Below, piece by piece: positions 1 to 64,000 of a stretch of DNA of 64,000 nucleotides. The translations under genes and the position numbers were made by a program. The first letter of the stretch is position 1, and every line of letters begins with the position of its first letter. The notes beneath the pieces are model-generated. The model did no database searches, was not told the origin of the DNA, and was given only the letters and a program-made list of their open reading frames with translations. The DNA comes from Promethearchaeota archaeon (GTDB lineage Archaea; Asgardarchaeota; Lokiarchaeia; Sigyniarchaeales; SOKP01), in the NCBI GenBank assembly GCA_030606485.1, contig JAUWGH010000004.1, forward strand, positions 124,001-188,000, given 5' to 3'.

Positions 1-2
1 TC

Positions 3-686
3 AATGGATTGAACCTTGAAATAAAAAAAGGCGAACTTTTTGGCCTTTTGGGACCTAATGGTGCCGGTAAGACTACAACAATAAACGTACTTTGTGGGTT
101 ATTAAAACCAACAAAAGGAACTGCTATTGTTGGTGGTTATGATGTAAGAAAAAATCTAAAAAAGGTTAAAGAGTTAATTGGTGTATGCCCCCAAGAACCT
201 GCAGTTTTTAAATTTCTAAATGCTAGGGAAAATATAGAACTCTTCGGAAATCTACACGCAATGCCTAAGAAAAAAATAAAAGAACGTACTGATAAACTTT
301 TAGAATTATTAGACTTAACTGAAGCCAGTAAAAGGAAGACAAAAGGTTATAGTGGAGGCATGCGTAGAAAATTAAATATGATAATAGCATTAATCAGCGA
401 TCCAGAAATTGCATTTCTTGATGAACCTACGGTAGGAATGGATCCTCGTGTCCGTCGTTCAACTTGGGAATTTATTGGTTCCCTCAAAAATCAAAATAAA
501 ACAGTTATCCTAACAACTCATTATATCGAAGAAGCGGAAGCTCTCAGTGATAGAGTAGGTATTATTGATTATGGAGAACTGATAGCACTTGGACCTCCTA
601 AAGAATTAATGGAAAAGTATGAATCTAAAAATTTAGAGGAGGTTTTTATGAAAATAACTGGTAGAAGAATAGTGGAGGGAATATAA
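3..686 (+). CDS. ABC transporter ATP-binding protein (5' partial)
   Basis: ATPase subunit of an ABC-2 type exporter. The reading frame is open to the left edge of the window (NGLNLEIKKGE precedes the TTG at 9), so the true start lies upstream and the first residues are missing. The Walker A motif GPNGAGKTT, the signature YSGGMRRKL and Walker B FLDEPTVGMDP followed by the H-loop TTHYIEEAE are all present. The next gene, a permease, starts 2 nt after the stop, so the two are one operon and form the transporter together. The C-terminus (LEEVFMKITGRR) is typical of the drug/daunorubicin-type ABC-2 ATPases. The substrate cannot be told from sequence. Confidence 0.93.
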   Translation, partial: NGLNLEIKKGELFGLLGPNGAGKTTTINVLCGLLKPTKGTAIVGGYDVRKNLKKVKELIGVCPQEPAVFKFLNARENIELFGNLHAMPKKKIKERTDKLLELLDLTEASKRKTKGYSGGMRRKLNMIIALISDPEIAFLDEPTVGMDPRVRRSTWEFIGSLKNQNKTVILTTHYIEEAEALSDRVGIIDYGELIALGPPKELMEKYESKNLEEVFMKITGRRIVEGI

Positions 687-687
687 A

Positions 688-1428
688 ATGAATCTACAAA
701 GAATAATGGCTCTTGTAAAAATGGAGCTGAAAAAGTTGATTAGAGAACCAGCTTATTTGTTTTTAATGCTATTGTTCCCTGCAGTCCTTACATTAGCATT
801 TGGAATAGCTTTTGGAGATCCTGCACTTGGAATGGATTTTAGTGTAATGACACCTGGTTTAATCTCTTATGCTTGTATTTTTATAATAATGACCGTAGCT
901 ATGTCTTTTACTGAACAACGGGAACAAGGATTGCTAAAAAGAATTAATGTAACACCTATGACGTCTGGTGAATTCATGGGAAGTCATATGATATCAAATA
1001 TGTTTATAGCCATTTTACAAGTGGTAATAGTTTTGGTAATGGCTCTTTTTTTTGGTTTTAGACCACTCAGTGATATTGTCGGATTTATTTTAGCATTTCT
1101 TATAATTGTATTATTTTCACTATGTTCAGTTGGATTAGGACTTATTACAGCAACAATTGCGAAAAGCGCTGGAGCCGCTACTGGAATTTCATTCATTTTC
1201 ATTCTTCCTCAGATGTTTTTTGGAACTTTTATACCAATAACCGACACCACTAGAATAATAGCAATGTTCCTCCCAAGTTATTACGTAGTAGATGCTTTAG
1301 CATCGATTTTCGGGGGCGCCCCATTAACAAGTGAAAATCTTTTGATAGACTTTGCTGTTATATCAATAGTTAGCGTTGCAATTATAATTATTGGAATACA
1401 GTTATTTAAAAAATATGGAAATAAATAG
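688..1428 (+). CDS. ABC-2 type transporter permease
   Basis: Integral membrane partner of the upstream ATPase. It is 246 residues with about six hydrophobic segments and the ABC-2 pattern of a first TM near residues 22-42, cytoplasmic EQREQGLLKRINVTP (the coupling region typical of this family) near residue 73, and TM segments to the end. The start ATG lies 2 nt after the ATPase stop and is preceded by GTGGAGGGA as ribosome binding site. Length is normal for this family. Likely role is export of a lipid, peptide or drug-like molecule; the substrate is unknown. Confidence 0.9.
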   Translation: MNLQRIMALVKMELKKLIREPAYLFLMLLFPAVLTLAFGIAFGDPALGMDFSVMTPGLISYACIFIIMTVAMSFTEQREQGLLKRINVTPMTSGEFMGSHMISNMFIAILQVVIVLVMALFFGFRPLSDIVGFILAFLIIVLFSLCSVGLGLITATIAKSAGAATGISFIFILPQMFFGTFIPITDTTRIIAMFLPSYYVVDALASIFGGAPLTSENLLIDFAVISIVSVAIIIIGIQLFKKYGNK

Positions 1429-1549
1429 AATAAAACTTGATTAAGACATTTAATGGAATAAAATTTTAAATTAATTTATTTTTTTTATTTATTTAACAAA
1501 ATATCCTTATATTTTTTCAGTAAATTTATATTATTACAAGATAATAAAG

Positions 1550-1800
1550 TAATAGGGACTCGATGACGGAGCTATTATACATTTATCGAGGACACGTACG
1601 ACAAACTTATGACTATGTGTGCATAATAATGTAGACATCCTGAGTGTATAATCAGAAATTACTGCAATAGAAAATGGGCTCTTGATTGAATGATGGAGTG
1701 TATCCAATATAATGATATGGAGCCAGTACCCAGCGTTGCAACATGGTTATTTTCCCTAATATAGCATAGAGTTTAAAGCCCTGCACGAGAGAACTTTTTT
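1550..1800. other. Intergenic stretch of unusual composition, possible structured RNA
   Basis: The 455-nt gap between the ABC permease and the Roadblock gene has no convincing ORF. Its central part (about 1553-1795) is clearly less AT-rich than other gaps in the window. It contains self-complementary pieces: CTCGAT near 1559 with ATCGAG near 1585, and GGCTC near 1677 with GAGCC near 1720. It ends in GAGAGAAC followed by a T-run at about 1795, which would suit termination on the + strand. I could not match it to RNase P RNA, SRP RNA, 5S rRNA or a clean C/D box RNA. Strand and identity are unknown. Confidence 0.25.
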
Positions 1801-1883
1801 GATTTATGGAAAATCCTAAAAATGAGAAAATGTGTTAGTGTTTTGGGCTAAATCTATGCTCCCTTTTTCTTAAAAAAGAGTAT

Positions 1884-2363
1884 TTATATAAATTTAAAAT
1901 CTTCAGAACCAAATAACGATTTGAGCTCGCTGCTAATAACTTTGTGGTCAGTATATAAATATCTTTTTAATACTTCTTTTATTTTAGGAGCCCATTTTTG
2001 TAAAATCATTTTTAAAATACCTATTTGGACATCCACATCTGTAACAACGCAAGCAATTCCATCATCAAGTTTCATACCAAATAAAAAACCTTTATCATAT
2101 TCAGTTATTTGAATTTTTATTTTACCAAAACCCAAAATTTCTCCTTGTTCTTCTCCTGCTTGAAATACAGCTCCTCCAATAGCACCAATTCTTTCAACCG
2201 TTCCTTCCACTCCCTCAACTGCAAATTTTGAAACACTCATTAGAGTTATTCCAGAACTATCCATCAAAATAACGTGTCTAATTCCGATTGTAGAATTCAT
2301 TATTTTCTCAAGTATTAATTTGAGATTACGTTCATCTTTTGAACGGTCTATAGCAATACTCAA
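1884..2363 (-). CDS. Roadblock/LC7 domain protein
   Basis: 159-residue protein with one Roadblock/LC7 fold, roughly residues 15-125. It has the family hallmarks: an N-terminal helix, the hairpin HVILMDSSGITLMS, a long helix ending in GGAVFQAGEEQGEILGFG, then strands around ITEYDKGFLFGMKL and the final helix starting DVQIGILKMIL. In Asgard archaea Roadblock proteins are numerous and are thought to pair with small Ras-like GTPases as regulators or exchange scaffolds. No GTPase gene is seen in this window. A second Roadblock-like gene lies just upstream on the same strand. The C-terminal tail after residue 130 is extra. Confidence 0.85.
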   Translation of the reverse strand: MSIAIDRSKDERNLKLILEKIMNSTIGIRHVILMDSSGITLMSVSKFAVEGVEGTVERIGAIGGAVFQAGEEQGEILGFGKIKIQITEYDKGFLFGMKLDDGIACVVTDVDVQIGILKMILQKWAPKIKEVLKRYLYTDHKVISSELKSLFGSEDFKFI

Positions 2364-2480
2364 ATCCTAATTACTCCCTTATCTTTAAATTTGAACTTCA
2401 AATAAGTTTTCTTTTCTTTATTTAAAAACCCTAATATAATAAATAAACAACTAACTTTAATATACTATTTAGGAGGAGGA

Positions 2481-2497
2481 GGTTAAAAAATTTAACC
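2481..2497. repeat. Short perfect inverted repeat between Roadblock genes
   Basis: GGTTAAA, a 3-nt spacer and TTTAACC form a perfect hairpin just after the stop codon of the gene at 2504-2839 (minus strand). There is no following T-run on the minus strand, so it is not a clear terminator. Confidence 0.4.
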
Positions 2498-2503
2498 ATA
2501 TTT

Positions 2504-2839
2504 TTAGAAAAGAGATTGTTTAGAGAGTATTTCATTTAACTGTTTAAATTTATGCGAATATTTTGCTGATTTCTTTAATAAAACCAACAATTTTATTTTC
2601 TCTTTTTTTCCAATTTCTTTCACAACTTTTATGTATTTTGAGAAATCCATAAAATCATTCGCAATTCTTACATCAGTCGCAGCTAATGCAAAAAAATCCT
2701 CATCAATTTTTAACTTTTTTGGAATCTTTGATGCAATTGGGAATCCATTCTCATCGGATAAAACTCCTGCAATAAAATTTGGAAAGGTTTTTTTAATTTT
2801 TTTTAAGAGTTCATCAACCATTTGCTGAGTTATGAGCAT
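2504..2839 (-). CDS. Small Roadblock-like protein
   Basis: 111 residues. FIAGVLSDENGFPIASKIP is the characteristic first hairpin of Roadblock/longin-like domains, followed by a helix FFALAATDVRIANDFMDF and strands around KIKLLVLLKK. The C-terminal part is basic and diverges from the 1884-2363 protein. It is transcribed in the same direction as that gene with a gap of about 140 nt, so co-expression is possible but not shown. The function is likely as a small-GTPase partner or scaffold, by analogy with the family. Domain assignment is by pattern only. Confidence 0.7.
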   Translation of the reverse strand: MLITQQMVDELLKKIKKTFPNFIAGVLSDENGFPIASKIPKKLKIDEDFFALAATDVRIANDFMDFSKYIKVVKEIGKKEKIKLLVLLKKSAKYSHKFKQLNEILSKQSLF

Positions 2840-3074
2840 AATTAAACAGACTAAATTTTAATTTAAATTTTCGATAATGTTATAATTAAATCAACTTTGA
2901 TCGATTTTTTTAATCTGTATAATATGAAGATAATATAATGCGAAGAAAATGAGATATTAGATAAATTTATGCTGAATCAGAATTTTATGCTAAGCTACAT
3001 TCTTTAAAGGAGATGTAATAAAAATGAAGGTTAAACTGAGATTTGTAAAAAAATTAAAGTTGATTTTTTAAAAA

Positions 3075-3344
3075 TTAGAGTTTTATATTTAAACTCCTTA
3101 TTAATTCTCTAAAACGTTTTTGAATAGATATATCCGATATATTTTTTTCTTTTGACAATTTATTTGCCATAAATATGGCTGCCGCTGCCAAAATTCTCGT
3201 TGGGTCATGATCTGATATAATTTCATGTGATTTTTTAATTTCTTTAGTATGTTTCATATACTTTAAGAATTTAATAACACTTTCCTCATTAATATCATCT
3301 AGATTAAGTAAATCCTTAATCAATTTGATATTTTCTCCATTCAT
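3075..3344 (-). CDS. Single cyclin-repeat TFB-like protein
   Basis: 89 residues, far shorter than TFB (about 300). Residues 45-89 (DPTRILAAAAIFMANKLSKEK...FRELIRSLNIKL) match the second cyclin repeat of the neighbouring TFB ([20 protein letters not shown]...[10 protein letters not shown]). There is no zinc ribbon and no first cyclin repeat. It sits about 225 nt downstream of tfb on the same strand. It may be a regulator that competes with TFB, a structural remnant that kept its frame, or an independent cyclin-fold protein. The part of TFB's helix-turn-helix that reads the BRE ([18 protein letters not shown]) is shortened here. Confidence 0.6.
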   Translation of the reverse strand: MNGENIKLIKDLLNLDDINEESVIKFLKYMKHTKEIKKSHEIISDHDPTRILAAAAIFMANKLSKEKNISDISIQKRFRELIRSLNIKL

Positions 3345-3569
3345 TTTTTCTTAACTTTCTTGAGAACTAAATTTTCTATTATAATAGCCTTGAGCTAATC
3401 AAATTTAATCTTCCTTTTAAAATAAAAGAATATGAAGATAATATGTAATTGAAAGACGTAAATTAAATTAATGAGTTTAAATTCATTGCCTTCAATTTTT
3501 TTTGAAGAAAAATATTGGAGTTAAGATATTTTATGACATTACAAGAAAGTCAAAAATCACTTCTCTTTT

Positions 3570-4541
3570 TTAATATGTATTTCTTCTGAAAGGAGGTTTA
3601 AAATTTAAATTTTCAGCTAATTCTTTATATCTATTCCTGACTGTTACCTCTGTGACTTGACTAATTCGAGCAATATCCCTTTGGGTGCGTTTTTCTTTCG
3701 ATAAAATAGAAGCGAAATAGATAGCTGCAGCAGCGACTCCAGTTGGGCCACGTCCTGAAATTAAACCTCGAGATTCTGCAATTTCGATAATTTTCATTGC
3801 AATTTTTAGACAGCTTTGAGACAATTTTAGTTCAGAGGTAAAGCGTGTTATATAATCAAAAGGTTTTGTTGGATTCAGATTTAAGTGTAATTCATTGGAG
3901 ATAAATCTGAAGGAGCGCCCAATCTCTTTTTTATTTACTCTTGCAATTTCAGAAATTTCGTTTAGAGTTCTTGGTATTTTATATATTCTACACGCTGCAT
4001 ACAAGGAAGCTGCAGCAACGCCCTCAATACTTCTTCCACGTATTAGATGAGCATCTACTGCATCACGATAGATTTTCGCGGCAGTTTCCCTTAAATTTTT
4101 AGCTAAATCTAAATTTGATGCCATTCTATCTAATTCACTTAATGCAAATGTTAGATTTCGCTCTGTAGCATCCGATACACGTATTCTACTTTGCCATTTT
4201 CTTAATCGATAAATTTGCCCACGAAGTTTAGCCGGTATTTCTTTTCCATAAATATCTTTGTTTTTCCAGTCAATCATGGTACTGAGCCCCATATCATGAA
4301 TAAGATATGTCATGGGTGCTCCTACACGAGTTCGTTTCTTTTTTTGATCTGCATCAAAGGCTCGCCACTCTGGGCCTTTATCAATATATTTTTCTTTTGT
4401 AACTAATCCGCAGTGTTCGCATATCATTTGTCCTCTATTTTCATCATAAATAATTCGTTTACTATTACATTCAGGGCAAATATCATCAAATAAAGATTGA
4501 TTTTGAAATTTTAATTTCCAAGTTCCGATGTTTTTTAACAC
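3570..4541 (-). CDS. tfb: Transcription initiation factor TFB
   Basis: Archaeal homologue of TFIIB, which recruits RNA polymerase to the TBP-promoter complex. It has 323 residues, normal for the family. A zinc ribbon uses C22, C25, C41 and C44 (CPEC/CEHC), followed by the B-reader/linker with [11 protein letters not shown]. Two cyclin repeats follow, each with a [12 protein letters not shown] or [11 protein letters not shown] helix. The last repeat carries the helix-turn-helix [20 protein letters not shown] that contacts the BRE. gar1 lies immediately upstream on the same strand, a linkage common in archaea. A one-repeat relative follows downstream. Confidence 0.97.
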
Positions 4542-4580
4542 CTTTTTTAATTTTAGGGGGATAATTTTTTTTTAAGTCGG

Positions 4581-4850
4581 CTACTTTTTTCTTGATTTCT
4601 TCATTTTTGTAAAAAGAGATTGAGAGGAGAAGTCAAAATCAACTTGTTTAATGTTTGTATCCAGTTGAATAGAAACAAATGGCATATCTACCGGGCCAAA
4701 AACATCTTTTATATGTCCAATCATATTCATTTTTTTATCGAATACTGGACTATAAATATTAAATTGTCCCTTTTTAAATGCTCTTGACCTAAAAATCTGA
4801 TTTTTTTTGGAAGTTCCAATGAAATTTAAGTTTAATTTGATCCAAGTCAT
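4581..4850 (-). CDS. gar1: H/ACA RNP protein Gar1
   Basis: Small beta-barrel subunit of the H/ACA pseudouridylation RNP. The core is FNIYSPVFDKKMNMIGHIKDVFGPVDMPFVSIQL, matching the Gar1 signature (G.V.DVFGPV..P). A basic tail KMKKSRKK ends the protein. I chose the ATG at 4850 because family members start about 15 residues before this core. The frame extends upstream to a GTG at 4901, adding a hydrophobic stretch that looks artefactual. A TATA-like TTTAAATA at about 4911-4918 would give a transcript starting near 4888. gar1-tfb adjacency supports the call. Confidence 0.88.
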   Translation of the reverse strand: MTWIKLNLNFIGTSKKNQIFRSRAFKKGQFNIYSPVFDKKMNMIGHIKDVFGPVDMPFVSIQLDTNIKQVDFDFSSQSLFTKMKKSRKK

Positions 4851-5141
4851 GTAAGGGGAATGCAAAAGTATTGTTAGAATGAATAACATATGAGTAAGCA
4901 CTTTTTTATTTAAATTTTATGAAATGGTAGAATAGGAACAAAAATTTGAGTAGGTTTTATCTCTGAAGTTCTTACATCTAATTAATGGTATTAAACTAAT
5001 ATTAAAGAAAAATATATGTCCTTAAATTATTCGTGTTAATTTAATTTAATTTTCACTATTATCCGACAATTTTATTTTTATTCCCAAATCATTTTATCTT
5101 TAAAAAATACCATTTATTATTATGTATTTAAAATATAGATT

Positions 5142-6227
5142 TTATTGAAGTAAATTGAGTTTATATCGTTTCTTACAAAAACATTGGGGTGAATAATTTA
5201 ACTCATTTATATCTTGGGATAATGTGAAATTTTTAATGATTTCTAAATTTTGTTTATTACAGTCTGAATTAAGACAGTTATGAACCCCACGATTTGTTCC
5301 TGCTCCAGATGGATCACACAAGATTCGCGTTGTTTCAAAGTCTTTATCTTGTAAAGATTCTTTTAAACAAGTAATAATCGAATATATCCATGGAGGTCTA
5401 TATCTATTTTGAAACCAGAGATATTCCACAAGGGTTCCTTTTTGAATATTAACTGGATTTATTGAAATAGAATTAATTTTTATTTCTAACAGTTTTTTGA
5501 TTGATTTTTTACAATCATCTATTGCTGCTTGTTCTGAAAGAAAGGGTGGTTTAAATAAAAGGTAGGCTTTTACTCCAACCTTATATTCTCTGCACAGATT
5601 AAGAGCCTCTTGGAAATCATTGAATTTAAAACCTTTATTTATATAATTAATTCGAATATAATCATTTACGGTTTCTAAGCCAATACCAATTTCTACATAT
5701 TTATTTGGCAAAAATTTTTTTATTTCACCCAGATTTTCATGGCTTAGATATTCTGGTCGTGATTCTATTACAAATTCTTTAATATTTTTAGTTGAGGTAA
5801 TTTTTTTATATATATACTCCCTAGCTCTTTTAGGCATTTCGGTGTCGTCTAAAAAACTTCCTGAATTAAAGATTTTAACAATCCATGGTTCTGTATTACT
5901 TTGAATTTTATCTAAGGAATTTTTAAATGCAAAATCGAATTGATTTATAATATTTTGGGAATTAACATGGTCAATATTTGCATCTCTAATATATCCGCAC
6001 ATTGAACACCCCCCATTATCTCCTAAAGCCCATTCACATCCACGAGTTCTCAAAATAATAGTTAATTCATTTCCTACTTCATTTAATAATCGATCTGGTT
6101 TTGTCCAAAAAGCAACTGGTTTATTCAAATCATTATTAGGAGATCTAATTTTGACTTTTTTGATTGTATCTTGCCTAATTTTTCTTATTTTCTCTTGTAT
6201 TATGGGTTGTTTATTTATTTGATTCAT
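5142..6227 (-). CDS. Archaeosine biosynthesis radical SAM protein RaSEA
   Basis: Radical SAM lyase that works with ArcS to turn lysine-modified preQ0 in the tRNA D-loop (position 15) into archaeosine. The iron-sulfur cluster motif is RTRGCEWALGDNGGCSMCGY, with the three cysteines in the spacing typical of this Elp3/MiaB-like subfamily. The motif SGSFLDD and the C-terminal CFCKKRYKL fit the family. The ATG at 6227 overlaps the last codons of arcS and is preceded by GGGAG; an upstream frame to 6278 would need a longer overlap. Direct operon neighbour of arcS, which strongly supports the pathway. Confidence 0.88.
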   Translation of the reverse strand: MNQINKQPIIQEKIRKIRQDTIKKVKIRSPNNDLNKPVAFWTKPDRLLNEVGNELTIILRTRGCEWALGDNGGCSMCGYIRDANIDHVNSQNIINQFDFAFKNSLDKIQSNTEPWIVKIFNSGSFLDDTEMPKRAREYIYKKITSTKNIKEFVIESRPEYLSHENLGEIKKFLPNKYVEIGIGLETVNDYIRINYINKGFKFNDFQEALNLCREYKVGVKAYLLFKPPFLSEQAAIDDCKKSIKKLLEIKINSISINPVNIQKGTLVEYLWFQNRYRPPWIYSIITCLKESLQDKDFETTRILCDPSGAGTNRGVHNCLNSDCNKQNLEIIKNFTLSQDINELNYSPQCFCKKRYKLNLLQ

Positions 6228-8301
6228 AGATATCAACAATTCTCCCTGTTTTTGAATTTTTAATAAAATCAGTTCCAACTAACATTGTGCCCATTCCAAT
6301 AACTTTATCCCTTGAATTATTTAATATGACAACTAAATCGTTAGGTTGTAAGTCAGAACCATATTCTAATATACCCGGTCGAAAAATGGTATTACCTTTT
6401 ATGAGATCTCCATTAAAAACAATAAAATTATTGATTTTTTCTAAAGGTAAAAGGTCCTCCACAGATTTAACTGTTAAGAAAATTTGACCTGTTGATTGCC
6501 GAAATTTTCCAATCAATTTGTTTGTATTCTTATCATAGACAAATTGAAGATCTTTATTTTTATGTCTGATGATTTTAACATTTTTTGTTATTATTTCCTT
6601 ACTAAAGTTTTTACCGAAATAATAATCAATTATTGCCGAAATTTTTCTAGTTTCTGAACTTGTTTTTTTACTTAAAATCGGTGTTTTTTCCTTTACATCG
6701 AATGTTCCGATAAATTTCCCAATCATTTTCTCCAAAGAAATTAAAGCTTTTTCGTTAGTTATACCCATTGAAGTATTAGTGTAATAAATATCGAATTGTA
6801 GATGCTTTTGAGCTCTCTCTATTATTGATCTATAATTTTCTTCTACATGAGCTATAATTGGAATAGCATTGGGATACTTAGATAACAAAGCAATTAAAAT
6901 ATCAGAGGTTATTTGTATTTCTTCCTCGCTCCATAAACCTGTTACTGAAATATCGTAAGAATTTGCGGGATATATATTTTCTAGTTGTCTTGGAATAACA
7001 CCCAATGGAGAAGTTAAAATAAATTCTTGGATTTTAGGAAATTTAGATTTAGCAGTATCTCTCAGAACTTTCAATAATTTTTTATGAGATTTAGAACTCG
7101 AGTATGGTTTTTTTGCAGAGCAAGGAAATAAAACAATTACTTTAGTAAATTTCTCTGGTATAAAATTACTTACAATTCTTCTTCTAAATTCATGAAAATC
7201 TGGGCGATAAAATGAGAGTTCACTAAGACAATTAACTTTTTTTAGTTTTTGATATAGAGGTGTGTATTGTCGAATAGTTTCAAAATATGCTTTATCTAAA
7301 ACTTTTAACATGGACGTTAAGTAGGAATCGTTTAAAGAAGATTTTTCTACTAATTCTCTGAAATCTTCAGTGGCCAAATATTGTTTAACTTTATTCATAT
7401 AAGATAATGCTGATAAGAGGTTATGTCTATATAAAAACACTAAATCCTCTTCATTTTTTTTTTGTTGTAGCATCTCTGGTGAGATAGATTGACAAAATTT
7501 ACAAGAACAAGGTAAAAATTTCATTTTATATAAAGGAATAAGCTTCTCATCAAGATTATAAAAATTATCACTTGATAGAATAAATAAATAGGTTGCATCA
7601 ATGACATCAAACCCTAAATAAACAAGCATTGGATAATACTTAGGTAAAATTTTGCCTGAAGCAATATATAGAAGATTGTTATCTAACTCCTTTCTAAATG
7701 CTACAATAACTTTTATTATATTCCGAAAATTCTTCAAATTATCAAAAAGATCTAAAAAATTGAGTGCTTTGATGTTTTTATGCTTTTTAATAAACTCAAC
7801 ATAGTAATCTAATAAAGAAATATTATCAAAAAACTTAATACTAAGACCAAAATTAAAGTTTTGATATTTTTTAAAGAGATTTTCACATTGTGATAAATAA
7901 TTTTGTAGTTCTGAAATTGCAAAATCAAGACTCATCGCAGTAGTGGGGACATTAAATGGAATGATGAGAAATACATTATTTATCTTCTCTTTTATGAAAT
8001 TATCTTCCAAATTGTCTTGAAAGGTCTCAAATGTCCCACTATTGGAAAAAAAGAATCCCTTATCCTTAAAAAATTGCTCATGGAAAAAATTAATTTCTTT
8101 TAATTCATCAAGATTTAAAATTTTAAAAAGATCATAATTTTTCAGAAAATCTAATAGTTCTTTATCATTAAATAATAAATCATTTAAAGGAACTATCAAT
8201 TTTGGAGTATGAATATATACTTTTCTTTCTTGAATTAGATTCATACGGGAGATTTTTCCAAATCCGCCCTTGAAATTTAAAATTTCGAAAAAACCTTTCA
8301 T
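6211..8301 (-). CDS. arcS: Archaeosine synthase subunit ArcS
   Basis: Paralogue of tRNA-guanine transglycosylase that attaches lysine to preQ0-tRNA. 696 residues. The N-terminus (FEILNFKGGFGKISR) begins like archaeal Tgt/ArcS proteins. CSCKFCQS near residue 280 is the Tgt-like zinc site. VLFPCSAKKPYSSSKSHK near residue 395 is the conserved ArcS core motif. The C-terminal 80 residues form a PUA domain (GDLIKGNTIFRPGI..VVILNNSRDKVIGMGTML). Together with the RaSEA gene that overlaps its end, it forms the two-component archaeosine synthase. Gene length and domain order are complete. Confidence 0.92.
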   Translation of the reverse strand: MKGFFEILNFKGGFGKISRMNLIQERKVYIHTPKLIVPLNDLLFNDKELLDFLKNYDLFKILNLDELKEINFFHEQFFKDKGFFFSNSGTFETFQDNLEDNFIKEKINNVFLIIPFNVPTTAMSLDFAISELQNYLSQCENLFKKYQNFNFGLSIKFFDNISLLDYYVEFIKKHKNIKALNFLDLFDNLKNFRNIIKVIVAFRKELDNNLLYIASGKILPKYYPMLVYLGFDVIDATYLFILSSDNFYNLDEKLIPLYKMKFLPCSCKFCQSISPEMLQQKKNEEDLVFLYRHNLLSALSYMNKVKQYLATEDFRELVEKSSLNDSYLTSMLKVLDKAYFETIRQYTPLYQKLKKVNCLSELSFYRPDFHEFRRRIVSNFIPEKFTKVIVLFPCSAKKPYSSSKSHKKLLKVLRDTAKSKFPKIQEFILTSPLGVIPRQLENIYPANSYDISVTGLWSEEEIQITSDILIALLSKYPNAIPIIAHVEENYRSIIERAQKHLQFDIYYTNTSMGITNEKALISLEKMIGKFIGTFDVKEKTPILSKKTSSETRKISAIIDYYFGKNFSKEIITKNVKIIRHKNKDLQFVYDKNTNKLIGKFRQSTGQIFLTVKSVEDLLPLEKINNFIVFNGDLIKGNTIFRPGILEYGSDLQPNDLVVILNNSRDKVIGMGTMLVGTDFIKNSKTGRIVDIYESNK

Positions 8302-8375
8302 CTTACTAAAGAATGATGTAAGGAAAAAAAAATAAATTTTATGATTTAAATTTATTTTGAATTAATAGATAGTTT

Positions 8376-10274
8376 TTAGAGTTGGATTTCCACCATAACT
8401 GCAGGGTGATCTGAGGCAGTTCCTCCAAAATATCGACATGAGGATACAGTTATTCCGGGAGATACGAACATATGGTCTATTCTCTCTGCTGGTAATCGAG
8501 GGATCCAGGATGTTGGGAGAGTTCCCAGAATTGAATTATCTGCAACTTCCCAGCAGTCATTTAAAACAGCAGTAGTAATATTGTATTGTTCGGTATTCAG
8601 AATAAAATTAAAATCACCCATTAATATCACATTACTTTTTCCTTCTATCCTACTTAGAATATTTTCTTGCTGAATTATTTGAGCTCGACTAACTGAAGTA
8701 TTAACATAATCTCCAAGATGGGTTATAAATATATTATATGTAGTTGTTCCGACTGTTATTTCTGCTTGTATTGTCGCAGTTTGCTCGCATCCTTCGCTAT
8801 ACATATAAAATGTCATAGCATTTTTGATCGGATATTTCGAGAGCAATGCCAATCCAAAAGTTCCTGTAACAGTTTTCGGTCCAAAATATGAATACATTTT
8901 TAATTTACTATTCATGAATCTTACTATATCCGTGTTTCCACTTGAAATCCTGCATGTATCTGATTCTTGCAGTCCAATAATATCGGGATCTGCTTGTATA
9001 ATTACATTAAATTGGCTATCAAAGTCTTTATTGGCTTGCTCATTAATTCCTTGCTGGATATTATAAGATAAGACTTTTATGGAATTTCCTGGCGTTGCTT
9101 GTTCAATTGAATATGGTTCAGTTATGATTGCGCTAAAAATTGTTCCTATACTAATAATTCCTAATATTACTATAATAATTATTTTGGGCTTCATACCATT
9201 TATAGCTTTTTTGAAAATCAACGAGGATTTCTTTATGAGAAGGACCGGTAAAAAAATAATAATTCCAACTATTAGAAACACAAACCAAATCATATCTCTA
9301 AAAAATGGACCAACTAAGGGGATGTAATCCGACACTATTGTAAATACAGCCGATAAGACCATTATTATGAAAAATCCTGAAGCTATAGTAAAACTTCCAC
9401 CTATTTTCCATGTAGAAGGTCTGCTTTTTATTAACTCTCTTGATAAGAGCGTGAAATCAATTAAAATTATGGGTGATAGAATTAACATTAGGATTACTGG
9501 TATTTGCTGTATTATATTGGTTGGAGGAACAACAACTGGATAGGCGCCTTCAACAGGAGGGAAAGATATTTGGTGGCAATATATTGTTAATACCAGGGTT
9601 AGTACGAATAAACCGTTCCAAAGTAAAATAATCCAAAGTTTAATTTTTACAAAAAACTCTGGTTTAAATATTGTAAATATAGTAAATAGAGCAATCATAA
9701 TTATTAGTATAACTAAAATTGCAACATAATCAAATTCTGTCCATCTGGTAATTATTGTAGGACTAGAGAATGAAAAATAAATCAATACAAAAATGCTAAT
9801 TAACCCAAGAGTCAAGCCTAAAACTTTCCATATACTAGCAGGTTTTTCATTTATTGTTATCTCTTCAATTTTTATATTTCGTCCTATATTTAGCTGATTA
9901 ATTATCATAATTGCAGCTATTACAGCCAGAATCCAACCTATACACTGAAACCAACTATAAGTAGAAAGATCAAGTCCAGTACCTAGAGTTCTAAATAAAA
10001 TTGAAAACACAATAGCAAAACCGAGTCCCAGTCCTAATGTCTTGCTATCTTGCTCCTGATTACGCAAATCTTTTTTCTGAAGAAATACTGGAAAAAAAAT
10101 CAGGAAACACCCAACACCAAGTCCTGAGATGATCATTTTAAATTGAACTTCAAGCATTACTTCTACAACTCTGCAGAAAATCATAATTTCTCCAATTATT
10201 ACCATCAATTTGTCCGGGAAGCCTTTTCTAAAAAGAAAGAGAATGGCTGGTGATAAAAAAAACAGGAGTGCCAA
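8376..10274 (-). CDS. Multi-TM protein with C-terminal EEP hydrolase domain (CWH43/PGAP2IP-like)
   Basis: 632 residues: about eleven hydrophobic segments in residues 1-395, then an endonuclease/exonuclease/phosphatase domain. The EEP residues are all visible: VLSYNIQQG, IIGLQESD, IFITHLGD, ILMGDFNF and TASDHPAV, so the catalytic metal and histidine sites look intact. The architecture (membrane region then EEP) resembles the C-terminal half of eukaryotic CWH43 and PGAP2IP, which act in GPI-anchor lipid remodelling. Bacterial membrane EEP proteins are a simpler alternative. Substrate could be a lipid phosphodiester outside the membrane; that is inference. It is a single gene with no clear operon partner. 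Confidence 0.75.
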   Translation of the reverse strand: MALLFFLSPAILFLFRKGFPDKLMVIIGEIMIFCRVVEVMLEVQFKMIISGLGVGCFLIFFPVFLQKKDLRNQEQDSKTLGLGLGFAIVFSILFRTLGTGLDLSTYSWFQCIGWILAVIAAIMIINQLNIGRNIKIEEITINEKPASIWKVLGLTLGLISIFVLIYFSFSSPTIITRWTEFDYVAILVILIIMIALFTIFTIFKPEFFVKIKLWIILLWNGLFVLTLVLTIYCHQISFPPVEGAYPVVVPPTNIIQQIPVILMLILSPIILIDFTLLSRELIKSRPSTWKIGGSFTIASGFFIIMVLSAVFTIVSDYIPLVGPFFRDMIWFVFLIVGIIIFLPVLLIKKSSLIFKKAINGMKPKIIIIVILGIISIGTIFSAIITEPYSIEQATPGNSIKVLSYNIQQGINEQANKDFDSQFNVIIQADPDIIGLQESDTCRISSGNTDIVRFMNSKLKMYSYFGPKTVTGTFGLALLSKYPIKNAMTFYMYSEGCEQTATIQAEITVGTTTYNIFITHLGDYVNTSVSRAQIIQQENILSRIEGKSNVILMGDFNFILNTEQYNITTAVLNDCWEVADNSILGTLPTSWIPRLPAERIDHMFVSPGITVSSCRYFGGTASDHPAVMVEIQL

Positions 10275-10437
10275 GACATTTTCATTTAATTCGACTTCGA
10301 TTAAATTTAGAGCATATATTGCCTCAAGGAAATCTGAACATAATTGAAACTAGCACTAATTCTGAATAGATATGGTTAAAAAATTTTTTGTTGGAAGACA
10401 TGAATACTTAAATGATAATGAAGTTTAAAAAGATTTA

Positions 10438-11394
10438 TCAAATTACAAAATTTTGATAACTTTTGTGCTCATCCAATATAAAGGTTGTAAAAGTATCTTC
10501 AATTTCTTCAGAGTCATAAAGTCCTTTCATGAATTTACCAAAATTCTCAATTTCTTTAACTCTAATTACAGCAAATAATCCATATTGTTCTCCAATCCTA
10601 AATAAGTCAGTTATTTCTTCTTTTTTCTCTAATTTCAATGCGATTTTATTATATTTTGAAGAATCTTTTGGTTTAATTCGTACGATAAATTTCCCATTAT
10701 ATCCTATTTTTTTGGGGTTAAAATTAATCGCATAATTAAGAATTATGCCGTGATCTTCAAGTTTTTTTATTCTATGATATATAGTTGATTGAGAAATATC
10801 TCTTTTGTAATTATTTTTTAATATTTTCGTTATATCATAAGTAGAAATTAATTTTAAGCCTTGATCTTGCTGAAGTATTTTCAGGATTAAATAATCATTT
10901 TCATCTACTTTATAACTTTGATTTAAATTGACTTCAGACAATTTAATTCCATTTGTTTTGAATACTTTTATAGTATCTACGATTTGATATTTCTTAAACC
11001 TTGAATAAGCAAGCACTTTATCTAGTAAATTTAACACCTTGTTAAATTCATCAGTATTTTTAAAAATAAAAAGTCCAATTAGTGAAAATTCTCCTAAAAT
11101 GCCGTCTAACATTTTTAATTGGGGGATTTTTAATAGTTCCTCCAAAATTTGTGGTTCATTTGGATTTGTCTTGATCTCTACGATAACATATTTTAAGTTT
11201 GGTTGTATATGGGGATTAATATTGATTGTAAAATTATTAATTATATTATTTAACTTTAAATTATTGAAGTTATTTATAATTGTTTTTCTAGCTAGTTTTA
11301 AATCTTTGGAAATCTTTGATATTATTGGTTTTGTCTTAGAATTTAACTTTCTTAATAAATTTATATGTTTATTTTGAATCTTGATATTTTCCAT
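10438..11394 (-). CDS. Tandem Lrp/AsnC-type transcription regulator
   Basis: 318 residues made of two copies of the Lrp arrangement. Copy one has a winged helix at residues 5-55 followed by an RAM-like sensor (YVIVEIKTNP...) at 65-145. Copy two has a winged helix at about 165-225 (LILKILQQD...STIYHRIKKLEDHGII) and a sensor at 230-315 (FIVRIKPKD...GLFAVIRV). Usual Lrp proteins have one copy and about 150 residues, so this is an internal duplication or fusion. It is divergent from ahcY with a shared 130-nt intergenic region, so it may control SAH hydrolase or itself. The ligand is unknown. Confidence 0.8.
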   Translation of the reverse strand: MENIKIQNKHINLLRKLNSKTKPIISKISKDLKLARKTIINNFNNLKLNNIINNFTININPHIQPNLKYVIVEIKTNPNEPQILEELLKIPQLKMLDGILGEFSLIGLFIFKNTDEFNKVLNLLDKVLAYSRFKKYQIVDTIKVFKTNGIKLSEVNLNQSYKVDENDYLILKILQQDQGLKLISTYDITKILKNNYKRDISQSTIYHRIKKLEDHGIILNYAINFNPKKIGYNGKFIVRIKPKDSSKYNKIALKLEKKEEITDLFRIGEQYGLFAVIRVKEIENFGKFMKGLYDSEEIEDTFTTFILDEHKSYQNFVI

Positions 11395-11458
11395 ACTAAT
11401 TCAATTAATTAATTGTGTAGATATATCTCCTATTATGTATGATTTTTCTAAAATCATA

Positions 11459-11466
11459 TTTAAATA
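11459..11466 (+). promoter_or_regulatory. Candidate TATA box for ahcY
   Basis: TTTAAATA sits 59 nt before the ahcY ATG in the divergent gap between the Lrp-type regulator and ahcY. It would place a transcript start near 11490. The surrounding CATATTTAAATATTATC is nearly symmetric, so it could also serve the opposite gene. Position only; no other support. Confidence 0.4.
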
Positions 11467-11524
11467 TTATCATTAAATTATTAGACTAATAAAAAAAATT
11501 TCAAAATAATAAAGTGATTAAATT

Positions 11525-12787
11525 ATGGTAAAATATAAAGTTGCAGACGAGAGTTTAGCGGAAAAAGGGAAAGAAGCATTATATATTGCCGAACGGAAAA
11601 TGCCAGTAGTAGCTAAAGTAATAAGAGAACGTTTCGAAAAAGAAAAACCGCTTAAGGGAGTTACAATTGCTGGATGCCTTCATATAACGAAGGAGACGGG
11701 AATTTTAGCTCGAACTTTAATGGCTGGAGGGGCAGAAGTAGCGTTATGTGGATCAAACCCACTATCTACACAAGATGATGTTGCTGCAGCCTTAGCAGAA
11801 GAGGGAGTTAATGTTTTCGCATGGCATGGAAATACTAATGAAGAATTCTATTGGTGTATAAGGCAATGTCTAGATTTAAAACCAAATATTCTTATTGACG
11901 ATGGAGCGGATCTTATCGTAACCGCACACCAAGAATATCCCAATTTACTTGAATTAGGAACTTTCTGGGGATGTCAAGAAGAAACTACAACCGGAGTAAA
12001 GCGATTTAAAGCTATGGAAAAACATGGAGCATTAAAGGTTCCACTTTTTCCTGTAAATGATGCAAGATGCAAGAATCAGTTTGATAATGAACTGGGAACT
12101 GGTCAAGGTATTATTTCAGCAATCTATGGAATGCATATCTTAATGGCAGGAAAAAATTGTGTAATTGCAGGATTTGGTCATTGCAGCTCTGGAATGGCAC
12201 TTAGAGCAAGTGGATTGGGAGCTAATGTAACTGTTACAGAAGTAGACCCAATTAAAGCATTAAAAGCAAAATATACTGGCTATAATGTTATGCCTATAGA
12301 TGAGGCAGTAAAAAATGCGGATGTTATTTTCACTGCTACTGGATGTAAAAATGTCATTGATGAGAGACATTTTAAAGATTTTAAAGATGGTTTAATCTTG
12401 GGGAATTTGGGTCATTTTGATGTCGAAATAAATGTAGCGAAGTTGAGAGAATTTGCAAAAAGTGTAAAACCTATTCGACAAGACGTAGAGGAGTTTACTT
12501 TACCAAATGGAAATCGTGTTTACCTTTTAGCTCAAGGGAGACTTGCCAACTTGGTTATCTCAGAAGGACATCCAAGTGAAGTTATGGATATGAGTTTTGC
12601 ATTACAAGCATTAGTTTCAGAGTATATAGTGAAAAATAAGCAAGATTTAAAGCCTGGAATGATAACGAGCCCAGAGGATATTGTTGATCAAATTGGTTAT
12701 CTTAAATTGCAATCTATGGGAATTAAAATTGATAAATTAACTGAAGAACAATATAACTATATCCATGGCTATGCCGAGGGAACTTAA
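11525..12787 (+). CDS. ahcY: S-adenosylhomocysteine hydrolase
   Basis: Cleaves S-adenosylhomocysteine to adenosine and homocysteine, removing the inhibitor left by all SAM-dependent methylations. 420 residues, the usual archaeal length. Characteristic motifs are AGCLHITKETGILARTL near residue 50, DDGADL, the NAD-binding segment VIAGFGHCSSGMA near residue 215 and the C-terminal NLVISEGHPSEVMDMSF. The NAD-dependent SAHH fold is complete. ATG start at 11525 in a region with no strong Shine-Dalgarno sequence. The window also holds a SAM-degrading enzyme (59889-60761), but the two are unlinked. Confidence 0.96.
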   Translation: MVKYKVADESLAEKGKEALYIAERKMPVVAKVIRERFEKEKPLKGVTIAGCLHITKETGILARTLMAGGAEVALCGSNPLSTQDDVAAALAEEGVNVFAWHGNTNEEFYWCIRQCLDLKPNILIDDGADLIVTAHQEYPNLLELGTFWGCQEETTTGVKRFKAMEKHGALKVPLFPVNDARCKNQFDNELGTGQGIISAIYGMHILMAGKNCVIAGFGHCSSGMALRASGLGANVTVTEVDPIKALKAKYTGYNVMPIDEAVKNADVIFTATGCKNVIDERHFKDFKDGLILGNLGHFDVEINVAKLREFAKSVKPIRQDVEEFTLPNGNRVYLLAQGRLANLVISEGHPSEVMDMSFALQALVSEYIVKNKQDLKPGMITSPEDIVDQIGYLKLQSMGIKIDKLTEEQYNYIHGYAEGT

Positions 12788-12970
12788 TTTTTTTTCATTT
12801 TTTTATTTTTTTTAATTATTTTAAAAAAAAACCGCAACCAAAAACTAGAACACAACATACACTTATCCATAGACTTAATTCGATATAGTCAAGAAAATCT
12901 AATTTTACATCATATTGACTTATTACTTCAAGAAACAACAATTAGCCCACACTTCAAATTTGATTCTTTA

Positions 12971-13003
12971 TTATAAGTTAAGATCTATCAAAGATCCTTA
13001 TAA
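12971..13003. repeat. Imperfect inverted repeat in convergent gap
   Basis: TTATAAG, four bases, GATCT, a five-base spacer ATCAA, AGATC and CTTATAA form a bulged hairpin in the 320-nt gap between ahcY (+) and the RHH gene (-). A T-rich stretch follows on the + strand, so it could end either convergent transcript. Apart from this I see nothing in 12788-13107. Confidence 0.4.
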
Positions 13004-13107
13004 CAATTTCTTATTTTTAATTTTATTTCTATACGGCACTTAAACGAGTTAAAGAAGAAAATAATAAAATAAGAATTCCAGTAATTAAGTTTGAAGATTT
13101 CATTATT

Positions 13108-13647
13108 TCATTCCTTTTCTTTCATTTCTAACCGTGGTAACCTATCTTTAATTGCTTCCAGCTCGCCCTTTAATTCCTTTTCTCTTATTTCTAACCCTGC
13201 TAACCTTTTTAACCCTTTCCTTTCTAATCTTGTTAAAATTTTTAACCTTTCTTTAATTGCTTCCATCTCGCCCTTTAATTCTTTGTGGCGTTCCTCGTCT
13301 CTTGCTTTTCCATCGTCTTTGGATATTTTATCGAGCGGTCGTGCTATTAGTGAATTAATTTTTTCCCATATGGAAGATCGTATGAATTCTGACTGAGATT
13401 TGCGGTCTAAGCGGGCGTATTTCTTGATTTCGGCTAATTCTTTCTCTGTTGCTAAAAATTTTACTTGCTTACCCCTGATCGCTTTTTCAACTTCTTCCAA
13501 TTCTTTTTTACGACGCTCCCTTTCTGCTTCTCGCTCTTTCATTTCTTCTTCGCTAGGCTCTTCGAGAAATTCACCCTTATTATGAATTCCCAATTTATCT
13601 TTTAAATCACCCATAACTGCTTTCCGAAGCAACTTTTTTTTTGCCAT
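13108..13647 (-). CDS. Ribbon-helix-helix regulator with charged coiled-coil arms
   Basis: 179 residues. The middle (about residues 61-98, VKFLATEKELAEIKKYARL...SEFIRSSIWEKI) matches the RHH/CopG-MobC pattern: a short strand, a helix, then a second helix with the SEFIR turn. Both flanks are highly charged and predicted coiled coil (EEEMKEREAERERRKKELEEVEK before, RHKELKGEMEAI after). A strong ribosome binding site AAAGGAGATGATGG precedes the ATG. Base composition is less AT-rich than the neighbours, and the adjacent transporter is decayed, so this patch may have been acquired by transfer. A palindrome near its promoter is a candidate operator. Plasmid-type accessory function is possible. Confidence 0.7.
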   Translation of the reverse strand: MAKKKLLRKAVMGDLKDKLGIHNKGEFLEEPSEEEMKEREAERERRKKELEEVEKAIRGKQVKFLATEKELAEIKKYARLDRKSQSEFIRSSIWEKINSLIARPLDKISKDDGKARDEERHKELKGEMEAIKERLKILTRLERKGLKRLAGLEIREKELKGELEAIKDRLPRLEMKEKE

Positions 13648-13722
13648 TTATTCCATCATCTCCTTTTAGTTATTTTTTTGATTTTCGATTCTTAATAATA
13701 TAATAGAAAAACTAGTATATAT

Positions 13723-13741
13723 ATGTACCAGATAAGTACAT
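13723..13741. promoter_or_regulatory. Candidate operator of the RHH regulator
   Basis: ATGTAC, a 7-nt spacer and GTACAT form an inverted repeat about 76-94 nt upstream of the RHH start. It overlaps a run of TATATATA that would be the TATA box of that gene. RHH proteins bind short palindromes over their own promoters, so autorepression is a reasonable inference. It also lies 58 nt before the transporter pseudogene on the other strand. Confidence 0.5.
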
Positions 13742-13798
13742 ATCAGATCAAAATACCCAAAACTATGATTTTAAATAGTTTGCAAACTGAAAATATTT

Positions 13799-15242
13799 AT
13801 GATTGAACCAGTTATTGACGATTTTTCGGAACAACCACTAACTAAAAAAGTAAAACTGGTACAGGGGGTTCAAGCGCTTCAATATATTTATTAATGTCGC
13901 TCTCGATGAATCCAATAACATTTTACTATAATATTAATCTTGGATTAGATACTGGACTTATCACGTTTGTGTGGCTAATTTTTACGGTCTGGAACGCCTT
14001 AAACGACCCATTATTCGCAGTTTTCCAAGAGAGGTTTATTTCAAAAAAATATGGTCGAAGAATTCCGTATATTTGATTTGGGGCTCCTTTATTAGCGCTT
14101 ACTTTTATCCTGCTCTGGATGCCGTTTTTACTTATAGATACTAACAATGAAATTGCTTTATTTGTCTATTTATTGGTTATTCTACTCGCATTTGATACCG
14201 TTTACACCTTCATGAGTTCTGCAAATTTCGTGTTGGGGTACGAAATCGCTTTTACTAAAAAAGAGAGGGCTAACTTATCCATTTACGCTAATCTCTTTAA
14301 CGCTATTGCCACGGGTATAGTAATGGCTGCGACTTTAATCTTTCTCTATGGTCAAGATGGGGGAACCAATCCTATGTTGTATCCTGCTTTATTCATACTA
14401 AGCATGATAACAACGACAGTAATAATCACGGCAAGTTTCATTGTAAAAGAAAAACCCTACCTTAAATTTGAAGAGCCATTAGGGCTTAAAGAAGGTATTA
14501 TGTTGTGTTTTAAAAATAAACCATGGCTCATCGCATCGTTCGTAACTTTCTTTACAACGATAACTAATACAATTTTGCTAACCGGACTTCTCTATTACAT
14601 CACCATTATTCTAACACCACCAATACCACTAGTCATTGTTGCTCTCTTAGGGATTTTTGCATCTTTTATTGTGTTTATTGGTTTGCTTAATAAGATGCTG
14701 GAAAAGTACGGCCTCAAATATACTTTTATGATATGTATTACAATTGGGATTATTGGATTTTTTTCAATATTTTTTATTGGGTGGAACATATTTCCTGGTT
14801 GGAACATTTATTTTGCTTTTATCCCACTAATCCTTGTGGCAGTTGGATACGGATCACTTTCTATTATCAATCCGACAGTGACCGGTGAATGTATCGATTA
14901 TGACGAAAAAGAAACGGGAAAACGGCGCGAAGTTACTTATGGAGGCATTGGTGCTCTGATTACTAAGCCCGCAATTTCTATTGCTAATGCGCTCTTCTTA
15001 TTTATGATTGAATTCTTTGTTTTGATCCAGATGCAGGAGGGGGACAATCTTTTAACGCAGAACTGGGACTAATGATTTCTTTTGCGTTAATACCTGTTAT
15101 ATCTTTAGTAATTGCAGCCGTTTTAATGTATTTCTGGCCACTTCATGGACCTGAATGGGATAAAACTAAGGAGGAGTTAAAACAAATTCATTTAGAGAAA
15201 GAAAAGGCGTTCCTTCAAGAATTGAAAAAGAAGGAATTATAA
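13799..15242 (+). pseudogene. Decayed GPH/MFS-type sugar transporter
   Basis: Remnant of a glycoside-pentoside-hexuronide type transporter, related to the intact gene at 37639-39012. Three lesions are visible. The frame starting at ATG 13799 stops at 13892, whereas the family sequence continues in another frame (YLLMSLSMNPITFYYN), so there is a frameshift near 13880. An in-frame TGA at 14077 falls where Trp is expected (RRIPYI-stop-FGAP). A second frameshift near 15020 separates NALFLFMIEFF from DPDAGGGQSF and the remaining C-terminus, which ends at 15242. The pieces (13894-14076, 14119-15072 and the tail) keep TM helices and NALNDPLF, so the decay is recent or reflects sequence errors. Confidence 0.85.
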
Positions 15243-15459
15243 TTAAAAAATTTTATTATATAATATGGGTTTTAAAGACTTAAAACTACTAAAGGAAAAG
15301 GAAAATTTTTTTATTTTTTTTAATTATTCTAAGGTTATAATTTTAATAATTTGAAGACTCTCCGTGGATTTTAGAAATAATTGAGCGAATTAGATGTCTC
15401 TTCAAATGATCTACAAATCAGATTTATAATTCCCGGTAATAAGGAAAAAAAGTTAGAAA

Positions 15460-16719
15460 TTAATTAGATGAATCTATCAATTTTATATAATTTAAGCAGA
15501 TATCTAATACTTGTCCCAAAGATTCTTTATCAACGACTTCTGGTGTATCTTCTCTGGTATGATAAAAGGGTGGAAGTTCTTCTTTAAGATCAAGTCCAGA
15601 TATTGTCACAGCAGGTAATCCTTTACGAACAAAAGCAGCTCCATCAGTTGCACCAAAAGAGAGAGGACCAGTTTTAATATTTAATTTTAAATCGCTCGCT
15701 ATTTTTAATATTGGGTTATAAATTTCTGGGTTATATTTAGCACCAATAAAGGGTTCTTTACTAATTATCAATAATTTTTCGGTTTTAGCAATTCCATCCA
15801 TATTGACAATTATTGTGCCATTTTCTTTCAATTCATCATAATGCGCTTTTACATAACGTTTTGAGCCTCTTAGTCCCGCTTCTTCTGCAGCAAAGGATAC
15901 TAAATGGATCTTGGTGTGTTTTGGAAAGATTTTCTCATTATTTTTATTTTCATATAAGTATTTACCTATCCCCAGTAAAATCACTACTCCTGATAAATTA
16001 TCAAATGCTCCCAAGACTGGATTATAGCTGTGAAAAAACATAAAAAGAACTGCGACGGGTAATAGAGTTAAAAAGGCTATGCCGAACCCAAAAAAGATCA
16101 TCGTTATATCTATAGGTAAGAAATAAAAAATTAATTTCAAAACAACTAAAATAAAGAGCAAAAATACTTCAAGTAATCCGATATTGATCATCAATTGCCC
16201 TATTCTTTTTAGATAATAGAATAGATTAAATTCATAAGCAGAATCATGATGTCCAGAAAAGATTATTGTATTTTTAACTTTATTTGTTGGGTTTATCGTT
16301 CCAATGACATTTTTCGATTTTTTTTTTTGGAACATGAAATCGTAAAATTCATAGTACCTTATTATTTCGAATATAAAGTATGGAACCGTAATTCCAAGCA
16401 GTATTACTGCAATAACTATGAAAATTAAACTAAAGATAGTATCTATTTGGAGCCATCCAAGATCAACTAAAAGAGAGAGCCAATAAAATATGACTGAAAA
16501 CAATGCCATTATGGCTCCATATCTAACAAAACCCAAAAAAGCTGTTGGACTACATATAAACTCTTCTTGATGCGTTTCATCACAAAATTTTTTTAACTCC
16601 TCTTCAATTTTATTGCCTGCAAGCTCTTCTTGTTTCGTACCAGCTTCCCGTGGTCCGATTTTATTACAAATATCTACAATGAATCCATGCATGTAATCAT
16701 TTAATTTCTTTTCGACCAT
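15460..16719 (-). CDS. Membrane-embedded M28 family metallopeptidase
   Basis: Zinc aminopeptidase-like protein. 419 residues with two TM pairs: residues 68-130 and about 175-225, the second pair lying inside the peptidase domain. Metal ligands of the M28 family are seen: SGHHDSAYEF (about residue 155), GAFDNLSGVV (about 235), AAEEAGLRGS with the catalytic and bridging glutamates (about 277), the Asp of MDGIAKT, and the final His in YHTREDTPEVVD (about 390). The order is complete. The inserted membrane helices suggest it cleaves peptides at the membrane face. Get3 lies upstream on the same strand with a 180-nt gap. The substrate is unknown. Confidence 0.85.
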   Translation of the reverse strand: MVEKKLNDYMHGFIVDICNKIGPREAGTKQEELAGNKIEEELKKFCDETHQEEFICSPTAFLGFVRYGAIMALFSVIFYWLSLLVDLGWLQIDTIFSLIFIVIAVILLGITVPYFIFEIIRYYEFYDFMFQKKKSKNVIGTINPTNKVKNTIIFSGHHDSAYEFNLFYYLKRIGQLMINIGLLEVFLLFILVVLKLIFYFLPIDITMIFFGFGIAFLTLLPVAVLFMFFHSYNPVLGAFDNLSGVVILLGIGKYLYENKNNEKIFPKHTKIHLVSFAAEEAGLRGSKRYVKAHYDELKENGTIIVNMDGIAKTEKLLIISKEPFIGAKYNPEIYNPILKIASDLKLNIKTGPLSFGATDGAAFVRKGLPAVTISGLDLKEELPPFYHTREDTPEVVDKESLGQVLDICLNYIKLIDSSN

Positions 16720-16900
16720 TTTGTTTCCCTAAGTAAATTATTTATTTTACTTTTCAAATTTTGAAAAGAAAATATAATTTAATTTATAATGTAATTGAAA
16801 ATATTCAATCGAATTTTAATTTTAAAGGTTTCTTCTACAAAAAATTCAATTATATCTTTTTATGTGCAATAAAAAGTTCTTAAGCCTAGTACCATTAATT

Positions 16901-17944
16901 TTATTTCTCTTTTTTAAAGGGATTTAATATTTCATTTACATCGTTTATAGAAGAGTAGATCTCATCTGCTAAGGTTCTTAATCCATCTATTCCGATTGGT
17001 TCAATTCCCAATGAATTAGATTTCCAAATTTTTAAATTTTTAAATTCTTGTTCAATTTGTTTAATATATTTCTGCTGTTTTTGACGTTTATTTTTACAAA
17101 AATTGCAATGATCTGCTGCATCTTCTGGAATCAACATATTTATATGAATCCCGTCGGTGTTAATATATTTCTGAGTTAGCTCATATGCTCTTTTAATTTC
17201 TTCATAACTTGGTTTTTCGGCGATAGAAACCAACCTTAAGGAGCCATAATTCTTAATCAGATCGGCAATTCTTTCCCCTCTTTCTTCAATTTCATTTAAC
17301 ATTTCCAAAAGTTCTTCAACAAGTCCCTTTCTTTCTTCAGTGGAGCCCCTCCCAAATGGAAATAAAAATTTTGCAGCTTTAGTAAATTTTTGCATAGCCT
17401 TTCGAATTTCTGATATGATACGTAAGCTATATTTCATAATACCTTTAACATGGTCTTCGGGAATTTCAAAGAGAGCTACCATATTAGCCGTTGGTGGAAA
17501 ATCACAGATAATTATATCGAATTGAAGGTTTTGAGTTGTATCTTCTGCGTCTAAAATTTGTTGGAAAAAAATAGCATTTTTTAAAGCGATCGGAATTGAA
17601 TCTGCATTAAAGGTATTATCAATGTATTCTTCCAATTTTGGAATTAAATTCACAATAGGAGTCATTTTCATTAATTTTCTTGACTTTTCAGCAAATTCTT
17701 TTGTATATTTTTCAGCATAAATATGAGGATCTGGTTCGATTGCCCATAGATTGTCTTTTATGGGAGTTATATTGTTCCCTATCTTAATTCCAAATAAATC
17801 AGTCAAATTGTGAGCAATATCAAAAGAGATCAAAAGAATCTTTTTATTTGGTAATAAATCAGATACTTTAACCGCAGTCGCACTGCTAATAGAACTTTTT
17901 CCTACGCCTCCTTTCCCACCAAACACTAGTAAATATTCTATCAA
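16901..17944 (-). CDS. Get3/ArsA-type ATPase
   Basis: Deviant Walker A ATPase. The P-loop GGKGGVGKSS (residues 9-18), switch region SFDIAHNLTDLFG and IIICDFPPTANM are the ArsA/Get3 motifs. A CXXC pair (HCNFCKN, near residue 275) matches the zinc-binding dimer motif of eukaryotic Get3/TRC40. At 347 residues it is the single-domain Get3 length rather than the duplicated ArsA. Eukaryotic Get3 delivers tail-anchored membrane proteins; archaeal relatives with CXXC probably do the same. No arsenic genes are nearby, which favours the targeting role. It starts at ATG 17944. Confidence 0.88.
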   Translation of the reverse strand: MIEYLLVFGGKGGVGKSSISSATAVKVSDLLPNKKILLISFDIAHNLTDLFGIKIGNNITPIKDNLWAIEPDPHIYAEKYTKEFAEKSRKLMKMTPIVNLIPKLEEYIDNTFNADSIPIALKNAIFFQQILDAEDTTQNLQFDIIICDFPPTANMVALFEIPEDHVKGIMKYSLRIISEIRKAMQKFTKAAKFLFPFGRGSTEERKGLVEELLEMLNEIEERGERIADLIKNYGSLRLVSIAEKPSYEEIKRAYELTQKYINTDGIHINMLIPEDAADHCNFCKNKRQKQQKYIKQIEQEFKNLKIWKSNSLGIEPIGIDGLRTLADEIYSSINDVNEILNPFKKEK

Positions 17945-18066
17945 ATTATTTCCGGTTATATATAATTACTTTATTGGAATAAAAAAGAGGTGAATCTATA
18001 AAAATTGTTTCCTAATTTTAAGATTGTTATTTTTTATTACTGGTTTAAAAAAATATTAGTAAAATT

Positions 18067-18231
18067 TCAATAAGATGAGGGAAAAAAAACAACTCTACCA
18101 GTGATTTCATTTTCATTATCCTTTTTAAAATAGAAATAGAATCTACCAAAATTTGTTTTATATATTGTCTTAAAATTTTTATGAATATGAGTTGTAAATA
18201 TCTTTTCAATTATTTTCTCATCCCAACACAT
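18067..18231 (-). CDS. Small hypothetical protein, 54 residues
   Basis: A 54-codon frame in the 525-nt gap between get3 and dnaG. It begins MCWDEKIIEKIFTTHIHKNF and ends VVFFPSSY. Mixed composition with aromatic and charged residues looks more protein-like than a random AT-rich frame. The upstream AT-rich sequence includes TATA-like stretches but no clear Shine-Dalgarno sequence. No family recognised. The rest of the gap, 18232-18456, is AT-rich with no other signal seen. Confidence 0.35.
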   Translation of the reverse strand: MCWDEKIIEKIFTTHIHKNFKTIYKTNFGRFYFYFKKDNENEITGRVVFFPSSY

Positions 18232-18472
18232 AATATTAATGTTTTCATTTAAAAATTAAATAATAGAATAATACCTAAATATTAGGTAGATTTGAATTTA
18301 AATTCCAAAAAAATAAATTTGAAAATTTCTATATCTATATCATTAAAAAATAATTTATATGACGAGTTTAGTGTAAATCAATTATTATATCACTATTATA
18401 TATGTTATTTATTTAAAAATTGAAAAATTTAGATAAAAATTTAATTACAAAAAATAGGAGTGTGATTATATA

Positions 18473-19722
18473 ATTACAGATAATGGTCATTATACTTCTA
18501 ATTTCACTACGAAATACCATATCATAGCAAATTATAAAGTAAATGGAGTGGTTGAAAAGAGCGATATTGTCGGTGCCATTTTTGGGCAAAGATAAATAGC
18601 CACTTCGGTCATATCGCCTAAACCGAAGGTCTTTTATCGGATTTAGACTTAAGGGATTTACAAAAAAGTGGGAGAATAGGAAGAATTGAGGTCGAATTAA
18701 CGACCGAAGAGGGAATATCTAAAGGAACAATAATTATTCCTTCAAGTCTAACAAGAAAAGAGACCGTTTTATTGGCAGCGACAATAGAAACCGTGAGTCG
18801 AGTAGGTCCTTGTTCCGCACAAATTGACCTAGAAGATATCAAAGACATTCGCGAAGACAAAAGAAAACAAATTATCAAACGAGCAACGGAATTATTAAAA
18901 AAATGGGATGAGAATAGTCCCGAACCTAGGGAAATTGAAGAACAAATTTCTCAAGATATAAGACTTAGTGAAATTAAAAAATGGGGGCCTGAAAATTTAC
19001 CTGCAGGTCCTAATGTTGATATTAGCCCAGATCTCATAATAGTTGAAGGAAGAGCAGACGTCTTAAATTTAATGCGTATAGACATCAAAAATGCTATTGC
19101 AGTGGAAGGCACTCAAATACCTAAGTCAATAATTGAATTAATTCGTAATAAAAGCCCAATTACTGCTTTTTTAGATGGAGACCGGGGAGGCACAATAATC
19201 TTAAATGAATTATTACAAGTGGCACACCTTGATTATGTTGCAAGAGCTCCTGATGGGCTTGAAGTTGAAGAATTAACAAGAAAACAGATGGTTAAAGGTC
19301 TTCAAAATAAGAGACCAGTTTCAGAGATAGTTAATAATAAAAATTTATCAGTAGATATACCGCGTAAGGGGAAAACAGTAATTGAAAAAAAAATAAAAGA
19401 TTCGAAGAATAAATATAAAAATATTTTAAAAATATTGAAGCTCAATAAAGGGTCAAAAATTGCTGAGTATATTTCTAACTCTAAAATAACAAAAAAAGCA
19501 ATTGGAATTGACTCAGAGGAAAATATTCTTTTTGAATTAGATACTTCGGAAGTATTTGATAATTTGAGTGAATTTTCCACTATTAAATACTTAATATTGG
19601 ATGGTATTTTATCTAAAAGACTAATTTCCTTGGCAATAAAAATGAAAATAGATGCAATCATTTGCGTTGGAACAGAAGAAAATTTAAAAATTCCAAGACA
19701 AATAAAAGTTATAAAAGTTTAA
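18473..19722 (+). CDS. dnaG: DnaG-like primase/exosome subunit, gene interrupted by a 32-nt intron
   Basis: Archaeal DnaG, a TOPRIM protein associated with the exosome. Exon 1 (to 18589) encodes TKYHIIANYKVNGVVEKSD and ends IVGAIFGQ. Exon 2 (18622-19722) resumes TEGLLSDLDLRDLQKSGR and continues through the TOPRIM motifs LIIVEGRADVLNL and AFLDGDRGG to the stop. The family reads IFGQTEGLL across this point, so removing 18590-18621 gives an intact protein of about 405 residues. The piece removed has a bulge-helix-bulge fold (separate entry). No ATG, GTG or TTG lies in frame upstream of TKYHII. The frame is open from 18458, and GGAGTG at 18457 is followed by ATA (18470) and ATT (18473), the likely start. 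The C-terminal 120 residues are poorly conserved. Its end overlaps the convergent OsmC gene. Confidence 0.85.
18590..18621 (+). other. Predicted bulge-helix-bulge intron in dnaG mRNA
   Basis: GGGC (18584-18587) pairs with GCCT (18616-18619), giving the 4-bp central helix. AAA at 18588-18590 and AAA at 18620-18622 are the two 3-nt bulges. GATA (18591-18594) pairs with TATC (18612-18615) as the inner helix. Cutting after the second base of each bulge, as the archaeal splicing endonuclease does, removes exactly 18590-18621 (32 nt) and joins CAA to ACC in the frame that gives GQTEG. The outer helix on the exon side is weak. A separate 7-bp pairing CTTCGGT/ACCGAAG is also possible in the precursor. 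Confidence 0.75.
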
Positions 19723-20135
19723 TAATTCACTTTAACATCAATGGGTAATCCTCTTATAAGAGAATTTGAAATTATGCAATATTCTCTAAAAATTTCAATG
19801 CATTTATCAAATTTTTTCTTGTTTTTTCCTTCAAAATCGATAATATTTAATTCTACACTTACATTAACTATTTCTAAATGATTATAAGGTTTTCTATGAG
19901 TCATTTTACCATCTACAACAATATTTAGTTCTTTTATTTCAAAATTATTTTTTTCTAAACAAAAAATAAAACTAGAGCCAAGGCATCCACCTATTCCAAC
20001 TAAAATATATTCAACGGGACTTGGTCCTCGATCATTTCCCTTAAAAGAGCGAGGCTCATCTATTAATATTTTTTTAAAGTGTCTAACCTCCGCTCTAAAT
20101 CCAAAATTATCAATCCAATTTATATTAACTTTCAT
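19719..20135 (-). CDS. OsmC/Ohr family protein
   Basis: 138 residues from the ATG at 20135. The family pattern is clear: N-terminal strands, RGPSPVEYILVGIGGCLGSSF (the helix with the conserved cysteine), and a second half beginning VSVELNIIDFEGKNKKKFDKCIEIFREYCIISNSL with a second cysteine. OsmC proteins reduce organic hydroperoxides using two cysteines; here both are present, though the C-terminal one is in the pattern YCIISNSL. The frame runs further upstream to 20348 but that part is antisense to secE and is not coding. Convergent with dnaG, the stops overlapping by four bases. Confidence 0.85.
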   Translation of the reverse strand: MKVNINWIDNFGFRAEVRHFKKILIDEPRSFKGNDRGPSPVEYILVGIGGCLGSSFIFCLEKNNFEIKELNIVVDGKMTHRKPYNHLEIVNVSVELNIIDFEGKNKKKFDKCIEIFREYCIISNSLIRGLPIDVKVNY

Positions 20136-20239
20136 AAAAATCGTAACTTTTTCTAAATTCCAATCAATTATATATTTTACAAAAATTCTATATAATCTTT
20201 TAAAATGAAAAAAAAATATGGTAATTAAAAAAAGGAAGA

Positions 20240-20467
20240 TTAACCAAAACCCAGCATTCCAGCTAAAAGTGAGAATAATAACTGAATAACGTAAGATACA
20301 GCTCCGAGTATTACCATTCCAATCAGACAAATTTTCGTGACAAGCCAATAATCTTTTCTGGATGGCTTAGTAGCAACTTTAATTATTCTTTTTGTACTTT
20401 GAAGGAACTTTTTTACACGAGCTTTAATCGAAGTCTCAGAAATTCTTGTTGCTTCATATTTACTCAT
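20240..20467 (-). CDS. secE: Preprotein translocase subunit SecE
   Basis: 75 residues with the Sec61-gamma layout: an amphipathic helix IKARVKKFLQSTKRIIKVATKPSRKDYWLVTK followed by one TM helix (residues 47-70, LIGMVILGAVSYVIQLLF). This is the minimal SecE that clamps SecY. SecY is encoded at 51455-52939. ftsY lies upstream on the same strand after about 98 nt, so the membrane-targeting genes are clustered. The usual archaeal neighbour nusG/spt5 is not present here. Confidence 0.9.
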   Translation of the reverse strand: MSKYEATRISETSIKARVKKFLQSTKRIIKVATKPSRKDYWLVTKICLIGMVILGAVSYVIQLLFSLLAGMLGFG

Positions 20468-20565
20468 AATTTATCATTAAGGTTTATCGTAATTTAAATT
20501 TATTTTTTATAAAAGTAATTATAACCTATAATTTAAATTAATTTCTGAAATGTTTTATTATTTTT

Positions 20566-21480
20566 TTAGGTCGATTCTAAACTAAATATTTTATCAAGGA
20601 AAATATTTACATCAAATAATTCCAAATCATTATAACCTTGACCGGTACCAACTGCGAGAATAGGTTTCTTAGTTTCAAAAACAATTGATAATGCTGCACC
20701 TCCTTTTGCATCTGCATCTAATTTGGTTAAGATTGAGGCATCAATTCCAACTTCTTCATTAAACTTTTTGGCTTGTTGTAAGGCATCATTTCCAGCAAGA
20801 CTATCTCCTATAAATAGAACCAAATGAGGCTCAACAACTCTCACAATTTTCTTCATTTCAATCATAAGATTTTTATTACTTACTTGTCTGCCACTAGTAT
20901 CTATCATAACAACATTTATACTTTTTGCAGTCGCATGTTCTACAGTATCATATGCTACTGAAGCAGGATCTGATTTGTAATTATGTTTAATTACCTTAAT
21001 TCCAACGTTATTCATATGTTCTAATAATTGTTCAATTGCTCCAGCTCGAAATGTATCACTAGCAGCTACAACGCATCTCAAACCGTGTTTCTTTAAATAT
21101 GTTCCAAGCTTAGCAATTGTGGTAGTTTTGCCTGTTCCATTAACACCAAGAAAACATATAATATATGGCTTGCCTTGATTATTTACTTTTTCAATATCAT
21201 TTAGTAAATCTATAGGTTTCACATCAAGAATTTTAAAAATAGCATCTTTAAGTGCAAAATTCACTAAATTTTTAGTAGATTTAAATCGGCCAACAATTTC
21301 ATTTTCAAGAGTTTCATTCATTAATGCACAAACCCTCTCTGCAACATCTAAGGCAACATCATTTTGCAATAAAATTAGTTTTAAGGTGTTAAGCGGTTTT
21401 TCTGTCTTTTCAAGTGATAAAGTTTTTTTTGAAATTTTCTCAACAAAAAAGGACAAGCTTTTTTTTAGGTTTTCCAGCAT
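20566..21480 (-). CDS. ftsY: Signal recognition particle receptor FtsY
   Basis: SRP GTPase that docks the signal recognition particle at the membrane. 304 residues: short N domain (1-95) and G domain. GTPase motifs are GVNGTGKTTTIAKLG (P-loop, about residue 114), DTFRAGAIEQL, VMIDTSGRQ, LTKLDADAKGGAALS and GTGQGYNDL. The long acidic A domain of bacterial FtsY is absent, as usual in archaea. It is downstream of the prefoldin gene in the conserved order eL20-pfdA-ftsY. Confidence 0.96.
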   Translation of the reverse strand: MLENLKKSLSFFVEKISKKTLSLEKTEKPLNTLKLILLQNDVALDVAERVCALMNETLENEIVGRFKSTKNLVNFALKDAIFKILDVKPIDLLNDIEKVNNQGKPYIICFLGVNGTGKTTTIAKLGTYLKKHGLRCVVAASDTFRAGAIEQLLEHMNNVGIKVIKHNYKSDPASVAYDTVEHATAKSINVVMIDTSGRQVSNKNLMIEMKKIVRVVEPHLVLFIGDSLAGNDALQQAKKFNEEVGIDASILTKLDADAKGGAALSIVFETKKPILAVGTGQGYNDLELFDVNIFLDKIFSLEST

Positions 21481-21522
21481 GATTTAAATTGGTTTCTTAC
21501 TCTAAAAAATATCATTTTTTTT

Positions 21523-21963
21523 TTATTTTTGAAGACCATCTTGAAATTGGCTCAGTTGTTGTTGTACTCTCGGTGTTAATGATTTTATATGGGAATCTAA
21601 CTGTATATATTGATTTACTAATGACTCTCTTTGTTCGTTATGACGTTTTATTAACTCATCAATGTAATCAGTACTTTCTTCATAGTTTTTTTCAATTATA
21701 ACATCCGAGCCTATATACATAAGAATTTTATTAGATTCTAAAATGTTAGCTTTAATATAAGCCATTCCTCCAATTGGAACAACTAGCTCATCTCCCGATT
21801 TAAGTTCTGTAAGACCTTCTATTGTTTTTTTTGTGGTCTTTACTAATTGTAGAGAATTATCGATAATTTCAATCTGATTTTTTAAAAACTCAAATTGCTG
21901 TTGTAGGAAATTTAGGCTTTGTAGTTGACGCTGGAGATCCTGTTGATTTTTCATTCTATTCAC
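21523..21963 (-). CDS. pfdA: Prefoldin alpha subunit
   Basis: Chaperone subunit of the jellyfish-like prefoldin hexamer that hands unfolded proteins to the chaperonin. 146 residues: N-terminal coiled-coil helix (1-50), beta-hairpin segment with DELVVPIGGMAYIKANI and KILMYIGSDVIIEKNYEES, then C-terminal coiled coil (90-146) ending in Gln-rich TPRVQQQLSQFQ. Domain pattern and length are those of archaeal prefoldin alpha. Sits between eL20 and ftsY, the usual archaeal order. Confidence 0.92.
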   Translation of the reverse strand: MNRMKNQQDLQRQLQSLNFLQQQFEFLKNQIEIIDNSLQLVKTTKKTIEGLTELKSGDELVVPIGGMAYIKANILESNKILMYIGSDVIIEKNYEESTDYIDELIKRHNEQRESLVNQYIQLDSHIKSLTPRVQQQLSQFQDGLQK

Positions 21964-21991
21964 AAAATTTTTTATTAAAATAATAATTTAT

Positions 21992-22225
21992 TTATTTGGT
22001 AGTGGAAATTTCTCTTAAAACCATATCACTTATTTCCTCTGGCTTAATTACCTTAATCTTTTCAATTTTAATCTGCCTTCTTAATAAACCTGTTGAAGTT
22101 ATTAAAGTCAAGACTTTTTCAAGTGCATCTTCTTCTTTTATAGCCCGAACATCTTTCCGAAATAAGTATTTAACTCGGTTCCTAGTATAGAATCCCGAAA
22201 TTCTAAAGATTTTTACTTCACTCAC
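21992..22225 (-). CDS. Large-subunit ribosomal protein eL20 (LX/L18Ae)
   Basis: 77 residues matching archaeal LX: KIFRISGFYTRNRVKYLFRKDVRAIKEEDALEKVLTLITS and a C-terminal KIEKIKVIKPEEISD. It is a single-domain version of eukaryotic eL20. The gene follows aIF6 and precedes prefoldin alpha, exactly the conserved archaeal arrangement. Confidence 0.93.
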   Translation of the reverse strand: MSEVKIFRISGFYTRNRVKYLFRKDVRAIKEEDALEKVLTLITSTGLLRRQIKIEKIKVIKPEEISDMVLREISTTK

Positions 22226-22329
22226 TGTAATTTCAACGATATTTGATTGATTCGATTATTTTAATTTAATTTTTTGTATTTTTTTAAACATTAAAATTTT
22301 GGTAATTTGTAATACAAATAAGATACAGA

Positions 22330-22995
22330 TTAAAGGTGGAGAACATTTGTTAGTCTCATCAATTCAGGACCAGTTGAGAGTAAGCCAAAAATTCCAGTTG
22401 TATCATTTACGATCGCCCCAGAACCTAAATAAGGAATCCCCCGATTGATCGTACTGAGATCAACGTGTACCTTCAAATAATCAGAGACAACATCAACATT
22501 TTCATCGGTAGAGAGAGGGTGAATACAACAACCGTGATTGTTAGTAATCCCATTAGAACCGGGGAGATGGTTACCTCCGAATTCAAATACGTTAACTTCT
22601 ACATCTAGAACATCTTTAATGATCTTTTGATGGCTTTTAAGAAAAGAGCTTATAATAGCACCTTTATCGTTACATAAAATCATATTTCCTAATGCGTTGT
22701 CCAATGAGTTAACAACTTCAATCTGAACAGAATCTCCAACTTCTCTTTTTAGTTTTTTAAATTCCTCGTCATATACTATTCTCGGTAAGAGTATTCCCTT
22801 ATTATTTAATGCAACATAGACACCAAGAAGTGGAGATCTATTAATATTTATGGGAATTAAAAGATCAAAATTTTCCTTTAATTTTAAAAGTAAATTTTGG
22901 TCAATATTCAGCGGGTATAAGACCCAAGAATTATTTGCTGCTAAATAGACACCTATAGAATTGACTCCAAAAATTTTAGACTTTATTGCTGTAAT
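22330..22995 (-). CDS. Translation initiation factor aIF6, probable AUU start
   Basis: Anti-association factor that binds the large subunit and keeps subunits apart. Five repeats of the IF6 fold are visible, including FGVNSIGVYLAANN, SPLLGVYVALNN, LDNALGNMILCNDKGAI and PYLGSGAIVNDTTGIFG. No ATG, GTG or TTG lies in frame before the conserved N-terminus; the frame runs without a start back to the eL31 stop. Alignment to eIF6 (Met about 12 residues before the IG) puts the start at ATT 22995 or the adjacent ATC 22998. GGAG (complement of 23005-23008) lies 6-9 nt before these. An internal TTG at 22704 would remove nearly half the protein. Predicted length 221 residues is normal. Confidence 0.85.
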   Translation of the reverse strand: MTAIKSKIFGVNSIGVYLAANNSWVLYPLNIDQNLLLKLKENFDLLIPININRSPLLGVYVALNNKGILLPRIVYDEEFKKLKREVGDSVQIEVVNSLDNALGNMILCNDKGAIISSFLKSHQKIIKDVLDVEVNVFEFGGNHLPGSNGITNNHGCCIHPLSTDENVDVVSDYLKVHVDLSTINRGIPYLGSGAIVNDTTGIFGLLSTGPELMRLTNVLHL

Positions 22996-23058
22996 GATGT
23001 CCAGCTCCGTGCTATTTGGATAACCAATCAGTTCACTTTTCTTGTCTAAATAGTAGAA

Positions 23059-23538
23059 TTAGGCTAAATAACAAACTACAAGCCCGTCGAGATTTTTTGT
23101 TGCTCTTATTTTGATTTTTCTTGGGGGTTTGCTTATACCTCGAGACCATATTTTTTCATTAACATCTTGAGATATAATCAAAGCTTCAGGTTTAAAGTGG
23201 CGAGTCATAAATTTTCTTAAATATCTAACAGATTTTTTAGCCCATTTTGTTCTGGGTCCATGTCTAGCTTTATATAATGGAACAATATAAATTCTCTCAT
23301 CGATAATTTCTTCTTCTTTCGGAATTTCTTCAATTTCTTCTTCTCGCTCAATTCCTTCTTCTTCCGCAAATAATTCCTTAATTTCTTCTTTCTCAGCTAC
23401 TTCATCTAAACTAAATTCTTCGATTTCCTCGATTTCTTCTTCCTCCTCTACTACTTCCTCTCCCGTTTCTTCTTTTTCTTCGATTAATTCTTCCTCTAGA
23501 TCGTCAAGACTAATTTCTTTTTCCTTTTTTTTACCCAT
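23059..23538 (-). CDS. Ribosomal protein eL31 with long acidic N-terminal extension
   Basis: 159 residues. Residues 80-159 (ERIYIVPLYKARHGPRTKWAKKSVRYLRKFM...) are a complete eL31, a protein at the exit-tunnel rim of the large subunit. Residues 1-79 are an extra segment, lysine at the start and then overwhelmingly glutamate and isoleucine (for example EEVVEEEEEIEEIEE), low complexity. eL31 is usually about 90 residues. Such a tail would project from the ribosome surface near the exit site; its role is unknown. The gene lies between eL39 and aIF6 as in other archaea. Confidence 0.9.
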   Translation of the reverse strand: MGKKKEKEISLDDLEEELIEEKEETGEEVVEEEEEIEEIEEFSLDEVAEKEEIKELFAEEEGIEREEEIEEIPKEEEIIDERIYIVPLYKARHGPRTKWAKKSVRYLRKFMTRHFKPEALIISQDVNEKIWSRGISKPPRKIKIRATKNLDGLVVCYLA

Positions 23539-23555
23539 ATTTCACACCATTCTTG

Positions 23556-23717
23556 TTATCCTTTCTTTAATTTCTGATTTCTCCAATGTCGTTGGGAATA
23601 AGGAGAACTTTTTATTTTTGAACGTGTTTTCATCGTTACCCACGTTGGCACTGAGCGATTTTGCTTAAGTGCTTTACCTCTGCGGAGTTTATGGGCTAAA
23701 TCTTTATTTCTGCTCAT
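23556..23717 (-). CDS. Ribosomal protein eL39
   Basis: 53-residue gene: ATG at 23717, stop 23556. The sequence starts MSRNKDLAHKLRRGKALKQN and contains RSVPTWVTMKTRSKI and RRHWR-like QRHWRNQKLKKG, the eL39 signature. It is a tiny basic protein lining the exit tunnel. Eighteen nt separate it from eL31 downstream, giving the expected eL39-eL31-aIF6 order. Confidence 0.93.
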   Translation of the reverse strand: MSRNKDLAHKLRRGKALKQNRSVPTWVTMKTRSKIKSSPYSQRHWRNQKLKKG

Positions 23718-23755
23718 GATTTTCAGCTTTAATATCTATTTTACTTAATTTTTAA

Positions 23756-24103
23756 TTAGAAATGTTTAATCTTAAAATCTCTTTTTTTCGAACTTTGGGT
23801 TAATTGCTCTAACAATTTTTTAAATTGTTCATCAGATAATGGTATTTGACCTCTAAGTCTTCCTGTTTGAAAAAGTTGAATTAATTGTAACTCAATCATT
23901 TGAGCAAATTCTGGTTTTACTAATTTAATATTTTCTAAGCGTTGTCTTCCTTCTTGTGAAAGAATTTGTCGCATTATATTATATTTTTTTAGTTCGAGTT
24001 CTTTTTGTTGATATTTTGCAAGTTCTTCTTGTGCAGCTTGTTGTTGAATCTGTGTTAATTTTTCTCGTTTAATTCTTTCCAGTTCTTCATCTTCATTACT
24101 CAT
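23756..24103 (-). CDS. PDCD5/TFAR19-related DNA-binding protein
   Basis: 115 residues, helical. The motif DEELERIKREKLTQIQQQAAQEE, then ILSQEGRQRLENIKLVKPEFAQMIELQLIQLFQTGRLRGQIPLSDEQFKKLLEQL, is the conserved core of archaeal PDCD5 proteins. Eukaryotic PDCD5 acts in apoptosis signalling and chaperonin regulation; the archaeal role is not established. It follows eS19 in the conserved block. Confidence 0.92.
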   Translation of the reverse strand: MSNEDEELERIKREKLTQIQQQAAQEELAKYQQKELELKKYNIMRQILSQEGRQRLENIKLVKPEFAQMIELQLIQLFQTGRLRGQIPLSDEQFKKLLEQLTQSSKKRDFKIKHF

Positions 24104-24163
24104 TAATTATTACACCCTTTAATTCTAAGTTTATAGACCCTGCAAAAAAATGTGTTCGGGTTG

Positions 24164-24586
24164 CTACTTTTCTCGTAGGAGCCAATGGGCAGTTCGTTCT
24201 AGAAGCGATATACCTTCGGGAGACACTTTTCTCCCACCTTTTTCTGTTTTCTCAAGTAATTTTGCATTCTCTAATTGCTGGATTGCTACTCTAATTATTT
24301 TACCACTACCCTTTGCACTATGTGCAGGTTTTGAACCCCTTCGATTTTTTCCACTATACTTTTTTCTCATTCGATTTACGCCGATTGGACCAAACTTCCA
24401 GATCTTTCGCAAGACGGATGCAGATCTAACATACCAAAAATTTTCTTGGTCTAAAGGTGCAATTTCTTTATAGAAAGCGGTCTTCCAGAATTCACTACCT
24501 TCTGGGGGTTTTATTTCTGAGTATTCCTTTAATTTTTCGGATACGGCTTGTATCAATTTTATTGGTTCTACACTATAAATCGACAT
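24164..24586 (-). CDS. Ribosomal protein eS19
   Basis: 140 residues with the family core: FWYVRSASVLRKIWKFGPIGVNRMRKKYSG, GSKPAHSAKGSGKIIRVAIQQLENAKLLEK and GRKVSPEGISLLE. Head protein of the small ribosomal subunit. First gene of the minus-strand block; the 114-nt gap to yhbY on the other strand holds both promoters. Confidence 0.95.
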   Translation of the reverse strand: MSIYSVEPIKLIQAVSEKLKEYSEIKPPEGSEFWKTAFYKEIAPLDQENFWYVRSASVLRKIWKFGPIGVNRMRKKYSGKNRRGSKPAHSAKGSGKIIRVAIQQLENAKLLEKTEKGGRKVSPEGISLLERTAHWLLREK

Positions 24587-24700
24587 AACTTCTATATTGC
24601 TAGAGCAAAACTTGATATTTTATGAATATTTTAATTTATTTATTATTTGTAAAAACATACAGAAATTAAAAAATTTTCGGAAATTTTATAATTTAAGATA

Positions 24701-24997
24701 ATGAATCTGAGAAATAAGTATTTTGATGTATTACATAGCAAAGCGCTAGTTAATATTGGAAAATCAGGGTTAAATTCTGAAGGGTTGATTAATCATATAT
24801 CTAAAATGCTTAAAAAAGAAAAGATATTAAAAATTCACGCCCTTAAATCAGCCTTGGTTTTAATAGAGATTAAAGATATAGCCGAGCTAGTCAAAAACAA
24901 AACCAACTCTTTTTTACTTGACGTACGAGGACACACCTTCATCATTTCAAAATCTGATATTAAAAAAAAAATATATTCTCCTAAAAATTCAATATGA
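24701..24997 (+). CDS. CRM-domain RNA-binding protein (YhbY family)
   Basis: 98 residues forming a single CRM domain: SKALVNIGKSGLNSEGLINHI (with the GxxG-like loop), then KILKIHALKSALVLIEIKDIAELVKNKTNSFLLDVRGHTFIISK. YhbY proteins bind pre-ribosomal RNA. The stop overlaps the start of rnp4 (ATGA), so they are translationally coupled. The grouping of yhbY, rnp4 and nep1 is a small ribosome and tRNA maturation operon. Confidence 0.85.
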   Translation: MNLRNKYFDVLHSKALVNIGKSGLNSEGLINHISKMLKKEKILKIHALKSALVLIEIKDIAELVKNKTNSFLLDVRGHTFIISKSDIKKKIYSPKNSI

Positions 24998-25353
24998 AAA
25001 AAAATAAACAAATTATTAAAAAAATCGCATTATCTCGGATAAGATTTTTATTTGAAAGAGCAGATGAAATATTTCCGCAAGATCAAGATCTTGCAAATAG
25101 ATATATAGATCTCTGCCAAGCTTATAGTCGGCGTGCAAATTTAAAAATACCTAAGGAATTAAAAAGACGAATTTGCCATTCTTGTAAGAGATTTCTTGTT
25201 CCAGGAGTGAATTGTCGTTATCGAATGCAATCACGTCGGGGAAAAGGTTCTCATGTGACCTTAACCTGTTTTATTTGTAATAATAAAACTCGTTATTATA
25301 TTAAAAAGAAAAATCCAAAAATAAGAAAAGAAAAAAAAGAAAATTCTCCATAA
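24994..25353 (+). CDS. rnp4: Ribonuclease P protein component 4 (Rnp4/Rpp21)
   Basis: 119 residues. N-terminal helices IRFLFERADEIFPQDQDLANRYIDLCQAYSRRANLKIP pair with Rnp1-type partners; the zinc ribbon follows with C..C (ICHSCKRFLVPGVNCRY) and C..C (LTCFICNNKTRYY). Protein subunit of the archaeal RNase P that trims pre-tRNA 5' ends. The basic tail ends IRKEKKEN. Overlaps the YhbY gene by four bases. The RNase P RNA gene was not identified in this window. Confidence 0.92.
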   Translation: MKKNKQIIKKIALSRIRFLFERADEIFPQDQDLANRYIDLCQAYSRRANLKIPKELKRRICHSCKRFLVPGVNCRYRMQSRRGKGSHVTLTCFICNNKTRYYIKKKNPKIRKEKKENSP

Positions 25354-25375
25354 AGAGCTGAGAAATCTTACGCCA

Positions 25376-26047
25376 TTGATTATAATTCTTGCAGAAACTG
25401 GACTTGAATTAATACCTGATGAATTAAAACCAGAAAAAATCACTAAAAAAAATTATGATCCTAATTATTATCCCTCTATGATCCTTGATAATGCAATATA
25501 TCATCCAATTATGAATAAACTTCCCAATGCTGGAAAAAGGGGGAGACCTGATATCGTCCATCAATTCCTACTTAATTCCTTAGGCTCTCCATTAAATAAA
25601 AAGGGGCTTTTACAACTCTATATTCATACTATAAATAATAAAATTTTTAAAATTAATCCACGGCTACGGATTCTACGTAATTATGAGAGATTTAAAGGTC
25701 TTATAGCAAAATTATTAATTGAGCGAAATATCAAATCCGAAAGAGAAACTTTAATATCCGAATATTTTGGCTCGTTAAAAGATTTAATTATTGAAATAAA
25801 TCCTTATGAAAAATTTTTACTCTCAAGTAAAGGTAAATTAACCAAAAATCCAATTACCTTATTTTCTTCAGATTTAACTAAAAAAATATTAGTTCTTATT
25901 GGCGGTTTCCAAAAAGGAATGTTTAATGAAGATATTTTATCTTTATCTAACAACTTAATTTGCCTCTATAATGAAAGTCTAGATTCATGGATTATCGCAA
26001 GTAGAATAATTACATTCTATGAATTGGCTATTGAATTATATGAATAA
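25376..26047 (+). CDS. rRNA pseudouridine N1-methyltransferase Nep1 (Emg1)
   Basis: SPOUT methyltransferase that methylates a pseudouridine in the decoding region of 16S rRNA. 223 residues. Motifs: LDNAIYHPIMNKLPNAGKRGRPDIVHQF, LLNSLGSPLNKKGLLQLYIHT and the C-terminal catalytic knot ILVLIGGFQKGMFN. The start is TTG at 25376, 23 nt after rnp4, with an AAAGAG-like site upstream. Family and length fit well. Confidence 0.92.
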   Translation: MIIILAETGLELIPDELKPEKITKKNYDPNYYPSMILDNAIYHPIMNKLPNAGKRGRPDIVHQFLLNSLGSPLNKKGLLQLYIHTINNKIFKINPRLRILRNYERFKGLIAKLLIERNIKSERETLISEYFGSLKDLIIEINPYEKFLLSSKGKLTKNPITLFSSDLTKKILVLIGGFQKGMFNEDILSLSNNLICLYNESLDSWIIASRIITFYELAIELYE

Positions 26048-26109
26048 ATTTCCCAAAAATTAAAAAAAAATAGATAATTCTTAATAATATTATATTAAAA
26101 AATTAATGC

Positions 26110-26180
26110 GCGTTCGTTGTATAGAGGTAGTATTCAGGCCTTCCAAGCCTGTGGCCCGGGTTCGATTCCCGGCGGGCGCA
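26110..26180 (+). tRNA. tRNA-Gly(UCC)
   Basis: Acceptor GCGTTCG pairs with CGGGCGC; discriminator A. D-stem GTAT/GTAT with G-U pairs, anticodon stem CAGGC/GCCTG with loop CTTCCAA (anticodon TCC), T-stem CCGGG/CCCGG with loop TTCGATT. No intron, no encoded CCA. Confidence 0.95.
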
Positions 26181-26313
26181 TTTTCTTCTTATATTATTAA
26201 ATCGTTTAGGGGACAAAACAATTATTACATAATTTTTTAAAATATTTTTAATTAATCAATAAAATATAATAAAAGAATAAATAAAAAAGAAAAATAAAAA
26301 AAGAAAAACATAA

Positions 26314-26416
26314 GCCAAGGTGGCGTAGCCCGGTAATGCTGGAGACTCCCAGTGTTGGGTATGAACGCACCAGACTGAAGATCTGGGTATCGCGAGTTCA
26401 AATCTCGTCCTTGGCA
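26314..26416 (+). tRNA. tRNA-Phe(GAA) with D-loop intron
   Basis: Acceptor GCCAAGG/CCTTGGC, discriminator A. Anticodon stem CCAGA/TCTGG with loop CTGAAGA (GAA). D-stem GCGT/ACGC. Between G18-G19 and the last D-loop bases lies a 29-nt insertion (26334-26362). Removing it gives the D-loop AGCCCGGGA and a normal 74-nt tRNA. Confidence 0.9.
26334..26362 (+). other. Predicted BHB intron in the D-loop of tRNA-Phe
   Basis: Inner helix AATGCTGG/CCAGTGTT (with wobbles), 3-nt bulge GGT, 4-bp helix GCCC/GGGT, then a bulge ATG followed by an A-A mismatch and the D-stem. Cutting GG^T and AT^G gives the predicted mature D-loop. Confidence 0.65.
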
Positions 26417-26493
26417 TTTAATCTAATTTATTCTTGTCCAAGTTTAAAATAAATACTTAGTATAAATTAAAACAAGTTATAAAAATTAAATAA

Positions 26494-27081
26494 TTAGAGA
26501 TCTACACCAAACTCCTTGAAGAGTTGTTGTATCTCTCGATCTGTAATGAAGCCTTTATGGTCAACGACTTCTTGGATTTTCTTTTGAACACCTTCATAAG
26601 TATGTCCGACCGACAGATCAGACATCAGAGTTTTAATTTTATGTCTGAGTTCATTAACTTCATTTGATTTTTCATCTATAATTTCCTTTAATTTTTGTAC
26701 TTCTCGATATCTTGATGATGCCTTTTCTTGCAATTCAGATGTATCTTCAGATTCTTTTTTTAATTGCTCTTCCATTTTAGAGATTTTTGCAATAGCATCA
26801 TTTAAATCTGATTTAGCTGATTGTATCTCAGATTTAAGTTCAGTTATTTTCTTATCTGAATCATCATTTTCTTCTTTAAGAGCATTCAAACTATTTTCAG
26901 TAGATGATAATTTTTCTTTGGTTTCATTTAAATCATTATTAGTTTTTTCTAAATTCATCTTAGCTGCAGAGAGTTGTTTTTCCAGATCATACGTTTTCTC
27001 TCGTAAATTTAATAACATATGACCTTCAATTTTATATTTTTTAGATGGACCCGATTCAATTTTAGGCCATTCAATACTCAT
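26494..27081 (-). CDS. Coiled-coil protein, paralogue A
   Basis: 195 residues, shortest of three neighbouring paralogues. It begins MSIEWPKIESGPSKKYKIEG, the same head as the other two, followed by LLNLREK and a continuous heptad coiled coil (about 30-150, rich in L, E, K, S, N, T). It ends with a short conserved domain: RHKIKTLMSDLSVG then KIQEVVDHKGFITDREIQQLFKEFGV. The tail with GFITDREI looks like a small helical module. No signal peptide or TM segment; likely cytosolic structural or scaffold protein. Function unknown. Confidence 0.75.
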   Translation of the reverse strand: MSIEWPKIESGPSKKYKIEGHMLLNLREKTYDLEKQLSAAKMNLEKTNNDLNETKEKLSSTENSLNALKEENDDSDKKITELKSEIQSAKSDLNDAIAKISKMEEQLKKESEDTSELQEKASSRYREVQKLKEIIDEKSNEVNELRHKIKTLMSDLSVGHTYEGVQKKIQEVVDHKGFITDREIQQLFKEFGVDL

Positions 27082-27202
27082 TTGTAATTTCCCATCTTAA
27101 TATTATTATCAATTTTTTTATAAACGTTATAAAAATATATTAAACGAATTTCTATAAAAGATTAATGAAAAAAATCAAAATAAGATTTTTAAAATTAAAT
27201 TA

Positions 27203-28021
27203 TTAAAGCGATACGTTAAACTCACGAATTAACTTTTCAATTTCCTTGTCTGTAATGAAACCTTTCGAATCAACCACTTCCTGTATTCTGATCTGAACTT
27301 TCTGAAGCGTTTCTCCTACTGATAATTCGGACATTAATGTTTTAATTTTATGGTTAAGTTCATTTACCTCATTTGATTTCTCTTCTAATTCAGATTTTAC
27401 TGCATCTAAATCTCTCTCTTTAGATAATACTTTTTGCCCCAAATCAGATGATTTACCAAAAGTCGATTGTAATTGTTTTTCTAATTCTAAAGTTTTTAAT
27501 TTTGAAGCTTCAAGTTGCTTTTCCAAATCAAAATTTTTATTTCTTGTGTCATGTAATACTGATTTTGTTGATTCTAAGGTAGATTCAAGTTCAGTTGATT
27601 TATTAGTTAAAGCTTGTTTCTCTCCTTTAAATACATTTAAATTTTGTTCAAGAGAATCAATCTTTTCAGACGCTTCATTCAATTGCTGTCCTGTGGAAGA
27701 AAATTTTTCTTGAGTTTCACTTAGACTCTTCTCAGTAGAATTCAACTTTTCGTTTGTTTCATTTAAAATACTTTCAGTACTAACCAATTTTTCATTAACT
27801 TCATTTAAACTCTTTTCAGTTTTAGATAATTTTGTTTCAGTCTCTAATAATTTCGATTTAGTTTCATTTAATTCATCACTTGTTTTTTCTAAACCCGCTT
27901 TAGAAGATGTTAGCTGATTTTCTAAACTAGTTATTTTTTTTCGGAGATCCAAAAGCAAACTCCCATCAACTTTTCTTTTCTTACTTGGATTTGCTTCAAT
28001 ATCTGACCAATCGATGCTAAT
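27203..28021 (-). CDS. Coiled-coil protein, paralogue B, probable AUU start
   Basis: 272 residues if begun at ATT 28021, where the residues SIDWSDIEANPSKKRKVDG align with the heads of paralogues A (MSIEWPKIE...) and C (MSINWVSIE...). The only in-frame TTG (27958) would delete that conserved head. GAGGTG lies eight nt before the ATT. The middle carries four near-tandem 14-residue repeats (for example ILNETNEKLNSTEK, SLSETQEKFSSTGQ), i.e. two heptads each. It ends KIKTLMSELSVGE and GFITDKEIEKLIREFNV as in the others. Function unknown. Confidence 0.75.
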   Translation of the reverse strand: MSIDWSDIEANPSKKRKVDGSLLLDLRKKITSLENQLTSSKAGLEKTSDELNETKSKLLETETKLSKTEKSLNEVNEKLVSTESILNETNEKLNSTEKSLSETQEKFSSTGQQLNEASEKIDSLEQNLNVFKGEKQALTNKSTELESTLESTKSVLHDTRNKNFDLEKQLEASKLKTLELEKQLQSTFGKSSDLGQKVLSKERDLDAVKSELEEKSNEVNELNHKIKTLMSELSVGETLQKVQIRIQEVVDSKGFITDKEIEKLIREFNVSL

Positions 28022-28250
28022 TATTTAACACCTCTAAAATATTGAATTCTAAATTTATTTGTATATTTATCTTTCTATTTTACATTATTATAAATTTAAT
28101 TGTTAAATAAATCATTTTTTTTTATCTCTTTTAAGTATTAGCAATTATGTTTTATCTTAATTTCTCAATTAAATAGTAATAATTAAAAATTAAATAATAC
28201 CCTGAAAAATGAGGGATTTAATTATAAGAGTTGAATAAATTAACCAACTC

Positions 28251-29066
28251 TTAGAATTCTTTGAAGAGGTCTTCAATATCCTTATCCGTAATAAAACCTT
28301 TCAATTCTGCAAGTTTTTGAATTTTTGCACACAGGCTTGGAAATTTATCTTCATCTGAAAGTTCAGTTTCAAGAGATTGAAGTTTATCGTTGAGTTCATT
28401 TATATTATTAATTTTTTCTTCTAATTCGCCTTTTAAATTTTCAATTTCCTTTTCCTTTGCCGAAATAATTCGCTCGGCATCAGTAACTAAATTGATTTTT
28501 CCTTCAAATTCCTTAAATCTTGTATTAGATTCAGATAATTGTTCTTCTAAATCTGAAATTTTAGTATTACTTTCTTTTAAAGTCAATTCAAGCTCAGAAA
28601 TTTTGTGAATTCCAATATCTTTATCATCCTTAATTGAATTTAATTCTTTTTCAAGAGAATTTATTTTCTCATTTGTTTCACTTAAATTTTGCTCAGTGGA
28701 AGCTAACCATTCATTAGTGGAAGCTAAATTTTTTTCTGTTAATTCATATTTCTCACTTATTTCCTTTAATTTCTTTTCTGTTGTTTCTAATTTCCCATTG
28801 GTTTCATTTAAACTCTCTTCTGTCGAAAATAATTTATCACTAGCCTCACTTAGATTCTTTTTACTTTCCGATAAGTTTTTCTCAGTCAATGATAATTTAT
28901 CCTTGGTTTCAGATAATTCACTTCTCATTTTATTTAATTCTGCATTATTTGAAGTCAACACTTTCTCTAAAGCATTTACCTTCTCTCGAAAATCTAATAA
29001 AATTCGACCCTCAACCTTGAGCTTTTTACTTGGATTGGTTTCAATTGAAACCCAATTAATACTCAT
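28251..29066 (-). CDS. Coiled-coil protein, paralogue C
   Basis: 271 residues. Head MSINWVSIETNPSKKLKVEG, coiled coil from about residue 30 to 235 with 14-residue periodicity (such as SLNETNGKLETTEK and NLSETNEKINSLEK), and the shared tail KIQKLAELKGFITDKDIEDLFKEF. ATG is preceded by GATGTGATTTA. The three paralogues share one orientation with 100-230 nt spacers, each with its own possible promoter. They differ mainly in coiled-coil length, which suggests they are length-variant parts of one assembly. Confidence 0.75.
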   Translation of the reverse strand: MSINWVSIETNPSKKLKVEGRILLDFREKVNALEKVLTSNNAELNKMRSELSETKDKLSLTEKNLSESKKNLSEASDKLFSTEESLNETNGKLETTEKKLKEISEKYELTEKNLASTNEWLASTEQNLSETNEKINSLEKELNSIKDDKDIGIHKISELELTLKESNTKISDLEEQLSESNTRFKEFEGKINLVTDAERIISAKEKEIENLKGELEEKINNINELNDKLQSLETELSDEDKFPSLCAKIQKLAELKGFITDKDIEDLFKEF

Positions 29067-29161
29067 TAAATCACATCAAATTATTTTTAATTATATTGAT
29101 CTATTTTTTTTTTAATCGTTATAAATTTATTTATTTCATTATTCTATATATTTCCAATCCC

Positions 29162-29680
29162 CTAAGTTTTACTGGGATCAAACTTTATATTCATGTTTTT
29201 TTCAAATAACTCACATTTTATAGTTATTGTCGGTAGGTTTTTTATATCTATAACTATATCATGTTTTCCTTTACTTTCTTCAAGCTTTTTCATGTCTGCT
29301 TCCTTTAATTTCAATAATATTGTTAATTTATCTCCTACAGCAACAGTTTGTCCAGCAAGTGCACCATCCAAAATGGAATTGAGTGTATAATTGTTTCCCC
29401 TGAAATAAAAACTTACATTTTCTCTTAAATATTTCATATCATAGATTTCTAAAGGTTCCAAATCGATCATAATTTGTATCATACCAGATAAGTCAGTCGT
29501 TTCTAAGTTAAAACCACCTAAGTCAATCGTTTCAGGGACTGTAAATGGTAAAATCCAATTTATAGCTTGAATTTGAATAGAATCAGATAATCCATCATCA
29601 TTTGTATCTACTAAGTTAATGCATTCTTTCGGGGGAAAGATTTTTTCAATCAAATAGGGAGGAAAATCAATACCTTCCAT
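29162..29680 (-). CDS. Hypothetical protein next to the coiled-coil cluster
   Basis: 172 residues, no TM or signal peptide. INLVDTNDDGLSDSIQIQ near residue 22 resembles a calcium-binding loop of the dockerin/EF-hand type (D-x-N-D-D-G). The rest is beta-rich (PFTVPETIDLGGF, GMIQIMIDLEPLEI, HDIVIDIKNLPTITIKC). Family not recognised. It lies between the paralogue cluster and a Roadblock gene, all on the minus strand. Confidence 0.65.
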   Translation of the reverse strand: MEGIDFPPYLIEKIFPPKECINLVDTNDDGLSDSIQIQAINWILPFTVPETIDLGGFNLETTDLSGMIQIMIDLEPLEIYDMKYLRENVSFYFRGNNYTLNSILDGALAGQTVAVGDKLTILLKLKEADMKKLEESKGKHDIVIDIKNLPTITIKCELFEKNMNIKFDPSKT

Positions 29681-29829
29681 TATAATACTACAACCTTTTT
29701 AATATTATAAAAAATTTTATAATATCTTTAAAGTTTCTTGTTATTTATTAATTTCAGACCTTGAAACCTTTGAAATAAAATTGTATTTTTTCAGAAAAGA
29801 AGAAAATAAAAAAGCCAATTGTACTAATT

Positions 29830-30180
29830 TTAAGAAGATGAAACTATGCAATCATTAATTGTAGCGAAAATATCAGAGACATTTATCTGATCATCACATA
29901 ATATAATAATTAAGTGCTCCAAAATTTTCATACTCAAAATATAAAAGTTCTGACTATGAATGAGAGAAAAATCCGGTTTTTCAATCCCAATTTCAGAAGT
30001 TATATCCTCTGACGATTCATACGTCATAGACATATTAATAGCGATTTTTGCCGGATTAAATTCATCCTCATTGATATATGATCTTTCTACCACTCCATTT
30101 TCAGTAGTGATAAGAAGAAAATAAATCCCTGAAAATTTTTGAGTGATATTTTGTATAATTAGATCAAGATCTACACTCAT
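29830..30180 (-). CDS. Roadblock/LC7 domain protein
   Basis: 116 residues, a complete minimal domain. It has the N-terminal helix IIQNITQKF, hairpin GIYFLLITTENGVVERSYI, a helix AKIAINMSMTYESSEDITSEIGI, strands FSLIHSQNFYILSMKILEHLIIIL and the last helix VSDIFATINDCI. Third Roadblock protein of the window; possible regulator of Ras-like GTPases. It is the most upstream gene of the minus-strand stretch that leads into the coiled-coil cluster. Confidence 0.75.
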   Translation of the reverse strand: MSVDLDLIIQNITQKFSGIYFLLITTENGVVERSYINEDEFNPAKIAINMSMTYESSEDITSEIGIEKPDFSLIHSQNFYILSMKILEHLIIILCDDQINVSDIFATINDCIVSSS

Positions 30181-30428
30181 AATGAACTCTATTCTTCTAT
30201 TCTCTTTTTACCTATATATATTTAATTTATCCAATAATAATATTAATAACTAATGTATAAAAATCCAATGAAAAATCCTTCTGTTAATATTTCGACTTTA
30301 ATTTTGATTGCCATATCTCATTAATTTAAATTTAATTGTATTTATTTATCTTAATGGAGGTTTTTTATTATTTTTTCTTTGTAATATTTCAAATTAAAGA
30401 AATATACTTTATTTTATTGAAATTCTAG

Positions 30429-30531
30429 TAGGAACGGAGGGATTTGAACTTTCGGAAAACCCCCGAAACGGGGATCTTTCCCCGACCCTTGGCTCCGAAG
30501 GCCACCGCTCTATCCGCTGAGCTACGTCCCT
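30429..30531 (-). tRNA. tRNA-Arg(UCG) with T-arm intron
   Basis: Acceptor AGGGACG pairs with CGTTCCT, discriminator A. D-stem GCTC/GAGC. Anticodon loop CTTCGGA (anticodon TCG), stem with one mismatch. Variable loop GGGTC. The T-arm is interrupted by 30 nt (30450-30479); removing them gives T-stem GGGGG/CCCTC (one G-U) with loop TTCAAAT. Confidence 0.88.
30450..30479 (-). other. Predicted BHB intron in the T-stem of tRNA-Arg
   Basis: 4-bp helix TCGG/CCGA, bulges GGA and AAG, inner helix AAGATCCCCG/CGGGGGTTTT of ten pairs with wobbles and loop TTT. Cutting GG^A and AA^G removes exactly the 30 nt that must leave to restore the T-arm (after position 52). Confidence 0.75.
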
Positions 30532-30670
30532 ATAGAATACATATTATTATAAATCTCGATGTAATATATAATATTTTATTAATTTAACAAAAACACTTAA
30601 TCCTTACAATTTTATAAACAATATTATCTAATATTTTTTTAGAAATAATTTTTTGTAAAATGAAGATTCT

Positions 30671-30904
30671 ATGAGCGAAAATGATTCTAAAATTAAGGAA
30701 AAATTAAATAAAAAGGACTTATCGGATTTCTTTATAGCAAAGTCTGGAAAATTAAAGAATGAAGGAGCAACCCAAGATATTCATAAATTAATTCATCCAT
30801 TGAGTTTTAGCTATGATACCAAAAAACACCCAGATATGCAACTAATACCACCATGGTTCAAAAACAAGAAAAACTTAAAAGAATTATATTTCAAATTGAA
30901 ATAA
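30671..30904 (+). CDS. Small hypothetical protein, 77 residues
   Basis: Charged protein with starts MSENDSKIKEKLNKKDLSDF and a later HPLSFSYDTKKHPDMQLIPPWF. No family recognised. ATG start; GAAGATTCT upstream is only a weak binding site. It is convergent with the SCP2 gene at 30936-31352. Coding status rests on composition and the lack of an overlapping better frame. Confidence 0.5.
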   Translation: MSENDSKIKEKLNKKDLSDFFIAKSGKLKNEGATQDIHKLIHPLSFSYDTKKHPDMQLIPPWFKNKKNLKELYFKLK

Positions 30905-30935
30905 GCAAAAAATTTTTAAAAAAAATCATTTCCCT

Positions 30936-31352
30936 TTATTCAAGTATTTTGGATCCAGAATATTTAAGCAGTTTTCCGAGAAGGAGCGCATCTGAAACGC
31001 TTCCAATTATATTTATTTTACCTGCCATATAAGAAATTGCAGGGTCAATTTTTTCTAAAATAAAATCAGTAAGTACTTTCTTAGTCATGAGAATAACTAC
31101 ATCGGGATCCGGATGGATTTTAAATTCATATTCTATCTTACCATTAGAAATATCCACCCAAAAATTAAAATCAACATCACTTAATTTAACTTGAAAAACT
31201 TTTTGAATATCTTTAATAAAATCTATAAAATCAGGATCTGTTTCCGAATATTCTTTATTTAAATTAAGGTAATCTTTAAAATCTCTATCCAAATTAATGT
31301 TTCCTTTTTTGATCTTCTCAATCAAATCTTTTTTGATTTTATTATCAACCAA
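30936..31352 (-). CDS. SCP-2-type lipid-binding protein
   Basis: 138 residues with the SCP2 (sterol carrier protein 2) fold. DVDFNFWVDISNGKIEYEF, then PDPDVVILMTKKVLTDFI and DPAISYMAGKINIIGSVSDALLLGKLL are the family motifs. Such proteins bind lipids or fatty acyl groups in a hydrophobic tunnel. A second SCP2 gene lies 1.1 kb further on the same strand. Gap 31353-31694 upstream of it (342 nt) is AT-rich with no signal I can name. Confidence 0.75.
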   Translation of the reverse strand: MVDNKIKKDLIEKIKKGNINLDRDFKDYLNLNKEYSETDPDFIDFIKDIQKVFQVKLSDVDFNFWVDISNGKIEYEFKIHPDPDVVILMTKKVLTDFILEKIDPAISYMAGKINIIGSVSDALLLGKLLKYSGSKILE

Positions 31353-31694
31353 AATTTATGCACACAACCTTAAATAGATAAAAAACCTCAACGTTTTAAT
31401 AATGCAACTCTCAAATATATTAATTTTTTGGTTTTCCTTTAATTAAATAAAATTGATGCATTCATAAAAGGTTTTTTTAATAAAATATTGCTTTTAAAAT
31501 CGATATAATAAAATGTCAAATACTTGAGGGATTATTAACGAAAAATTGGGAGACCTTCATTATATATATTTGATAATTTCATATTGGTTATTACTAATAT
31601 TAAGTAAAATTATCTTGGGACGTAATAAGTTAGAAAAAATTATTGTCATAGAAAAAAAATAAAGAATTACTTAAAAAAATTGGTGTCATAAAAA

Positions 31695-32102
31695 ATGTAT
31701 AATTCTCTTAAAACATATAATAATAAAATTTATTCTGGTATGAAAATTGGTAATTCTCATCATTGGAATTACAAGAATGGTAAATGGTATGAAATTAAAA
31801 AAACTCCTGAAAGATGGGACTTTAAATTCAATTCCATAAAAACCAGAATCAACCCTGCACCTACCAATACTGGCGCCGCCATCAAAACAAAATTTCATTG
31901 GTATATAATAGCCGACCAAATAGCCACTAAAATAAATAATAATTCCTACATGACTTCCATGAATGGCGTGAAATTTAAACTGGGACATAAACGCCCCCAT
32001 TGGAAAACCTTCAGCTATAATTACCCCAATCAAACTCCATATAAAGAACGTATCATAAACATTCTGGAAGATATCATCAAAAAACTTAAAAATGAAAATT
32101 AA
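31695..32102 (+). CDS. Hypothetical protein, 135 residues
   Basis: Basic and aromatic-rich protein: it has GMKIGNSHHWNYKNGKWYEI, then INPAPTNTGAAIKTKFHWYII, and GHKRPHWKTFSYNYPN. No family recognised. An antisense frame exists over the same stretch but lacks protein-like composition. The high number of Trp, Tyr and Lys might mean nucleic-acid binding; that is a guess. It lies just upstream of tRNA-Asp. Confidence 0.6.
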   Translation: MYNSLKTYNNKIYSGMKIGNSHHWNYKNGKWYEIKKTPERWDFKFNSIKTRINPAPTNTGAAIKTKFHWYIIADQIATKINNNSYMTSMNGVKFKLGHKRPHWKTFSYNYPNQTPYKERIINILEDIIKKLKNEN

Positions 32103-32218
32103 AAAGAAATAAATAAACAACTTTTAAAACACAAATCTCCCCCTAAAAACTTGGTCCTAAAATTTCAATAAAATTTTTAAATTTTTTACTATTTATTATA
32201 TTATAATTTTTTACTATT

Positions 32219-32323
32219 GCCCCTATAGTGTAGCCCGGTCTTCGTAAACTCGATAATGAGTTCCGGCCGAGAGCATTCGGGACTGTCACTCCTGCGACGC
32301 GGGTTCAAATCCCGCTGGGGGCG
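32219..32323 (+). tRNA. tRNA-Asp(GUC) with D-loop insertion
   Basis: Acceptor GCCCCTA/TGGGGGC, discriminator G, followed by CCA in the DNA. Anticodon stem CGGGA/TCCTG with loop CTGTCAC (GTC). T-stem GCGGG/CCCGC with loop TTCAAAT. D-stem GTGT/GCAT with wobbles. The D-loop holds about 28 extra nt between AGCCCGG and CCGAGA. Without them it resembles other archaeal Asp D-loops. Confidence 0.9.
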
Positions 32324-32462
32324 CCAATATTTTTCTTAGATTGATATTTATCTTAGTTTATCTAATACCTATAAAAGAAAAAAAAATAAATTTAAATTAA
32401 TTTGGAAAAAAAAAGAAAAGGAAATTTTTTGTGTTACCTTATTAATTTACTTAAAGCTAAGC

Positions 32463-32897
32463 CTATAATTCGTCAAATAGATCTTCTGCAATTTCCATGG
32501 AAAGTTCAATAATCTCTTGGAAAAACATGGCATCTTGAAGATTTCCCTCAACAGTTATATCTCCCGCCATGTATGCACTGGTGGCATCAACTTCCCCGAA
32601 GAGCATCCCAATTCCGATTTTTTTAACTGCACTAAACGTGAATGTGGGATCTTCAACCATACCTTCGCCCCAGGTCATCTTTCCCTCCTCTACCTTTAAC
32701 CAATACTTATTATCAGCGTCCGTTAAAACCATTTGTACTCGGACGGTCGCATCGGCAATTTCATCTTGAATTTCTTCGTTCTCATTTGCTAGATCTACGA
32801 AAAAATCCCAGACAACAGGGATAGCATCAACGTCAGCTGCGTCAGCACCGGCTTCCATAAGGCTCTTCAATTTTACAAGTTTTTCTTTATCAACCAT
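32463..32897 (-). CDS. SCP-2-type lipid-binding protein, acidic
   Basis: 144 residues, strongly acidic. Family features are VRVQMVLTDADNKYWLKVEEGKMTWGEG, DPTFTFSAVKKIGIGMLFGEVD and SAYMAGDITVEGNLQDAMFFQEII. The head MVDKEKLVKLKSLMEAGADAADVD is an added helix. It shares the fold with the 30936-31352 protein but their identity is low. Lipid or acyl binding is inferred from the family. The 32898-33262 gap upstream (365 nt) is AT-rich with no clear feature. Confidence 0.8.
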   Translation of the reverse strand: MVDKEKLVKLKSLMEAGADAADVDAIPVVWDFFVDLANENEEIQDEIADATVRVQMVLTDADNKYWLKVEEGKMTWGEGMVEDPTFTFSAVKKIGIGMLFGEVDATSAYMAGDITVEGNLQDAMFFQEIIELSMEIAEDLFDEL

Positions 32898-33262
32898 TTT
32901 TTTAACACTTTTATGAATAATTTTTTTAACAATTTAATTTTCAAAAATAAATTGATTTTAATTGTTACAATTTTAATTTTTGATTGATTGATTTAAAACT
33001 TTTTTGTTCTTTTATTTAGCTATTTTGGATTAAGTTGTTTGCTTAAAAATTTTATTAAAATCTGAGTGGTTAATTTCAAATAATATATTGATTTTTAGAA
33101 AAATTTGTCGAATAAATGAATATAATTTTGATATAATAACTTAAAACGAATAATTAAGCTTACATTTAGCATTTTTTTCTTTATATATGTTCTTTTTATT
33201 TATGATTTATAGGATTTAAAACAACCCGTCTCAAATTTTAAGAACATAGTAATAAAAAAAAT

Positions 33263-34156
33263 ATGCGAGAGATGGAAATTAATAGTAAGATTATGAGTGG
33301 TAATGAAGAACCGAGATTTGGCAAAATGAATTTTTTAGGAGATTCGATTAAAGATATTCTTTTTGAGGAGAATTATTTAGCACTATTGAAAGAGAAGATT
33401 GTGAGATTAAACCAAAGCCAAATTCAACAAAGGGAATTAAAAAAGCTGATAATTAAGCACGGTTTTAAATCGGTAGAGGATATTAAAGAAGTAATTAAGT
33501 TATTTATTGAAGCAGAGATAAAGAAATATATTGAAAATACTACAACTCAGAAAGGTAGGTTGGAGAAATACAAGCAATTACTTAGTAAAGTTTCTTCCAG
33601 GATAGATAAAATATATAGAAAATTAAATAATTCCGATAAATTAGAACTTGATAAAATTACGAGTAAAAAAGTTCGCGATTCTTTGATCTCTGCTGAGAAG
33701 ATATTTGAATATTATAAATCAAATGATGATCTTCCTGATGCTTCCCCAATAATTAATAATTATGCTAAAGCGCTTGAAATTATGCTGGATGAATGTATTT
33801 CTGTTTATTTTAAGTCTTTAATTAAAAAGAAATATTTTCAAAAACAAATGTCTCCGGATATTTACAAGAAATTTGGATGGCTTAAAGATAATAAATCGAT
33901 TCCATTGGGAGGTTGGGTAAAAATTATCGAGTCTTTTGAGGATGAGGAGAGTTTAATCGAGATAAAGGAATTTAAGGATTGTTTATTGGATAAAATTGAT
34001 AATGGGATATTGAATATTATTAGAAATGCATGTTTATATTTAGCTGATTTGAGAAATTCAAAATCTCACCGTGAAACTATAACAATGGAGGAGATATTTT
34101 CTCATAGGCCGGAGATAATAAAGTTATTGAATCCAATTATTAATAAAATATACTAG
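33263..34156 (+). CDS. Helical protein with HEPN-like C-terminal domain
   Basis: 297 residues, all-helical. The C-terminal half resembles HEPN domains: SAEKIFEYYKSNDDL, YAKALEIMLDECISVYF and LADLRNSKSHRETI, where R-N-S-K-S-H fits the Rx4-6H motif of HEPN ribonucleases. N-terminal residues 35-125 form helices rich in K and E. HEPN proteins often act in toxin-antitoxin or RNA-processing systems, but no nucleotidyltransferase partner is seen; the next gene is a 79-residue protein in opposite orientation. Confidence 0.55.
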   Translation: MREMEINSKIMSGNEEPRFGKMNFLGDSIKDILFEENYLALLKEKIVRLNQSQIQQRELKKLIIKHGFKSVEDIKEVIKLFIEAEIKKYIENTTTQKGRLEKYKQLLSKVSSRIDKIYRKLNNSDKLELDKITSKKVRDSLISAEKIFEYYKSNDDLPDASPIINNYAKALEIMLDECISVYFKSLIKKKYFQKQMSPDIYKKFGWLKDNKSIPLGGWVKIIESFEDEESLIEIKEFKDCLLDKIDNGILNIIRNACLYLADLRNSKSHRETITMEEIFSHRPEIIKLLNPIINKIY

Positions 34157-34223
34157 TTTTTATTGAATTAAAGGAATAATCCTGGTAAAACTGATGAAAA
34201 TTTCAATAATTATTGTTAGAAGA

Positions 34224-34463
34224 TTATTTAAGAAGTTTTTTGAAGTCAATTTCATTTAGGAGTGCTTTATTCAGAGATTCAGTATTTATTTGATTAGTAT
34301 TACTAAATTTCATTAGATCAAGTTCCATTTGGTTGGTATGTTTCAGAAATAAATCTCCCTTTTTTCTTCCAATCTCTTTATATATTTCTTCTTTCATATT
34401 TTTTAGAGATTCCACTCTTTCAAGGCAAAAATTTACAAAAAAATTTCCTGTGTCTTGTATCAT
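34224..34463 (-). CDS. Small hypothetical protein, 79 residues
   Basis: Helical, charged protein containing NFCLERVESLKNMKEEIYKE and LFLKHTNQMELDLMKFSN. No family recognised. It is convergent with the HEPN-like gene. The pattern resembles small phasin-like helical proteins, but this is too weak for a call. Confidence 0.5.
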   Translation of the reverse strand: MIQDTGNFFVNFCLERVESLKNMKEEIYKEIGRKKGDLFLKHTNQMELDLMKFSNTNQINTESLNKALLNEIDFKKLLK

Positions 34464-34650
34464 TTTATCATTCCATTTTTTTTAATTAATAATTGAATAT
34501 ATTTTATTAAAAAAGGGTTAAGAGTGGCGAATAAGTAATCAATCTAAAAAATAAAAATAAACACTAATATAAGACAATGAATAAATAGATAAACCACAAA
34601 TAGTATAATCAAAGTTTTTAATAATTTTAATAAATATTTGAGAAAATAGT

Positions 34651-35817
34651 ATGAGAAATTTTAATTATTATCAACCAACCCGTATTAGATTCGGATGGGG
34701 TCGTGTAAATGAAATAGGGAGAGTAGTTGCGCGTATTGGGAAGAGATGTCTTTTAGTAACGGTCAAATCCTTTCCAGCTTTACAACCATTATTTGAAAAG
34801 ATAAAAAATTTATGTACTGAGGCAGGTGTTGAATTATTTCATTTTGAGGGAGTTATTCCCAATCCAACAATTGAATGCATAAATCTTGCTTCTGAAATGG
34901 CTATAAAAAATAAAATTGATGTTGTTTTGGGAGTGGGCGGAGGCTCTAGCATTGATACTGCTAAAGCTGTGGCTGTCGGTGCAACTCATGAAGGAGAAGC
35001 ATGGGATTACCGTCTGGGGCAAAAGCGAATTGTAAATAAAAAGCTACTTCCAATTATTGCAGTTCCTACTATAGCTGGCACAGGTGCCGAAGTCACAAAT
35101 ATGTCAGTTTTAAAAAATGCAAATGAAAAAATAAAATCTGCGCTTGCTGATTGGTCTCTCTGTCCGAGGGTTAGTATTGTTGATCCTGAACTCACGTTAA
35201 CGGTTCCACCGCATATTACAGCTTCTGCTGGCTTTGATGCTTTTTGCCATTCATTTGAAAGTTATTTAAACATAAATGCATCATATTATATCGATCTTAT
35301 TGCGTTGGAATCAATAAAACTGGTAATCAAGCATCTTCCAATTGCTGTTGATGATGGGTCAAATAGGAAAGCAAGAGAAGCACTTTCTCTAGGTAGTACC
35401 CTTGGAGGTCTTTGTATTGCAAATGCAGGAACAACTTTGCCTCATGGAATAGGTATGGCTATTGGAGGGCATACAACAAAGATAATGCATGGAGAATCTC
35501 TTGCAATTATGTATCCTGAAATAAACCGATGGACGTGGAAGCATGCATTATCTAAATATGCAACGGTAGGAAGACTATTTAATCCTGAATTAGAAGATGA
35601 GTCTGATAAAATTGCAGCGGAAGAAGCATGTAATGAAATAGATATGTTTCTTAAAAAAATCGGTATGTGGATGGATTTTAAGGATAAAAATGTGCCTGAA
35701 AGTGATTTAAAAGCTATTGGTGATGATGCAATTAAACTTCGGAACTATACCATTCATCCCAAAGTTGCTACTCTTGAAGAAATAAACACTCTGATTAAAA
35801 GAAGCTACAAGAGGTAG
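34651..35817 (+). CDS. Iron-containing alcohol dehydrogenase
   Basis: Group III alcohol dehydrogenase of the butanol dehydrogenase type. 388 residues, normal. NAD(P)-binding GVGGGSSIDTAKAVA (about residue 92). Metal-site region contains D and H in AGFDAFCHSFESYL, LPHGIGMAIGG and MHGESLAIMYPE. Reduces aldehydes to alcohols with NAD(P)H in fermentative metabolism, or the reverse. It is a single gene with its own upstream region; the 34464-34650 gap holds TATA-like sequence only. Confidence 0.93.
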   Translation: MRNFNYYQPTRIRFGWGRVNEIGRVVARIGKRCLLVTVKSFPALQPLFEKIKNLCTEAGVELFHFEGVIPNPTIECINLASEMAIKNKIDVVLGVGGGSSIDTAKAVAVGATHEGEAWDYRLGQKRIVNKKLLPIIAVPTIAGTGAEVTNMSVLKNANEKIKSALADWSLCPRVSIVDPELTLTVPPHITASAGFDAFCHSFESYLNINASYYIDLIALESIKLVIKHLPIAVDDGSNRKAREALSLGSTLGGLCIANAGTTLPHGIGMAIGGHTTKIMHGESLAIMYPEINRWTWKHALSKYATVGRLFNPELEDESDKIAAEEACNEIDMFLKKIGMWMDFKDKNVPESDLKAIGDDAIKLRNYTIHPKVATLEEINTLIKRSYKR

Positions 35818-35857
35818 TAATTAAATATTTTCAGTCCATAAATGGAGTATTATTATT

Positions 35858-36487
35858 TTATTTTACTATCTTTGAATTTTTATAATAAAGGGATAAGGTA
35901 TTTTCAATGGGATAACCTAAAATTAAGCCTGTTTCCCATAATTTTGCACCTAACTCTGTGTCCCACGTGTCTATATATTCACTTAATTTTTTATATTTTT
36001 TTGCATCAATCTCTTTTACGATATCGTCAAAATCTGCATAATCTTTTTTAAGTGATTCAAGGTCAAATAAATCATATAAACTTCCCTTCTGACCGAGAAT
36101 AACTTGATAACTTTTTTCTCTTTTTTTATACTCACAAAATAGTCCTTTTAATTTCGCAACTTCACAATATTGTTTTGCTTCTTCAAGTGTATTTTGACAT
36201 AAAACGCCAAAGGGTTTTTTGCGATCTATGGTTCTCTGGAATATTTGTTTTTTCACATCTTCTTCAGTAGGCATTTCTGCGATGTACCATCCTCCACTAA
36301 GATGTTGATTGAAATCGTTTATCATTGGAGATTTGAAATATATTTTTTTGGGAATAAAATCGTATTGATATAATTTTTTACCTTGATCATAAATTATTTT
36401 GATGTTGAAAAACTTCCCCTCTTTTATAAAAATGCCATGTTTTTTTTTCTTCTTCATTGCAGTAATTTTTTTGGGGATATATTTCAT
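35858..36487 (-). CDS. Hypothetical protein with DUF3793-like tail
   Basis: 209 residues, basic N-terminus. The C-terminal segment LGAKLWETGLILGYPIENTLSLYY resembles the E-x-G-L-x-L-G-Y-P core of DUF3793 proteins, which are mostly found in anaerobic bacteria. The rest is not recognised (KYIPKKITAMKKKKKHGIF at the start, then mixed alpha/beta). Convergent with the alcohol dehydrogenase. A horizontal origin is possible but not shown. Confidence 0.6.
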   Translation of the reverse strand: MKYIPKKITAMKKKKKHGIFIKEGKFFNIKIIYDQGKKLYQYDFIPKKIYFKSPMINDFNQHLSGGWYIAEMPTEEDVKKQIFQRTIDRKKPFGVLCQNTLEEAKQYCEVAKLKGLFCEYKKREKSYQVILGQKGSLYDLFDLESLKKDYADFDDIVKEIDAKKYKKLSEYIDTWDTELGAKLWETGLILGYPIENTLSLYYKNSKIVK

Positions 36488-36564
36488 AAAATTAAATTAT
36501 TAGATTAAAAATATCGAACCTTTTTCTCAGATACAATCTAAGATTGATTATTTGAATTATTTTT

Positions 36565-36963
36565 TTAATTTTTTCGTCCTTTTTCTTTCTCTGATGCTTT
36601 TTTAAGTTTTTCAATGAAATCCTCGCGTACGGGGTAGAAAATATCAAGCATTATAAAGGGTTCATTACCAATGCAGGTATCGCTATGTGGAGTATTTGGT
36701 GGTATACAATAAAAATCACCCTTTTGAACAACTCGTTCCTCGTCGCCGATGCGTAATTTCGCTTTACCGGAATATACCATACCTATTTGTTCATATGGAT
36801 GGGAATGTAGAGGTACAGTGCTCCCTACTTTTGTTGTATTGAGCACCATCATCATCTTTTCACCATGTAGGCCTGTTAGAATAATAGTCTCAAGTTGTGG
36901 AATTTGACTTAACTTAGGCCCATCTTTTGGATCTATAAAGTAAGAAATTTTTCCTTGTTTCAT
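36565..36963 (-). CDS. Cupin-fold protein
   Basis: 132 residues with one cupin_2 barrel. Motif 1 is VPLHSHPYEQIGMVYSGKAKLRIGDE and motif 2 GDFYCIPPNTPHSDTCIG, providing the usual His-His-Glu...His metal ligands. The C-terminal helix is basic. Cupins of this size are sugar-binding or metal-dependent enzymes; the substrate is unknown. Good binding site AAAGGAGATAAAT upstream of the ATG. Confidence 0.85.
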   Translation of the reverse strand: MKQGKISYFIDPKDGPKLSQIPQLETIILTGLHGEKMMMVLNTTKVGSTVPLHSHPYEQIGMVYSGKAKLRIGDEERVVQKGDFYCIPPNTPHSDTCIGNEPFIMLDIFYPVREDFIEKLKKASEKEKGRKN

Positions 36964-37052
36964 TTATTTATCTCCTTTTATTTTTAATAATGTATTTAAT
37001 TTGATAACATATATTTAGGTATAGAACATATATTATGATTTGGGTGATGTGA

Positions 37053-37397
37053 TTATGAGAGATCATAATCGACAGTATTGTTTTTAACGTTATTTGCATT
37101 CTCTACACCATAATTTACCTTTATTATTTTTAAAAACTCAGCGGGTTCATTTCCCTCGTTTATCGGCACAACTGAATAATCCAAACCTATTTTTCCTCTT
37201 AAATCTTGACTTATTTGTGCTCCTATAAATTTCTTTCTAACGGATGATTCTGTCCTTTTCCATAACCAAATTGTTCGCTTAGGATGATCACTAATGATTA
37301 TGTATACTTCAGAAGTGTTTAAAATAACCCTTATATCTTTATTAATTTTTATTTCATCTGTTTCTCCCGAATCTAATACTTTTAATAGCTGAATCAC
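37053..37397 (-). CDS. Gelsolin-like domain protein
   Basis: 114 residues. VYIIISDHPKRTIWLWKRTESS followed by a helix, then DYSVVPINEGNEPAEFLKII match the gelsolin repeat pattern (strand with ilD, IWVW.G, helix, then v.egeEp.eFl). One repeat, so about the size of the smallest Asgard gelsolins. In eukaryotes gelsolin domains bind and sever actin; Asgard versions act on Asgard actin. The N-terminal 25 residues form an additional strand pair. A related segment begins the 47999-48859 protein. Confidence 0.6.
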   Translation of the reverse strand: MIQLLKVLDSGETDEIKINKDIRVILNTSEVYIIISDHPKRTIWLWKRTESSVRKKFIGAQISQDLRGKIGLDYSVVPINEGNEPAEFLKIIKVNYGVENANNVKNNTVDYDLS

Positions 37398-37638
37398 TAT
37401 TTATTTCACTCTGCTTTTATTGAAGAAAATTTTATTTTTCCATAAATGTGAAATATACTCATTTATTTTTTTAAAAATTTTTCCAATTTTTTTAATATTT
37501 TATAAAAAAATAGAGTTGCATTAAATAAAAAACAAATTAAAGGGGTTCTACCGGCAGAAAAGAGAACGTTTGGTATCAGGAAAAAAATAAGAAAAAAGAT
37601 TTTTTTTAATATATTTTGATTTCTTTCTAGGCCAGATT

Positions 37639-39012
37639 TTATCGAATGGATTCAAGTTTCTTTTTATGTATTTCCTCGAGTTTTTTTCTCATCTCTTCAA
37701 GTTTTTCGCCGTGCCATGGATAGAAATAAATGAATATCAGGCTAATCGCCGCAAGTATTGCTGGAACAAGTAGAAATAATATTTTTATGCCAATTAATGC
37801 TTCGGCTGATTGAGTATCTGCGCCCTGAACGAACCCAAAAGCTAGAAAAATTAAAGTTGCAATCACAGGCCCAATACTAGCGGCGGGTTTGGTAAATAGC
37901 GCATTAATCCCTAAAAACATACCTTCTCTACGAGTTTCTTGGTTTACCTCATCCTCATCCATAGACAATGCCATTAAAGATCCAGTTGTGAAAATTCCAT
38001 ATCCAGCAAAAAAGGTTAACCAAGCAAAACCAATCCATAGTAATAATTCTGATCCTGGTATTAATGCAAATATAAATATAATCACTCCACCTATAGCTCG
38101 CAATATACCAAACCTTAAGATTATTTTTCTCATACCCCATTTAGGTCGTAGCTTCATGCATACAATATAGGCACTATAGCCTACAAAAATAAATATTAAG
38201 AAATAGATGACAGTAACCATTGTAGAGTTTAATCCAAGGATAAACATATATGCGAATAAATAACTTAAACCTACGCTTCCTATAAGAATCCCAAAGAAAT
38301 TATATCCAATAAAGAGCAAAAATGATTTTAACTTAACGGTTTCTTTTATAGATTTCCATAATGGAAATGACTCATCTTTTCGAAATTCTGGTTTTTCTTC
38401 ACACATATAAGCTGTAAGCAATGCAAATGCAGTTGATATAATTGCTACAATAATTATTATAATTTGAAATTCTATAGAAGTTGCATCCATAGCCCCTAAG
38501 ATGAGTAAAAAAGGCACGACTGCTATAGCCCCTATAAGTAAGCTAATAAAATTTGCTTTATTCCGCTCATCAATATTTGAAGTCATTTCCGGTAATAATG
38601 CCATCCAAGCAAGAACAACGAGCGTAAACATTGTGTCGTATAAACAAATACTAATTGTAAAATGAATAAAAATTATAATTTGATCAGTGTAACTCCAAGG
38701 AAACCATATAAGCAGGAATGCTATTGCCCAAATAGGTGCGCCATATTTAATATAAATTAACCTACGACTACCCCACTTTTCTCGATTAGTCCGATCCGAA
38801 AGTTGCCCAAGTAACGGGTCGTTCAGAGCGTTTACAGTCATATATATAACTAGTCCAATTATAAAATATATTGGGAGCAAAAGTAAATCATTATAGAATA
38901 GTTCTATGTATTTAAGATTGAAGACATACATAAATAAACCCGCAGGAATAGAACCGAATCCGTATCCTATTAAATTCTTCCTACTTAACTTATCTGAAGT
39001 TTTATTTTCCAT
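37639..39012 (-). CDS. GPH-family MFS transporter
   Basis: Sugar-type secondary transporter. 457 residues with twelve hydrophobic segments. NALNDPLLGQLSDRTNREKWGSRRLIY in the second TM/loop is the family's characteristic ND-P..G..SDRT..RWGRRR motif. Likely imports glycosides or pentosides with a cation. It is the intact relative of the pseudogene at 13799-15242. Regulation is not visible; it is a lone gene. Confidence 0.9.
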   Translation of the reverse strand: MENKTSDKLSRKNLIGYGFGSIPAGLFMYVFNLKYIELFYNDLLLLPIYFIIGLVIYMTVNALNDPLLGQLSDRTNREKWGSRRLIYIKYGAPIWAIAFLLIWFPWSYTDQIIIFIHFTISICLYDTMFTLVVLAWMALLPEMTSNIDERNKANFISLLIGAIAVVPFLLILGAMDATSIEFQIIIIIVAIISTAFALLTAYMCEEKPEFRKDESFPLWKSIKETVKLKSFLLFIGYNFFGILIGSVGLSYLFAYMFILGLNSTMVTVIYFLIFIFVGYSAYIVCMKLRPKWGMRKIILRFGILRAIGGVIIFIFALIPGSELLLWIGFAWLTFFAGYGIFTTGSLMALSMDEDEVNQETRREGMFLGINALFTKPAASIGPVIATLIFLAFGFVQGADTQSAEALIGIKILFLLVPAILAAISLIFIYFYPWHGEKLEEMRKKLEEIHKKKLESIR

Positions 39013-39326
39013 AATTTATCATACTTTTTTTTTAAATCAATAACTATTTTATTTTAAATAGATATAAATATTTTTAAAATGAGAAAAAAAGAAATTTCAT
39101 GATTAAAATTCTGAATTGCATTATTTTAAAAAAATAGTGAAGTGGTATTTTTACATTTATGTAAGCGTTTACTTGTTTGTTGCAGTCAATCAAAATGGTA
39201 ATGACAAAATAAACCTTTAAATAATAATAACTTTCTTTGTAAAACAGATAAAAAGTGTTATTTAGTATAAGATTATTTAAAAATATTTGATTTGAACCAA
39301 AGAAAATATTGGGAGATGTATTTAAT

Positions 39327-39800
39327 TTGAACCAACAAGATGCATTAAAGTTTTTTCATGCATATATTAATGAAATGATAAATCTTGGCGGAGAGAACCT
39401 ACCTCGAAGTATATCAACACGATTGGGTAGTAAATTGGCAAAAATCTACAAAGATCGAGAAATAGAGTCTCTAGAGCAGGCTTTAAGAGAATTATATGAA
39501 GTATTAGGGGCGGATGTAAAAGTAGAGAAAGTAAGTGAAAAAAAGTTCCATATAAGGATCAAACATGCTTACCAATTTTGTCCGATTGGAGGGCTATTTA
39601 ATCCTTCAAAAAGGGAAAGGTTTTTGGAAATTGTCTGTATTCCTTATACAATTGGATTTCTTAAAGAATTTAACCCCGTTAATGGATATCAAATAGAATT
39701 AAAGAATTGTATCCTACGGGATGGCGGTCAACTATGTGAATATGATTTAATTTTAAATCTAAAGGACCAATTGGGAAAATTACACAATGTCATATATTAA
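39327..39800 (+). CDS. V4R-like protein
   Basis: 157 residues from the TTG at 39327, which has GGGAG eleven nt upstream; the frame also permits a TTG at 39309. The N-terminal helices contain LPRSISTRLGSKLAKIYKDR. The C-terminal half has FCPIGGLFNPSKRERFLEIVCIPY and CILRDGGQLCEYDL, a cysteine pattern like the V4R (4-vinyl reductase) small-molecule-binding domain. These are sensors or hydrocarbon binders; a metal may be held by the cysteines. The call is tentative. Confidence 0.6.
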   Translation: MNQQDALKFFHAYINEMINLGGENLPRSISTRLGSKLAKIYKDREIESLEQALRELYEVLGADVKVEKVSEKKFHIRIKHAYQFCPIGGLFNPSKRERFLEIVCIPYTIGFLKEFNPVNGYQIELKNCILRDGGQLCEYDLILNLKDQLGKLHNVIY

Positions 39801-39853
39801 AAAGACTGAGACAATTTTATTTAAAATAAAAAAGGAATAAAAAAAAAAAATTA

Positions 39854-41539
39854 TTAAAATATTGCAATAGCCAACCAGAATAGGAGTAATCCGATTCCGA
39901 AATAGATAATAGAGCTAAGATAAGTTACGTGTTTTGAGTAATTTTTAAATTTCCTTCCACTTTCGGTTAAAATGTAATTCACTTGTACGTATGGTGTAGG
40001 AGCGCGTCTATACCAACCGAAAATTTGAACGTTTTGACCGATTAATTTATCAACTCGCATGATTGCCCAGAAGAAATCGACAATCCTCAGTCCAAATCTG
40101 TAATCTACAGTAATTAAGCCTGTCTCGTCTTGAACCACAAGGTCTTCTGAATACCACAGTCCTGGAATCCCTCTTCCGATTATCTTTCCCTGAAGAATTG
40201 TAGCAACTGGACGTATCGGACTTACTTTCACGTTAGTAACTAGTTCTGCAATTGTATAAGGTTGGAAACTTCCTCTGTATTTATAAAGTGTCCTGGCGAT
40301 AACGGCTAATCCCATAAGATTCAAACCGATTGCCCAAAAGAATAATATATTTATTCCGAGCAGCAATGTAGAATAATTAAATACTAAGTTAATAATCCAC
40401 AAAATCGTGAATCCGATACAAGAGATAAATACTAAGGAAGGAAGCCATAACCAGAATAAATCAGCTAAGAATTGATCCCATAAAGATTTTCCTGCCTGTT
40501 CTTCCGCTCTTTCCTTAGTTCTTGAGAGATTAATTTCAGGTTTTACATTAAATTCAGCACATCGTTTATTTAGTGCTAAAATTCTTTTTGCAGGAAGGGG
40601 GTGTGTGCTAAACACTTGATAATATTTAGCCCATGGATTATGAAGGTCCCATGCAGCCGCTGCTTCAATATTTTCTTGAGAAAACCCACCTGAGGCGCCT
40701 ACACTTGCTAATGCTAATTTTTTTGCATCTTTTTTATTATAGATACCTAGCGATCGTAATGTATGAACTTTCGATTTATACATTTCAGATGTCTTATCTT
40801 GAGCTTCAAGAAGTCCGTAGGCTATCTTGACTAATGCTGTAGATAAATAGTTCGGATTTTCCATCATTTCCGCGCTATTTTCATCAGCGTAGTATTCTCT
40901 GAATCTTGAGATTAACAATGTTATCAGATATCCAAAATAATATGCAAAGTAAGAAAGCACACCAATAATTAAAAGCGCTAAACCGAAATATCCACCCTTC
41001 TCATCCCTTCCACGTGTAGTAGAGCGTCCAGCGAAAAAACACCACCTAGCTACTACATATAGAAGTACTGGAATTGCGCTCGCTAATGTCATAATTATAA
41101 AGTCTGAATGAACTACATGACCCATCTCATGAGCGACTACAGATGCTTGTTCTTTTTTATTAAGATGTTGTAGAATCCCAGAGGTAATTACTACGCGGGC
41201 ATTGTTTTTATGATGGCCGAACGTAAAGGCATTAGGGTTTCCATCGTCAATTAAGCCCATTCGGGGAGTTCGGATATGAAATTTTCTCACATGTGCGTCA
41301 ACAATGTCTGCAAGGTGCGGATATTGACCTTTAAACTGATCAAACGGAATCCAGTCAATCCGATAGATCCAACCGATGATGTAGGGACCGATTAAATACT
41401 GGAAACCTATTATTATGAGAGTAATAGCTAACATGAGCCACAGGCTCCAATTAAGCCACCAACCAATCATATTTATGATTGCAAAAAGTAGTGCAAATAG
41501 GAAAAATAGCATAAAGCAAGACCTAATTTTATAGCCCAT
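39854..41539 (-). CDS. HtpX-type M48 membrane metallopeptidase
   Basis: Zinc protease of membrane protein quality control. 561 residues. Two TM segments lie at residues 1-60, then the catalytic HEMGHVVHSDF near residue 137 and the third ligand region YADENSAEMM near residue 220. Further TM segments lie at about 160-215. After the M48 domain there is an extra part: two TM helices (about 355-410) and a soluble domain (VKVSPIRPVATILQGKIIGRGIPG to the YVQVNYIL region), ending in a final TM. The tail is like that of proteins with a NEEP21/GIDE-type fold; I am unsure. The HtpX core alone is normally about 300 residues. Confidence 0.85.
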   Translation of the reverse strand: MGYKIRSCFMLFFLFALLFAIINMIGWWLNWSLWLMLAITLIIIGFQYLIGPYIIGWIYRIDWIPFDQFKGQYPHLADIVDAHVRKFHIRTPRMGLIDDGNPNAFTFGHHKNNARVVITSGILQHLNKKEQASVVAHEMGHVVHSDFIIMTLASAIPVLLYVVARWCFFAGRSTTRGRDEKGGYFGLALLIIGVLSYFAYYFGYLITLLISRFREYYADENSAEMMENPNYLSTALVKIAYGLLEAQDKTSEMYKSKVHTLRSLGIYNKKDAKKLALASVGASGGFSQENIEAAAAWDLHNPWAKYYQVFSTHPLPAKRILALNKRCAEFNVKPEINLSRTKERAEEQAGKSLWDQFLADLFWLWLPSLVFISCIGFTILWIINLVFNYSTLLLGINILFFWAIGLNLMGLAVIARTLYKYRGSFQPYTIAELVTNVKVSPIRPVATILQGKIIGRGIPGLWYSEDLVVQDETGLITVDYRFGLRIVDFFWAIMRVDKLIGQNVQIFGWYRRAPTPYVQVNYILTESGRKFKNYSKHVTYLSSIIYFGIGLLLFWLAIAIF

Positions 41540-41877
41540 TATTTATCACATATTTTGTTTAGGTTTTTTTATTAATTTAAAAATTTTAATTTGTTATAGA
41601 ATTAGGAAACCATCTATACATATATTTTTTTTGTTTAACCCATGAAAACGGGTAGTTTATTTTATTCATATTAAAAAATAATAGAATAAATTTATATTAA
41701 ACAGAACTATTATTCATTAAATTTTTAGAGAAAAATCAAGAATTTTAAATCTAAAAACAGAGAAAATTGTTAAAGTAAAAAGAAATAATTATAAATTAAA
41801 TCTTATTAATTATGTAAAATTAAATATTATTTAACAATAAACACAAATAAAGTAATCCGATTATAAGTGAAATTTTA
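41540..41877. other. Intergenic region with no clear feature
   Basis: 338 nt of AT-rich sequence between the divergent htpX-like and coiled-coil genes. ACCC..GGGT near 41639-41654 is a weak hairpin. It must contain both promoters. I see no RNA gene. Confidence 0.6.
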
Positions 41878-44424
41878 ATGTCGCTAAAAGAATTTACGAA
41901 GGAAGTATTTACGCAATATGGTTTTACCGAAGATATGATTGGTGTTTATTTAACTTTTCTAAGGCTTCCACGCGCTACGATAAGTCAAGTTTATATGTAT
42001 ATAAATAAAGATAAAGATATTGCGTTTGAAAGTTTAGAAGCGGATCTTCAGAAAATCACAGAAATTACAGCCGATTTAGAAAGTAAAGGATTTTTAAAGA
42101 AAGTCCCCGGCATAGTGGATCGATATATTCCGCTTGAACCATTTTTTGACTTATTTATAAAGCAATCTAAAGTTTTAAGAGATGAGATATCAAAAACTAA
42201 GGATGATGTTCTTGCTGATCAAAGTAATCGCTTTGAAACTTTGGAAGGTATTCAGGATAATACAATAAATGAAGTTACAAACGCCGTTGAGACTCAAATT
42301 AATGATTTTTTTGTCGATTCTGACAAAAAGGAAACCTATAAGAAGGAAAAAATTGACGCAGCAAACAAGAGGCTTACAGATACATTAAAGTCTGTTGAAA
42401 ATGAGTTGCATGGAACAGTTGATAAAGATTATTCTGAGTTAAAGAGTGATATTGATGAATTGGATTATGAGGTAAATTCTGAATTAGATAAAATCTCGGA
42501 AAACCATAATAAAGCAACGAAAACTTTAGAATTTAATTTTCACAACATACTTAACACACTAAATGAAACTGTTAAAAATATATCTAAAACTTTTGTTGAT
42601 ACTTCCGAGAATGGTACAACAACCGCAAAAAATGATATTAATTCAATCGTAAAAGCCTTACTTGATGATTTTTCAAATAGAATCTCAAACTTAGAGACCG
42701 AATTGAAAAAGGATTTAGATGCGCATGTAAATCATCATAAGGATGAGGCTGCAGATCTTAAACCAAAGATGGAGAAAATTTTAGAAAAATACATGGATCA
42801 AATGAACAAGGTCATTATTGACTTAAAAGAGAGAATTGATTCCTTATTTAAAGAGCATATATCTACTTTAAATATAACATCAACACAACTCCAAAATAGA
42901 ATTAAAGATCATGTAGATAATCGTCATAAAACACTAGAGGACCAAGTAAAACAATTTAGAGATACTACTCTGACATTAATGGATAATTTAGTATCTACCA
43001 GTGAACAACTTACTGATCTATCGTCTGAATTAAAAAAGAGAGGTGCTGCTTTTAAGGCGCTTTTCGCTGGAAAACATAAAAAATATAAAGCTATTTATAA
43101 AGAGATTCAAGAAAAAGTAGAAACAATTTCGGATAAATTAAAGCAAGAATTTTCACAATCAACTGAGATATATATTGAAGATACTTTTAAAACTACGAGA
43201 GATTTAAAAAATGATGTAACAACAACCATTTCTTTAGAAAATGAGGAATTTAATAAGCAAACAACGGATTTAAATTCAAGAGCACAAAGTACAATTGACG
43301 CAGATATGGGACCTCTTGCAAATGACCAGGTAGGTGAAATAGATTCCACTATAGATGAAGGTGTAAAACACTGTTCAGATACTTCTTTAAAATTAAAAGA
43401 TTCATTGGAAACTTCCCTACATCAACATCATGATGATTATAATAAGGCGATCACACGGCATAATGATGTCACAATAAAACATTATGATGATTCCGATGCT
43501 GATGTGAAGAGGTTAAATGAGGATTTTGTTAAAGATATGGATATTAAATTTAATGCTGGAGTAGCGGATGTAACAAATGAAGTTGGTATTCAAATAAAAG
43601 ATATTGATACCCATCGTGATAATTATAGAATAAAACAAAGAGAAATGTTTAATGAGCGTCTTAGCAAAATTCGAAGTGATTTCGATAGATCAAAGCAATC
43701 TACAACATCTAAAGTTGATGGAGAGATTAATTTCTTTAATAATGATTGCAGCGATTTAGATAAAAATCTATTTGATATGCTTGAAGATCATAAAAATAAA
43801 TATAAAGAGAATGCAACTACTCTGCAAAGTAGCCTTTCAAACACGGTTAAGGACACAATTCAAAACGTCAAGGATGCAATTGCGGATTTTACTCTAACAT
43901 TCATGAACTCAATAGATGATTGCAGTGAAACAGCCGAAAAGAACGAAGAGAAATTGAATGATATTGATCAAGCTTCAAGTGCAATCCCAGAAATTAAGAA
44001 GGTTAACACTTGGCATACAATTGGTGTGGAAGCGTTAATAGCTGCGATTAAAGATACAATTCATAGAACCAAAAGTTCCATTATTATCGTTACTCCAACT
44101 GTTATTCCAGAGATATTGCAATTAATCTCACAGGTTGCATTTCAAAAGAAAGCAGCCAGATTCTTATTGACTTCACACTGGAATCTTGCTCAATATGGTG
44201 ATATAATAACCAAAATGAAAACCTTGGGGAATATTCAATTCCGCCAGTTAAAATCCAAGGGAGACTTTTACGCAGTTACCAGGGATGCGGAAGAAGTTTT
44301 GCTTGCTCCAGCCTCTAAAAAGGACGAGGACATAGTGGCAGTAATTAGTGAAGAAGAAGGGTATGCAATACTCTATAGTCAATTTATAGGGCCTATCTTC
44401 CAAGCGAACTCGCGGCCCATCTAA
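41878..44424 (+). CDS. Giant TrmB-like protein with 600-residue coiled coil
   Basis: 848 residues. Residues 1-100 are a TrmB-type winged helix (FTEDMIGVYLTFLRLPRATISQVYMY...ADLESKGFLKKVPGIVDRYIP). Residues about 100-705 are an uninterrupted series of heptads with many D, E, K, N and H. Residues 710-848 resemble the TrmB C-terminal PLD-like sensor: VNTWHTIGVEALIAAIKDTI, KSSIIIVTPTVIPEILQLI, then AARFLLTSHWNL and the ending IGPIFQANSRP. Normal TrmB regulators are about 250-350 residues, without the long rod. The protein would put a DNA-binding head and a sensor head on the two ends of a rod perhaps 80-90 nm long. Function unknown; could be chromosome-associated. Confidence 0.8.
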   Translation: MSLKEFTKEVFTQYGFTEDMIGVYLTFLRLPRATISQVYMYINKDKDIAFESLEADLQKITEITADLESKGFLKKVPGIVDRYIPLEPFFDLFIKQSKVLRDEISKTKDDVLADQSNRFETLEGIQDNTINEVTNAVETQINDFFVDSDKKETYKKEKIDAANKRLTDTLKSVENELHGTVDKDYSELKSDIDELDYEVNSELDKISENHNKATKTLEFNFHNILNTLNETVKNISKTFVDTSENGTTTAKNDINSIVKALLDDFSNRISNLETELKKDLDAHVNHHKDEAADLKPKMEKILEKYMDQMNKVIIDLKERIDSLFKEHISTLNITSTQLQNRIKDHVDNRHKTLEDQVKQFRDTTLTLMDNLVSTSEQLTDLSSELKKRGAAFKALFAGKHKKYKAIYKEIQEKVETISDKLKQEFSQSTEIYIEDTFKTTRDLKNDVTTTISLENEEFNKQTTDLNSRAQSTIDADMGPLANDQVGEIDSTIDEGVKHCSDTSLKLKDSLETSLHQHHDDYNKAITRHNDVTIKHYDDSDADVKRLNEDFVKDMDIKFNAGVADVTNEVGIQIKDIDTHRDNYRIKQREMFNERLSKIRSDFDRSKQSTTSKVDGEINFFNNDCSDLDKNLFDMLEDHKNKYKENATTLQSSLSNTVKDTIQNVKDAIADFTLTFMNSIDDCSETAEKNEEKLNDIDQASSAIPEIKKVNTWHTIGVEALIAAIKDTIHRTKSSIIIVTPTVIPEILQLISQVAFQKKAARFLLTSHWNLAQYGDIITKMKTLGNIQFRQLKSKGDFYAVTRDAEEVLLAPASKKDEDIVAVISEEEGYAILYSQFIGPIFQANSRPI

Positions 44425-44790
44425 AGAAGGCTCTGATTTACTACGAGATTTAAGCAATTAGGCGAGATAGAATATATTTAAAACTCCCAGTGCAAACCTC
44501 CCTAATAATCGCTTTTTGTTTTTTTTTTATTTTTAAGAAATTCTTTAGATTTTAGAAATCCTCTAACTAAAATCTTTTATTTCTTCTTGTTTTTTTCTTA
44601 TTTAGATGATTATTTCCGTAATTAAACCTTATTTACAATTCAAATAGAAAATAATTTCAAGAAATCTAGGTCAAATTGGGAAAAGTTGAAATAAAGTTTA
44701 AATTAATTGTATTTATTAATTTGAAATATCTTAAAAGAGAATAAAAAACAATAAGAGATTATTGTTTTATTTTAATTTGTATTTTAATAC
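44425..44790. other. Convergent gap, no feature seen
   Basis: 366 nt between the convergent coiled-coil and nitronate monooxygenase genes. The T-rich runs at 44510-44530 and 44583-44600 could terminate the + transcript. No protein or RNA gene visible. Confidence 0.6.
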
Positions 44791-45825
44791 TTAATTAATT
44801 AATGTATTTGCATGTTTTAGGCATTTTTCAGCGTCTGAAACTATAGTATTAATTATTTCTGATACGTTTCTAACGCTTTTCATAATTCCTATACTTTGAC
44901 CTAAAAGCACGGCACCATCTTCCATGTTTCCATCATAAATCATTTCATAATATTTTCCTTCTTCTAGAACCTGTTGTAGTGTTAGACCCTGTTCCTCTGC
45001 CATCTTTTCTTCCTTACTTGCGACAAGTCCATGGTGTGCTGCATATTTATTTTTCCATAATCTAATCGGTCCTAGAAAACCAGTTACTAAAACAGTATCT
45101 TGAGCTCTTGCTGGTGGAACGATATCCTTGTAATCTGGGTGAAATTCACTTTCTTTTGAGGCTATAAATCTAGAGCCCATCGCGATTGCACCAGCACCCA
45201 TAGATAAAGCGGCGGCAAGACCTTCACCGGTTGCAAAACCTCCACACGCAATTATTGGCATATCAGGATGTTTTTGTCTAACTTGTTGCAAAAGAACTAA
45301 TGAGCTTATTTTCTCATAGGATTGATGACCACCACCTTCTCCTCCTGTGATAACCATGCCATCAACCCCTGTAGTAACACACTTATTAGCAAGCCATAGA
45401 GCTGGCGCTACATGGAAATGTTTTATTTTTGAACCGCTTTCTCTTAATCTTTGGAAAGGTTTTGTATATATCAGTTTTGAAGAACCAGCACTTGTAATCA
45501 CATAAACACATTGTTCTTTTATTTTTGGGTTGTTCATAATAAATTTTGGAACATTTCTGCAAAGATTTTGGGCATCAAGTTGCATTCTTCCGGTTCTAAT
45601 ATTCAATCCGAAAGGTTTGTCGGTATGTTCGACAATATATGTCATGTCCTCTTTCATTTGATTAAGACTATTTTTACCGTACATATTAGTATGACTAATA
45701 ACACCAAGCCCACCTGCTTCAGAAACCGCAACTGCTAATTTGGTTGTATAGAAAGGACCCATAGGTGCCGCAATAATTGGATGTTTTATCCCTAACATTT
45801 TAGTTATATTTGTTTCAAAAACCAC
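44791..45825 (-). CDS. Nitronate monooxygenase/FabK-like flavoprotein
   Basis: 344-residue TIM barrel binding FMN. Motifs: HPIIAAPMGPFYTTKLAVAVSEAGGLGVI at the N-terminus, GMVITGGEGGGHQSYEKISSL near residue 155 and PIIACGGFATGEGLAAALSMGAGAIAMGSRFIASKESEF near residue 190, the phosphate-binding part. Members oxidise nitronates or act as enoyl-ACP reductases; archaea lack typical fatty-acid synthesis, so the first is more likely. Divergent from the Nudix gene with 116 nt between them. Confidence 0.88.
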   Translation of the reverse strand: MVFETNITKMLGIKHPIIAAPMGPFYTTKLAVAVSEAGGLGVISHTNMYGKNSLNQMKEDMTYIVEHTDKPFGLNIRTGRMQLDAQNLCRNVPKFIMNNPKIKEQCVYVITSAGSSKLIYTKPFQRLRESGSKIKHFHVAPALWLANKCVTTGVDGMVITGGEGGGHQSYEKISSLVLLQQVRQKHPDMPIIACGGFATGEGLAAALSMGAGAIAMGSRFIASKESEFHPDYKDIVPPARAQDTVLVTGFLGPIRLWKNKYAAHHGLVASKEEKMAEEQGLTLQQVLEEGKYYEMIYDGNMEDGAVLLGQSIGIMKSVRNVSEIINTIVSDAEKCLKHANTLIN

Positions 45826-45941
45826 TAATAATCACTTTTTATTCTTATACTATTTTTTTTTGTTTAAGTTTGCTGATAGAATAAAATGATATAGTCTTAA
45901 AAATTTTATACTGCAAATCTATTATTTTATTATTAAGAAAT

Positions 45942-46586
45942 ATGAAGAATCGTCATGAACATAATATGGATTTACAGGTTGATTCGGAGGGTACAGCATT
46001 TTTAATTTTTGATAAGGGTTTCAGTCTTTTTACTATATCTAAACCGAGTTATTGGAAACACCAAGATAACAGCGAATTAATTTCATATTCATGTGTAGGT
46101 GGTAAATTGGAAGAGGGAGAAAGTGCCATAGAGGCTGGAAGAAGGGAAGCTTATGAAGAGTTAGGCATAGATGTTCGTATTCATTCATCAAAAGTCACTT
46201 ATTTAATAGATTTTCAATTAAATAAACAAGTAATTGAATTTAATCAATCAATTAAACCATTTGCAATTTATTATACAAAATTTTCAGAAAAACCGGGGGA
46301 GGATTCAGAAAATTGGTCTCTTTTGGGGAGAGTATATGTTTATTTTGCGAGTCTTTTAGGAGATCCTTTCCCATCATCAGAAATTCCTGCATTATTATGG
46401 TTAAAATGGGAAGATATGTTATTTAACATATCAAATCCTATGCGTTTTAATGAGATACTTTCAAAGGGACTAATAATCGAAAAAGTGGAAATCCCAAACA
46501 ATTCATACTTTATACCAGTAATGACACCTGAGATTATTGGTAAAGTATTTGGAAAAATAACAGGGAACTTAAAGTATATTAAATAG
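45942..46586 (+). CDS. Nudix hydrolase
   Basis: 214 residues. The Nudix box GGKLEEGESAIEAGRREAYEELGI (GX5EX7REUXEEXGU) is complete near residue 50. The segments before it (DSEGTAFLIFDKGFSLFTI) form the usual first strands. Substrate is some nucleoside diphosphate derivative and cannot be read from the sequence. The C-terminal 60 residues are not typical. ATG start; convergent with fae-hps. Confidence 0.85.
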   Translation: MKNRHEHNMDLQVDSEGTAFLIFDKGFSLFTISKPSYWKHQDNSELISYSCVGGKLEEGESAIEAGRREAYEELGIDVRIHSSKVTYLIDFQLNKQVIEFNQSIKPFAIYYTKFSEKPGEDSENWSLLGRVYVYFASLLGDPFPSSEIPALLWLKWEDMLFNISNPMRFNEILSKGLIIEKVEIPNNSYFIPVMTPEIIGKVFGKITGNLKYIK

Positions 46587-46610
46587 AAAATTAAAGAGGC
46601 TTATAATAAT

Positions 46611-47876
46611 TTATTTATTTGCCTCGTCATCATCCGTGTGGATTCTTTTAAGGTCTATTTCACTATATCCGGGCAAGGCATTTATGAGGTTTCTCATAGA
46701 TCGTTCAACATCCTTACTTGAGGTAATGTACCTTCCAATAATTAATATATCTGCTCCCATTTTAATTGCATATTTAGCAGTCTCGGGTTCTATCCCTCCT
46801 GCAACAGCTACAAGTACTCTATCTCTCCCAGAAACAAATTTTTTATCTTTATAAAATTCTTTGATTTTTGGAACCCATGCCCACTTTTGACGTTGAATAT
46901 CGTTAGTTTCGACACTTTCGGTATCAATTCCTCTATGTAATATTACTACATCGGGAATTTCTTTTAGTTGTGATAATTTTACAATGGGATCATCAACTTC
47001 CATCATATCTACATACGCATAGATACCAACTCTGTGCGCTTCAAATAAGAATTTATCAAGCATAACCGGAGATGCAAGACCTGAAGCAACCACAGCATCT
47101 GCGGTGGCATCAAAAGCAAAATCCACTTCTAGTTTTCCAACATCTAAAGTTTTTAAATCAGCGACTAAAAATACATCAGGTAATTTTTCTCTTAGTTTTA
47201 CAACTGCATCCATTCCATATTTTTTTATCAAGGGAGTTCCGGCTTCAATAATTATTCTATCACTTCTTGGTAATTGGGAAACAACTTTCATTTGATGGTC
47301 TATTGAGGGATGATCCAATGCTACTTGAATATAAGGTGGTCTCCATAGACGTGGCATCTTGATTCCAGAGACTGGGTGTTTTGCTCTATCTTTATCATAA
47401 AATATTTTCTTAATTGTTGGATATTTTTCAATTGCTCTTTTGATTGCTAATTTTGTTGCACCATAATTATATTGGTAAATTCTTCTATAATCTGAAGCAC
47501 CTGGGTGAATAAAACAGCTAACTACAATCACCCAATCGTCGGCTTTATTGATAGGGATCACTCCTTCTTCTAAAGAATCTGCTACAGCTTTGGCGATTGC
47601 TGCCTGCGCCGGTCCAAAAATCTTACTTGCATCCTCTAGGTTTCCAATGGTAACTTTCGGAATTATTAAGGTTTGGGGTTTAGGTGTTAAATTAGGTCGA
47701 ATTACAGCTAATAGAGCGCCGTGACCTACACTAGGTTGGGTCAATGCATTTGCAAAAGCTTGTCCAACAGGACCGTTTTTAGATCCAATCATTAAGTCAA
47801 TGTGAGCTAGGTTTTCTTTCTCACCAAGGAGCGCTTCACCTATCAAAAATTCATCTTTAGCAGGCATATAAACCAT
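46611..47876 (-). CDS. Bifunctional formaldehyde-activating enzyme/hexulose-6-phosphate synthase
   Basis: Fusion of Fae (residues 1-165) and Hps (about 175-421). Fae part: IGEALLGEKENLAHIDLMIG, SKNGPVGQAFANALTQPSVGHGALLAVI. Hps part: YIQVALDHPSIDHQMKVVSQLP with the catalytic DADLKTLDVGKLEVDFAF-type motif (VADLKTLDVGKLE) and VAGGIEPETAKYAIKMGADILIIGRYI. In archaea Fae-Hps runs the ribulose monophosphate pathway backwards to make ribose-5-phosphate, releasing formaldehyde. The start may be M4 at 47867. The 5'-side gene is convergent. Confidence 0.95.
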   Translation of the reverse strand: MVYMPAKDEFLIGEALLGEKENLAHIDLMIGSKNGPVGQAFANALTQPSVGHGALLAVIRPNLTPKPQTLIIPKVTIGNLEDASKIFGPAQAAIAKAVADSLEEGVIPINKADDWVIVVSCFIHPGASDYRRIYQYNYGATKLAIKRAIEKYPTIKKIFYDKDRAKHPVSGIKMPRLWRPPYIQVALDHPSIDHQMKVVSQLPRSDRIIIEAGTPLIKKYGMDAVVKLREKLPDVFLVADLKTLDVGKLEVDFAFDATADAVVASGLASPVMLDKFLFEAHRVGIYAYVDMMEVDDPIVKLSQLKEIPDVVILHRGIDTESVETNDIQRQKWAWVPKIKEFYKDKKFVSGRDRVLVAVAGGIEPETAKYAIKMGADILIIGRYITSSKDVERSMRNLINALPGYSEIDLKRIHTDDDEANK

Positions 47877-47998
47877 TTTTTTATTAGTTATTCTAAAATA
47901 TTATCCACTATGTAAAAAGAGATTATCAATTTATTAAAACTTAAGTAATATGAGAGTATTAGTTTAAGGTAAATTTAAAAGGGATTTTTTTTTTTAAC

Positions 47999-48859
47999 TT
48001 ATTCTAAATCAATTTTATCTTTATTAACTTTATTAACATTTAGTTGTTCTTTTATTGGCTCTTCGATTAATTTTTCAGGAATTTTCATTGAATTAAAAAT
48101 AGAATTCATTTCTCCAGGTTGATGGAATTTTTCTTCCATAAAAATTGGAATTTTTATTTGTTCGCCCTTGACTTTTAAATCTTCTGGAATATAATATTCT
48201 ACTGCCTGAACTTTACCATCTTTTATTATTAATCTTATAGAATACTGGTATGTATTATCAAAATAGAAGCCATTAGGAATTTGGCCTAATTTTTTTATAG
48301 TTTTTATTTCATCGATTTTAGTTATATATGAATTTAGTTCAGATTCATAGGAATAGAAATCCCCTCCTATAAGAATAATTTTAGGATGGAAATCTTCTGG
48401 TTGAGGGATGGATTTAAGCAATTCAATTGCATCTTTTTTATTAATACCGGTATGTACACACAAATCTGTAAATTTTGTAGCTTTTTCTCCTGGTATAGTA
48501 TAACTATTATAATCTTCTCGTGTAATAACTCGAGCCCTACCAGGTCCAACTTGTTGTTCAAATATTTTCTGAATTGATCTATCATCATAAGAATATTCAT
48601 TCATATTAGAAATTCTATAAAATAATCTAAGTTGGGCTCTAAATTTTCTTGCTAAAATTCCCCCAAACATCTGTAGTTTTAAGGAAGTTTTTGGTCCATA
48701 GTAAGTCCAAATTCTTTTTTCATTATGATCAATTAAAATTAATACTTTCTGATTATCAATTAGATCTTTAACGGTTTCTTCTTTAGATATATCTGCAAAT
48801 AATTCTTTTGTTTCCATATACGGTGGTTCTTTAAGTTCAATAACTTCAAATATTTGCAT
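47999..48859 (-). CDS. Protein with N-terminal gelsolin-like repeat
   Basis: 286 residues. Residues 40-100 (KVLILIDHNEKRIWTYYGPKTSLKLQMFGGILARKF...LRLFYRI) align by eye with the gelsolin-like protein at 37053-37397 (VYIIISDHPKRTIWLWKRTES...). The remaining two thirds, with FTDLCVHTGINKKDAIELLKS and YQYSIRLIIKDGKVQAVEYYIP, are not recognised. No TM segment. It lies 20 nt downstream of the UDP-glucose dehydrogenase gene on the same strand, so they may be cotranscribed, though a shared role is not obvious. Confidence 0.5.
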   Translation of the reverse strand: MQIFEVIELKEPPYMETKELFADISKEETVKDLIDNQKVLILIDHNEKRIWTYYGPKTSLKLQMFGGILARKFRAQLRLFYRISNMNEYSYDDRSIQKIFEQQVGPGRARVITREDYNSYTIPGEKATKFTDLCVHTGINKKDAIELLKSIPQPEDFHPKIILIGGDFYSYESELNSYITKIDEIKTIKKLGQIPNGFYFDNTYQYSIRLIIKDGKVQAVEYYIPEDLKVKGEQIKIPIFMEEKFHQPGEMNSIFNSMKIPEKLIEEPIKEQLNVNKVNKDKIDLE

Positions 48860-48879
48860 GAGTTACCTCATAATCTTTT

Positions 48880-50238
48880 TTATTTAAGTGCTACTCTTCC
48901 AATAGCTCTAAAAGTTAATTCTTTATCAAATTCTTCAAAAGAAAAAATTCTTCTTCCGTCAATAACAAATGGATTTTTCATTAATCTTATGAATTTGCTA
49001 GGTTTCAGTGTTTTAAATTCATCCCATTCTGTTGTAATTATTGCACAATCAGCATCTTTTAATAATTCCTCAATATTATTGGCATATTCAATTTTATTTC
49101 CCAATACTTCTCTTGCTGATTCTTTAGCTTTTGGATCATATCCAATAATATTAGAAGCATTTCTTTTATTTAATTCATTAATAATTCTTATACTTGGAGC
49201 CTGTCGCATATCATCAGTGCCAGGCTTAAAAGCAAGTCCCAATAATGCAATTTTCTTATTTGAAAGATCATTTAAGGTGTTTTCTGCAAGATCTACAATG
49301 TGAATTGCTTGGTCATCGTTAATATCAAGTACTGCATTTAATAATCGTGGATTATATCCTTTAGATTGTGCAAATGCTTTAATTGCATTAATATCTTTTG
49401 ATAAACAAGAACCTCCGAATCCAACTCCGACTCCTAAAAATCTTTCACAAATCCTGTAGTCAAGACCGACACCCTTCATAACTTGAACTACATCCACTCC
49501 AGGAACAAGTTCTGCTAAATTGGCAAATTCATTAGCATAACTAATTTTTGTTGCTAATAAACAATTATTCCCATATTTAACTAACTCCGCACTCTCCAAA
49601 TTCATTCTTAATATGGGTGCTTTTTTTAAGTGATCTCCATAAAAAGACTCATAGAATTCCTGTAAAATATCACCACTTTTTTTATCAAATTCTCCAATTA
49701 TAATCCTGTCTGGATAGAAAGTATCCTCAATAGAACGTCCCTCAGCTAAAAATTCGGGTTGCATACATAACCCAAAATCCTTCCCTGGTTCCTTTCCACT
49801 AATTTTTTGAATTGTGTCTCCGACAATGTTTCTTGTCGTCCCTGGAACAACTGTCGACCTAACAACTATTAGATGATAATTATCGTTCATTCTCAACACT
49901 TCGCCAATTTCTTTAGCAGATTTTTCCATAAAAGTTAAATCTATTCTTTTATCTTCTCCCAACGGAGTTCCAACGATAATCATTGTAATATCAGTATCTA
50001 GAATAGCTTGCTCTCTTCCCACCAAACACTTAAAATTTCCATCATTTCGATTTACTACTTCTTTCAATATCTCTTCTAGCTCTACTTCATAAAAAGGAGC
50101 AATCCCTTGATTAATCAAATCAGCTTTCTTTTTATTATGAGTTGAAGCAATAACCTTTATTCCCCTATGAGCAAAACAAACAGCTGAAACAAGACCGACA
50201 AAACCAGTACCAAGGATTGAGACACTTAATTTCTTCAT
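48880..50238 (-). CDS. UDP-glucose/UDP-mannuronate-type sugar-nucleotide 6-dehydrogenase
   Basis: Oxidises the C6 of a UDP-sugar to a uronic acid in two NAD-dependent steps. 452 residues. N-terminal Rossmann GTGFVGLVSAVCFAHRG (residues 10-26), IVGTPLGEDKRIDLTFME, and the catalytic cysteine in GVGFGGSCLSKDINAI (about residue 266). C-terminal domain has LGLAFKPGTDDMRQAPS. Family includes Ugd, WecC and AglM; the exact sugar is not certain. Products feed cell-surface glycan or N-glycan synthesis. Its start region is duplicated upstream (50308-50330). Confidence 0.9.
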   Translation of the reverse strand: MKKLSVSILGTGFVGLVSAVCFAHRGIKVIASTHNKKKADLINQGIAPFYEVELEEILKEVVNRNDGNFKCLVGREQAILDTDITMIIVGTPLGEDKRIDLTFMEKSAKEIGEVLRMNDNYHLIVVRSTVVPGTTRNIVGDTIQKISGKEPGKDFGLCMQPEFLAEGRSIEDTFYPDRIIIGEFDKKSGDILQEFYESFYGDHLKKAPILRMNLESAELVKYGNNCLLATKISYANEFANLAELVPGVDVVQVMKGVGLDYRICERFLGVGVGFGGSCLSKDINAIKAFAQSKGYNPRLLNAVLDINDDQAIHIVDLAENTLNDLSNKKIALLGLAFKPGTDDMRQAPSIRIINELNKRNASNIIGYDPKAKESAREVLGNKIEYANNIEELLKDADCAIITTEWDEFKTLKPSKFIRLMKNPFVIDGRRIFSFEEFDKELTFRAIGRVALK

Positions 50239-50330
50239 AAAATATATAAAAGAATTTGGTCTTTAAATTTTTTTATTTCTTTTATCTTTAGAAAATCTTT
50301 TAAGTTTTGAGACACTTAATTTCTTTATAA
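50218..50330. repeat. Direct repeat of the sugar dehydrogenase start region
   Basis: TGAGACACTTAATTTCTTCATAA at 50218-50240 (the first codons of the dehydrogenase, minus strand) recurs at 50308-50330 with a single mismatch (C to T). The offset is 90 bp. Sequence following each copy (AATATATAAAAGAATTTGG and TATAGAAAAATTTTATTTTGG) is also related up to CTTTAAAT. In the second copy the ATG has become ATA, so it is not a start codon. It lies in the promoter region of eS6. Confidence 0.75.
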
Positions 50331-50361
50331 TATAGAAAAATTTTATTTTGGTTATCTTTAA

Positions 50362-50787
50362 ATGTCCGAAAAGCCCTCTTATAAATTAAATATCTCTGGT
50401 GGCAACTCTGGTCCCGGCAAAGGAAAAACAAAATTAATTCAAGTAGATCAGTCAAAAGTAAATTTAAAGGGTTTAAAAATTGGAACCACGATTAAGGGGG
50501 ATCAAATAGGTCTTGTTGGATATGAGTTAATAATTACTGGTGGATCAGATAACAGCGGTTTTCCACTGAGAAGAGATATAGATGGGCCTTTAAAGAAAAG
50601 AATTCTCATTTCAAAAGGAATAGGTTATAAACCAAAGAGAAAAGGGGAACGAAGACGAAAAACTATGCGTGGGAATGAAATATCTTTTGATACAAGTTTA
50701 GTTAATCTAAAGATTATAAAATATGGAAGTTCTAAATTTTTTAGCAAAACAGAGAAGAAAGAACCTATAGAAAAAGAAAAAAAGTAA
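50362..50787 (+). CDS. Ribosomal protein eS6
   Basis: 141 residues: KLNISGGNSGPGKGKTKLIQ, LKGLKIGTTIKGDQIGLVGYELIITGGSDNSGFPLRRDI and GYKPKRKGERRRKTMRGNEI are the eS6 core. Small subunit protein. Shorter than eukaryotic S6, lacking the phosphorylated tail, as in archaea. Followed by eL24 and RpoN. Confidence 0.95.
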   Translation: MSEKPSYKLNISGGNSGPGKGKTKLIQVDQSKVNLKGLKIGTTIKGDQIGLVGYELIITGGSDNSGFPLRRDIDGPLKKRILISKGIGYKPKRKGERRRKTMRGNEISFDTSLVNLKIIKYGSSKFFSKTEKKEPIEKEKK

Positions 50788-50828
50788 TACATATTCATTA
50801 ATACTTTTAAAAATTGGAGAAAATAAAG

Positions 50829-51011
50829 ATGGTCAAAGTTAGAAATTGCTCATTCTGTGGTTATAACATCCCGGTTGGACGGGGAATAATGTATATAAAA
50901 AATGACGGAAATATTCTAAACTTTTGCTCAAATAAGTGTCGTAAAGCAATGATTAAATATAAAAAGAATCCAAGGAAAACCCGTTGGACTAAATTTTATG
51001 GAAAACAATAA
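50829..51011 (+). CDS. Ribosomal protein eL24
   Basis: 60 residues starting MVKVRNCSFCGYNIPVGRGI. Zinc-binding cysteines in CSFC and CSNKC. ATG 50829 is preferred because TTGGAGAAAA supplies the ribosome binding site; the frame also opens at 50814, which would include that site as codons. The tail KNPRKTRWTKFYGKQ is typical. Confidence 0.93.
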   Translation: MVKVRNCSFCGYNIPVGRGIMYIKNDGNILNFCSNKCRKAMIKYKKNPRKTRWTKFYGKQ

Positions 51012-51016
51012 TTTTT

Positions 51017-51220
51017 TTATTGTAAGCGCGGAAATTTTAAGATTTCATCAATTAAATTTATATGACTAACGATCATACGCTTACAGCAAAATCTGGAAAT
51101 ATTTAATTTTTTAAAAGCATCTTCCGAGGGAATCCCTTTTTTAACTGTCATTTCAATATATGGTTCGTATAGATCTCCAATTAATTTTCCACAACTAAAG
51201 CATCGGATTGGAATAATCAA
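51017..51220 (-). CDS. rpoN: RNA polymerase subunit N (Rpb10 homologue)
   Basis: 67 residues. IPIRCFSCGKLIGDLYEPY carries the first zinc cysteines and RFCCKRMIVSHINLID the second pair, the classical RpoN/Rpb10 motif. Starts at TTG 51220. In most archaea rpoN is next to uS9; here it converges on eL24. Confidence 0.92.
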   Translation of the reverse strand: MIIPIRCFSCGKLIGDLYEPYIEMTVKKGIPSEDAFKKLNISRFCCKRMIVSHINLIDEILKFPRLQ

Positions 51221-51454
51221 TTAATTTTTTCAGCTTTTCCCTTTTTTTTTTGTATTTACTTAACTAATTTATAGTTATTAACTAGCAATATATCCTTCCT
51301 AAAAAATTTTATTAATAGAGAGGATTTTTATTTTTTAAGAAAGTCAATATTTTTAATAGATTATTAATTTTCCAAATAATTTTTATGTTTATATAACTTT
51401 TTTAATTTAATTTTATTGAATTTGATATCACTTTAAGTTATAAATAATTATAAA

Positions 51455-52939
51455 ATGTCTCAAAGTACAAGTAAATTCTTAAGGTTCTTCTCCCCATTTA
51501 TCCGAGCAATGCCGGAAATAAAAACTCCAGATAGAGAAGTCTCTTTTAAAGAAAAAATAATATGGACAGTAGTTGCTTTAATTATTTATATAGTTATGAG
51601 TAATATCCCTTTATTTGGGGTTGATATTCAAGAAACTGAAGACTATTTCTATTGGTTGCGAGTTATTTTAGCCTCTCAGAGGGGAACATTAACGGAGCTG
51701 GGGATAGGTCCGATTGTTACTGCAGGTCTTATTATGCAGTTATTAATGGGTTCAGGTATTATAAAGATAAATATGGCAGATCCTTATGATCGAAGCATGT
51801 TTACTGGAGCCCAAAAAATTTTAGCAATATTTCTTACGGTATTTAATACTATTGCATATTTAATTGGAGGTGCTTTTGGAAATGTTGCAGAAATTGGCCC
51901 TGCAGCAATTATATTTATCTTTCTCCAACTATTTTTCTCGGGAATAATCATAATTTTACTAGATGAAATGTTACAGAAAGGTTGGGGTATTGGCTCAGGT
52001 GTTTCTCTCTTTATTGCAACTGGAATTGCAGGACAAGTATTTTGGAACTGTTTTAGTTTTGTTCCTATGACTGGAGAACATTTTGATGGGATGCCTCGTG
52101 GTATAGTTATAGCGTTTTTTCAAGCAATTTTTAATCCTGCTGATTCTGTTCCAATTGGGGATTTATGGTTTCGTCCTTCCAATTTGCCTGGACTTATGAG
52201 TATCATAACAACAATTGGAATATTTGTTGTCATTGTATATTTTGAAAGTGTTACTATTGACATTCCTCTGGCTTATAGTGGTTATCGAGGTTTCAAAGGA
52301 AAATATCCAATCAAATTATTATACGTATCAAATATTCCAGTTATTTTAGTATCAGCTCTATATGCAAACATAATGTTTTTAGGTCAAATGATTGCAGGAC
52401 CAAATTCAGCTCTCCGTGGTGGGGATTTGGATTTCTTTTTAAATTTTATTGGCCAGTACGGAGATCCAGGACAGAGTCCGGGAGGAAGTTATTTAAACCC
52501 AGTAGGGGGACTAATTTATTTAATGACACCTCCACAGGGATTTCAATCAGTTATTGATGATCCTTTACGAGCCGTCATTTATTTAGTGATATTCATAGTA
52601 TTGTGTATAGGATTCGGGAGAATTTGGGTTGAGGTTTCTGGATTGGCTCCACGGGATATTTCGAGACAAATTATCGATAGTGGAATGGAGATTCCAGGTT
52701 TTAGAAGATCCGAGAAGATTATTGAGCAAATATTATCAAGATATATACCTACATTGACGATATTATGCGGAATAATAGTTGGATTACTTAGTTTCACCTC
52801 GGATGCGTTGGGAGCACTTTCTTCAGGAACAGGGTTATTAATTGCCATTGGAATTATTCATCAGTATGCCGAGTCAATTTCAAAGGAAGCTGCTGCGGAA
52901 CAATACCCGGCTCTTCGTGGTTTCCTAGGATTAGATTAA
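51455..52939 (+). CDS. secY: Preprotein translocase subunit SecY
   Basis: 494 residues and ten TM helices. The N-terminus contains FIRAMPEIKTPDREVSFKEKI, typical of archaeal SecY/Sec61 alpha; the plug and lateral gate follow. Conserved loops: GSGIIKINMADPYDRSMFTGAQKILAI and ALSSGTGLLIAIGIIHQYAE. Forms the channel with SecE (20240-20467). Followed by the EMC3/Oxa1-like gene at 53083. Length matches archaeal SecY. Confidence 0.96.
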   Translation: MSQSTSKFLRFFSPFIRAMPEIKTPDREVSFKEKIIWTVVALIIYIVMSNIPLFGVDIQETEDYFYWLRVILASQRGTLTELGIGPIVTAGLIMQLLMGSGIIKINMADPYDRSMFTGAQKILAIFLTVFNTIAYLIGGAFGNVAEIGPAAIIFIFLQLFFSGIIIILLDEMLQKGWGIGSGVSLFIATGIAGQVFWNCFSFVPMTGEHFDGMPRGIVIAFFQAIFNPADSVPIGDLWFRPSNLPGLMSIITTIGIFVVIVYFESVTIDIPLAYSGYRGFKGKYPIKLLYVSNIPVILVSALYANIMFLGQMIAGPNSALRGGDLDFFLNFIGQYGDPGQSPGGSYLNPVGGLIYLMTPPQGFQSVIDDPLRAVIYLVIFIVLCIGFGRIWVEVSGLAPRDISRQIIDSGMEIPGFRRSEKIIEQILSRYIPTLTILCGIIVGLLSFTSDALGALSSGTGLLIAIGIIHQYAESISKEAAAEQYPALRGFLGLD

Positions 52940-53085
52940 ACAATATATAGGTGATTAGAAATGAGTCTTCTTTTCTTCTTAATTCTCTAAAAGTTTATTT
53001 TTTAGCATGACCTAAAAGTAATTATACCCAAAATTTTTTAACTTTTTAGGATTAGATTAATAATAAAAAGGAGGTTAGAAATTTG
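52925..53085. repeat. Direct repeat at the secY / insertase gene junction
   Basis: TAGGATTAGATTAA, the last codons and stop of secY (ending 52939), reappears at 53047-53060. After each copy follows a related sequence: GGTGATTAGAAATG at 52950-52963 and GGAGGTTAGAAATTTG at 53070-53085, the latter being the binding site and TTG start of the next gene. The first copy leads only to a 9-codon frame (MSLLFFLIL). A duplication of about 40 bp of the gene junction, about 121 bp apart. Confidence 0.7.
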
Positions 53086-53763
53086 ATAATATTAATTTTT
53101 CAGGAAACAACCAACTTTCTTGATTTAATTAGTTATCCTTTAGGATCAACTATTTTTGTTATGTTATTATCGCTAACGATTGCGCTTTTTTCTTCATTTT
53201 TAACAAAGAAGTTAGTTGATACTGAAGAAATAGAGAGAAAACAGAAGCTCATTAAAAAACATAAAGATGAAAAGAAAAGGATAATAAAACTCGCAGAAAC
53301 AAACCCAAAACAATATAGAAAGAAGAAAATTAAATGGCAAAGAAAGGATCAATTTATAAAAAACATCGAACGAGGAATGTCTATGCAACGAATGAAACCA
53401 ATGTGTTTCACTTTTTTACCGATGATGATAATGTATGGATTAATGAATCTTTTTTTTGAAAGAAACCCCATTGCTTGTACACCCATGAATGCAAACGATG
53501 TCATGTTAATTGGTGAATATATTTGGGCTGCAACAAATATCGATGAACTCCCGCCTGCATGGACTGCATTAGTTTGGGGGGAAGCACGTCATATTGGTAA
53601 ATTCGAAGGATGGATTGGTTTTACTGCGTGGTATTTCTTGAACTCCTTATGTTTTAATACTATAATCAATCGATTATTAGGAATACAATCACAAACTACT
53701 GGTGGTATGGAAGGAATGTTTAAGGGAATGGGAGCAGAAGCACAAGAATTTCCTGATATTTGA
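53083..53763 (+). CDS. EMC3/TMCO1/DUF106 membrane insertase (Oxa1 superfamily)
   Basis: 226 residues. One TM helix near residues 20-40, then a positively charged cytosolic coiled coil (EERKQKLIKKHKDEKKRII...KKIKWQRKDQFIKN), then the hydrophobic core with MKPMCFTFLPMMIMYGLMNLFF and a last TM with WYFLNSLCFNTIINRLLGIQ. This is the archaeal DUF106 topology, relative of eukaryotic EMC3 and of bacterial YidC. Inserts membrane proteins together with SecY, its neighbour. TTG start with GGAGG eight nt before it. Confidence 0.85.
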   Translation: MIILIFQETTNFLDLISYPLGSTIFVMLLSLTIALFSSFLTKKLVDTEEIERKQKLIKKHKDEKKRIIKLAETNPKQYRKKKIKWQRKDQFIKNIERGMSMQRMKPMCFTFLPMMIMYGLMNLFFERNPIACTPMNANDVMLIGEYIWAATNIDELPPAWTALVWGEARHIGKFEGWIGFTAWYFLNSLCFNTIINRLLGIQSQTTGGMEGMFKGMGAEAQEFPDI

Positions 53764-53791
53764 TATTTCTTTTAAGAGATTTAAAAATTAG

Positions 53792-53908
53792 CGCAGATGG
53801 AGGGATTTGAACCCCCGAGCGCTTTCACGCACTGGCTTTATAGGTAAAATAATCTTTTACTATTTAATTGCTCCAAGCCAGCGTCTTACCAGTCTAGGCT
53901 ACATCTGC
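53792..53908 (-). tRNA. tRNA-Ser(GGA) with anticodon-loop intron
   Basis: Acceptor GCAGATG/CATCTGC, discriminator G. Long variable arm TGCGTGAAAGCGCTC, so class II. Anticodon stem CTGGC/GCCAG. Intron of 33 nt at 53838-53870 at the canonical position 37/38; spliced loop is TTGGAGA (anticodon GGA). Intron contains the hairpin GTAAAA/TTTTAC. T-loop TTCAAAT. Confidence 0.9.
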
Positions 53909-54010
53909 TTATTGTATATTTTTAATGTTCTTTTTAATAATTATTAGATTTTAGATATTAAAAAATGAAAATTAAATTTTAGTCAAAAAACGAGTGTGTT
54001 GAAATGGAAG

Positions 54011-54283
54011 TCATAATGAGATTTTTATTATTTCTTTCATTTTTTTTTCTATTTTTGCATTTTTAATTGCTTTTTCAATATCTTCGTGTTTTGCTCCTTT
54101 AGAAATTTTTACTTTGTCTTTTAATGGCTCTAAGTGTTTAAAATTAACTCTTCTTCTTTTAACTACAAGTCCATCAACAAGAGCGAAATTTTTATCAATA
54201 ATTTCGATGATTACACATTTTTTTCCAGCTTCTCTTCCCGTTGTCTTTACGCAGACTCTTCCTATTTCGTATATTGTGCTCAT
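54011..54283 (-). CDS. Ribosomal protein eL14
   Basis: 90 residues: IYEIGRVCVKTTGREAGKKCVIIEIIDKNFALVDGLVVKRRRVNFKHLEPLK is a KOW-type SH3 barrel with the eL14 motif NFKHLEP. Large-subunit protein. In archaea it is grouped with cmk and eL34, as here. Confidence 0.93.
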   Translation of the reverse strand: MSTIYEIGRVCVKTTGREAGKKCVIIEIIDKNFALVDGLVVKRRRVNFKHLEPLKDKVKISKGAKHEDIEKAIKNAKIEKKMKEIIKISL

Positions 54284-54378
54284 TTTTAGGATTCACAACT
54301 TTTTAAATTTAATATTATCAATAATTTTTAAAATAATAATTTTTTTATTTTAGGAAGAATTAAATAATATTTTAAAAT

Positions 54379-54912
54379 TTAAGCCTTTTTGATTTCAGCA
54401 ACAATATTATCCACAATTTCTTCAATTGATAATTTTTCTGTATCAATTATGATATTATATAATTCTCTGATGACTTTTTCATCTTGTAAATCGATATTAT
54501 ATAATTTTTTAAATCTTCTTGCTTCACTCCATTCTCTACGTAATGTCTCATCTATTTTCTCTTTATAATTAGTTTCATCTCGGTTACTCATCCTTTTTAT
54601 ACGAGTTTCAAGAGGACAACGAAGTAATATTTTAAAATTGGCTTTATCCTTAAGAATGTAAGCACTTAATTGGCTATCAATAATGATATTCCCCATACTT
54701 GCGATATTATTTATTTTTTTATCCAGCATAATATCTATTTCGGGGTTTTTTTCAGCAAATTCAGTAAATTCTTTAAGAGACATATTTTGTTCTTTTGCAA
54801 GTTCCCTGAAAGCATCACCTGTAGAATAATAACGTAAATTAAAGGTTTCAGCGATTTTTTTACCTATTGTTGATTTCCCTGTTCCATGAAGTCCAGAGAT
54901 AGTAATTATCAA
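54379..54912 (-). CDS. cmk: Cytidylate kinase
   Basis: Phosphorylates CMP (and dCMP). 177 residues, the compact archaeal form. P-loop ISGLHGTGKSTIGKKIAE (residues 5-22), then YYSTGDAFRELAKE, IDSQLSAYILKD and RMSNRD. Between eL34 and eL14 on the minus strand, the standard archaeal SecY-operon tail. Confidence 0.93.
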   Translation of the reverse strand: MIITISGLHGTGKSTIGKKIAETFNLRYYSTGDAFRELAKEQNMSLKEFTEFAEKNPEIDIMLDKKINNIASMGNIIIDSQLSAYILKDKANFKILLRCPLETRIKRMSNRDETNYKEKIDETLRREWSEARRFKKLYNIDLQDEKVIRELYNIIIDTEKLSIEEIVDNIVAEIKKA

Positions 54913-54948
54913 AAAATCACTTAATGAATTATTGTTCCAATAAAATAA

Positions 54949-55224
54949 TTAAGATCCCTCAGCCCAAATTGATTCCTGAATCAATTTTTGAAGGCAAGAA
55001 GCACAAAATTTTCCACTATAGGGCCTTGTTGCCTTACGAGCAGTCTTAGGAATTTTTTTCATTTTCGAAGGTCTAACTCGCGGAATACCTTGCAGAGGGC
55101 GTTTACAGAGCATACAATGAGCTTTTTTTGGTTTTCTCCGTGAATAATGGATAACATTCTTATTTCCTGGTGTTGTTCTTTTATGGCGTGCTAAAGAATG
55201 ACTTCGATATGCTGGTTTTACCAT
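54949..55224 (-). CDS. Ribosomal protein eL34
   Basis: 91 residues: MVKPAYRSHSLARHKRTTPG, HCMLCKRPLQGIPRVRPSKMKKIP and KFCASCLQKLI. Zinc-type CxxC pairs and a basic head are those of eL34. Upstream of cmk. Confidence 0.93.
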   Translation of the reverse strand: MVKPAYRSHSLARHKRTTPGNKNVIHYSRRKPKKAHCMLCKRPLQGIPRVRPSKMKKIPKTARKATRPYSGKFCASCLQKLIQESIWAEGS

Positions 55225-55358
55225 ATTTAAGCATTACAAATTTTTTTAATATCTATCCGAATTATTATTTTAACTAAATATTCTTAATTTAATTAATTTT
55301 ATCCTTTTCCAAATATTTAATTTAAAGCATTTATATAATTGATTAAACAATACAGAAA

Positions 55359-56006
55359 TCAGAGATTTAATTTGTTTTTGAACTCTTTAAAAATTAAATA
55401 GAGTTTTTCTGCTAAATCATCTTGTTCTTGAGGAGTTAGTATAATATCATTCGAGATATTTTTAATTTTTATATAAAATGAATCAATTTTTTCCTTTATT
55501 GAATCAAGCCCAGGAAATTTTTCTAAAGAGATTAATAAATCCAGAAATAATTTTTTTAGTAGTTTACCAGTTGCAATATCTCTTAATTTTAATGCATCCA
55601 TTAAAGTAATAAAACTACTAGTAATTTCTGTAGAGATTCCCGGTAACTCAAGGACTGCTTGTTGAAGTTTAGGTTTTAGATTTTTATCTATAGTAGCTAT
55701 TGTCTTGTAATTTATATCTACTTGGTTTGGATTAAATTTCAAGTTGGCAACATTGTTAATAATATCAATTGCCATATGATAATCTTCAGAAAACCCCATT
55801 TTTTCTAAAAATATATTTAAATTTAACCCCTTATCTTGTAATTCGAAGTTAAATTGAATTAATTCTTGGATTGTGGACTTTATTGATTTTAAGTAGAAAT
55901 TTTCTTGAATTTCTCCCTTTGTATATTTTTTATGTATATTTATAATAGTTTTGACTAAAGCAAATAATTCTGATTCAATTTCAAGGATTGATTTATGGTC
56001 TTTCAT
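55359..56006 (-). CDS. ESCRT-I subunit Vps28 homologue
   Basis: 215 residues, all helical. Residues 9-80 fit the Vps28 N-terminal coiled-coil/headpiece (IESELFALVKTIINIHKKYTKG, compared with ELFAVVKTMQALEKAYIKD in human VPS28; later NIFLEKMGFSEDYHMAIDII like EFCRKFRLDCPLAMERI). Residues 115-215 fit the VHS-like C-terminal four-helix bundle (SSFITLMDALKLRDIA, compared with SLFITVMDKLRLEIRA). Length equals the eukaryotic protein (about 220). In eukaryotes Vps28 bridges ESCRT-I and ESCRT-II. No other ESCRT gene lies in the window; the next gene downstream on this strand is eL34. Comparison is from memory. Confidence 0.75.
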   Translation of the reverse strand: MKDHKSILEIESELFALVKTIINIHKKYTKGEIQENFYLKSIKSTIQELIQFNFELQDKGLNLNIFLEKMGFSEDYHMAIDIINNVANLKFNPNQVDINYKTIATIDKNLKPKLQQAVLELPGISTEITSSFITLMDALKLRDIATGKLLKKLFLDLLISLEKFPGLDSIKEKIDSFYIKIKNISNDIILTPQEQDDLAEKLYLIFKEFKNKLNL

Positions 56007-56027
56007 ATGAATCTATTTTTATGTTTA

Positions 56028-56975
56028 TTATAACGTCCCTAAAATCGTAGGTTTTAGTAAAAAGAATATGATTGCAGTGATTATTCCTATAGAAACAGAG
56101 GATAAATATACTCGGAAAGTAGATGAATTGGCGAGTTCTCTTATTGCAATTGTCATATTCATTGGGATCCAAACAATTAGCACAATAGCATCAATAATAT
56201 CTAACGCCATCCAGGTTGGAGACTGAAAAATTGTATCAAACATAGTGCTGTAAAAAGAAAAGTTAAAGGGGAGGGATATTTGTTGAGTAGGTAATGCAAT
56301 TAGGATAATTAATACTTTTATTAATCCTGTAATTATAAGAGGTGTAAAAGCACAGAATAACATATTGTATTTATTAGCTTCTTGTTTTTGCAGTAGAGTC
56401 CCTGATTTATATATACTAAATACAGATGCTTCTTCTGCCAATTTAGCCCTTTCTTTTTCATCTCTATCTTTTTTTTTCCCAAAACGGTCTTCTAATCTTT
56501 CAGTAAAACCTATAGAGTAATTTGCTCCTTTTATAAAAAAGTAGGACAAAACTACAAGAAGTAGAATGTAATAAACAAAGCCAAAGGCAAAAAATGCTAA
56601 ATAAACAGTTAAAAAATAACCAAATAAGATGGTTACATCATAAGGATTAACAGGAGTTCCATTAATATCAATAATTTGAAAATGAGAAAATAAAGCTAAC
56701 CCAAAAAGTCCATAAATTAATGAATTAAAAAGTATGATAAAAAAACCAGGGGCGGAATCTCGTTTATGATTAATATCCCAGAATGCTTTCGCAGGATTGG
56801 TGATTAAGAGATATAATCTAGCTAAAAAACTCTCTGGATTGCTCCATTCTGCCTCATATCTCTTAAAAAATAAAAATTTTTCAATACGTTCTATACGCAA
56901 TCTCTTACCACAGAAAGTACAGACATAAGAATCCCTTGGTGGAGCATTTCCACATCTCGGGCAGCGCATTGACAC
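56028..56975 (-). CDS. Zinc-ribbon Yip1-like membrane protein
   Basis: 315 residues. Residues 1-25 form a zinc ribbon (MRCPRCGNAPPRDSYVCTFCGKRL). About five TM helices follow from residue 75, introduced by PESFLARLYLLITNPAKAFWDINHK, the entry motif of Yip1 domains. A charged cytosolic loop lies at about 165-195 (RLEDRFGKKKDRDEKERAKL). Eukaryotic Yip1 proteins act in ER-Golgi trafficking with Rab GTPases; bacterial and archaeal relatives have unknown roles. It is 21 nt upstream of the Vps28 gene, most likely one operon. Confidence 0.75.
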   Translation of the reverse strand: MSMRCPRCGNAPPRDSYVCTFCGKRLRIERIEKFLFFKRYEAEWSNPESFLARLYLLITNPAKAFWDINHKRDSAPGFFIILFNSLIYGLFGLALFSHFQIIDINGTPVNPYDVTILFGYFLTVYLAFFAFGFVYYILLLVVLSYFFIKGANYSIGFTERLEDRFGKKKDRDEKERAKLAEEASVFSIYKSGTLLQKQEANKYNMLFCAFTPLIITGLIKVLIILIALPTQQISLPFNFSFYSTMFDTIFQSPTWMALDIIDAIVLIVWIPMNMTIAIRELANSSTFRVYLSSVSIGIITAIIFFLLKPTILGTL

Positions 56976-57184
56976 AGATATTCTACTTTTTTTTTAATTT
57001 TTTGTTATATTATAGATATTGTGTTCTATATTTTTATTTTTATTTCATTATTTTTTACCCAGATAATTTTAACTACAAAATAAATTTTTATTGTGAATAA
57101 CCAATAAATGTGAAGATCTTGTGATATTTCAAGAAAAAAATAAAAAAAAAAGAATAGTAACTTAAATAAAAATTAAGTGTTCTT

Positions 57185-57418
57185 TTACCTAGTAGCGTTT
57201 CGAATATCTAAAGCAGTAATACGCTTCCTTTTATCGGCTTTAGTTAATTTTATAGATTCTTTGGTAATATCAGCTGCCGCTTTTTCTAAATATCCAATTA
57301 ATTTATTAAGAGCTTCTGCTGCTACTAATTTAGCACCTTGTGATTTCATTAAGCGTCTAATAGGTGCTTTCGCGATATATACTGCACCTTTTTTCTTTGC
57401 AGGTTCTTTTTTTGCCAT
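57185..57418 (-). CDS. Archaeal histone with basic N-terminal tail
   Basis: 77 residues: a lysine-rich tail MAKKEPAKKKGAV, then a single histone fold (IAKAPIRRLMKSQGAKLVAAEALNKLIGYLEKAAADITKESIKL...KRKRITALDIRNATR). ATG 57418 is the start because GGAGG lies just upstream; the frame's TTG at 57433 would translate the binding site itself. Typical archaeal histones have almost no tail, so the short tail is notable. Forms DNA-wrapping dimers and oligomers. The convergent gap 57434-57688 downstream side shows no other feature. Confidence 0.93.
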   Translation of the reverse strand: MAKKEPAKKKGAVYIAKAPIRRLMKSQGAKLVAAEALNKLIGYLEKAAADITKESIKLTKADKRKRITALDIRNATR

Positions 57419-57688
57419 AATATTTTCCTCCAATTTTTTTTTATCAAAATACTATTTTTTAAAAAAATTTTTTTCTAAATAAACCTATACCTTTCTAATA
57501 TATAAATTTCACGATTCAAATAGCAATAATCTTTAATTCTATTATATTTTTTTGATTGGTTGCAAATAATTTTAATGTATAAATTCCGACAAAATAAAAA
57601 ATCAAATTTAAAAAAAAAGCATTAAATATAAAAATTGGTTTAAAATTCACATAAAGAAGAATTAATTTTCTTTATTTCATATTTGTTT

Positions 57689-58741
57689 TTATTTCAGTTT
57701 TACTAGAATTCCATTACTCTCTTTTAAAATTTTATATTCCTTCAAATTAAATTTTTTAAGTAATTCTAAATTTGTCTTCAAATGACTTGTTATTTCAGAA
57801 ACTCTTATTCGAGATTCTCCATTAGCTATTGACATAATTGGGATTAATTGATCAGCTAGATAATTATCCACAGGTATATTATTTTTAATATGGGAAATAA
57901 TTGCATTTGCAGCATGTTTTCCTACCTTTTCGGACGAAATACCTCTTTCTCCCAAGATTGTTCCTGAACTAATACAAGCATTTGTATCTGACTCAGACCA
58001 TAAACAAACACCTACTCCAGTACTATATGTTTTTACATATTTTGTAAAAATAGAGGATTCTAAATTTAATTTTTGTTTTAATTCAGTCTCTATGGTTTTT
58101 TTAATACGTTCTGCAACCTGTGGTTTTTTTAAGGGTTCTGCGCATATGATTTGACCTTTTATTTGGTTGATTTTTCCTAAATCAACGATTTCTATTGGTT
58201 TTATTGGTTGTATAGAACCAAATATTGTGAAGTGCAAGTGTGCACCTCCTTTGGGATAAAATCCATGGCGGTGTATTTTCAAATTGATTTTATATCCTAC
58301 CTGTTCATAAATTTTAAAAAGAACATTTGTTAAAAAAGAAGTTCCTGGTGCCCATTTTCCAAAGGTTCCGCCACCTTTTATTTCAATATCAATTTTTTTT
58401 CCGGAACCTAATCTCATACATGCAATTTGAACTGGTTGGAGCAATAAAGCAACATTACCCGCTGTTTCAACCTTTATAATTAAATTTTCCTTAAACTCAT
58501 CCCCAGGAGAAAATTCAATTTCTGTGGTCCCTACTGAAGATTTAGATAAATACCCGTCAGTAAGTTTTTCCAATATTTGTAATCCGCGTAAATGTTGTAA
58601 TCGTAATCCTGGTTTTGGTCTGTTTGCTCTAATTTTTTTAACTATTATTGGGATTTGTTTTAATACAGAAAAGCCTGATGATAACCGTAATATCGATCCA
58701 CCGCCCTCAAGAAGTGATCCATCAATAGCTAACGGTTCCAT
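57689..58741 (-). CDS. rtcA: RNA 3'-terminal phosphate cyclase
   Basis: Converts the 3'-phosphate of RNA to a 2',3'-cyclic phosphate with ATP. 350 residues. DGSLLEGGGSILRLSSGFSVLKQIPI at the N-terminus, KPGLRLQHLRGLQILEKLTDG, and the C-terminal DQLIPIMSIANGESRIRVSEITSHLKTN fit the family; the adenylated histidine region is QHLRG and the later KHAANAIISH. Four bases separate it from the Nudix-NMNAT fusion upstream. Confidence 0.92.
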   Translation of the reverse strand: MEPLAIDGSLLEGGGSILRLSSGFSVLKQIPIIVKKIRANRPKPGLRLQHLRGLQILEKLTDGYLSKSSVGTTEIEFSPGDEFKENLIIKVETAGNVALLLQPVQIACMRLGSGKKIDIEIKGGGTFGKWAPGTSFLTNVLFKIYEQVGYKINLKIHRHGFYPKGGAHLHFTIFGSIQPIKPIEIVDLGKINQIKGQIICAEPLKKPQVAERIKKTIETELKQKLNLESSIFTKYVKTYSTGVGVCLWSESDTNACISSGTILGERGISSEKVGKHAANAIISHIKNNIPVDNYLADQLIPIMSIANGESRIRVSEITSHLKTNLELLKKFNLKEYKILKESNGILVKLK

Positions 58742-58745
58742 AGAG

Positions 58746-59870
58746 TTAATTCCTATTCAATTTTTTAATTCTTTCAATTCCATCAAATTTTATAATTAAA
58801 TTAGCAACAGGCTTAGGAACTAATTCAATCCATTTATTATCATTTTTTAAAATTAGTTCTCTAATATAAGCTCCATTAAATTCATCTTTATGATAGTATT
58901 TTGGTTTTATAATATCGCACTTTTTTCCTAAAAAGAGATTTCGCATCCACTCATTTGGAGTATATATGATGTCAAAATCACCGACAATCTTGAAGATATT
59001 ATCAACCCATTTTTTTGCATCATACATATCTGGTATTTCATAGATAATAATTTTTTTTAAATCTATGCCGTTTTTTTTTAAAGATTCAGTAATAAAACTT
59101 TTTCGTTCTTTAAAACTAAAGGGATTCATTTTTGTATTGTATTCTTGAGAACTCCCTATTCCGATTTTCAGTTGTGTATTTTCTTCTACTATTGTTTTAA
59201 TAATATGTAAATGTCCGTAATGAAAGGGTTGGAATCTCCCAATAAATAATGCACATCGATTTTTTTTATCTAATTCAGGTTTTTCTTTAAAAAGGTTGAT
59301 TATATCCATATTTATAAAAATGTTCCATAATTTTTTGGGTATTGGGATAAAATTTTTTGCTTTTAATAATCGATTCAGCTCATCTTTAGAGTAAAATCGA
59401 CTAAATTCAATATCAACTTCATTAGGGTTTAGATGGATATTAGAATCAACTAAAGCAATAAAGATATAACTAATCTCAAATAATTCTTCAAGTTTTTGTT
59501 CTAATGCATAAAATTCGATTTTTTGCGGATATACTCCCATCTCTTCAAATAGTTCCCTCTCAGACTCTTGAATAATATCTTTAAAACTTAATTTTTTCTT
59601 GTAATTAATATGTCCAGAAGCTGAATCCGTATAAAAATTTGGATAAACTTTTTTATTTTTACTTCTTTTTTGGATTAAATATTTAACCGTTCCATTCTTA
59701 TCTACAAAGAAAGCAAAGATACGCACTATAAGATGGTATAGATTCTTTTCATGAACAATTTTTCTTTTTTCCGGAAAAATATAAGGAGATATTTTACCTG
59801 TATGTAGATATTTTATATCTTCTTTTTTAATGCATGCTAAAAGCTCATCTGGATCATCAAATTCTGTCAT
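58746..59870 (-). CDS. Nudix-NMN adenylyltransferase fusion
   Basis: 374 residues. N-terminal Nudix domain (about 45-175): FTDSASGHINYKKKL then the box ESERELFEEMGVY, similar to isopentenyl-diphosphate isomerase-type Nudix. C-terminal nucleotidyltransferase (about 207-345): ALFIGRFQPFHYGHLHIIKTI (HXGH-type), GIGSSQEYNTKMNPFSFKERKSFI and YYHKDEFNGAYIRELI, the archaeal NMNAT (NadM). Makes NAD from NMN; the Nudix half may remove oxidised or faulty dinucleotides. Known bacterial NadM fusions have the reverse domain order. Confidence 0.85.
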   Translation of the reverse strand: MTEFDDPDELLACIKKEDIKYLHTGKISPYIFPEKRKIVHEKNLYHLIVRIFAFFVDKNGTVKYLIQKRSKNKKVYPNFYTDSASGHINYKKKLSFKDIIQESERELFEEMGVYPQKIEFYALEQKLEELFEISYIFIALVDSNIHLNPNEVDIEFSRFYSKDELNRLLKAKNFIPIPKKLWNIFINMDIINLFKEKPELDKKNRCALFIGRFQPFHYGHLHIIKTIVEENTQLKIGIGSSQEYNTKMNPFSFKERKSFITESLKKNGIDLKKIIIYEIPDMYDAKKWVDNIFKIVGDFDIIYTPNEWMRNLFLGKKCDIIKPKYYHKDEFNGAYIRELILKNDNKWIELVPKPVANLIIKFDGIERIKKLNRN

Positions 59871-59888
59871 GAGATCTAATCCATCTAA

Positions 59889-60761
59889 TTAAACTAAGTT
59901 AAATTGATCTTTTTTAATATAAAATATTTCTCCAACAGAGATATTAAATGTTTGTGCAAAACTTTTCATATTTAGACTTAATTCTAAAAAATTAAAAGAA
60001 TCTCTCTTTAAAAGAGGATTCCTCGACACTTTTAAATAAGATGAGAGTTCTTCATAATAAGACAAAAAAATACATTCCAAATCTTTTCCTTTTAAATTCA
60101 TCTTATAAGAATCTTTATGAAGAAATTGAATTCCTAAATTTTTAGATTTATTTTCATTATCTAATTCAATATTTGTAATACAATTTCCAAAAGAATCAAT
60201 GTATTGAATTATTCCTTTAATTTTATTCTCTTCTTCAATTATTTTTGGAATTAAATTATTTAGTTGTTTTACATTATCGATTTCAAGAGGATTACCAAAA
60301 TCTTCAATAGAGATCCCCTTGGATAAATAAGCACTGACCGGAGCCATAATATCACGTCCATGAAAGGTGTCTGAAACTGGTTCTAAAAAATAATCTTGGT
60401 TAGAAATCTCAATTATTTTCGAAATATCCTCACTATCAATAATATACGTAAATAAACCATTGTCAGGACCAACAAAATAAAAACCTGAAGAAGTTTCAAG
60501 TATGATAATTTTTCTTGCACTTCCAACACCTGGATCAATAACTGCTACAAATATAGTGCCTTTTGGAAAATATTTATATGTCGAATTTAGAATGTAAGCA
60601 CCTTCAAGAATAGAAAACGGAGTTATGTTATGAGAAATATCAATTATTTTTACTATGGGATTAATTTTTAAAATTACTCCTTTCATGCACGCAACATAAT
60701 GCTGACCATTGGAGCCAAAATCAGTGATTAATGCAACGTGTTTATTAATTTTATTAGTCAT
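59889..60761 (-). CDS. SAM hydroxide adenosyltransferase (SAM hydrolase, DUF62)
   Basis: Hydrolyses S-adenosylmethionine to adenosine and methionine. 290 residues from ATG 60761 (an alternative TTG exists at 60782). VALITDFGSNGQHYVACMKGVIL, IDISHNITPFSILEGAYILNS, FVAVIDPGVGSARK and YFVGPDNGLFT are the family motifs, with the C-terminal beta-barrel after residue 175. Starts within the end of the TPR gene (overlap of about 8 nt), so it belongs to that operon. Confidence 0.9.
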   Translation of the reverse strand: MTNKINKHVALITDFGSNGQHYVACMKGVILKINPIVKIIDISHNITPFSILEGAYILNSTYKYFPKGTIFVAVIDPGVGSARKIIILETSSGFYFVGPDNGLFTYIIDSEDISKIIEISNQDYFLEPVSDTFHGRDIMAPVSAYLSKGISIEDFGNPLEIDNVKQLNNLIPKIIEEENKIKGIIQYIDSFGNCITNIELDNENKSKNLGIQFLHKDSYKMNLKGKDLECIFLSYYEELSSYLKVSRNPLLKRDSFNFLELSLNMKSFAQTFNISVGEIFYIKKDQFNLV

Positions 60762-61671
60762 TATGTTTATATTTTTTATCAATTTTATGAAATTCGCTTA
60801 AAGCCCGGCTTTTCAATGAATATTCTTCAGATTTTTCGAAATCCATAAGTTTTTCGGATAGATCAGCAGCTTTTCTATATAATGAATAAGCTGTATGGAA
60901 ATCATCGTTTTTAAGGGAATTTCTTGCCTTTAAAGCAACTTCCTCACGTTCTTTTATAATATTTGGGAGTTGTCTTGTATTAATTGCTTTTTCTTCTAAA
61001 GTTTTAGCCAATTTATCTTCATATATTTCAAGAGCCATCTTGGATGCTGTATCATATTTTTTTGCAGCCTTCTCATATTCATGATTTTTTATTGCTTCTT
61101 CTGCACTTTTAGTAATTTTATGCATTTCAATGTGAATTCCATCCTCGATTTTTCCCAAAAGTGCCTGAGCAAGCTTTCTATCTTCGATGTTACCACTTAA
61201 TAATGTCTTGGTTCTTTCTATTATTAATTTTTTTAGATTATCTGAATCAACAATATCTTTTAATTTTTCAATATAATTAATATAAATATGTTCTATTTTT
61301 TCTTCGATATTGAGAGATTTAATATTTGAATAATCTAATTCTTCTAATAATTTTGCTGAAGTTTGTAGGGAAGAAATATATGATTTTGCATCCTCATCTA
61401 TATTTAAAAACAGCCCAACAATTATTCCTTGAAGATACTTTTGAAATTTTGGGTGAAATTTGTATAAAAAAGAGAGAATTATTTGATTTTCAAGAGTAAT
61501 TTTATTTATTTCTTTTGAGTTATGATCAATTCTTATTCTTAATAATAAATCATCAGAAATTGGTGTTTGACGCTTTTGATCTTTAAAAAAGTAACCCAAA
61601 ATCTCAAATTCTGAATTTTTCTTCATAGCAATCAAAAAATAACCTTTAGGCATTATTGGAAACCGCTTCAA
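60754..61671 (-). CDS. Hypothetical protein with TPR-like C-terminus
   Basis: 305 residues. The first 120 residues look like a longin/Roadblock-like or other alpha/beta sensor (GYFLIAMKKNSEFEILGYFF). Residues 165-290 are helical with two TPR-type motifs: SAEEAIKNHEYEKAAKKYDTASKMALE and KARNSLKNDDFHTAYSLYRKAADLSEK. No family recognised. Followed closely by the SAM hydrolase and preceded by two small coiled-coil genes at short spacings, so probably cotranscribed. Confidence 0.65.
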   Translation of the reverse strand: MKRFPIMPKGYFLIAMKKNSEFEILGYFFKDQKRQTPISDDLLLRIRIDHNSKEINKITLENQIILSFLYKFHPKFQKYLQGIIVGLFLNIDEDAKSYISSLQTSAKLLEELDYSNIKSLNIEEKIEHIYINYIEKLKDIVDSDNLKKLIIERTKTLLSGNIEDRKLAQALLGKIEDGIHIEMHKITKSAEEAIKNHEYEKAAKKYDTASKMALEIYEDKLAKTLEEKAINTRQLPNIIKEREEVALKARNSLKNDDFHTAYSLYRKAADLSEKLMDFEKSEEYSLKSRALSEFHKIDKKYKHND

Positions 61672-61708
61672 AAGTATTATTAATTACAATGTTAACATAA
61701 AAGGTTTT

Positions 61709-62137
61709 TTATTTATTGGCTTGTAAAGCTCTCCCCATTAATTCACGGATACTTTGAACCACGGAAAGTAATTGAGTATAATATAAAGTATCAGAAACAG
61801 AAGATGAGACCTGCTTTATGATATTAATATTTTTTTGATGTTGTTCAGTAATATGTTCCACGCTTTTTTTTTCCCAGAGTTTTTTTACTTTAGCATTAGT
61901 TTCCTTAGATAATACACCTAATTGTTCATTGGATTTAACCCGAAATTGCCTTAAAACTTCAATTATTAACCGAATATTTTCAGTTAGGCTAACTATTTCT
62001 TTCGAGAAAGTTAAAGTCAGTTTATCAATATCTTCACTCATTTTTCCAACCTTATTTATTGTAACATCCAAACTATTAGTTATTTGATTTATTTTATTTA
62101 ATATCTCATCTATTAAATTTTCAGTCAATTTCTCCAC
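61709..62137 (-). CDS. Coiled-coil protein, 142 residues
   Basis: Almost entirely helical, heptads from residue 5 to 90 (for example IDEILNKINQITNSLDVTINKVGKM), followed by EHITEQHQKNINIIKQV and SVVQSIRELMGRALQANK. No cysteines of note. Lies 37 nt before the TPR gene and 21 nt after the 62159 gene. Might be the subunit of a coiled-coil complex with its neighbours; unknown. Confidence 0.65.
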   Translation of the reverse strand: MEKLTENLIDEILNKINQITNSLDVTINKVGKMSEDIDKLTLTFSKEIVSLTENIRLIIEVLRQFRVKSNEQLGVLSKETNAKVKKLWEKKSVEHITEQHQKNINIIKQVSSSVSDTLYYTQLLSVVQSIRELMGRALQANK

Positions 62138-62158
62138 CCTTCTTATTTTTAATTAAAT

Positions 62159-62560
62159 TTATGATGGTAATACCTGCTCTTTAAATTTATTAATTGAATC
62201 TAACGCTTCTTTAATTAAGAGGTCAACATTTTCTTGTTTTAATGTTTGTTCCGCGATACTAGAAAATGAATCTAAGTTTTGGATTAATTGCTCAATTGAA
62301 TCAATGGCTAAATTTTTTTGAAGTTTTTCTAATTCAATCGTTACATTTTTACCAATACTTTCTAAAGTGGAAATATGAGCAGTACCTCCATCTTCTATCT
62401 GAAATTTAAGATCACCAAATTGTTTAGAAAGATTGGATATTTTTTCTTCAATATTTTTATTTAAGCCATCTAATGATTCCTTTAAACCTTGAATTGCATT
62501 GCCTAACTGAGCGATTCTTTTATAAATATTTTGTAATAAATCGGTAAGCATTTCCGCCAT
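62159..62560 (-). CDS. Coiled-coil protein, 133 residues
   Basis: Helical protein with repeats such as NIYKRIAQLGNAIQGLKESLDGLNKNIEEKISNLSKQ. The second half is SIEQLIQNLDSFSSIAEQTLKQ and KEALDSINKFKEQVLPS. ATG start; first gene of the minus-strand operon 62560 to 59889. Weakly similar in style to the 61709 protein, but clear homology is not seen. Function unknown. Confidence 0.65.
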   Translation of the reverse strand: MAEMLTDLLQNIYKRIAQLGNAIQGLKESLDGLNKNIEEKISNLSKQFGDLKFQIEDGGTAHISTLESIGKNVTIELEKLQKNLAIDSIEQLIQNLDSFSSIAEQTLKQENVDLLIKEALDSINKFKEQVLPS

Positions 62561-62847
62561 AAATCATCATCACATTATATTAAATATTGAACTTTTTTTG
62601 TATAACCATCTAAGAGTTTTTAAGCTTATTATTTTTTTGTTAAAATTAAAAAGATTGTTATTAAATTTATTTTTATTGATTTTCCTAATTCATTGATAAA
62701 TTCAATAAATCATTGTCTTATGTTAATAAAATTTTTATTAATTTAACAATTAAATTGATAATAGAACAATAAGAAAAGAATTATTACAAAAAATTTATTT
62801 AAAAAACGCTCCCATGGCTAAGCTTGGTTTAAAGCGCTGGTCTTATA

Positions 62848-62900
62848 AGACATATAGACATACAAAAAAAATAAGAATTCTGTCTATAAGCATTTAGGAG
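62848..62900 (+). other. Predicted BHB intron in the anticodon loop of tRNA-Ile
   Basis: 4-bp helix CTTA/TAGG (one G-U), bulges TAA and AGA, inner helix including TATAGACA/TGTCTATA. Canonical intron position 37/38. Confidence 0.7.
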
Positions 62901-62922
62901 AACCAGAGAACGGGGGATCGAA

Positions 62923-62952
62923 AGAAAGAGCCATTTGGACTCATTCTGATAT
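62923..62952 (+). other. Predicted BHB intron in the T-loop of tRNA-Ile
   Basis: Outer helix GGGGG/CCCCC (the T-stem), 4-bp helix ATCG/TGAT, bulges AAA and ATG, inner helix GAA-GAG with CTC-TTC. Cuts AA^A and AT^G. Confidence 0.75.
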
Positions 62953-62998
62953 GCCCCCTGGGAGCACTAATTCTTTAATTCCGATAAAAAAGAAGATA

Positions 62999-63544
62999 TT
63001 ATTTTTTTTTGATAACGCGAGTTAGTGAAGCAGATATTGCCCAACCAATAGTAAAGAAAAGTAAAATCCATTTCATAAGTGCAACCCAAGAGTGAGATAC
63101 TGCCCAAATATCTGGAAAACCTAGTGGATCTGTAAGCATTGCTAATATAAATCCATTTTCAATAGCATCCAAACTCGCTGCAATAATTCCTAAAATAGCA
63201 ATTAAGAAACCTGACTTCCTCCATCTTGTGCTTTCGTTAAATTTTCTAGCAATAATTAAAGCAAGAGAGAAGATTAAAATCCCATAACTAACCATAAACC
63301 CGTAATCGAGTATTTCTGCGATTCTATAGTTATTTATATCCACTGTATTCATTGTATTAAAGTGGGACTTAATAATTTCACCACTAAATGATAGTTGACT
63401 TTCTATATAATTTACTGGATAATTTGATATAATGGAAAAATAAGTCATAATGGGATAAACAATAAACAGAAGAATTATACTAAAAATTAATAATACTCGA
63501 TTTTTTTTAGTAGATGGCCAATCAGATAATTTCTCTAAAAACAT
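62999..63544 (-). CDS. Hypothetical five-TM membrane protein
   Basis: 181 residues with hydrophobic segments at about 18-42, 77-98, 108-130 and 145-172. It has no cytosolic domain and starts MFLEKLSDWPSTKKNRVLL. No family recognised; could be a DUF998-like membrane protein by length and layout (loop SQLSFSGEIIKSHF after the first TM). ATG start. Confidence 0.7.
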   Translation of the reverse strand: MFLEKLSDWPSTKKNRVLLIFSIILLFIVYPIMTYFSIISNYPVNYIESQLSFSGEIIKSHFNTMNTVDINNYRIAEILDYGFMVSYGILIFSLALIIARKFNESTRWRKSGFLIAILGIIAASLDAIENGFILAMLTDPLGFPDIWAVSHSWVALMKWILLFFTIGWAISASLTRVIKKK

Positions 63545-63714
63545 TTTTCACAAATGATCTTAATTTTCTAAGTTTATTTTGATTAGAATAATTAATTAAA
63601 AAATTTATTTAATTCTTTTGAGTTTTTTAAATATTCTTAACTTATATCCCTAAACTTCGGATTTTTGACTTAAAAGAGACCTAAACAAAAAAGGAATGTA
63701 AAAATATGAAAAAT

Positions 63715-63999
63715 TTAACCCACTAATTTTACTTTAATTTGTCCAATGAGCCATTTTTTAATTTGGATAAAATTTTTTAACATACCTTTCCCTTGTTCAG
63801 TAGGAAACTCTTGCTCCTGTGGTAGGTTTTGAGTGTATGTCATCCATTTATTTAGAGCGAGCTGTACCAAATTATACCCTTCAGCTTTTTTTATGATCGG
63901 AATTACGGCGAAAGTTTCTCTTGTGTCACCTACAGAGAAGTATATCTTTCTTATAACATCTCCAATCATTACTCCGTTAATTACTTCATCTATTTTCCT
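63715..63999 (-). CDS. Hypothetical protein (5' partial)
   Basis: The frame is open to the right edge of the window, reading RKIDEVINGVMIGDVIRKIY before the ATG at 63969, so the start may lie outside. Sequence contains VGDTRETFAVIPIIKKAEGYN and ends KKWLIGQIKVKLVG. No family recognised; weakly resembles an alpha/beta domain. Confidence 0.5.
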   Translation of the reverse strand, partial: RKIDEVINGVMIGDVIRKIYFSVGDTRETFAVIPIIKKAEGYNLVQLALNKWMTYTQNLPQEQEFPTEQGKGMLKNFIQIKKWLIGQIKVKLVG

Positions 64000-64000
64000 T

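Follow-up and report, generated by a model that had tools for sequence, protein, structure and literature searches.

The essential + strand dnaG gene of the analysed stretch (the window, 64,000 nucleotides, C2:124001-188000 of the 3.75 Mb Lokiarchaeal host genome G000) is interrupted by 32 nt, which are very likely a bulge-helix-bulge (BHB) pre-mRNA intron removed by the tRNA-splicing machinery. Splicing was inferred, and there is no RNA evidence for it. We hold this reading with high but not complete confidence, and it was the only explanation we found to fit all the observations. Several lines support it: excision at the predicted cut positions restores the reading frame exactly, a helix covaries across lineages, the inserts include every length class modulo 3, one phase-0 junction is interrupted in some genomes and not in others, additional sites share the geometry, and the same genome has genes for splicing endonuclease subunits and RtcB. 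The locus is composed as follows.

18473-18589, + strand: dnaG exon 1, encoding ITDNGHYTSNFTTKYHIIANYKVNGVVEKSDIVGAIFGQ; homologous to intron-less relatives, start codon uncertain
18584-18587, + strand: 5' strand of the central 4-bp helix, GGGC (Gly codon plus the C of the Gln codon); its third base covaries with 18617
18588-18590, + strand: 5' bulge AAA, predicted cut at 18589/18590
18590-18621, + strand: intron, 32 nt, AGATAAATAGCCACTTCGGTCATATCGCCTAA; same sequence in four species-level genomes of the genus
18591-18615, + strand: inner (intron) hairpin, in which GATA (18591-18594) pairs with TATC (18612-18615)
18616-18619, + strand: 3' strand of the central helix, GCCT, within the intron
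18620-18622, + strand: 3' bulge AAA, predicted cut at 18621/18622
18622-19722, + strand: dnaG exon 2, TEGLLSDLDL...IKVIKV, stop at 19720-19722

Exon 1 ends with ...VGAIFGQ, the last base being 18589. When the sequence is read without splicing, exon 1 gains one residue and the next codon is TAA, an in-frame stop. Excision of 18590-18621 gives ...VGAIFGQ followed by TEGLLSDLDLRDLQ, so that the junction FGQ/TEGLL is restored exactly, and the peptide across the exon junction becomes GAIFGQTEGLLSDLDLR. The joined protein matched NF003108 (archaeal DNA primase DnaG) at positions 1-418 of 419, and joining raised the score by 54 bits; exon 2 by itself matched positions 27-418 only. G000 has one dnaG. 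The claim of an earlier note that dnaG lies in two frames separated by 32 nt at FGQ/TEGLL thus held, both in the sequence and in the restored protein.

Most of each frame is free of stops, which would suit two separate DnaG polypeptides, one per frame. However, exon 2 has no in-frame start-like codon upstream of 18772, about 50 residues in, the split falls inside the conserved FGQTEG motif, and the four different insertion sites in dnaG described below would each need working halves. We regard this explanation as very unlikely.

The BHB anatomy is shown directly by the bases. The sequence of 18584-18622 is GGGC AAA GATA...TATC GCCT AAA, and cutting each bulge between its second and third bases would excise exactly 18590-18621. 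The GGGC/GCCT helix, the AAA bulges, the GATA/TATC inner helix and the in-frame removal by canonical cuts had all been described in the earlier note and held base for base. Its description of the motif as textbook held only in part. The core follows the canonical form, but an outer (exon-exon) helix is not clearly present at this site. For the 39-nt segment that runs from the central helix through the 3' bulge, the minimum-energy fold is the BHB core, but with 55, 66 or 91 nt of context alternative folds beat it by about 4-11 kcal/mol. An outer helix does not strictly define the class, because most crenarchaeal cbf5 introns have an unconventional BHB (PMC2738675). In this genus the intron also contains 7-nt complements of both exons (ATATCGC against GCGATAT of exon 1, CTTCGGT against ACCGAAG of exon 2), and this complementarity is largely retained in L007. 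It could be due to chance, be a nuisance beaten by co-transcriptional folding or the enzyme, or act as a switch; we could not decide among these possibilities.

We searched 228 Asgard genomes for dnaG and obtained a match in 210. The same codon boundary in phase 0 (site A) was broken in 23 genomes of family f1, to which the host belongs, and uninterrupted in 35 others of that family; it was also broken in f2 (G149), f29 (G227) and f19 (G139, G140). Intron-less homologues were common. The site-A inserts are diverged and 29-43 nt long. Every residue class modulo 3 is represented, and therefore the insert generally cannot be translated through. The alignment of other Lokiarchaeia dnaG genes that the earlier note had proposed as a check was thus run, and its outcome was in favour. 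In addition, two dnaG genes were present on different contigs (L047, L053) of one bin (G059), one without and one with the intron; these could be two copies or reflect a mixed bin.

G000-G003 and three GenBank MAG contigs (L032-L034) all carry the 32-nt insert without a difference. Some of these contigs are possibly the same assemblies as some of the genomes analysed; the four genomes are mutually distinct. The fifth genome of the genus, G004, has a diverged 29-nt insert. Among G000-G003, exon 2 showed dS of 0.05-0.23 and dN of 0.014-0.035, with 0/32 differences in the intron, and dnaG of the genus is under purifying selection. These data bear on the explanation that the 32 nt are a frameshifting insertion, either in a dnaG pseudogene or through sequencing or assembly error. 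In its favour, dnaG as written is out of frame, with an in-frame stop. Against it stand the identical insert in separate genomes and MAG contigs, the many genomes in which this junction holds a diverged insert, and a single-copy gene under selection. The identical insert together with the low dN relative to dS indicated neither error nor a decaying gene; the error version in particular is refuted by the independent assemblies that carry the insert, and the explanation as a whole is all but excluded.

Each of the 27 site-A loci, which comprise 21 distinct inserts, has a 4-nt helix between two 3-nt bulges, and in 27/27 the junction that restores the frame coincides exactly with the motif core; exact frame restoration is thereby shown. 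BHB-like motifs of comparable quality occurred in the window at about 3.5e-4 per position-and-length (2043 matches), yet the core was at the junction in every locus, so the motif at site A is more than chance. The central helix has four pairs in 25/27 loci, and three plus G.A in the two f19 loci, where G.A replaces the outer pair and the joined product is LEG instead of TEG.

Conservation with covariation is also shown. The third base of the helix falls on the wobble position of the exon Gly codon, which is free to vary, and this base covaries with its intron partner: GGG occurs with GCCT or GTCT, GGA with GTCT or GTTT, GGC with GGCT, GGTT or GGCA, and GGT with GGCT. When collapsed to lineages, the exon wobble and intron bases paired in 13/13 cases against 6.1 expected from shuffles (p about 9e-5). 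With the structure given, 90.5% of cells were paired over the 21 distinct inserts, compared with 76.1 when shuffled and 23-50 when slid. The covariation score was 0.413 against 0.134 +/- 0.026 in shuffles (0/500 as high), and every slid control scored below the true structure. The shuffle and slide controls do not completely remove the relatedness of the sequences. RNAalifold, unaided on the alignment, predicted the central helix only; the inner helix covaries when counted, although it was not predicted.

Two further explanations were weighed against these data. In translational recoding, the ribosome would hop or shift over the insert with the RNA intact, as in bypassing of phage T4 gene 60, and the insert is indeed short and hairpin-forming. 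However, there is no landing codon to match the take-off codon CAA/CAG, nearly all site-A loci have an insert ending in TAA, the helix and its two bulges are maintained by covariation exactly at the junction, and the same geometry recurs at other dnaG sites and in cbf5. Recoding is very unlikely. A remnant of a group I or II intron, or another self-splicing element, could be considered since archaea do have group I and II introns (PMC6125680, PMC8919778), but 29-43 nt is far too short, and nothing in Rfam reached the gathering score near the dnaG locus. This class is all but excluded.

Three additional dnaG insertion sites were found in other Asgard genomes, up to about 40 nt away, giving four sites in total. 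In f18, inserts of 28-31 nt lie at TEGL/LGED in phase 1; their helices are of the GCCT/GGGT type and their bulges are ACA/AAT. The carriers are eight genomes of a single clade (SH-aLRT 100); seven loci were read automatically, and L083, the eighth, only by eye. The insert of G038 is 30 nt long and lies in SDI in phase 2, with three pairs plus one mismatch and bulges ATA/AAA. G146 has 37 nt at VE/RPD, with helix GTAG/CTAT and bulges AAA/ATA; neighbouring registers of the 37-nt removal also restore the frame, and the register with the full motif was chosen.

Repeated gain or loss of the intron is shown, and the number of events is less clear. The dnaG of G038 is nested in the gene tree among intron-less genes that differ by 13-47 per 690 bases, and because of this nesting among similar genes its intron is probably a recent gain. 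No copy of this intron was found elsewhere in G038 with up to 3 mismatches. At site A the gene tree requires at least 11 changes, only 2 of which are forced by well supported branches, and it leaves the number of site-A origins undecided. Since the f1 site-A sequences resemble each other and their presence is patchy, we lean towards one old gain followed by repeated loss in f1, without considering the matter settled.

A search for further copies of the intron across the genus, with up to 3 mismatches, found none. A covariance model built from the site-A intron (R1) matched dnaG alone in the window. In the five genomes of the genus it matched dnaG and gave weaker matches, of which those examined were in or antisense to intact frames and were rejected as false. 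As the model favours dnaG-like introns, it gives no census of other genes. A relaxed scan of the window for BHB with a joined frame gave 38 matches, mostly considered chance or gene borders; only dnaG was checked closely.

The cbf5 gene of the host is uninterrupted. In 15/15 cbf5 loci examined from f19, f20, f23, f26, f8 and G160 (f4), the codon for the catalytic Asp of GTLDP is split by 17-41 nt.

L122-L125, L127-L129, L131-L138: cbf5 loci split at the catalytic Asp codon

These inserts have the 4-bp helix and 3+3 bulges, and GTLDP was exactly restored in 15/15 loci examined. This ratio is not a frequency, because the loci were chosen for a broken family match. A second cbf5 site, INLD/KPPGP, was found in f18 (L117, L119), with 41-42 nt, helix CTGG/CCGG or CTGG/CCAG, and bulges ATA/AAA. 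The crenarchaeal cbf5 intron likewise disrupts the catalytic codon (PMC2738675), and with this codon interrupted in Crenarchaeota as well as in Asgard archaea, one may ask whether they share an old cbf5 intron. A joint MAFFT alignment of dnaG and cbf5 introns was useless. The phenomenon thus goes beyond the earlier note, reaching other Asgard families, several dnaG sites and Asgard cbf5.

In the mechanism we propose, GGGC of exon 1 would pair with GCCT at the 3' end of the intron, so that each exon-intron border would carry a 3-nt bulge. The splicing endonuclease, with a catalytic and a non-catalytic subunit in a putative (alpha-beta)2 form, would cut after the second base of each bulge, and RtcB would join the exons to yield uninterrupted DnaG. 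Cutting and joining in the cell and the identity of the enzymes responsible are inferred, without RNA evidence.

The presence of the enzyme genes is shown. The host genome has two PF01974 genes for splicing endonuclease subunits, L104 and L105, and an RtcB gene, L106. L104 (199 aa; L104:1174-1773) shows the Tyr/His/Lys pattern of catalytic subunits. In L105 (206 aa; L105:1447-2067) the His is apparently missing, as judged by eye. An (alpha-beta)2 assembly of one catalytic-looking and one non-catalytic-looking subunit is inferred from sequence alone. The heteromeric type of endonuclease has been linked to relaxed motifs and cbf5 pre-mRNA introns (PMC2738675). The best structural match of L104 was 3p1z, which we take to be the Aeropyrum enzyme, as the K44-P45-R46 numbering matches. 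The alignment was free of gaps through NKPR opposite EKPR, the K44-P45-R46 segment, and roles of these residues in the Aeropyrum (alpha-beta)2 splicing endonuclease have been described (PMC12397907). Because the Lokiarchaeal catalytic subunit has a K-P-R segment resembling the Crenarchaea-specific loop, this loop possibly is not specific to Crenarchaeota. ARAGORN with introns allowed predicted four probable intron-bearing tRNA genes in the window, with intron borders unchecked.

26314-26416: probable intron-bearing tRNA gene, Ser CGA
30428-30531: probable intron-bearing tRNA gene, Pro CGG
32219-32326: probable intron-bearing tRNA gene, Arg CCG
53791-53908: probable intron-bearing tRNA gene, Ser GGA

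The subunit and RtcB genes and these apparent tRNA introns count in favour of the BHB reading, with enzyme activity on dnaG RNA being inferred. The points against it are the lack of a clear outer helix, the competing folds, the RNAalifold prediction of the central helix only, the f19 exception (G.A and LEG), the nonstandard dnaG start and the absence of RNA evidence.

Like the dnaG intron, the crenarchaeal cbf5 pre-mRNA intron (Watanabe 2002; Yokobori 2009, PMC2738675) has a BHB or BHB-like motif cut between the second and third bulge bases; it is 16-44 nt long and patchy with losses, its removal restores the frame, and its hosts have a heteromeric endonuclease (PMC2738675), as is inferred for the dnaG host. 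The dnaG case differs in the gene, the phylum, the several insertion sites in one gene and the evidence of recent gain; moreover, splicing of crenarchaeal cbf5 was demonstrated on cDNA, whereas that of dnaG is inferred. Archaeal tRNA and rRNA BHB introns have the core motif and the presumed enzymes in common with the dnaG intron, which unlike them is in a protein-coding gene rather than a structured RNA and has no clear outer helix. The HVO_1309 mRNA of Haloferax volcanii is also a substrate of the splicing endonuclease, but its BHB sites are in the 5' UTR (PMC7714728), while the dnaG intron interrupts the coding frame.

A 2020 paper named the crenarchaeal cbf5 mRNA as the sole additional BHB intron reported in archaea (PMC7714728), which together with PMC2738675 agrees with the earlier note, where cbf5 is given as the known case of an intron of this kind. 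A 2024 Asgard paper described many introns in tRNA only (PMC11291895). In the open-access literature searched, which excluded subscription papers and preprints, we found neither introns in dnaG nor BHB introns in any protein-coding gene of Asgard archaea reported. The dnaG insert is very likely a known kind of intron in a new gene and a new phylum, with unusual evidence of recurrent insertion, the splicing being inferred. Asgard archaea are regarded as the nearest archaea to eukaryotes. With dnaG, a second gene after cbf5 has putative BHB introns, in several Asgard families, at four sites, with patchy presence and one probable recent gain, and it becomes directly testable how protein genes of archaea gain and lose enzyme-spliced introns. 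Both dnaG and cbf5 are likely annotated as broken in many Asgard genomes. A bolder reading, which we offer only as a possibility, is that Asgard protein-coding BHB introns are living and recurrent, with new insertions ongoing at preferred places in genes of RNA-processing factors (dnaG, cbf5), and that splicing may gate expression, for instance if the RNA switches between the BHB and the competing exon-intron pairing present in this genus.

At the 5' end of dnaG, ATG, GTG and TTG are absent in frame between the upstream stop at 18455 and 18548, and ATT at 18473 or ATA at 18470 are possible starts. The missing standard in-frame start at the expected 5' end is a trait of the whole genus. A GTG preceded by GGAG is located near the dnaG start, out of frame, and its spacing to the coding frame differs between species.
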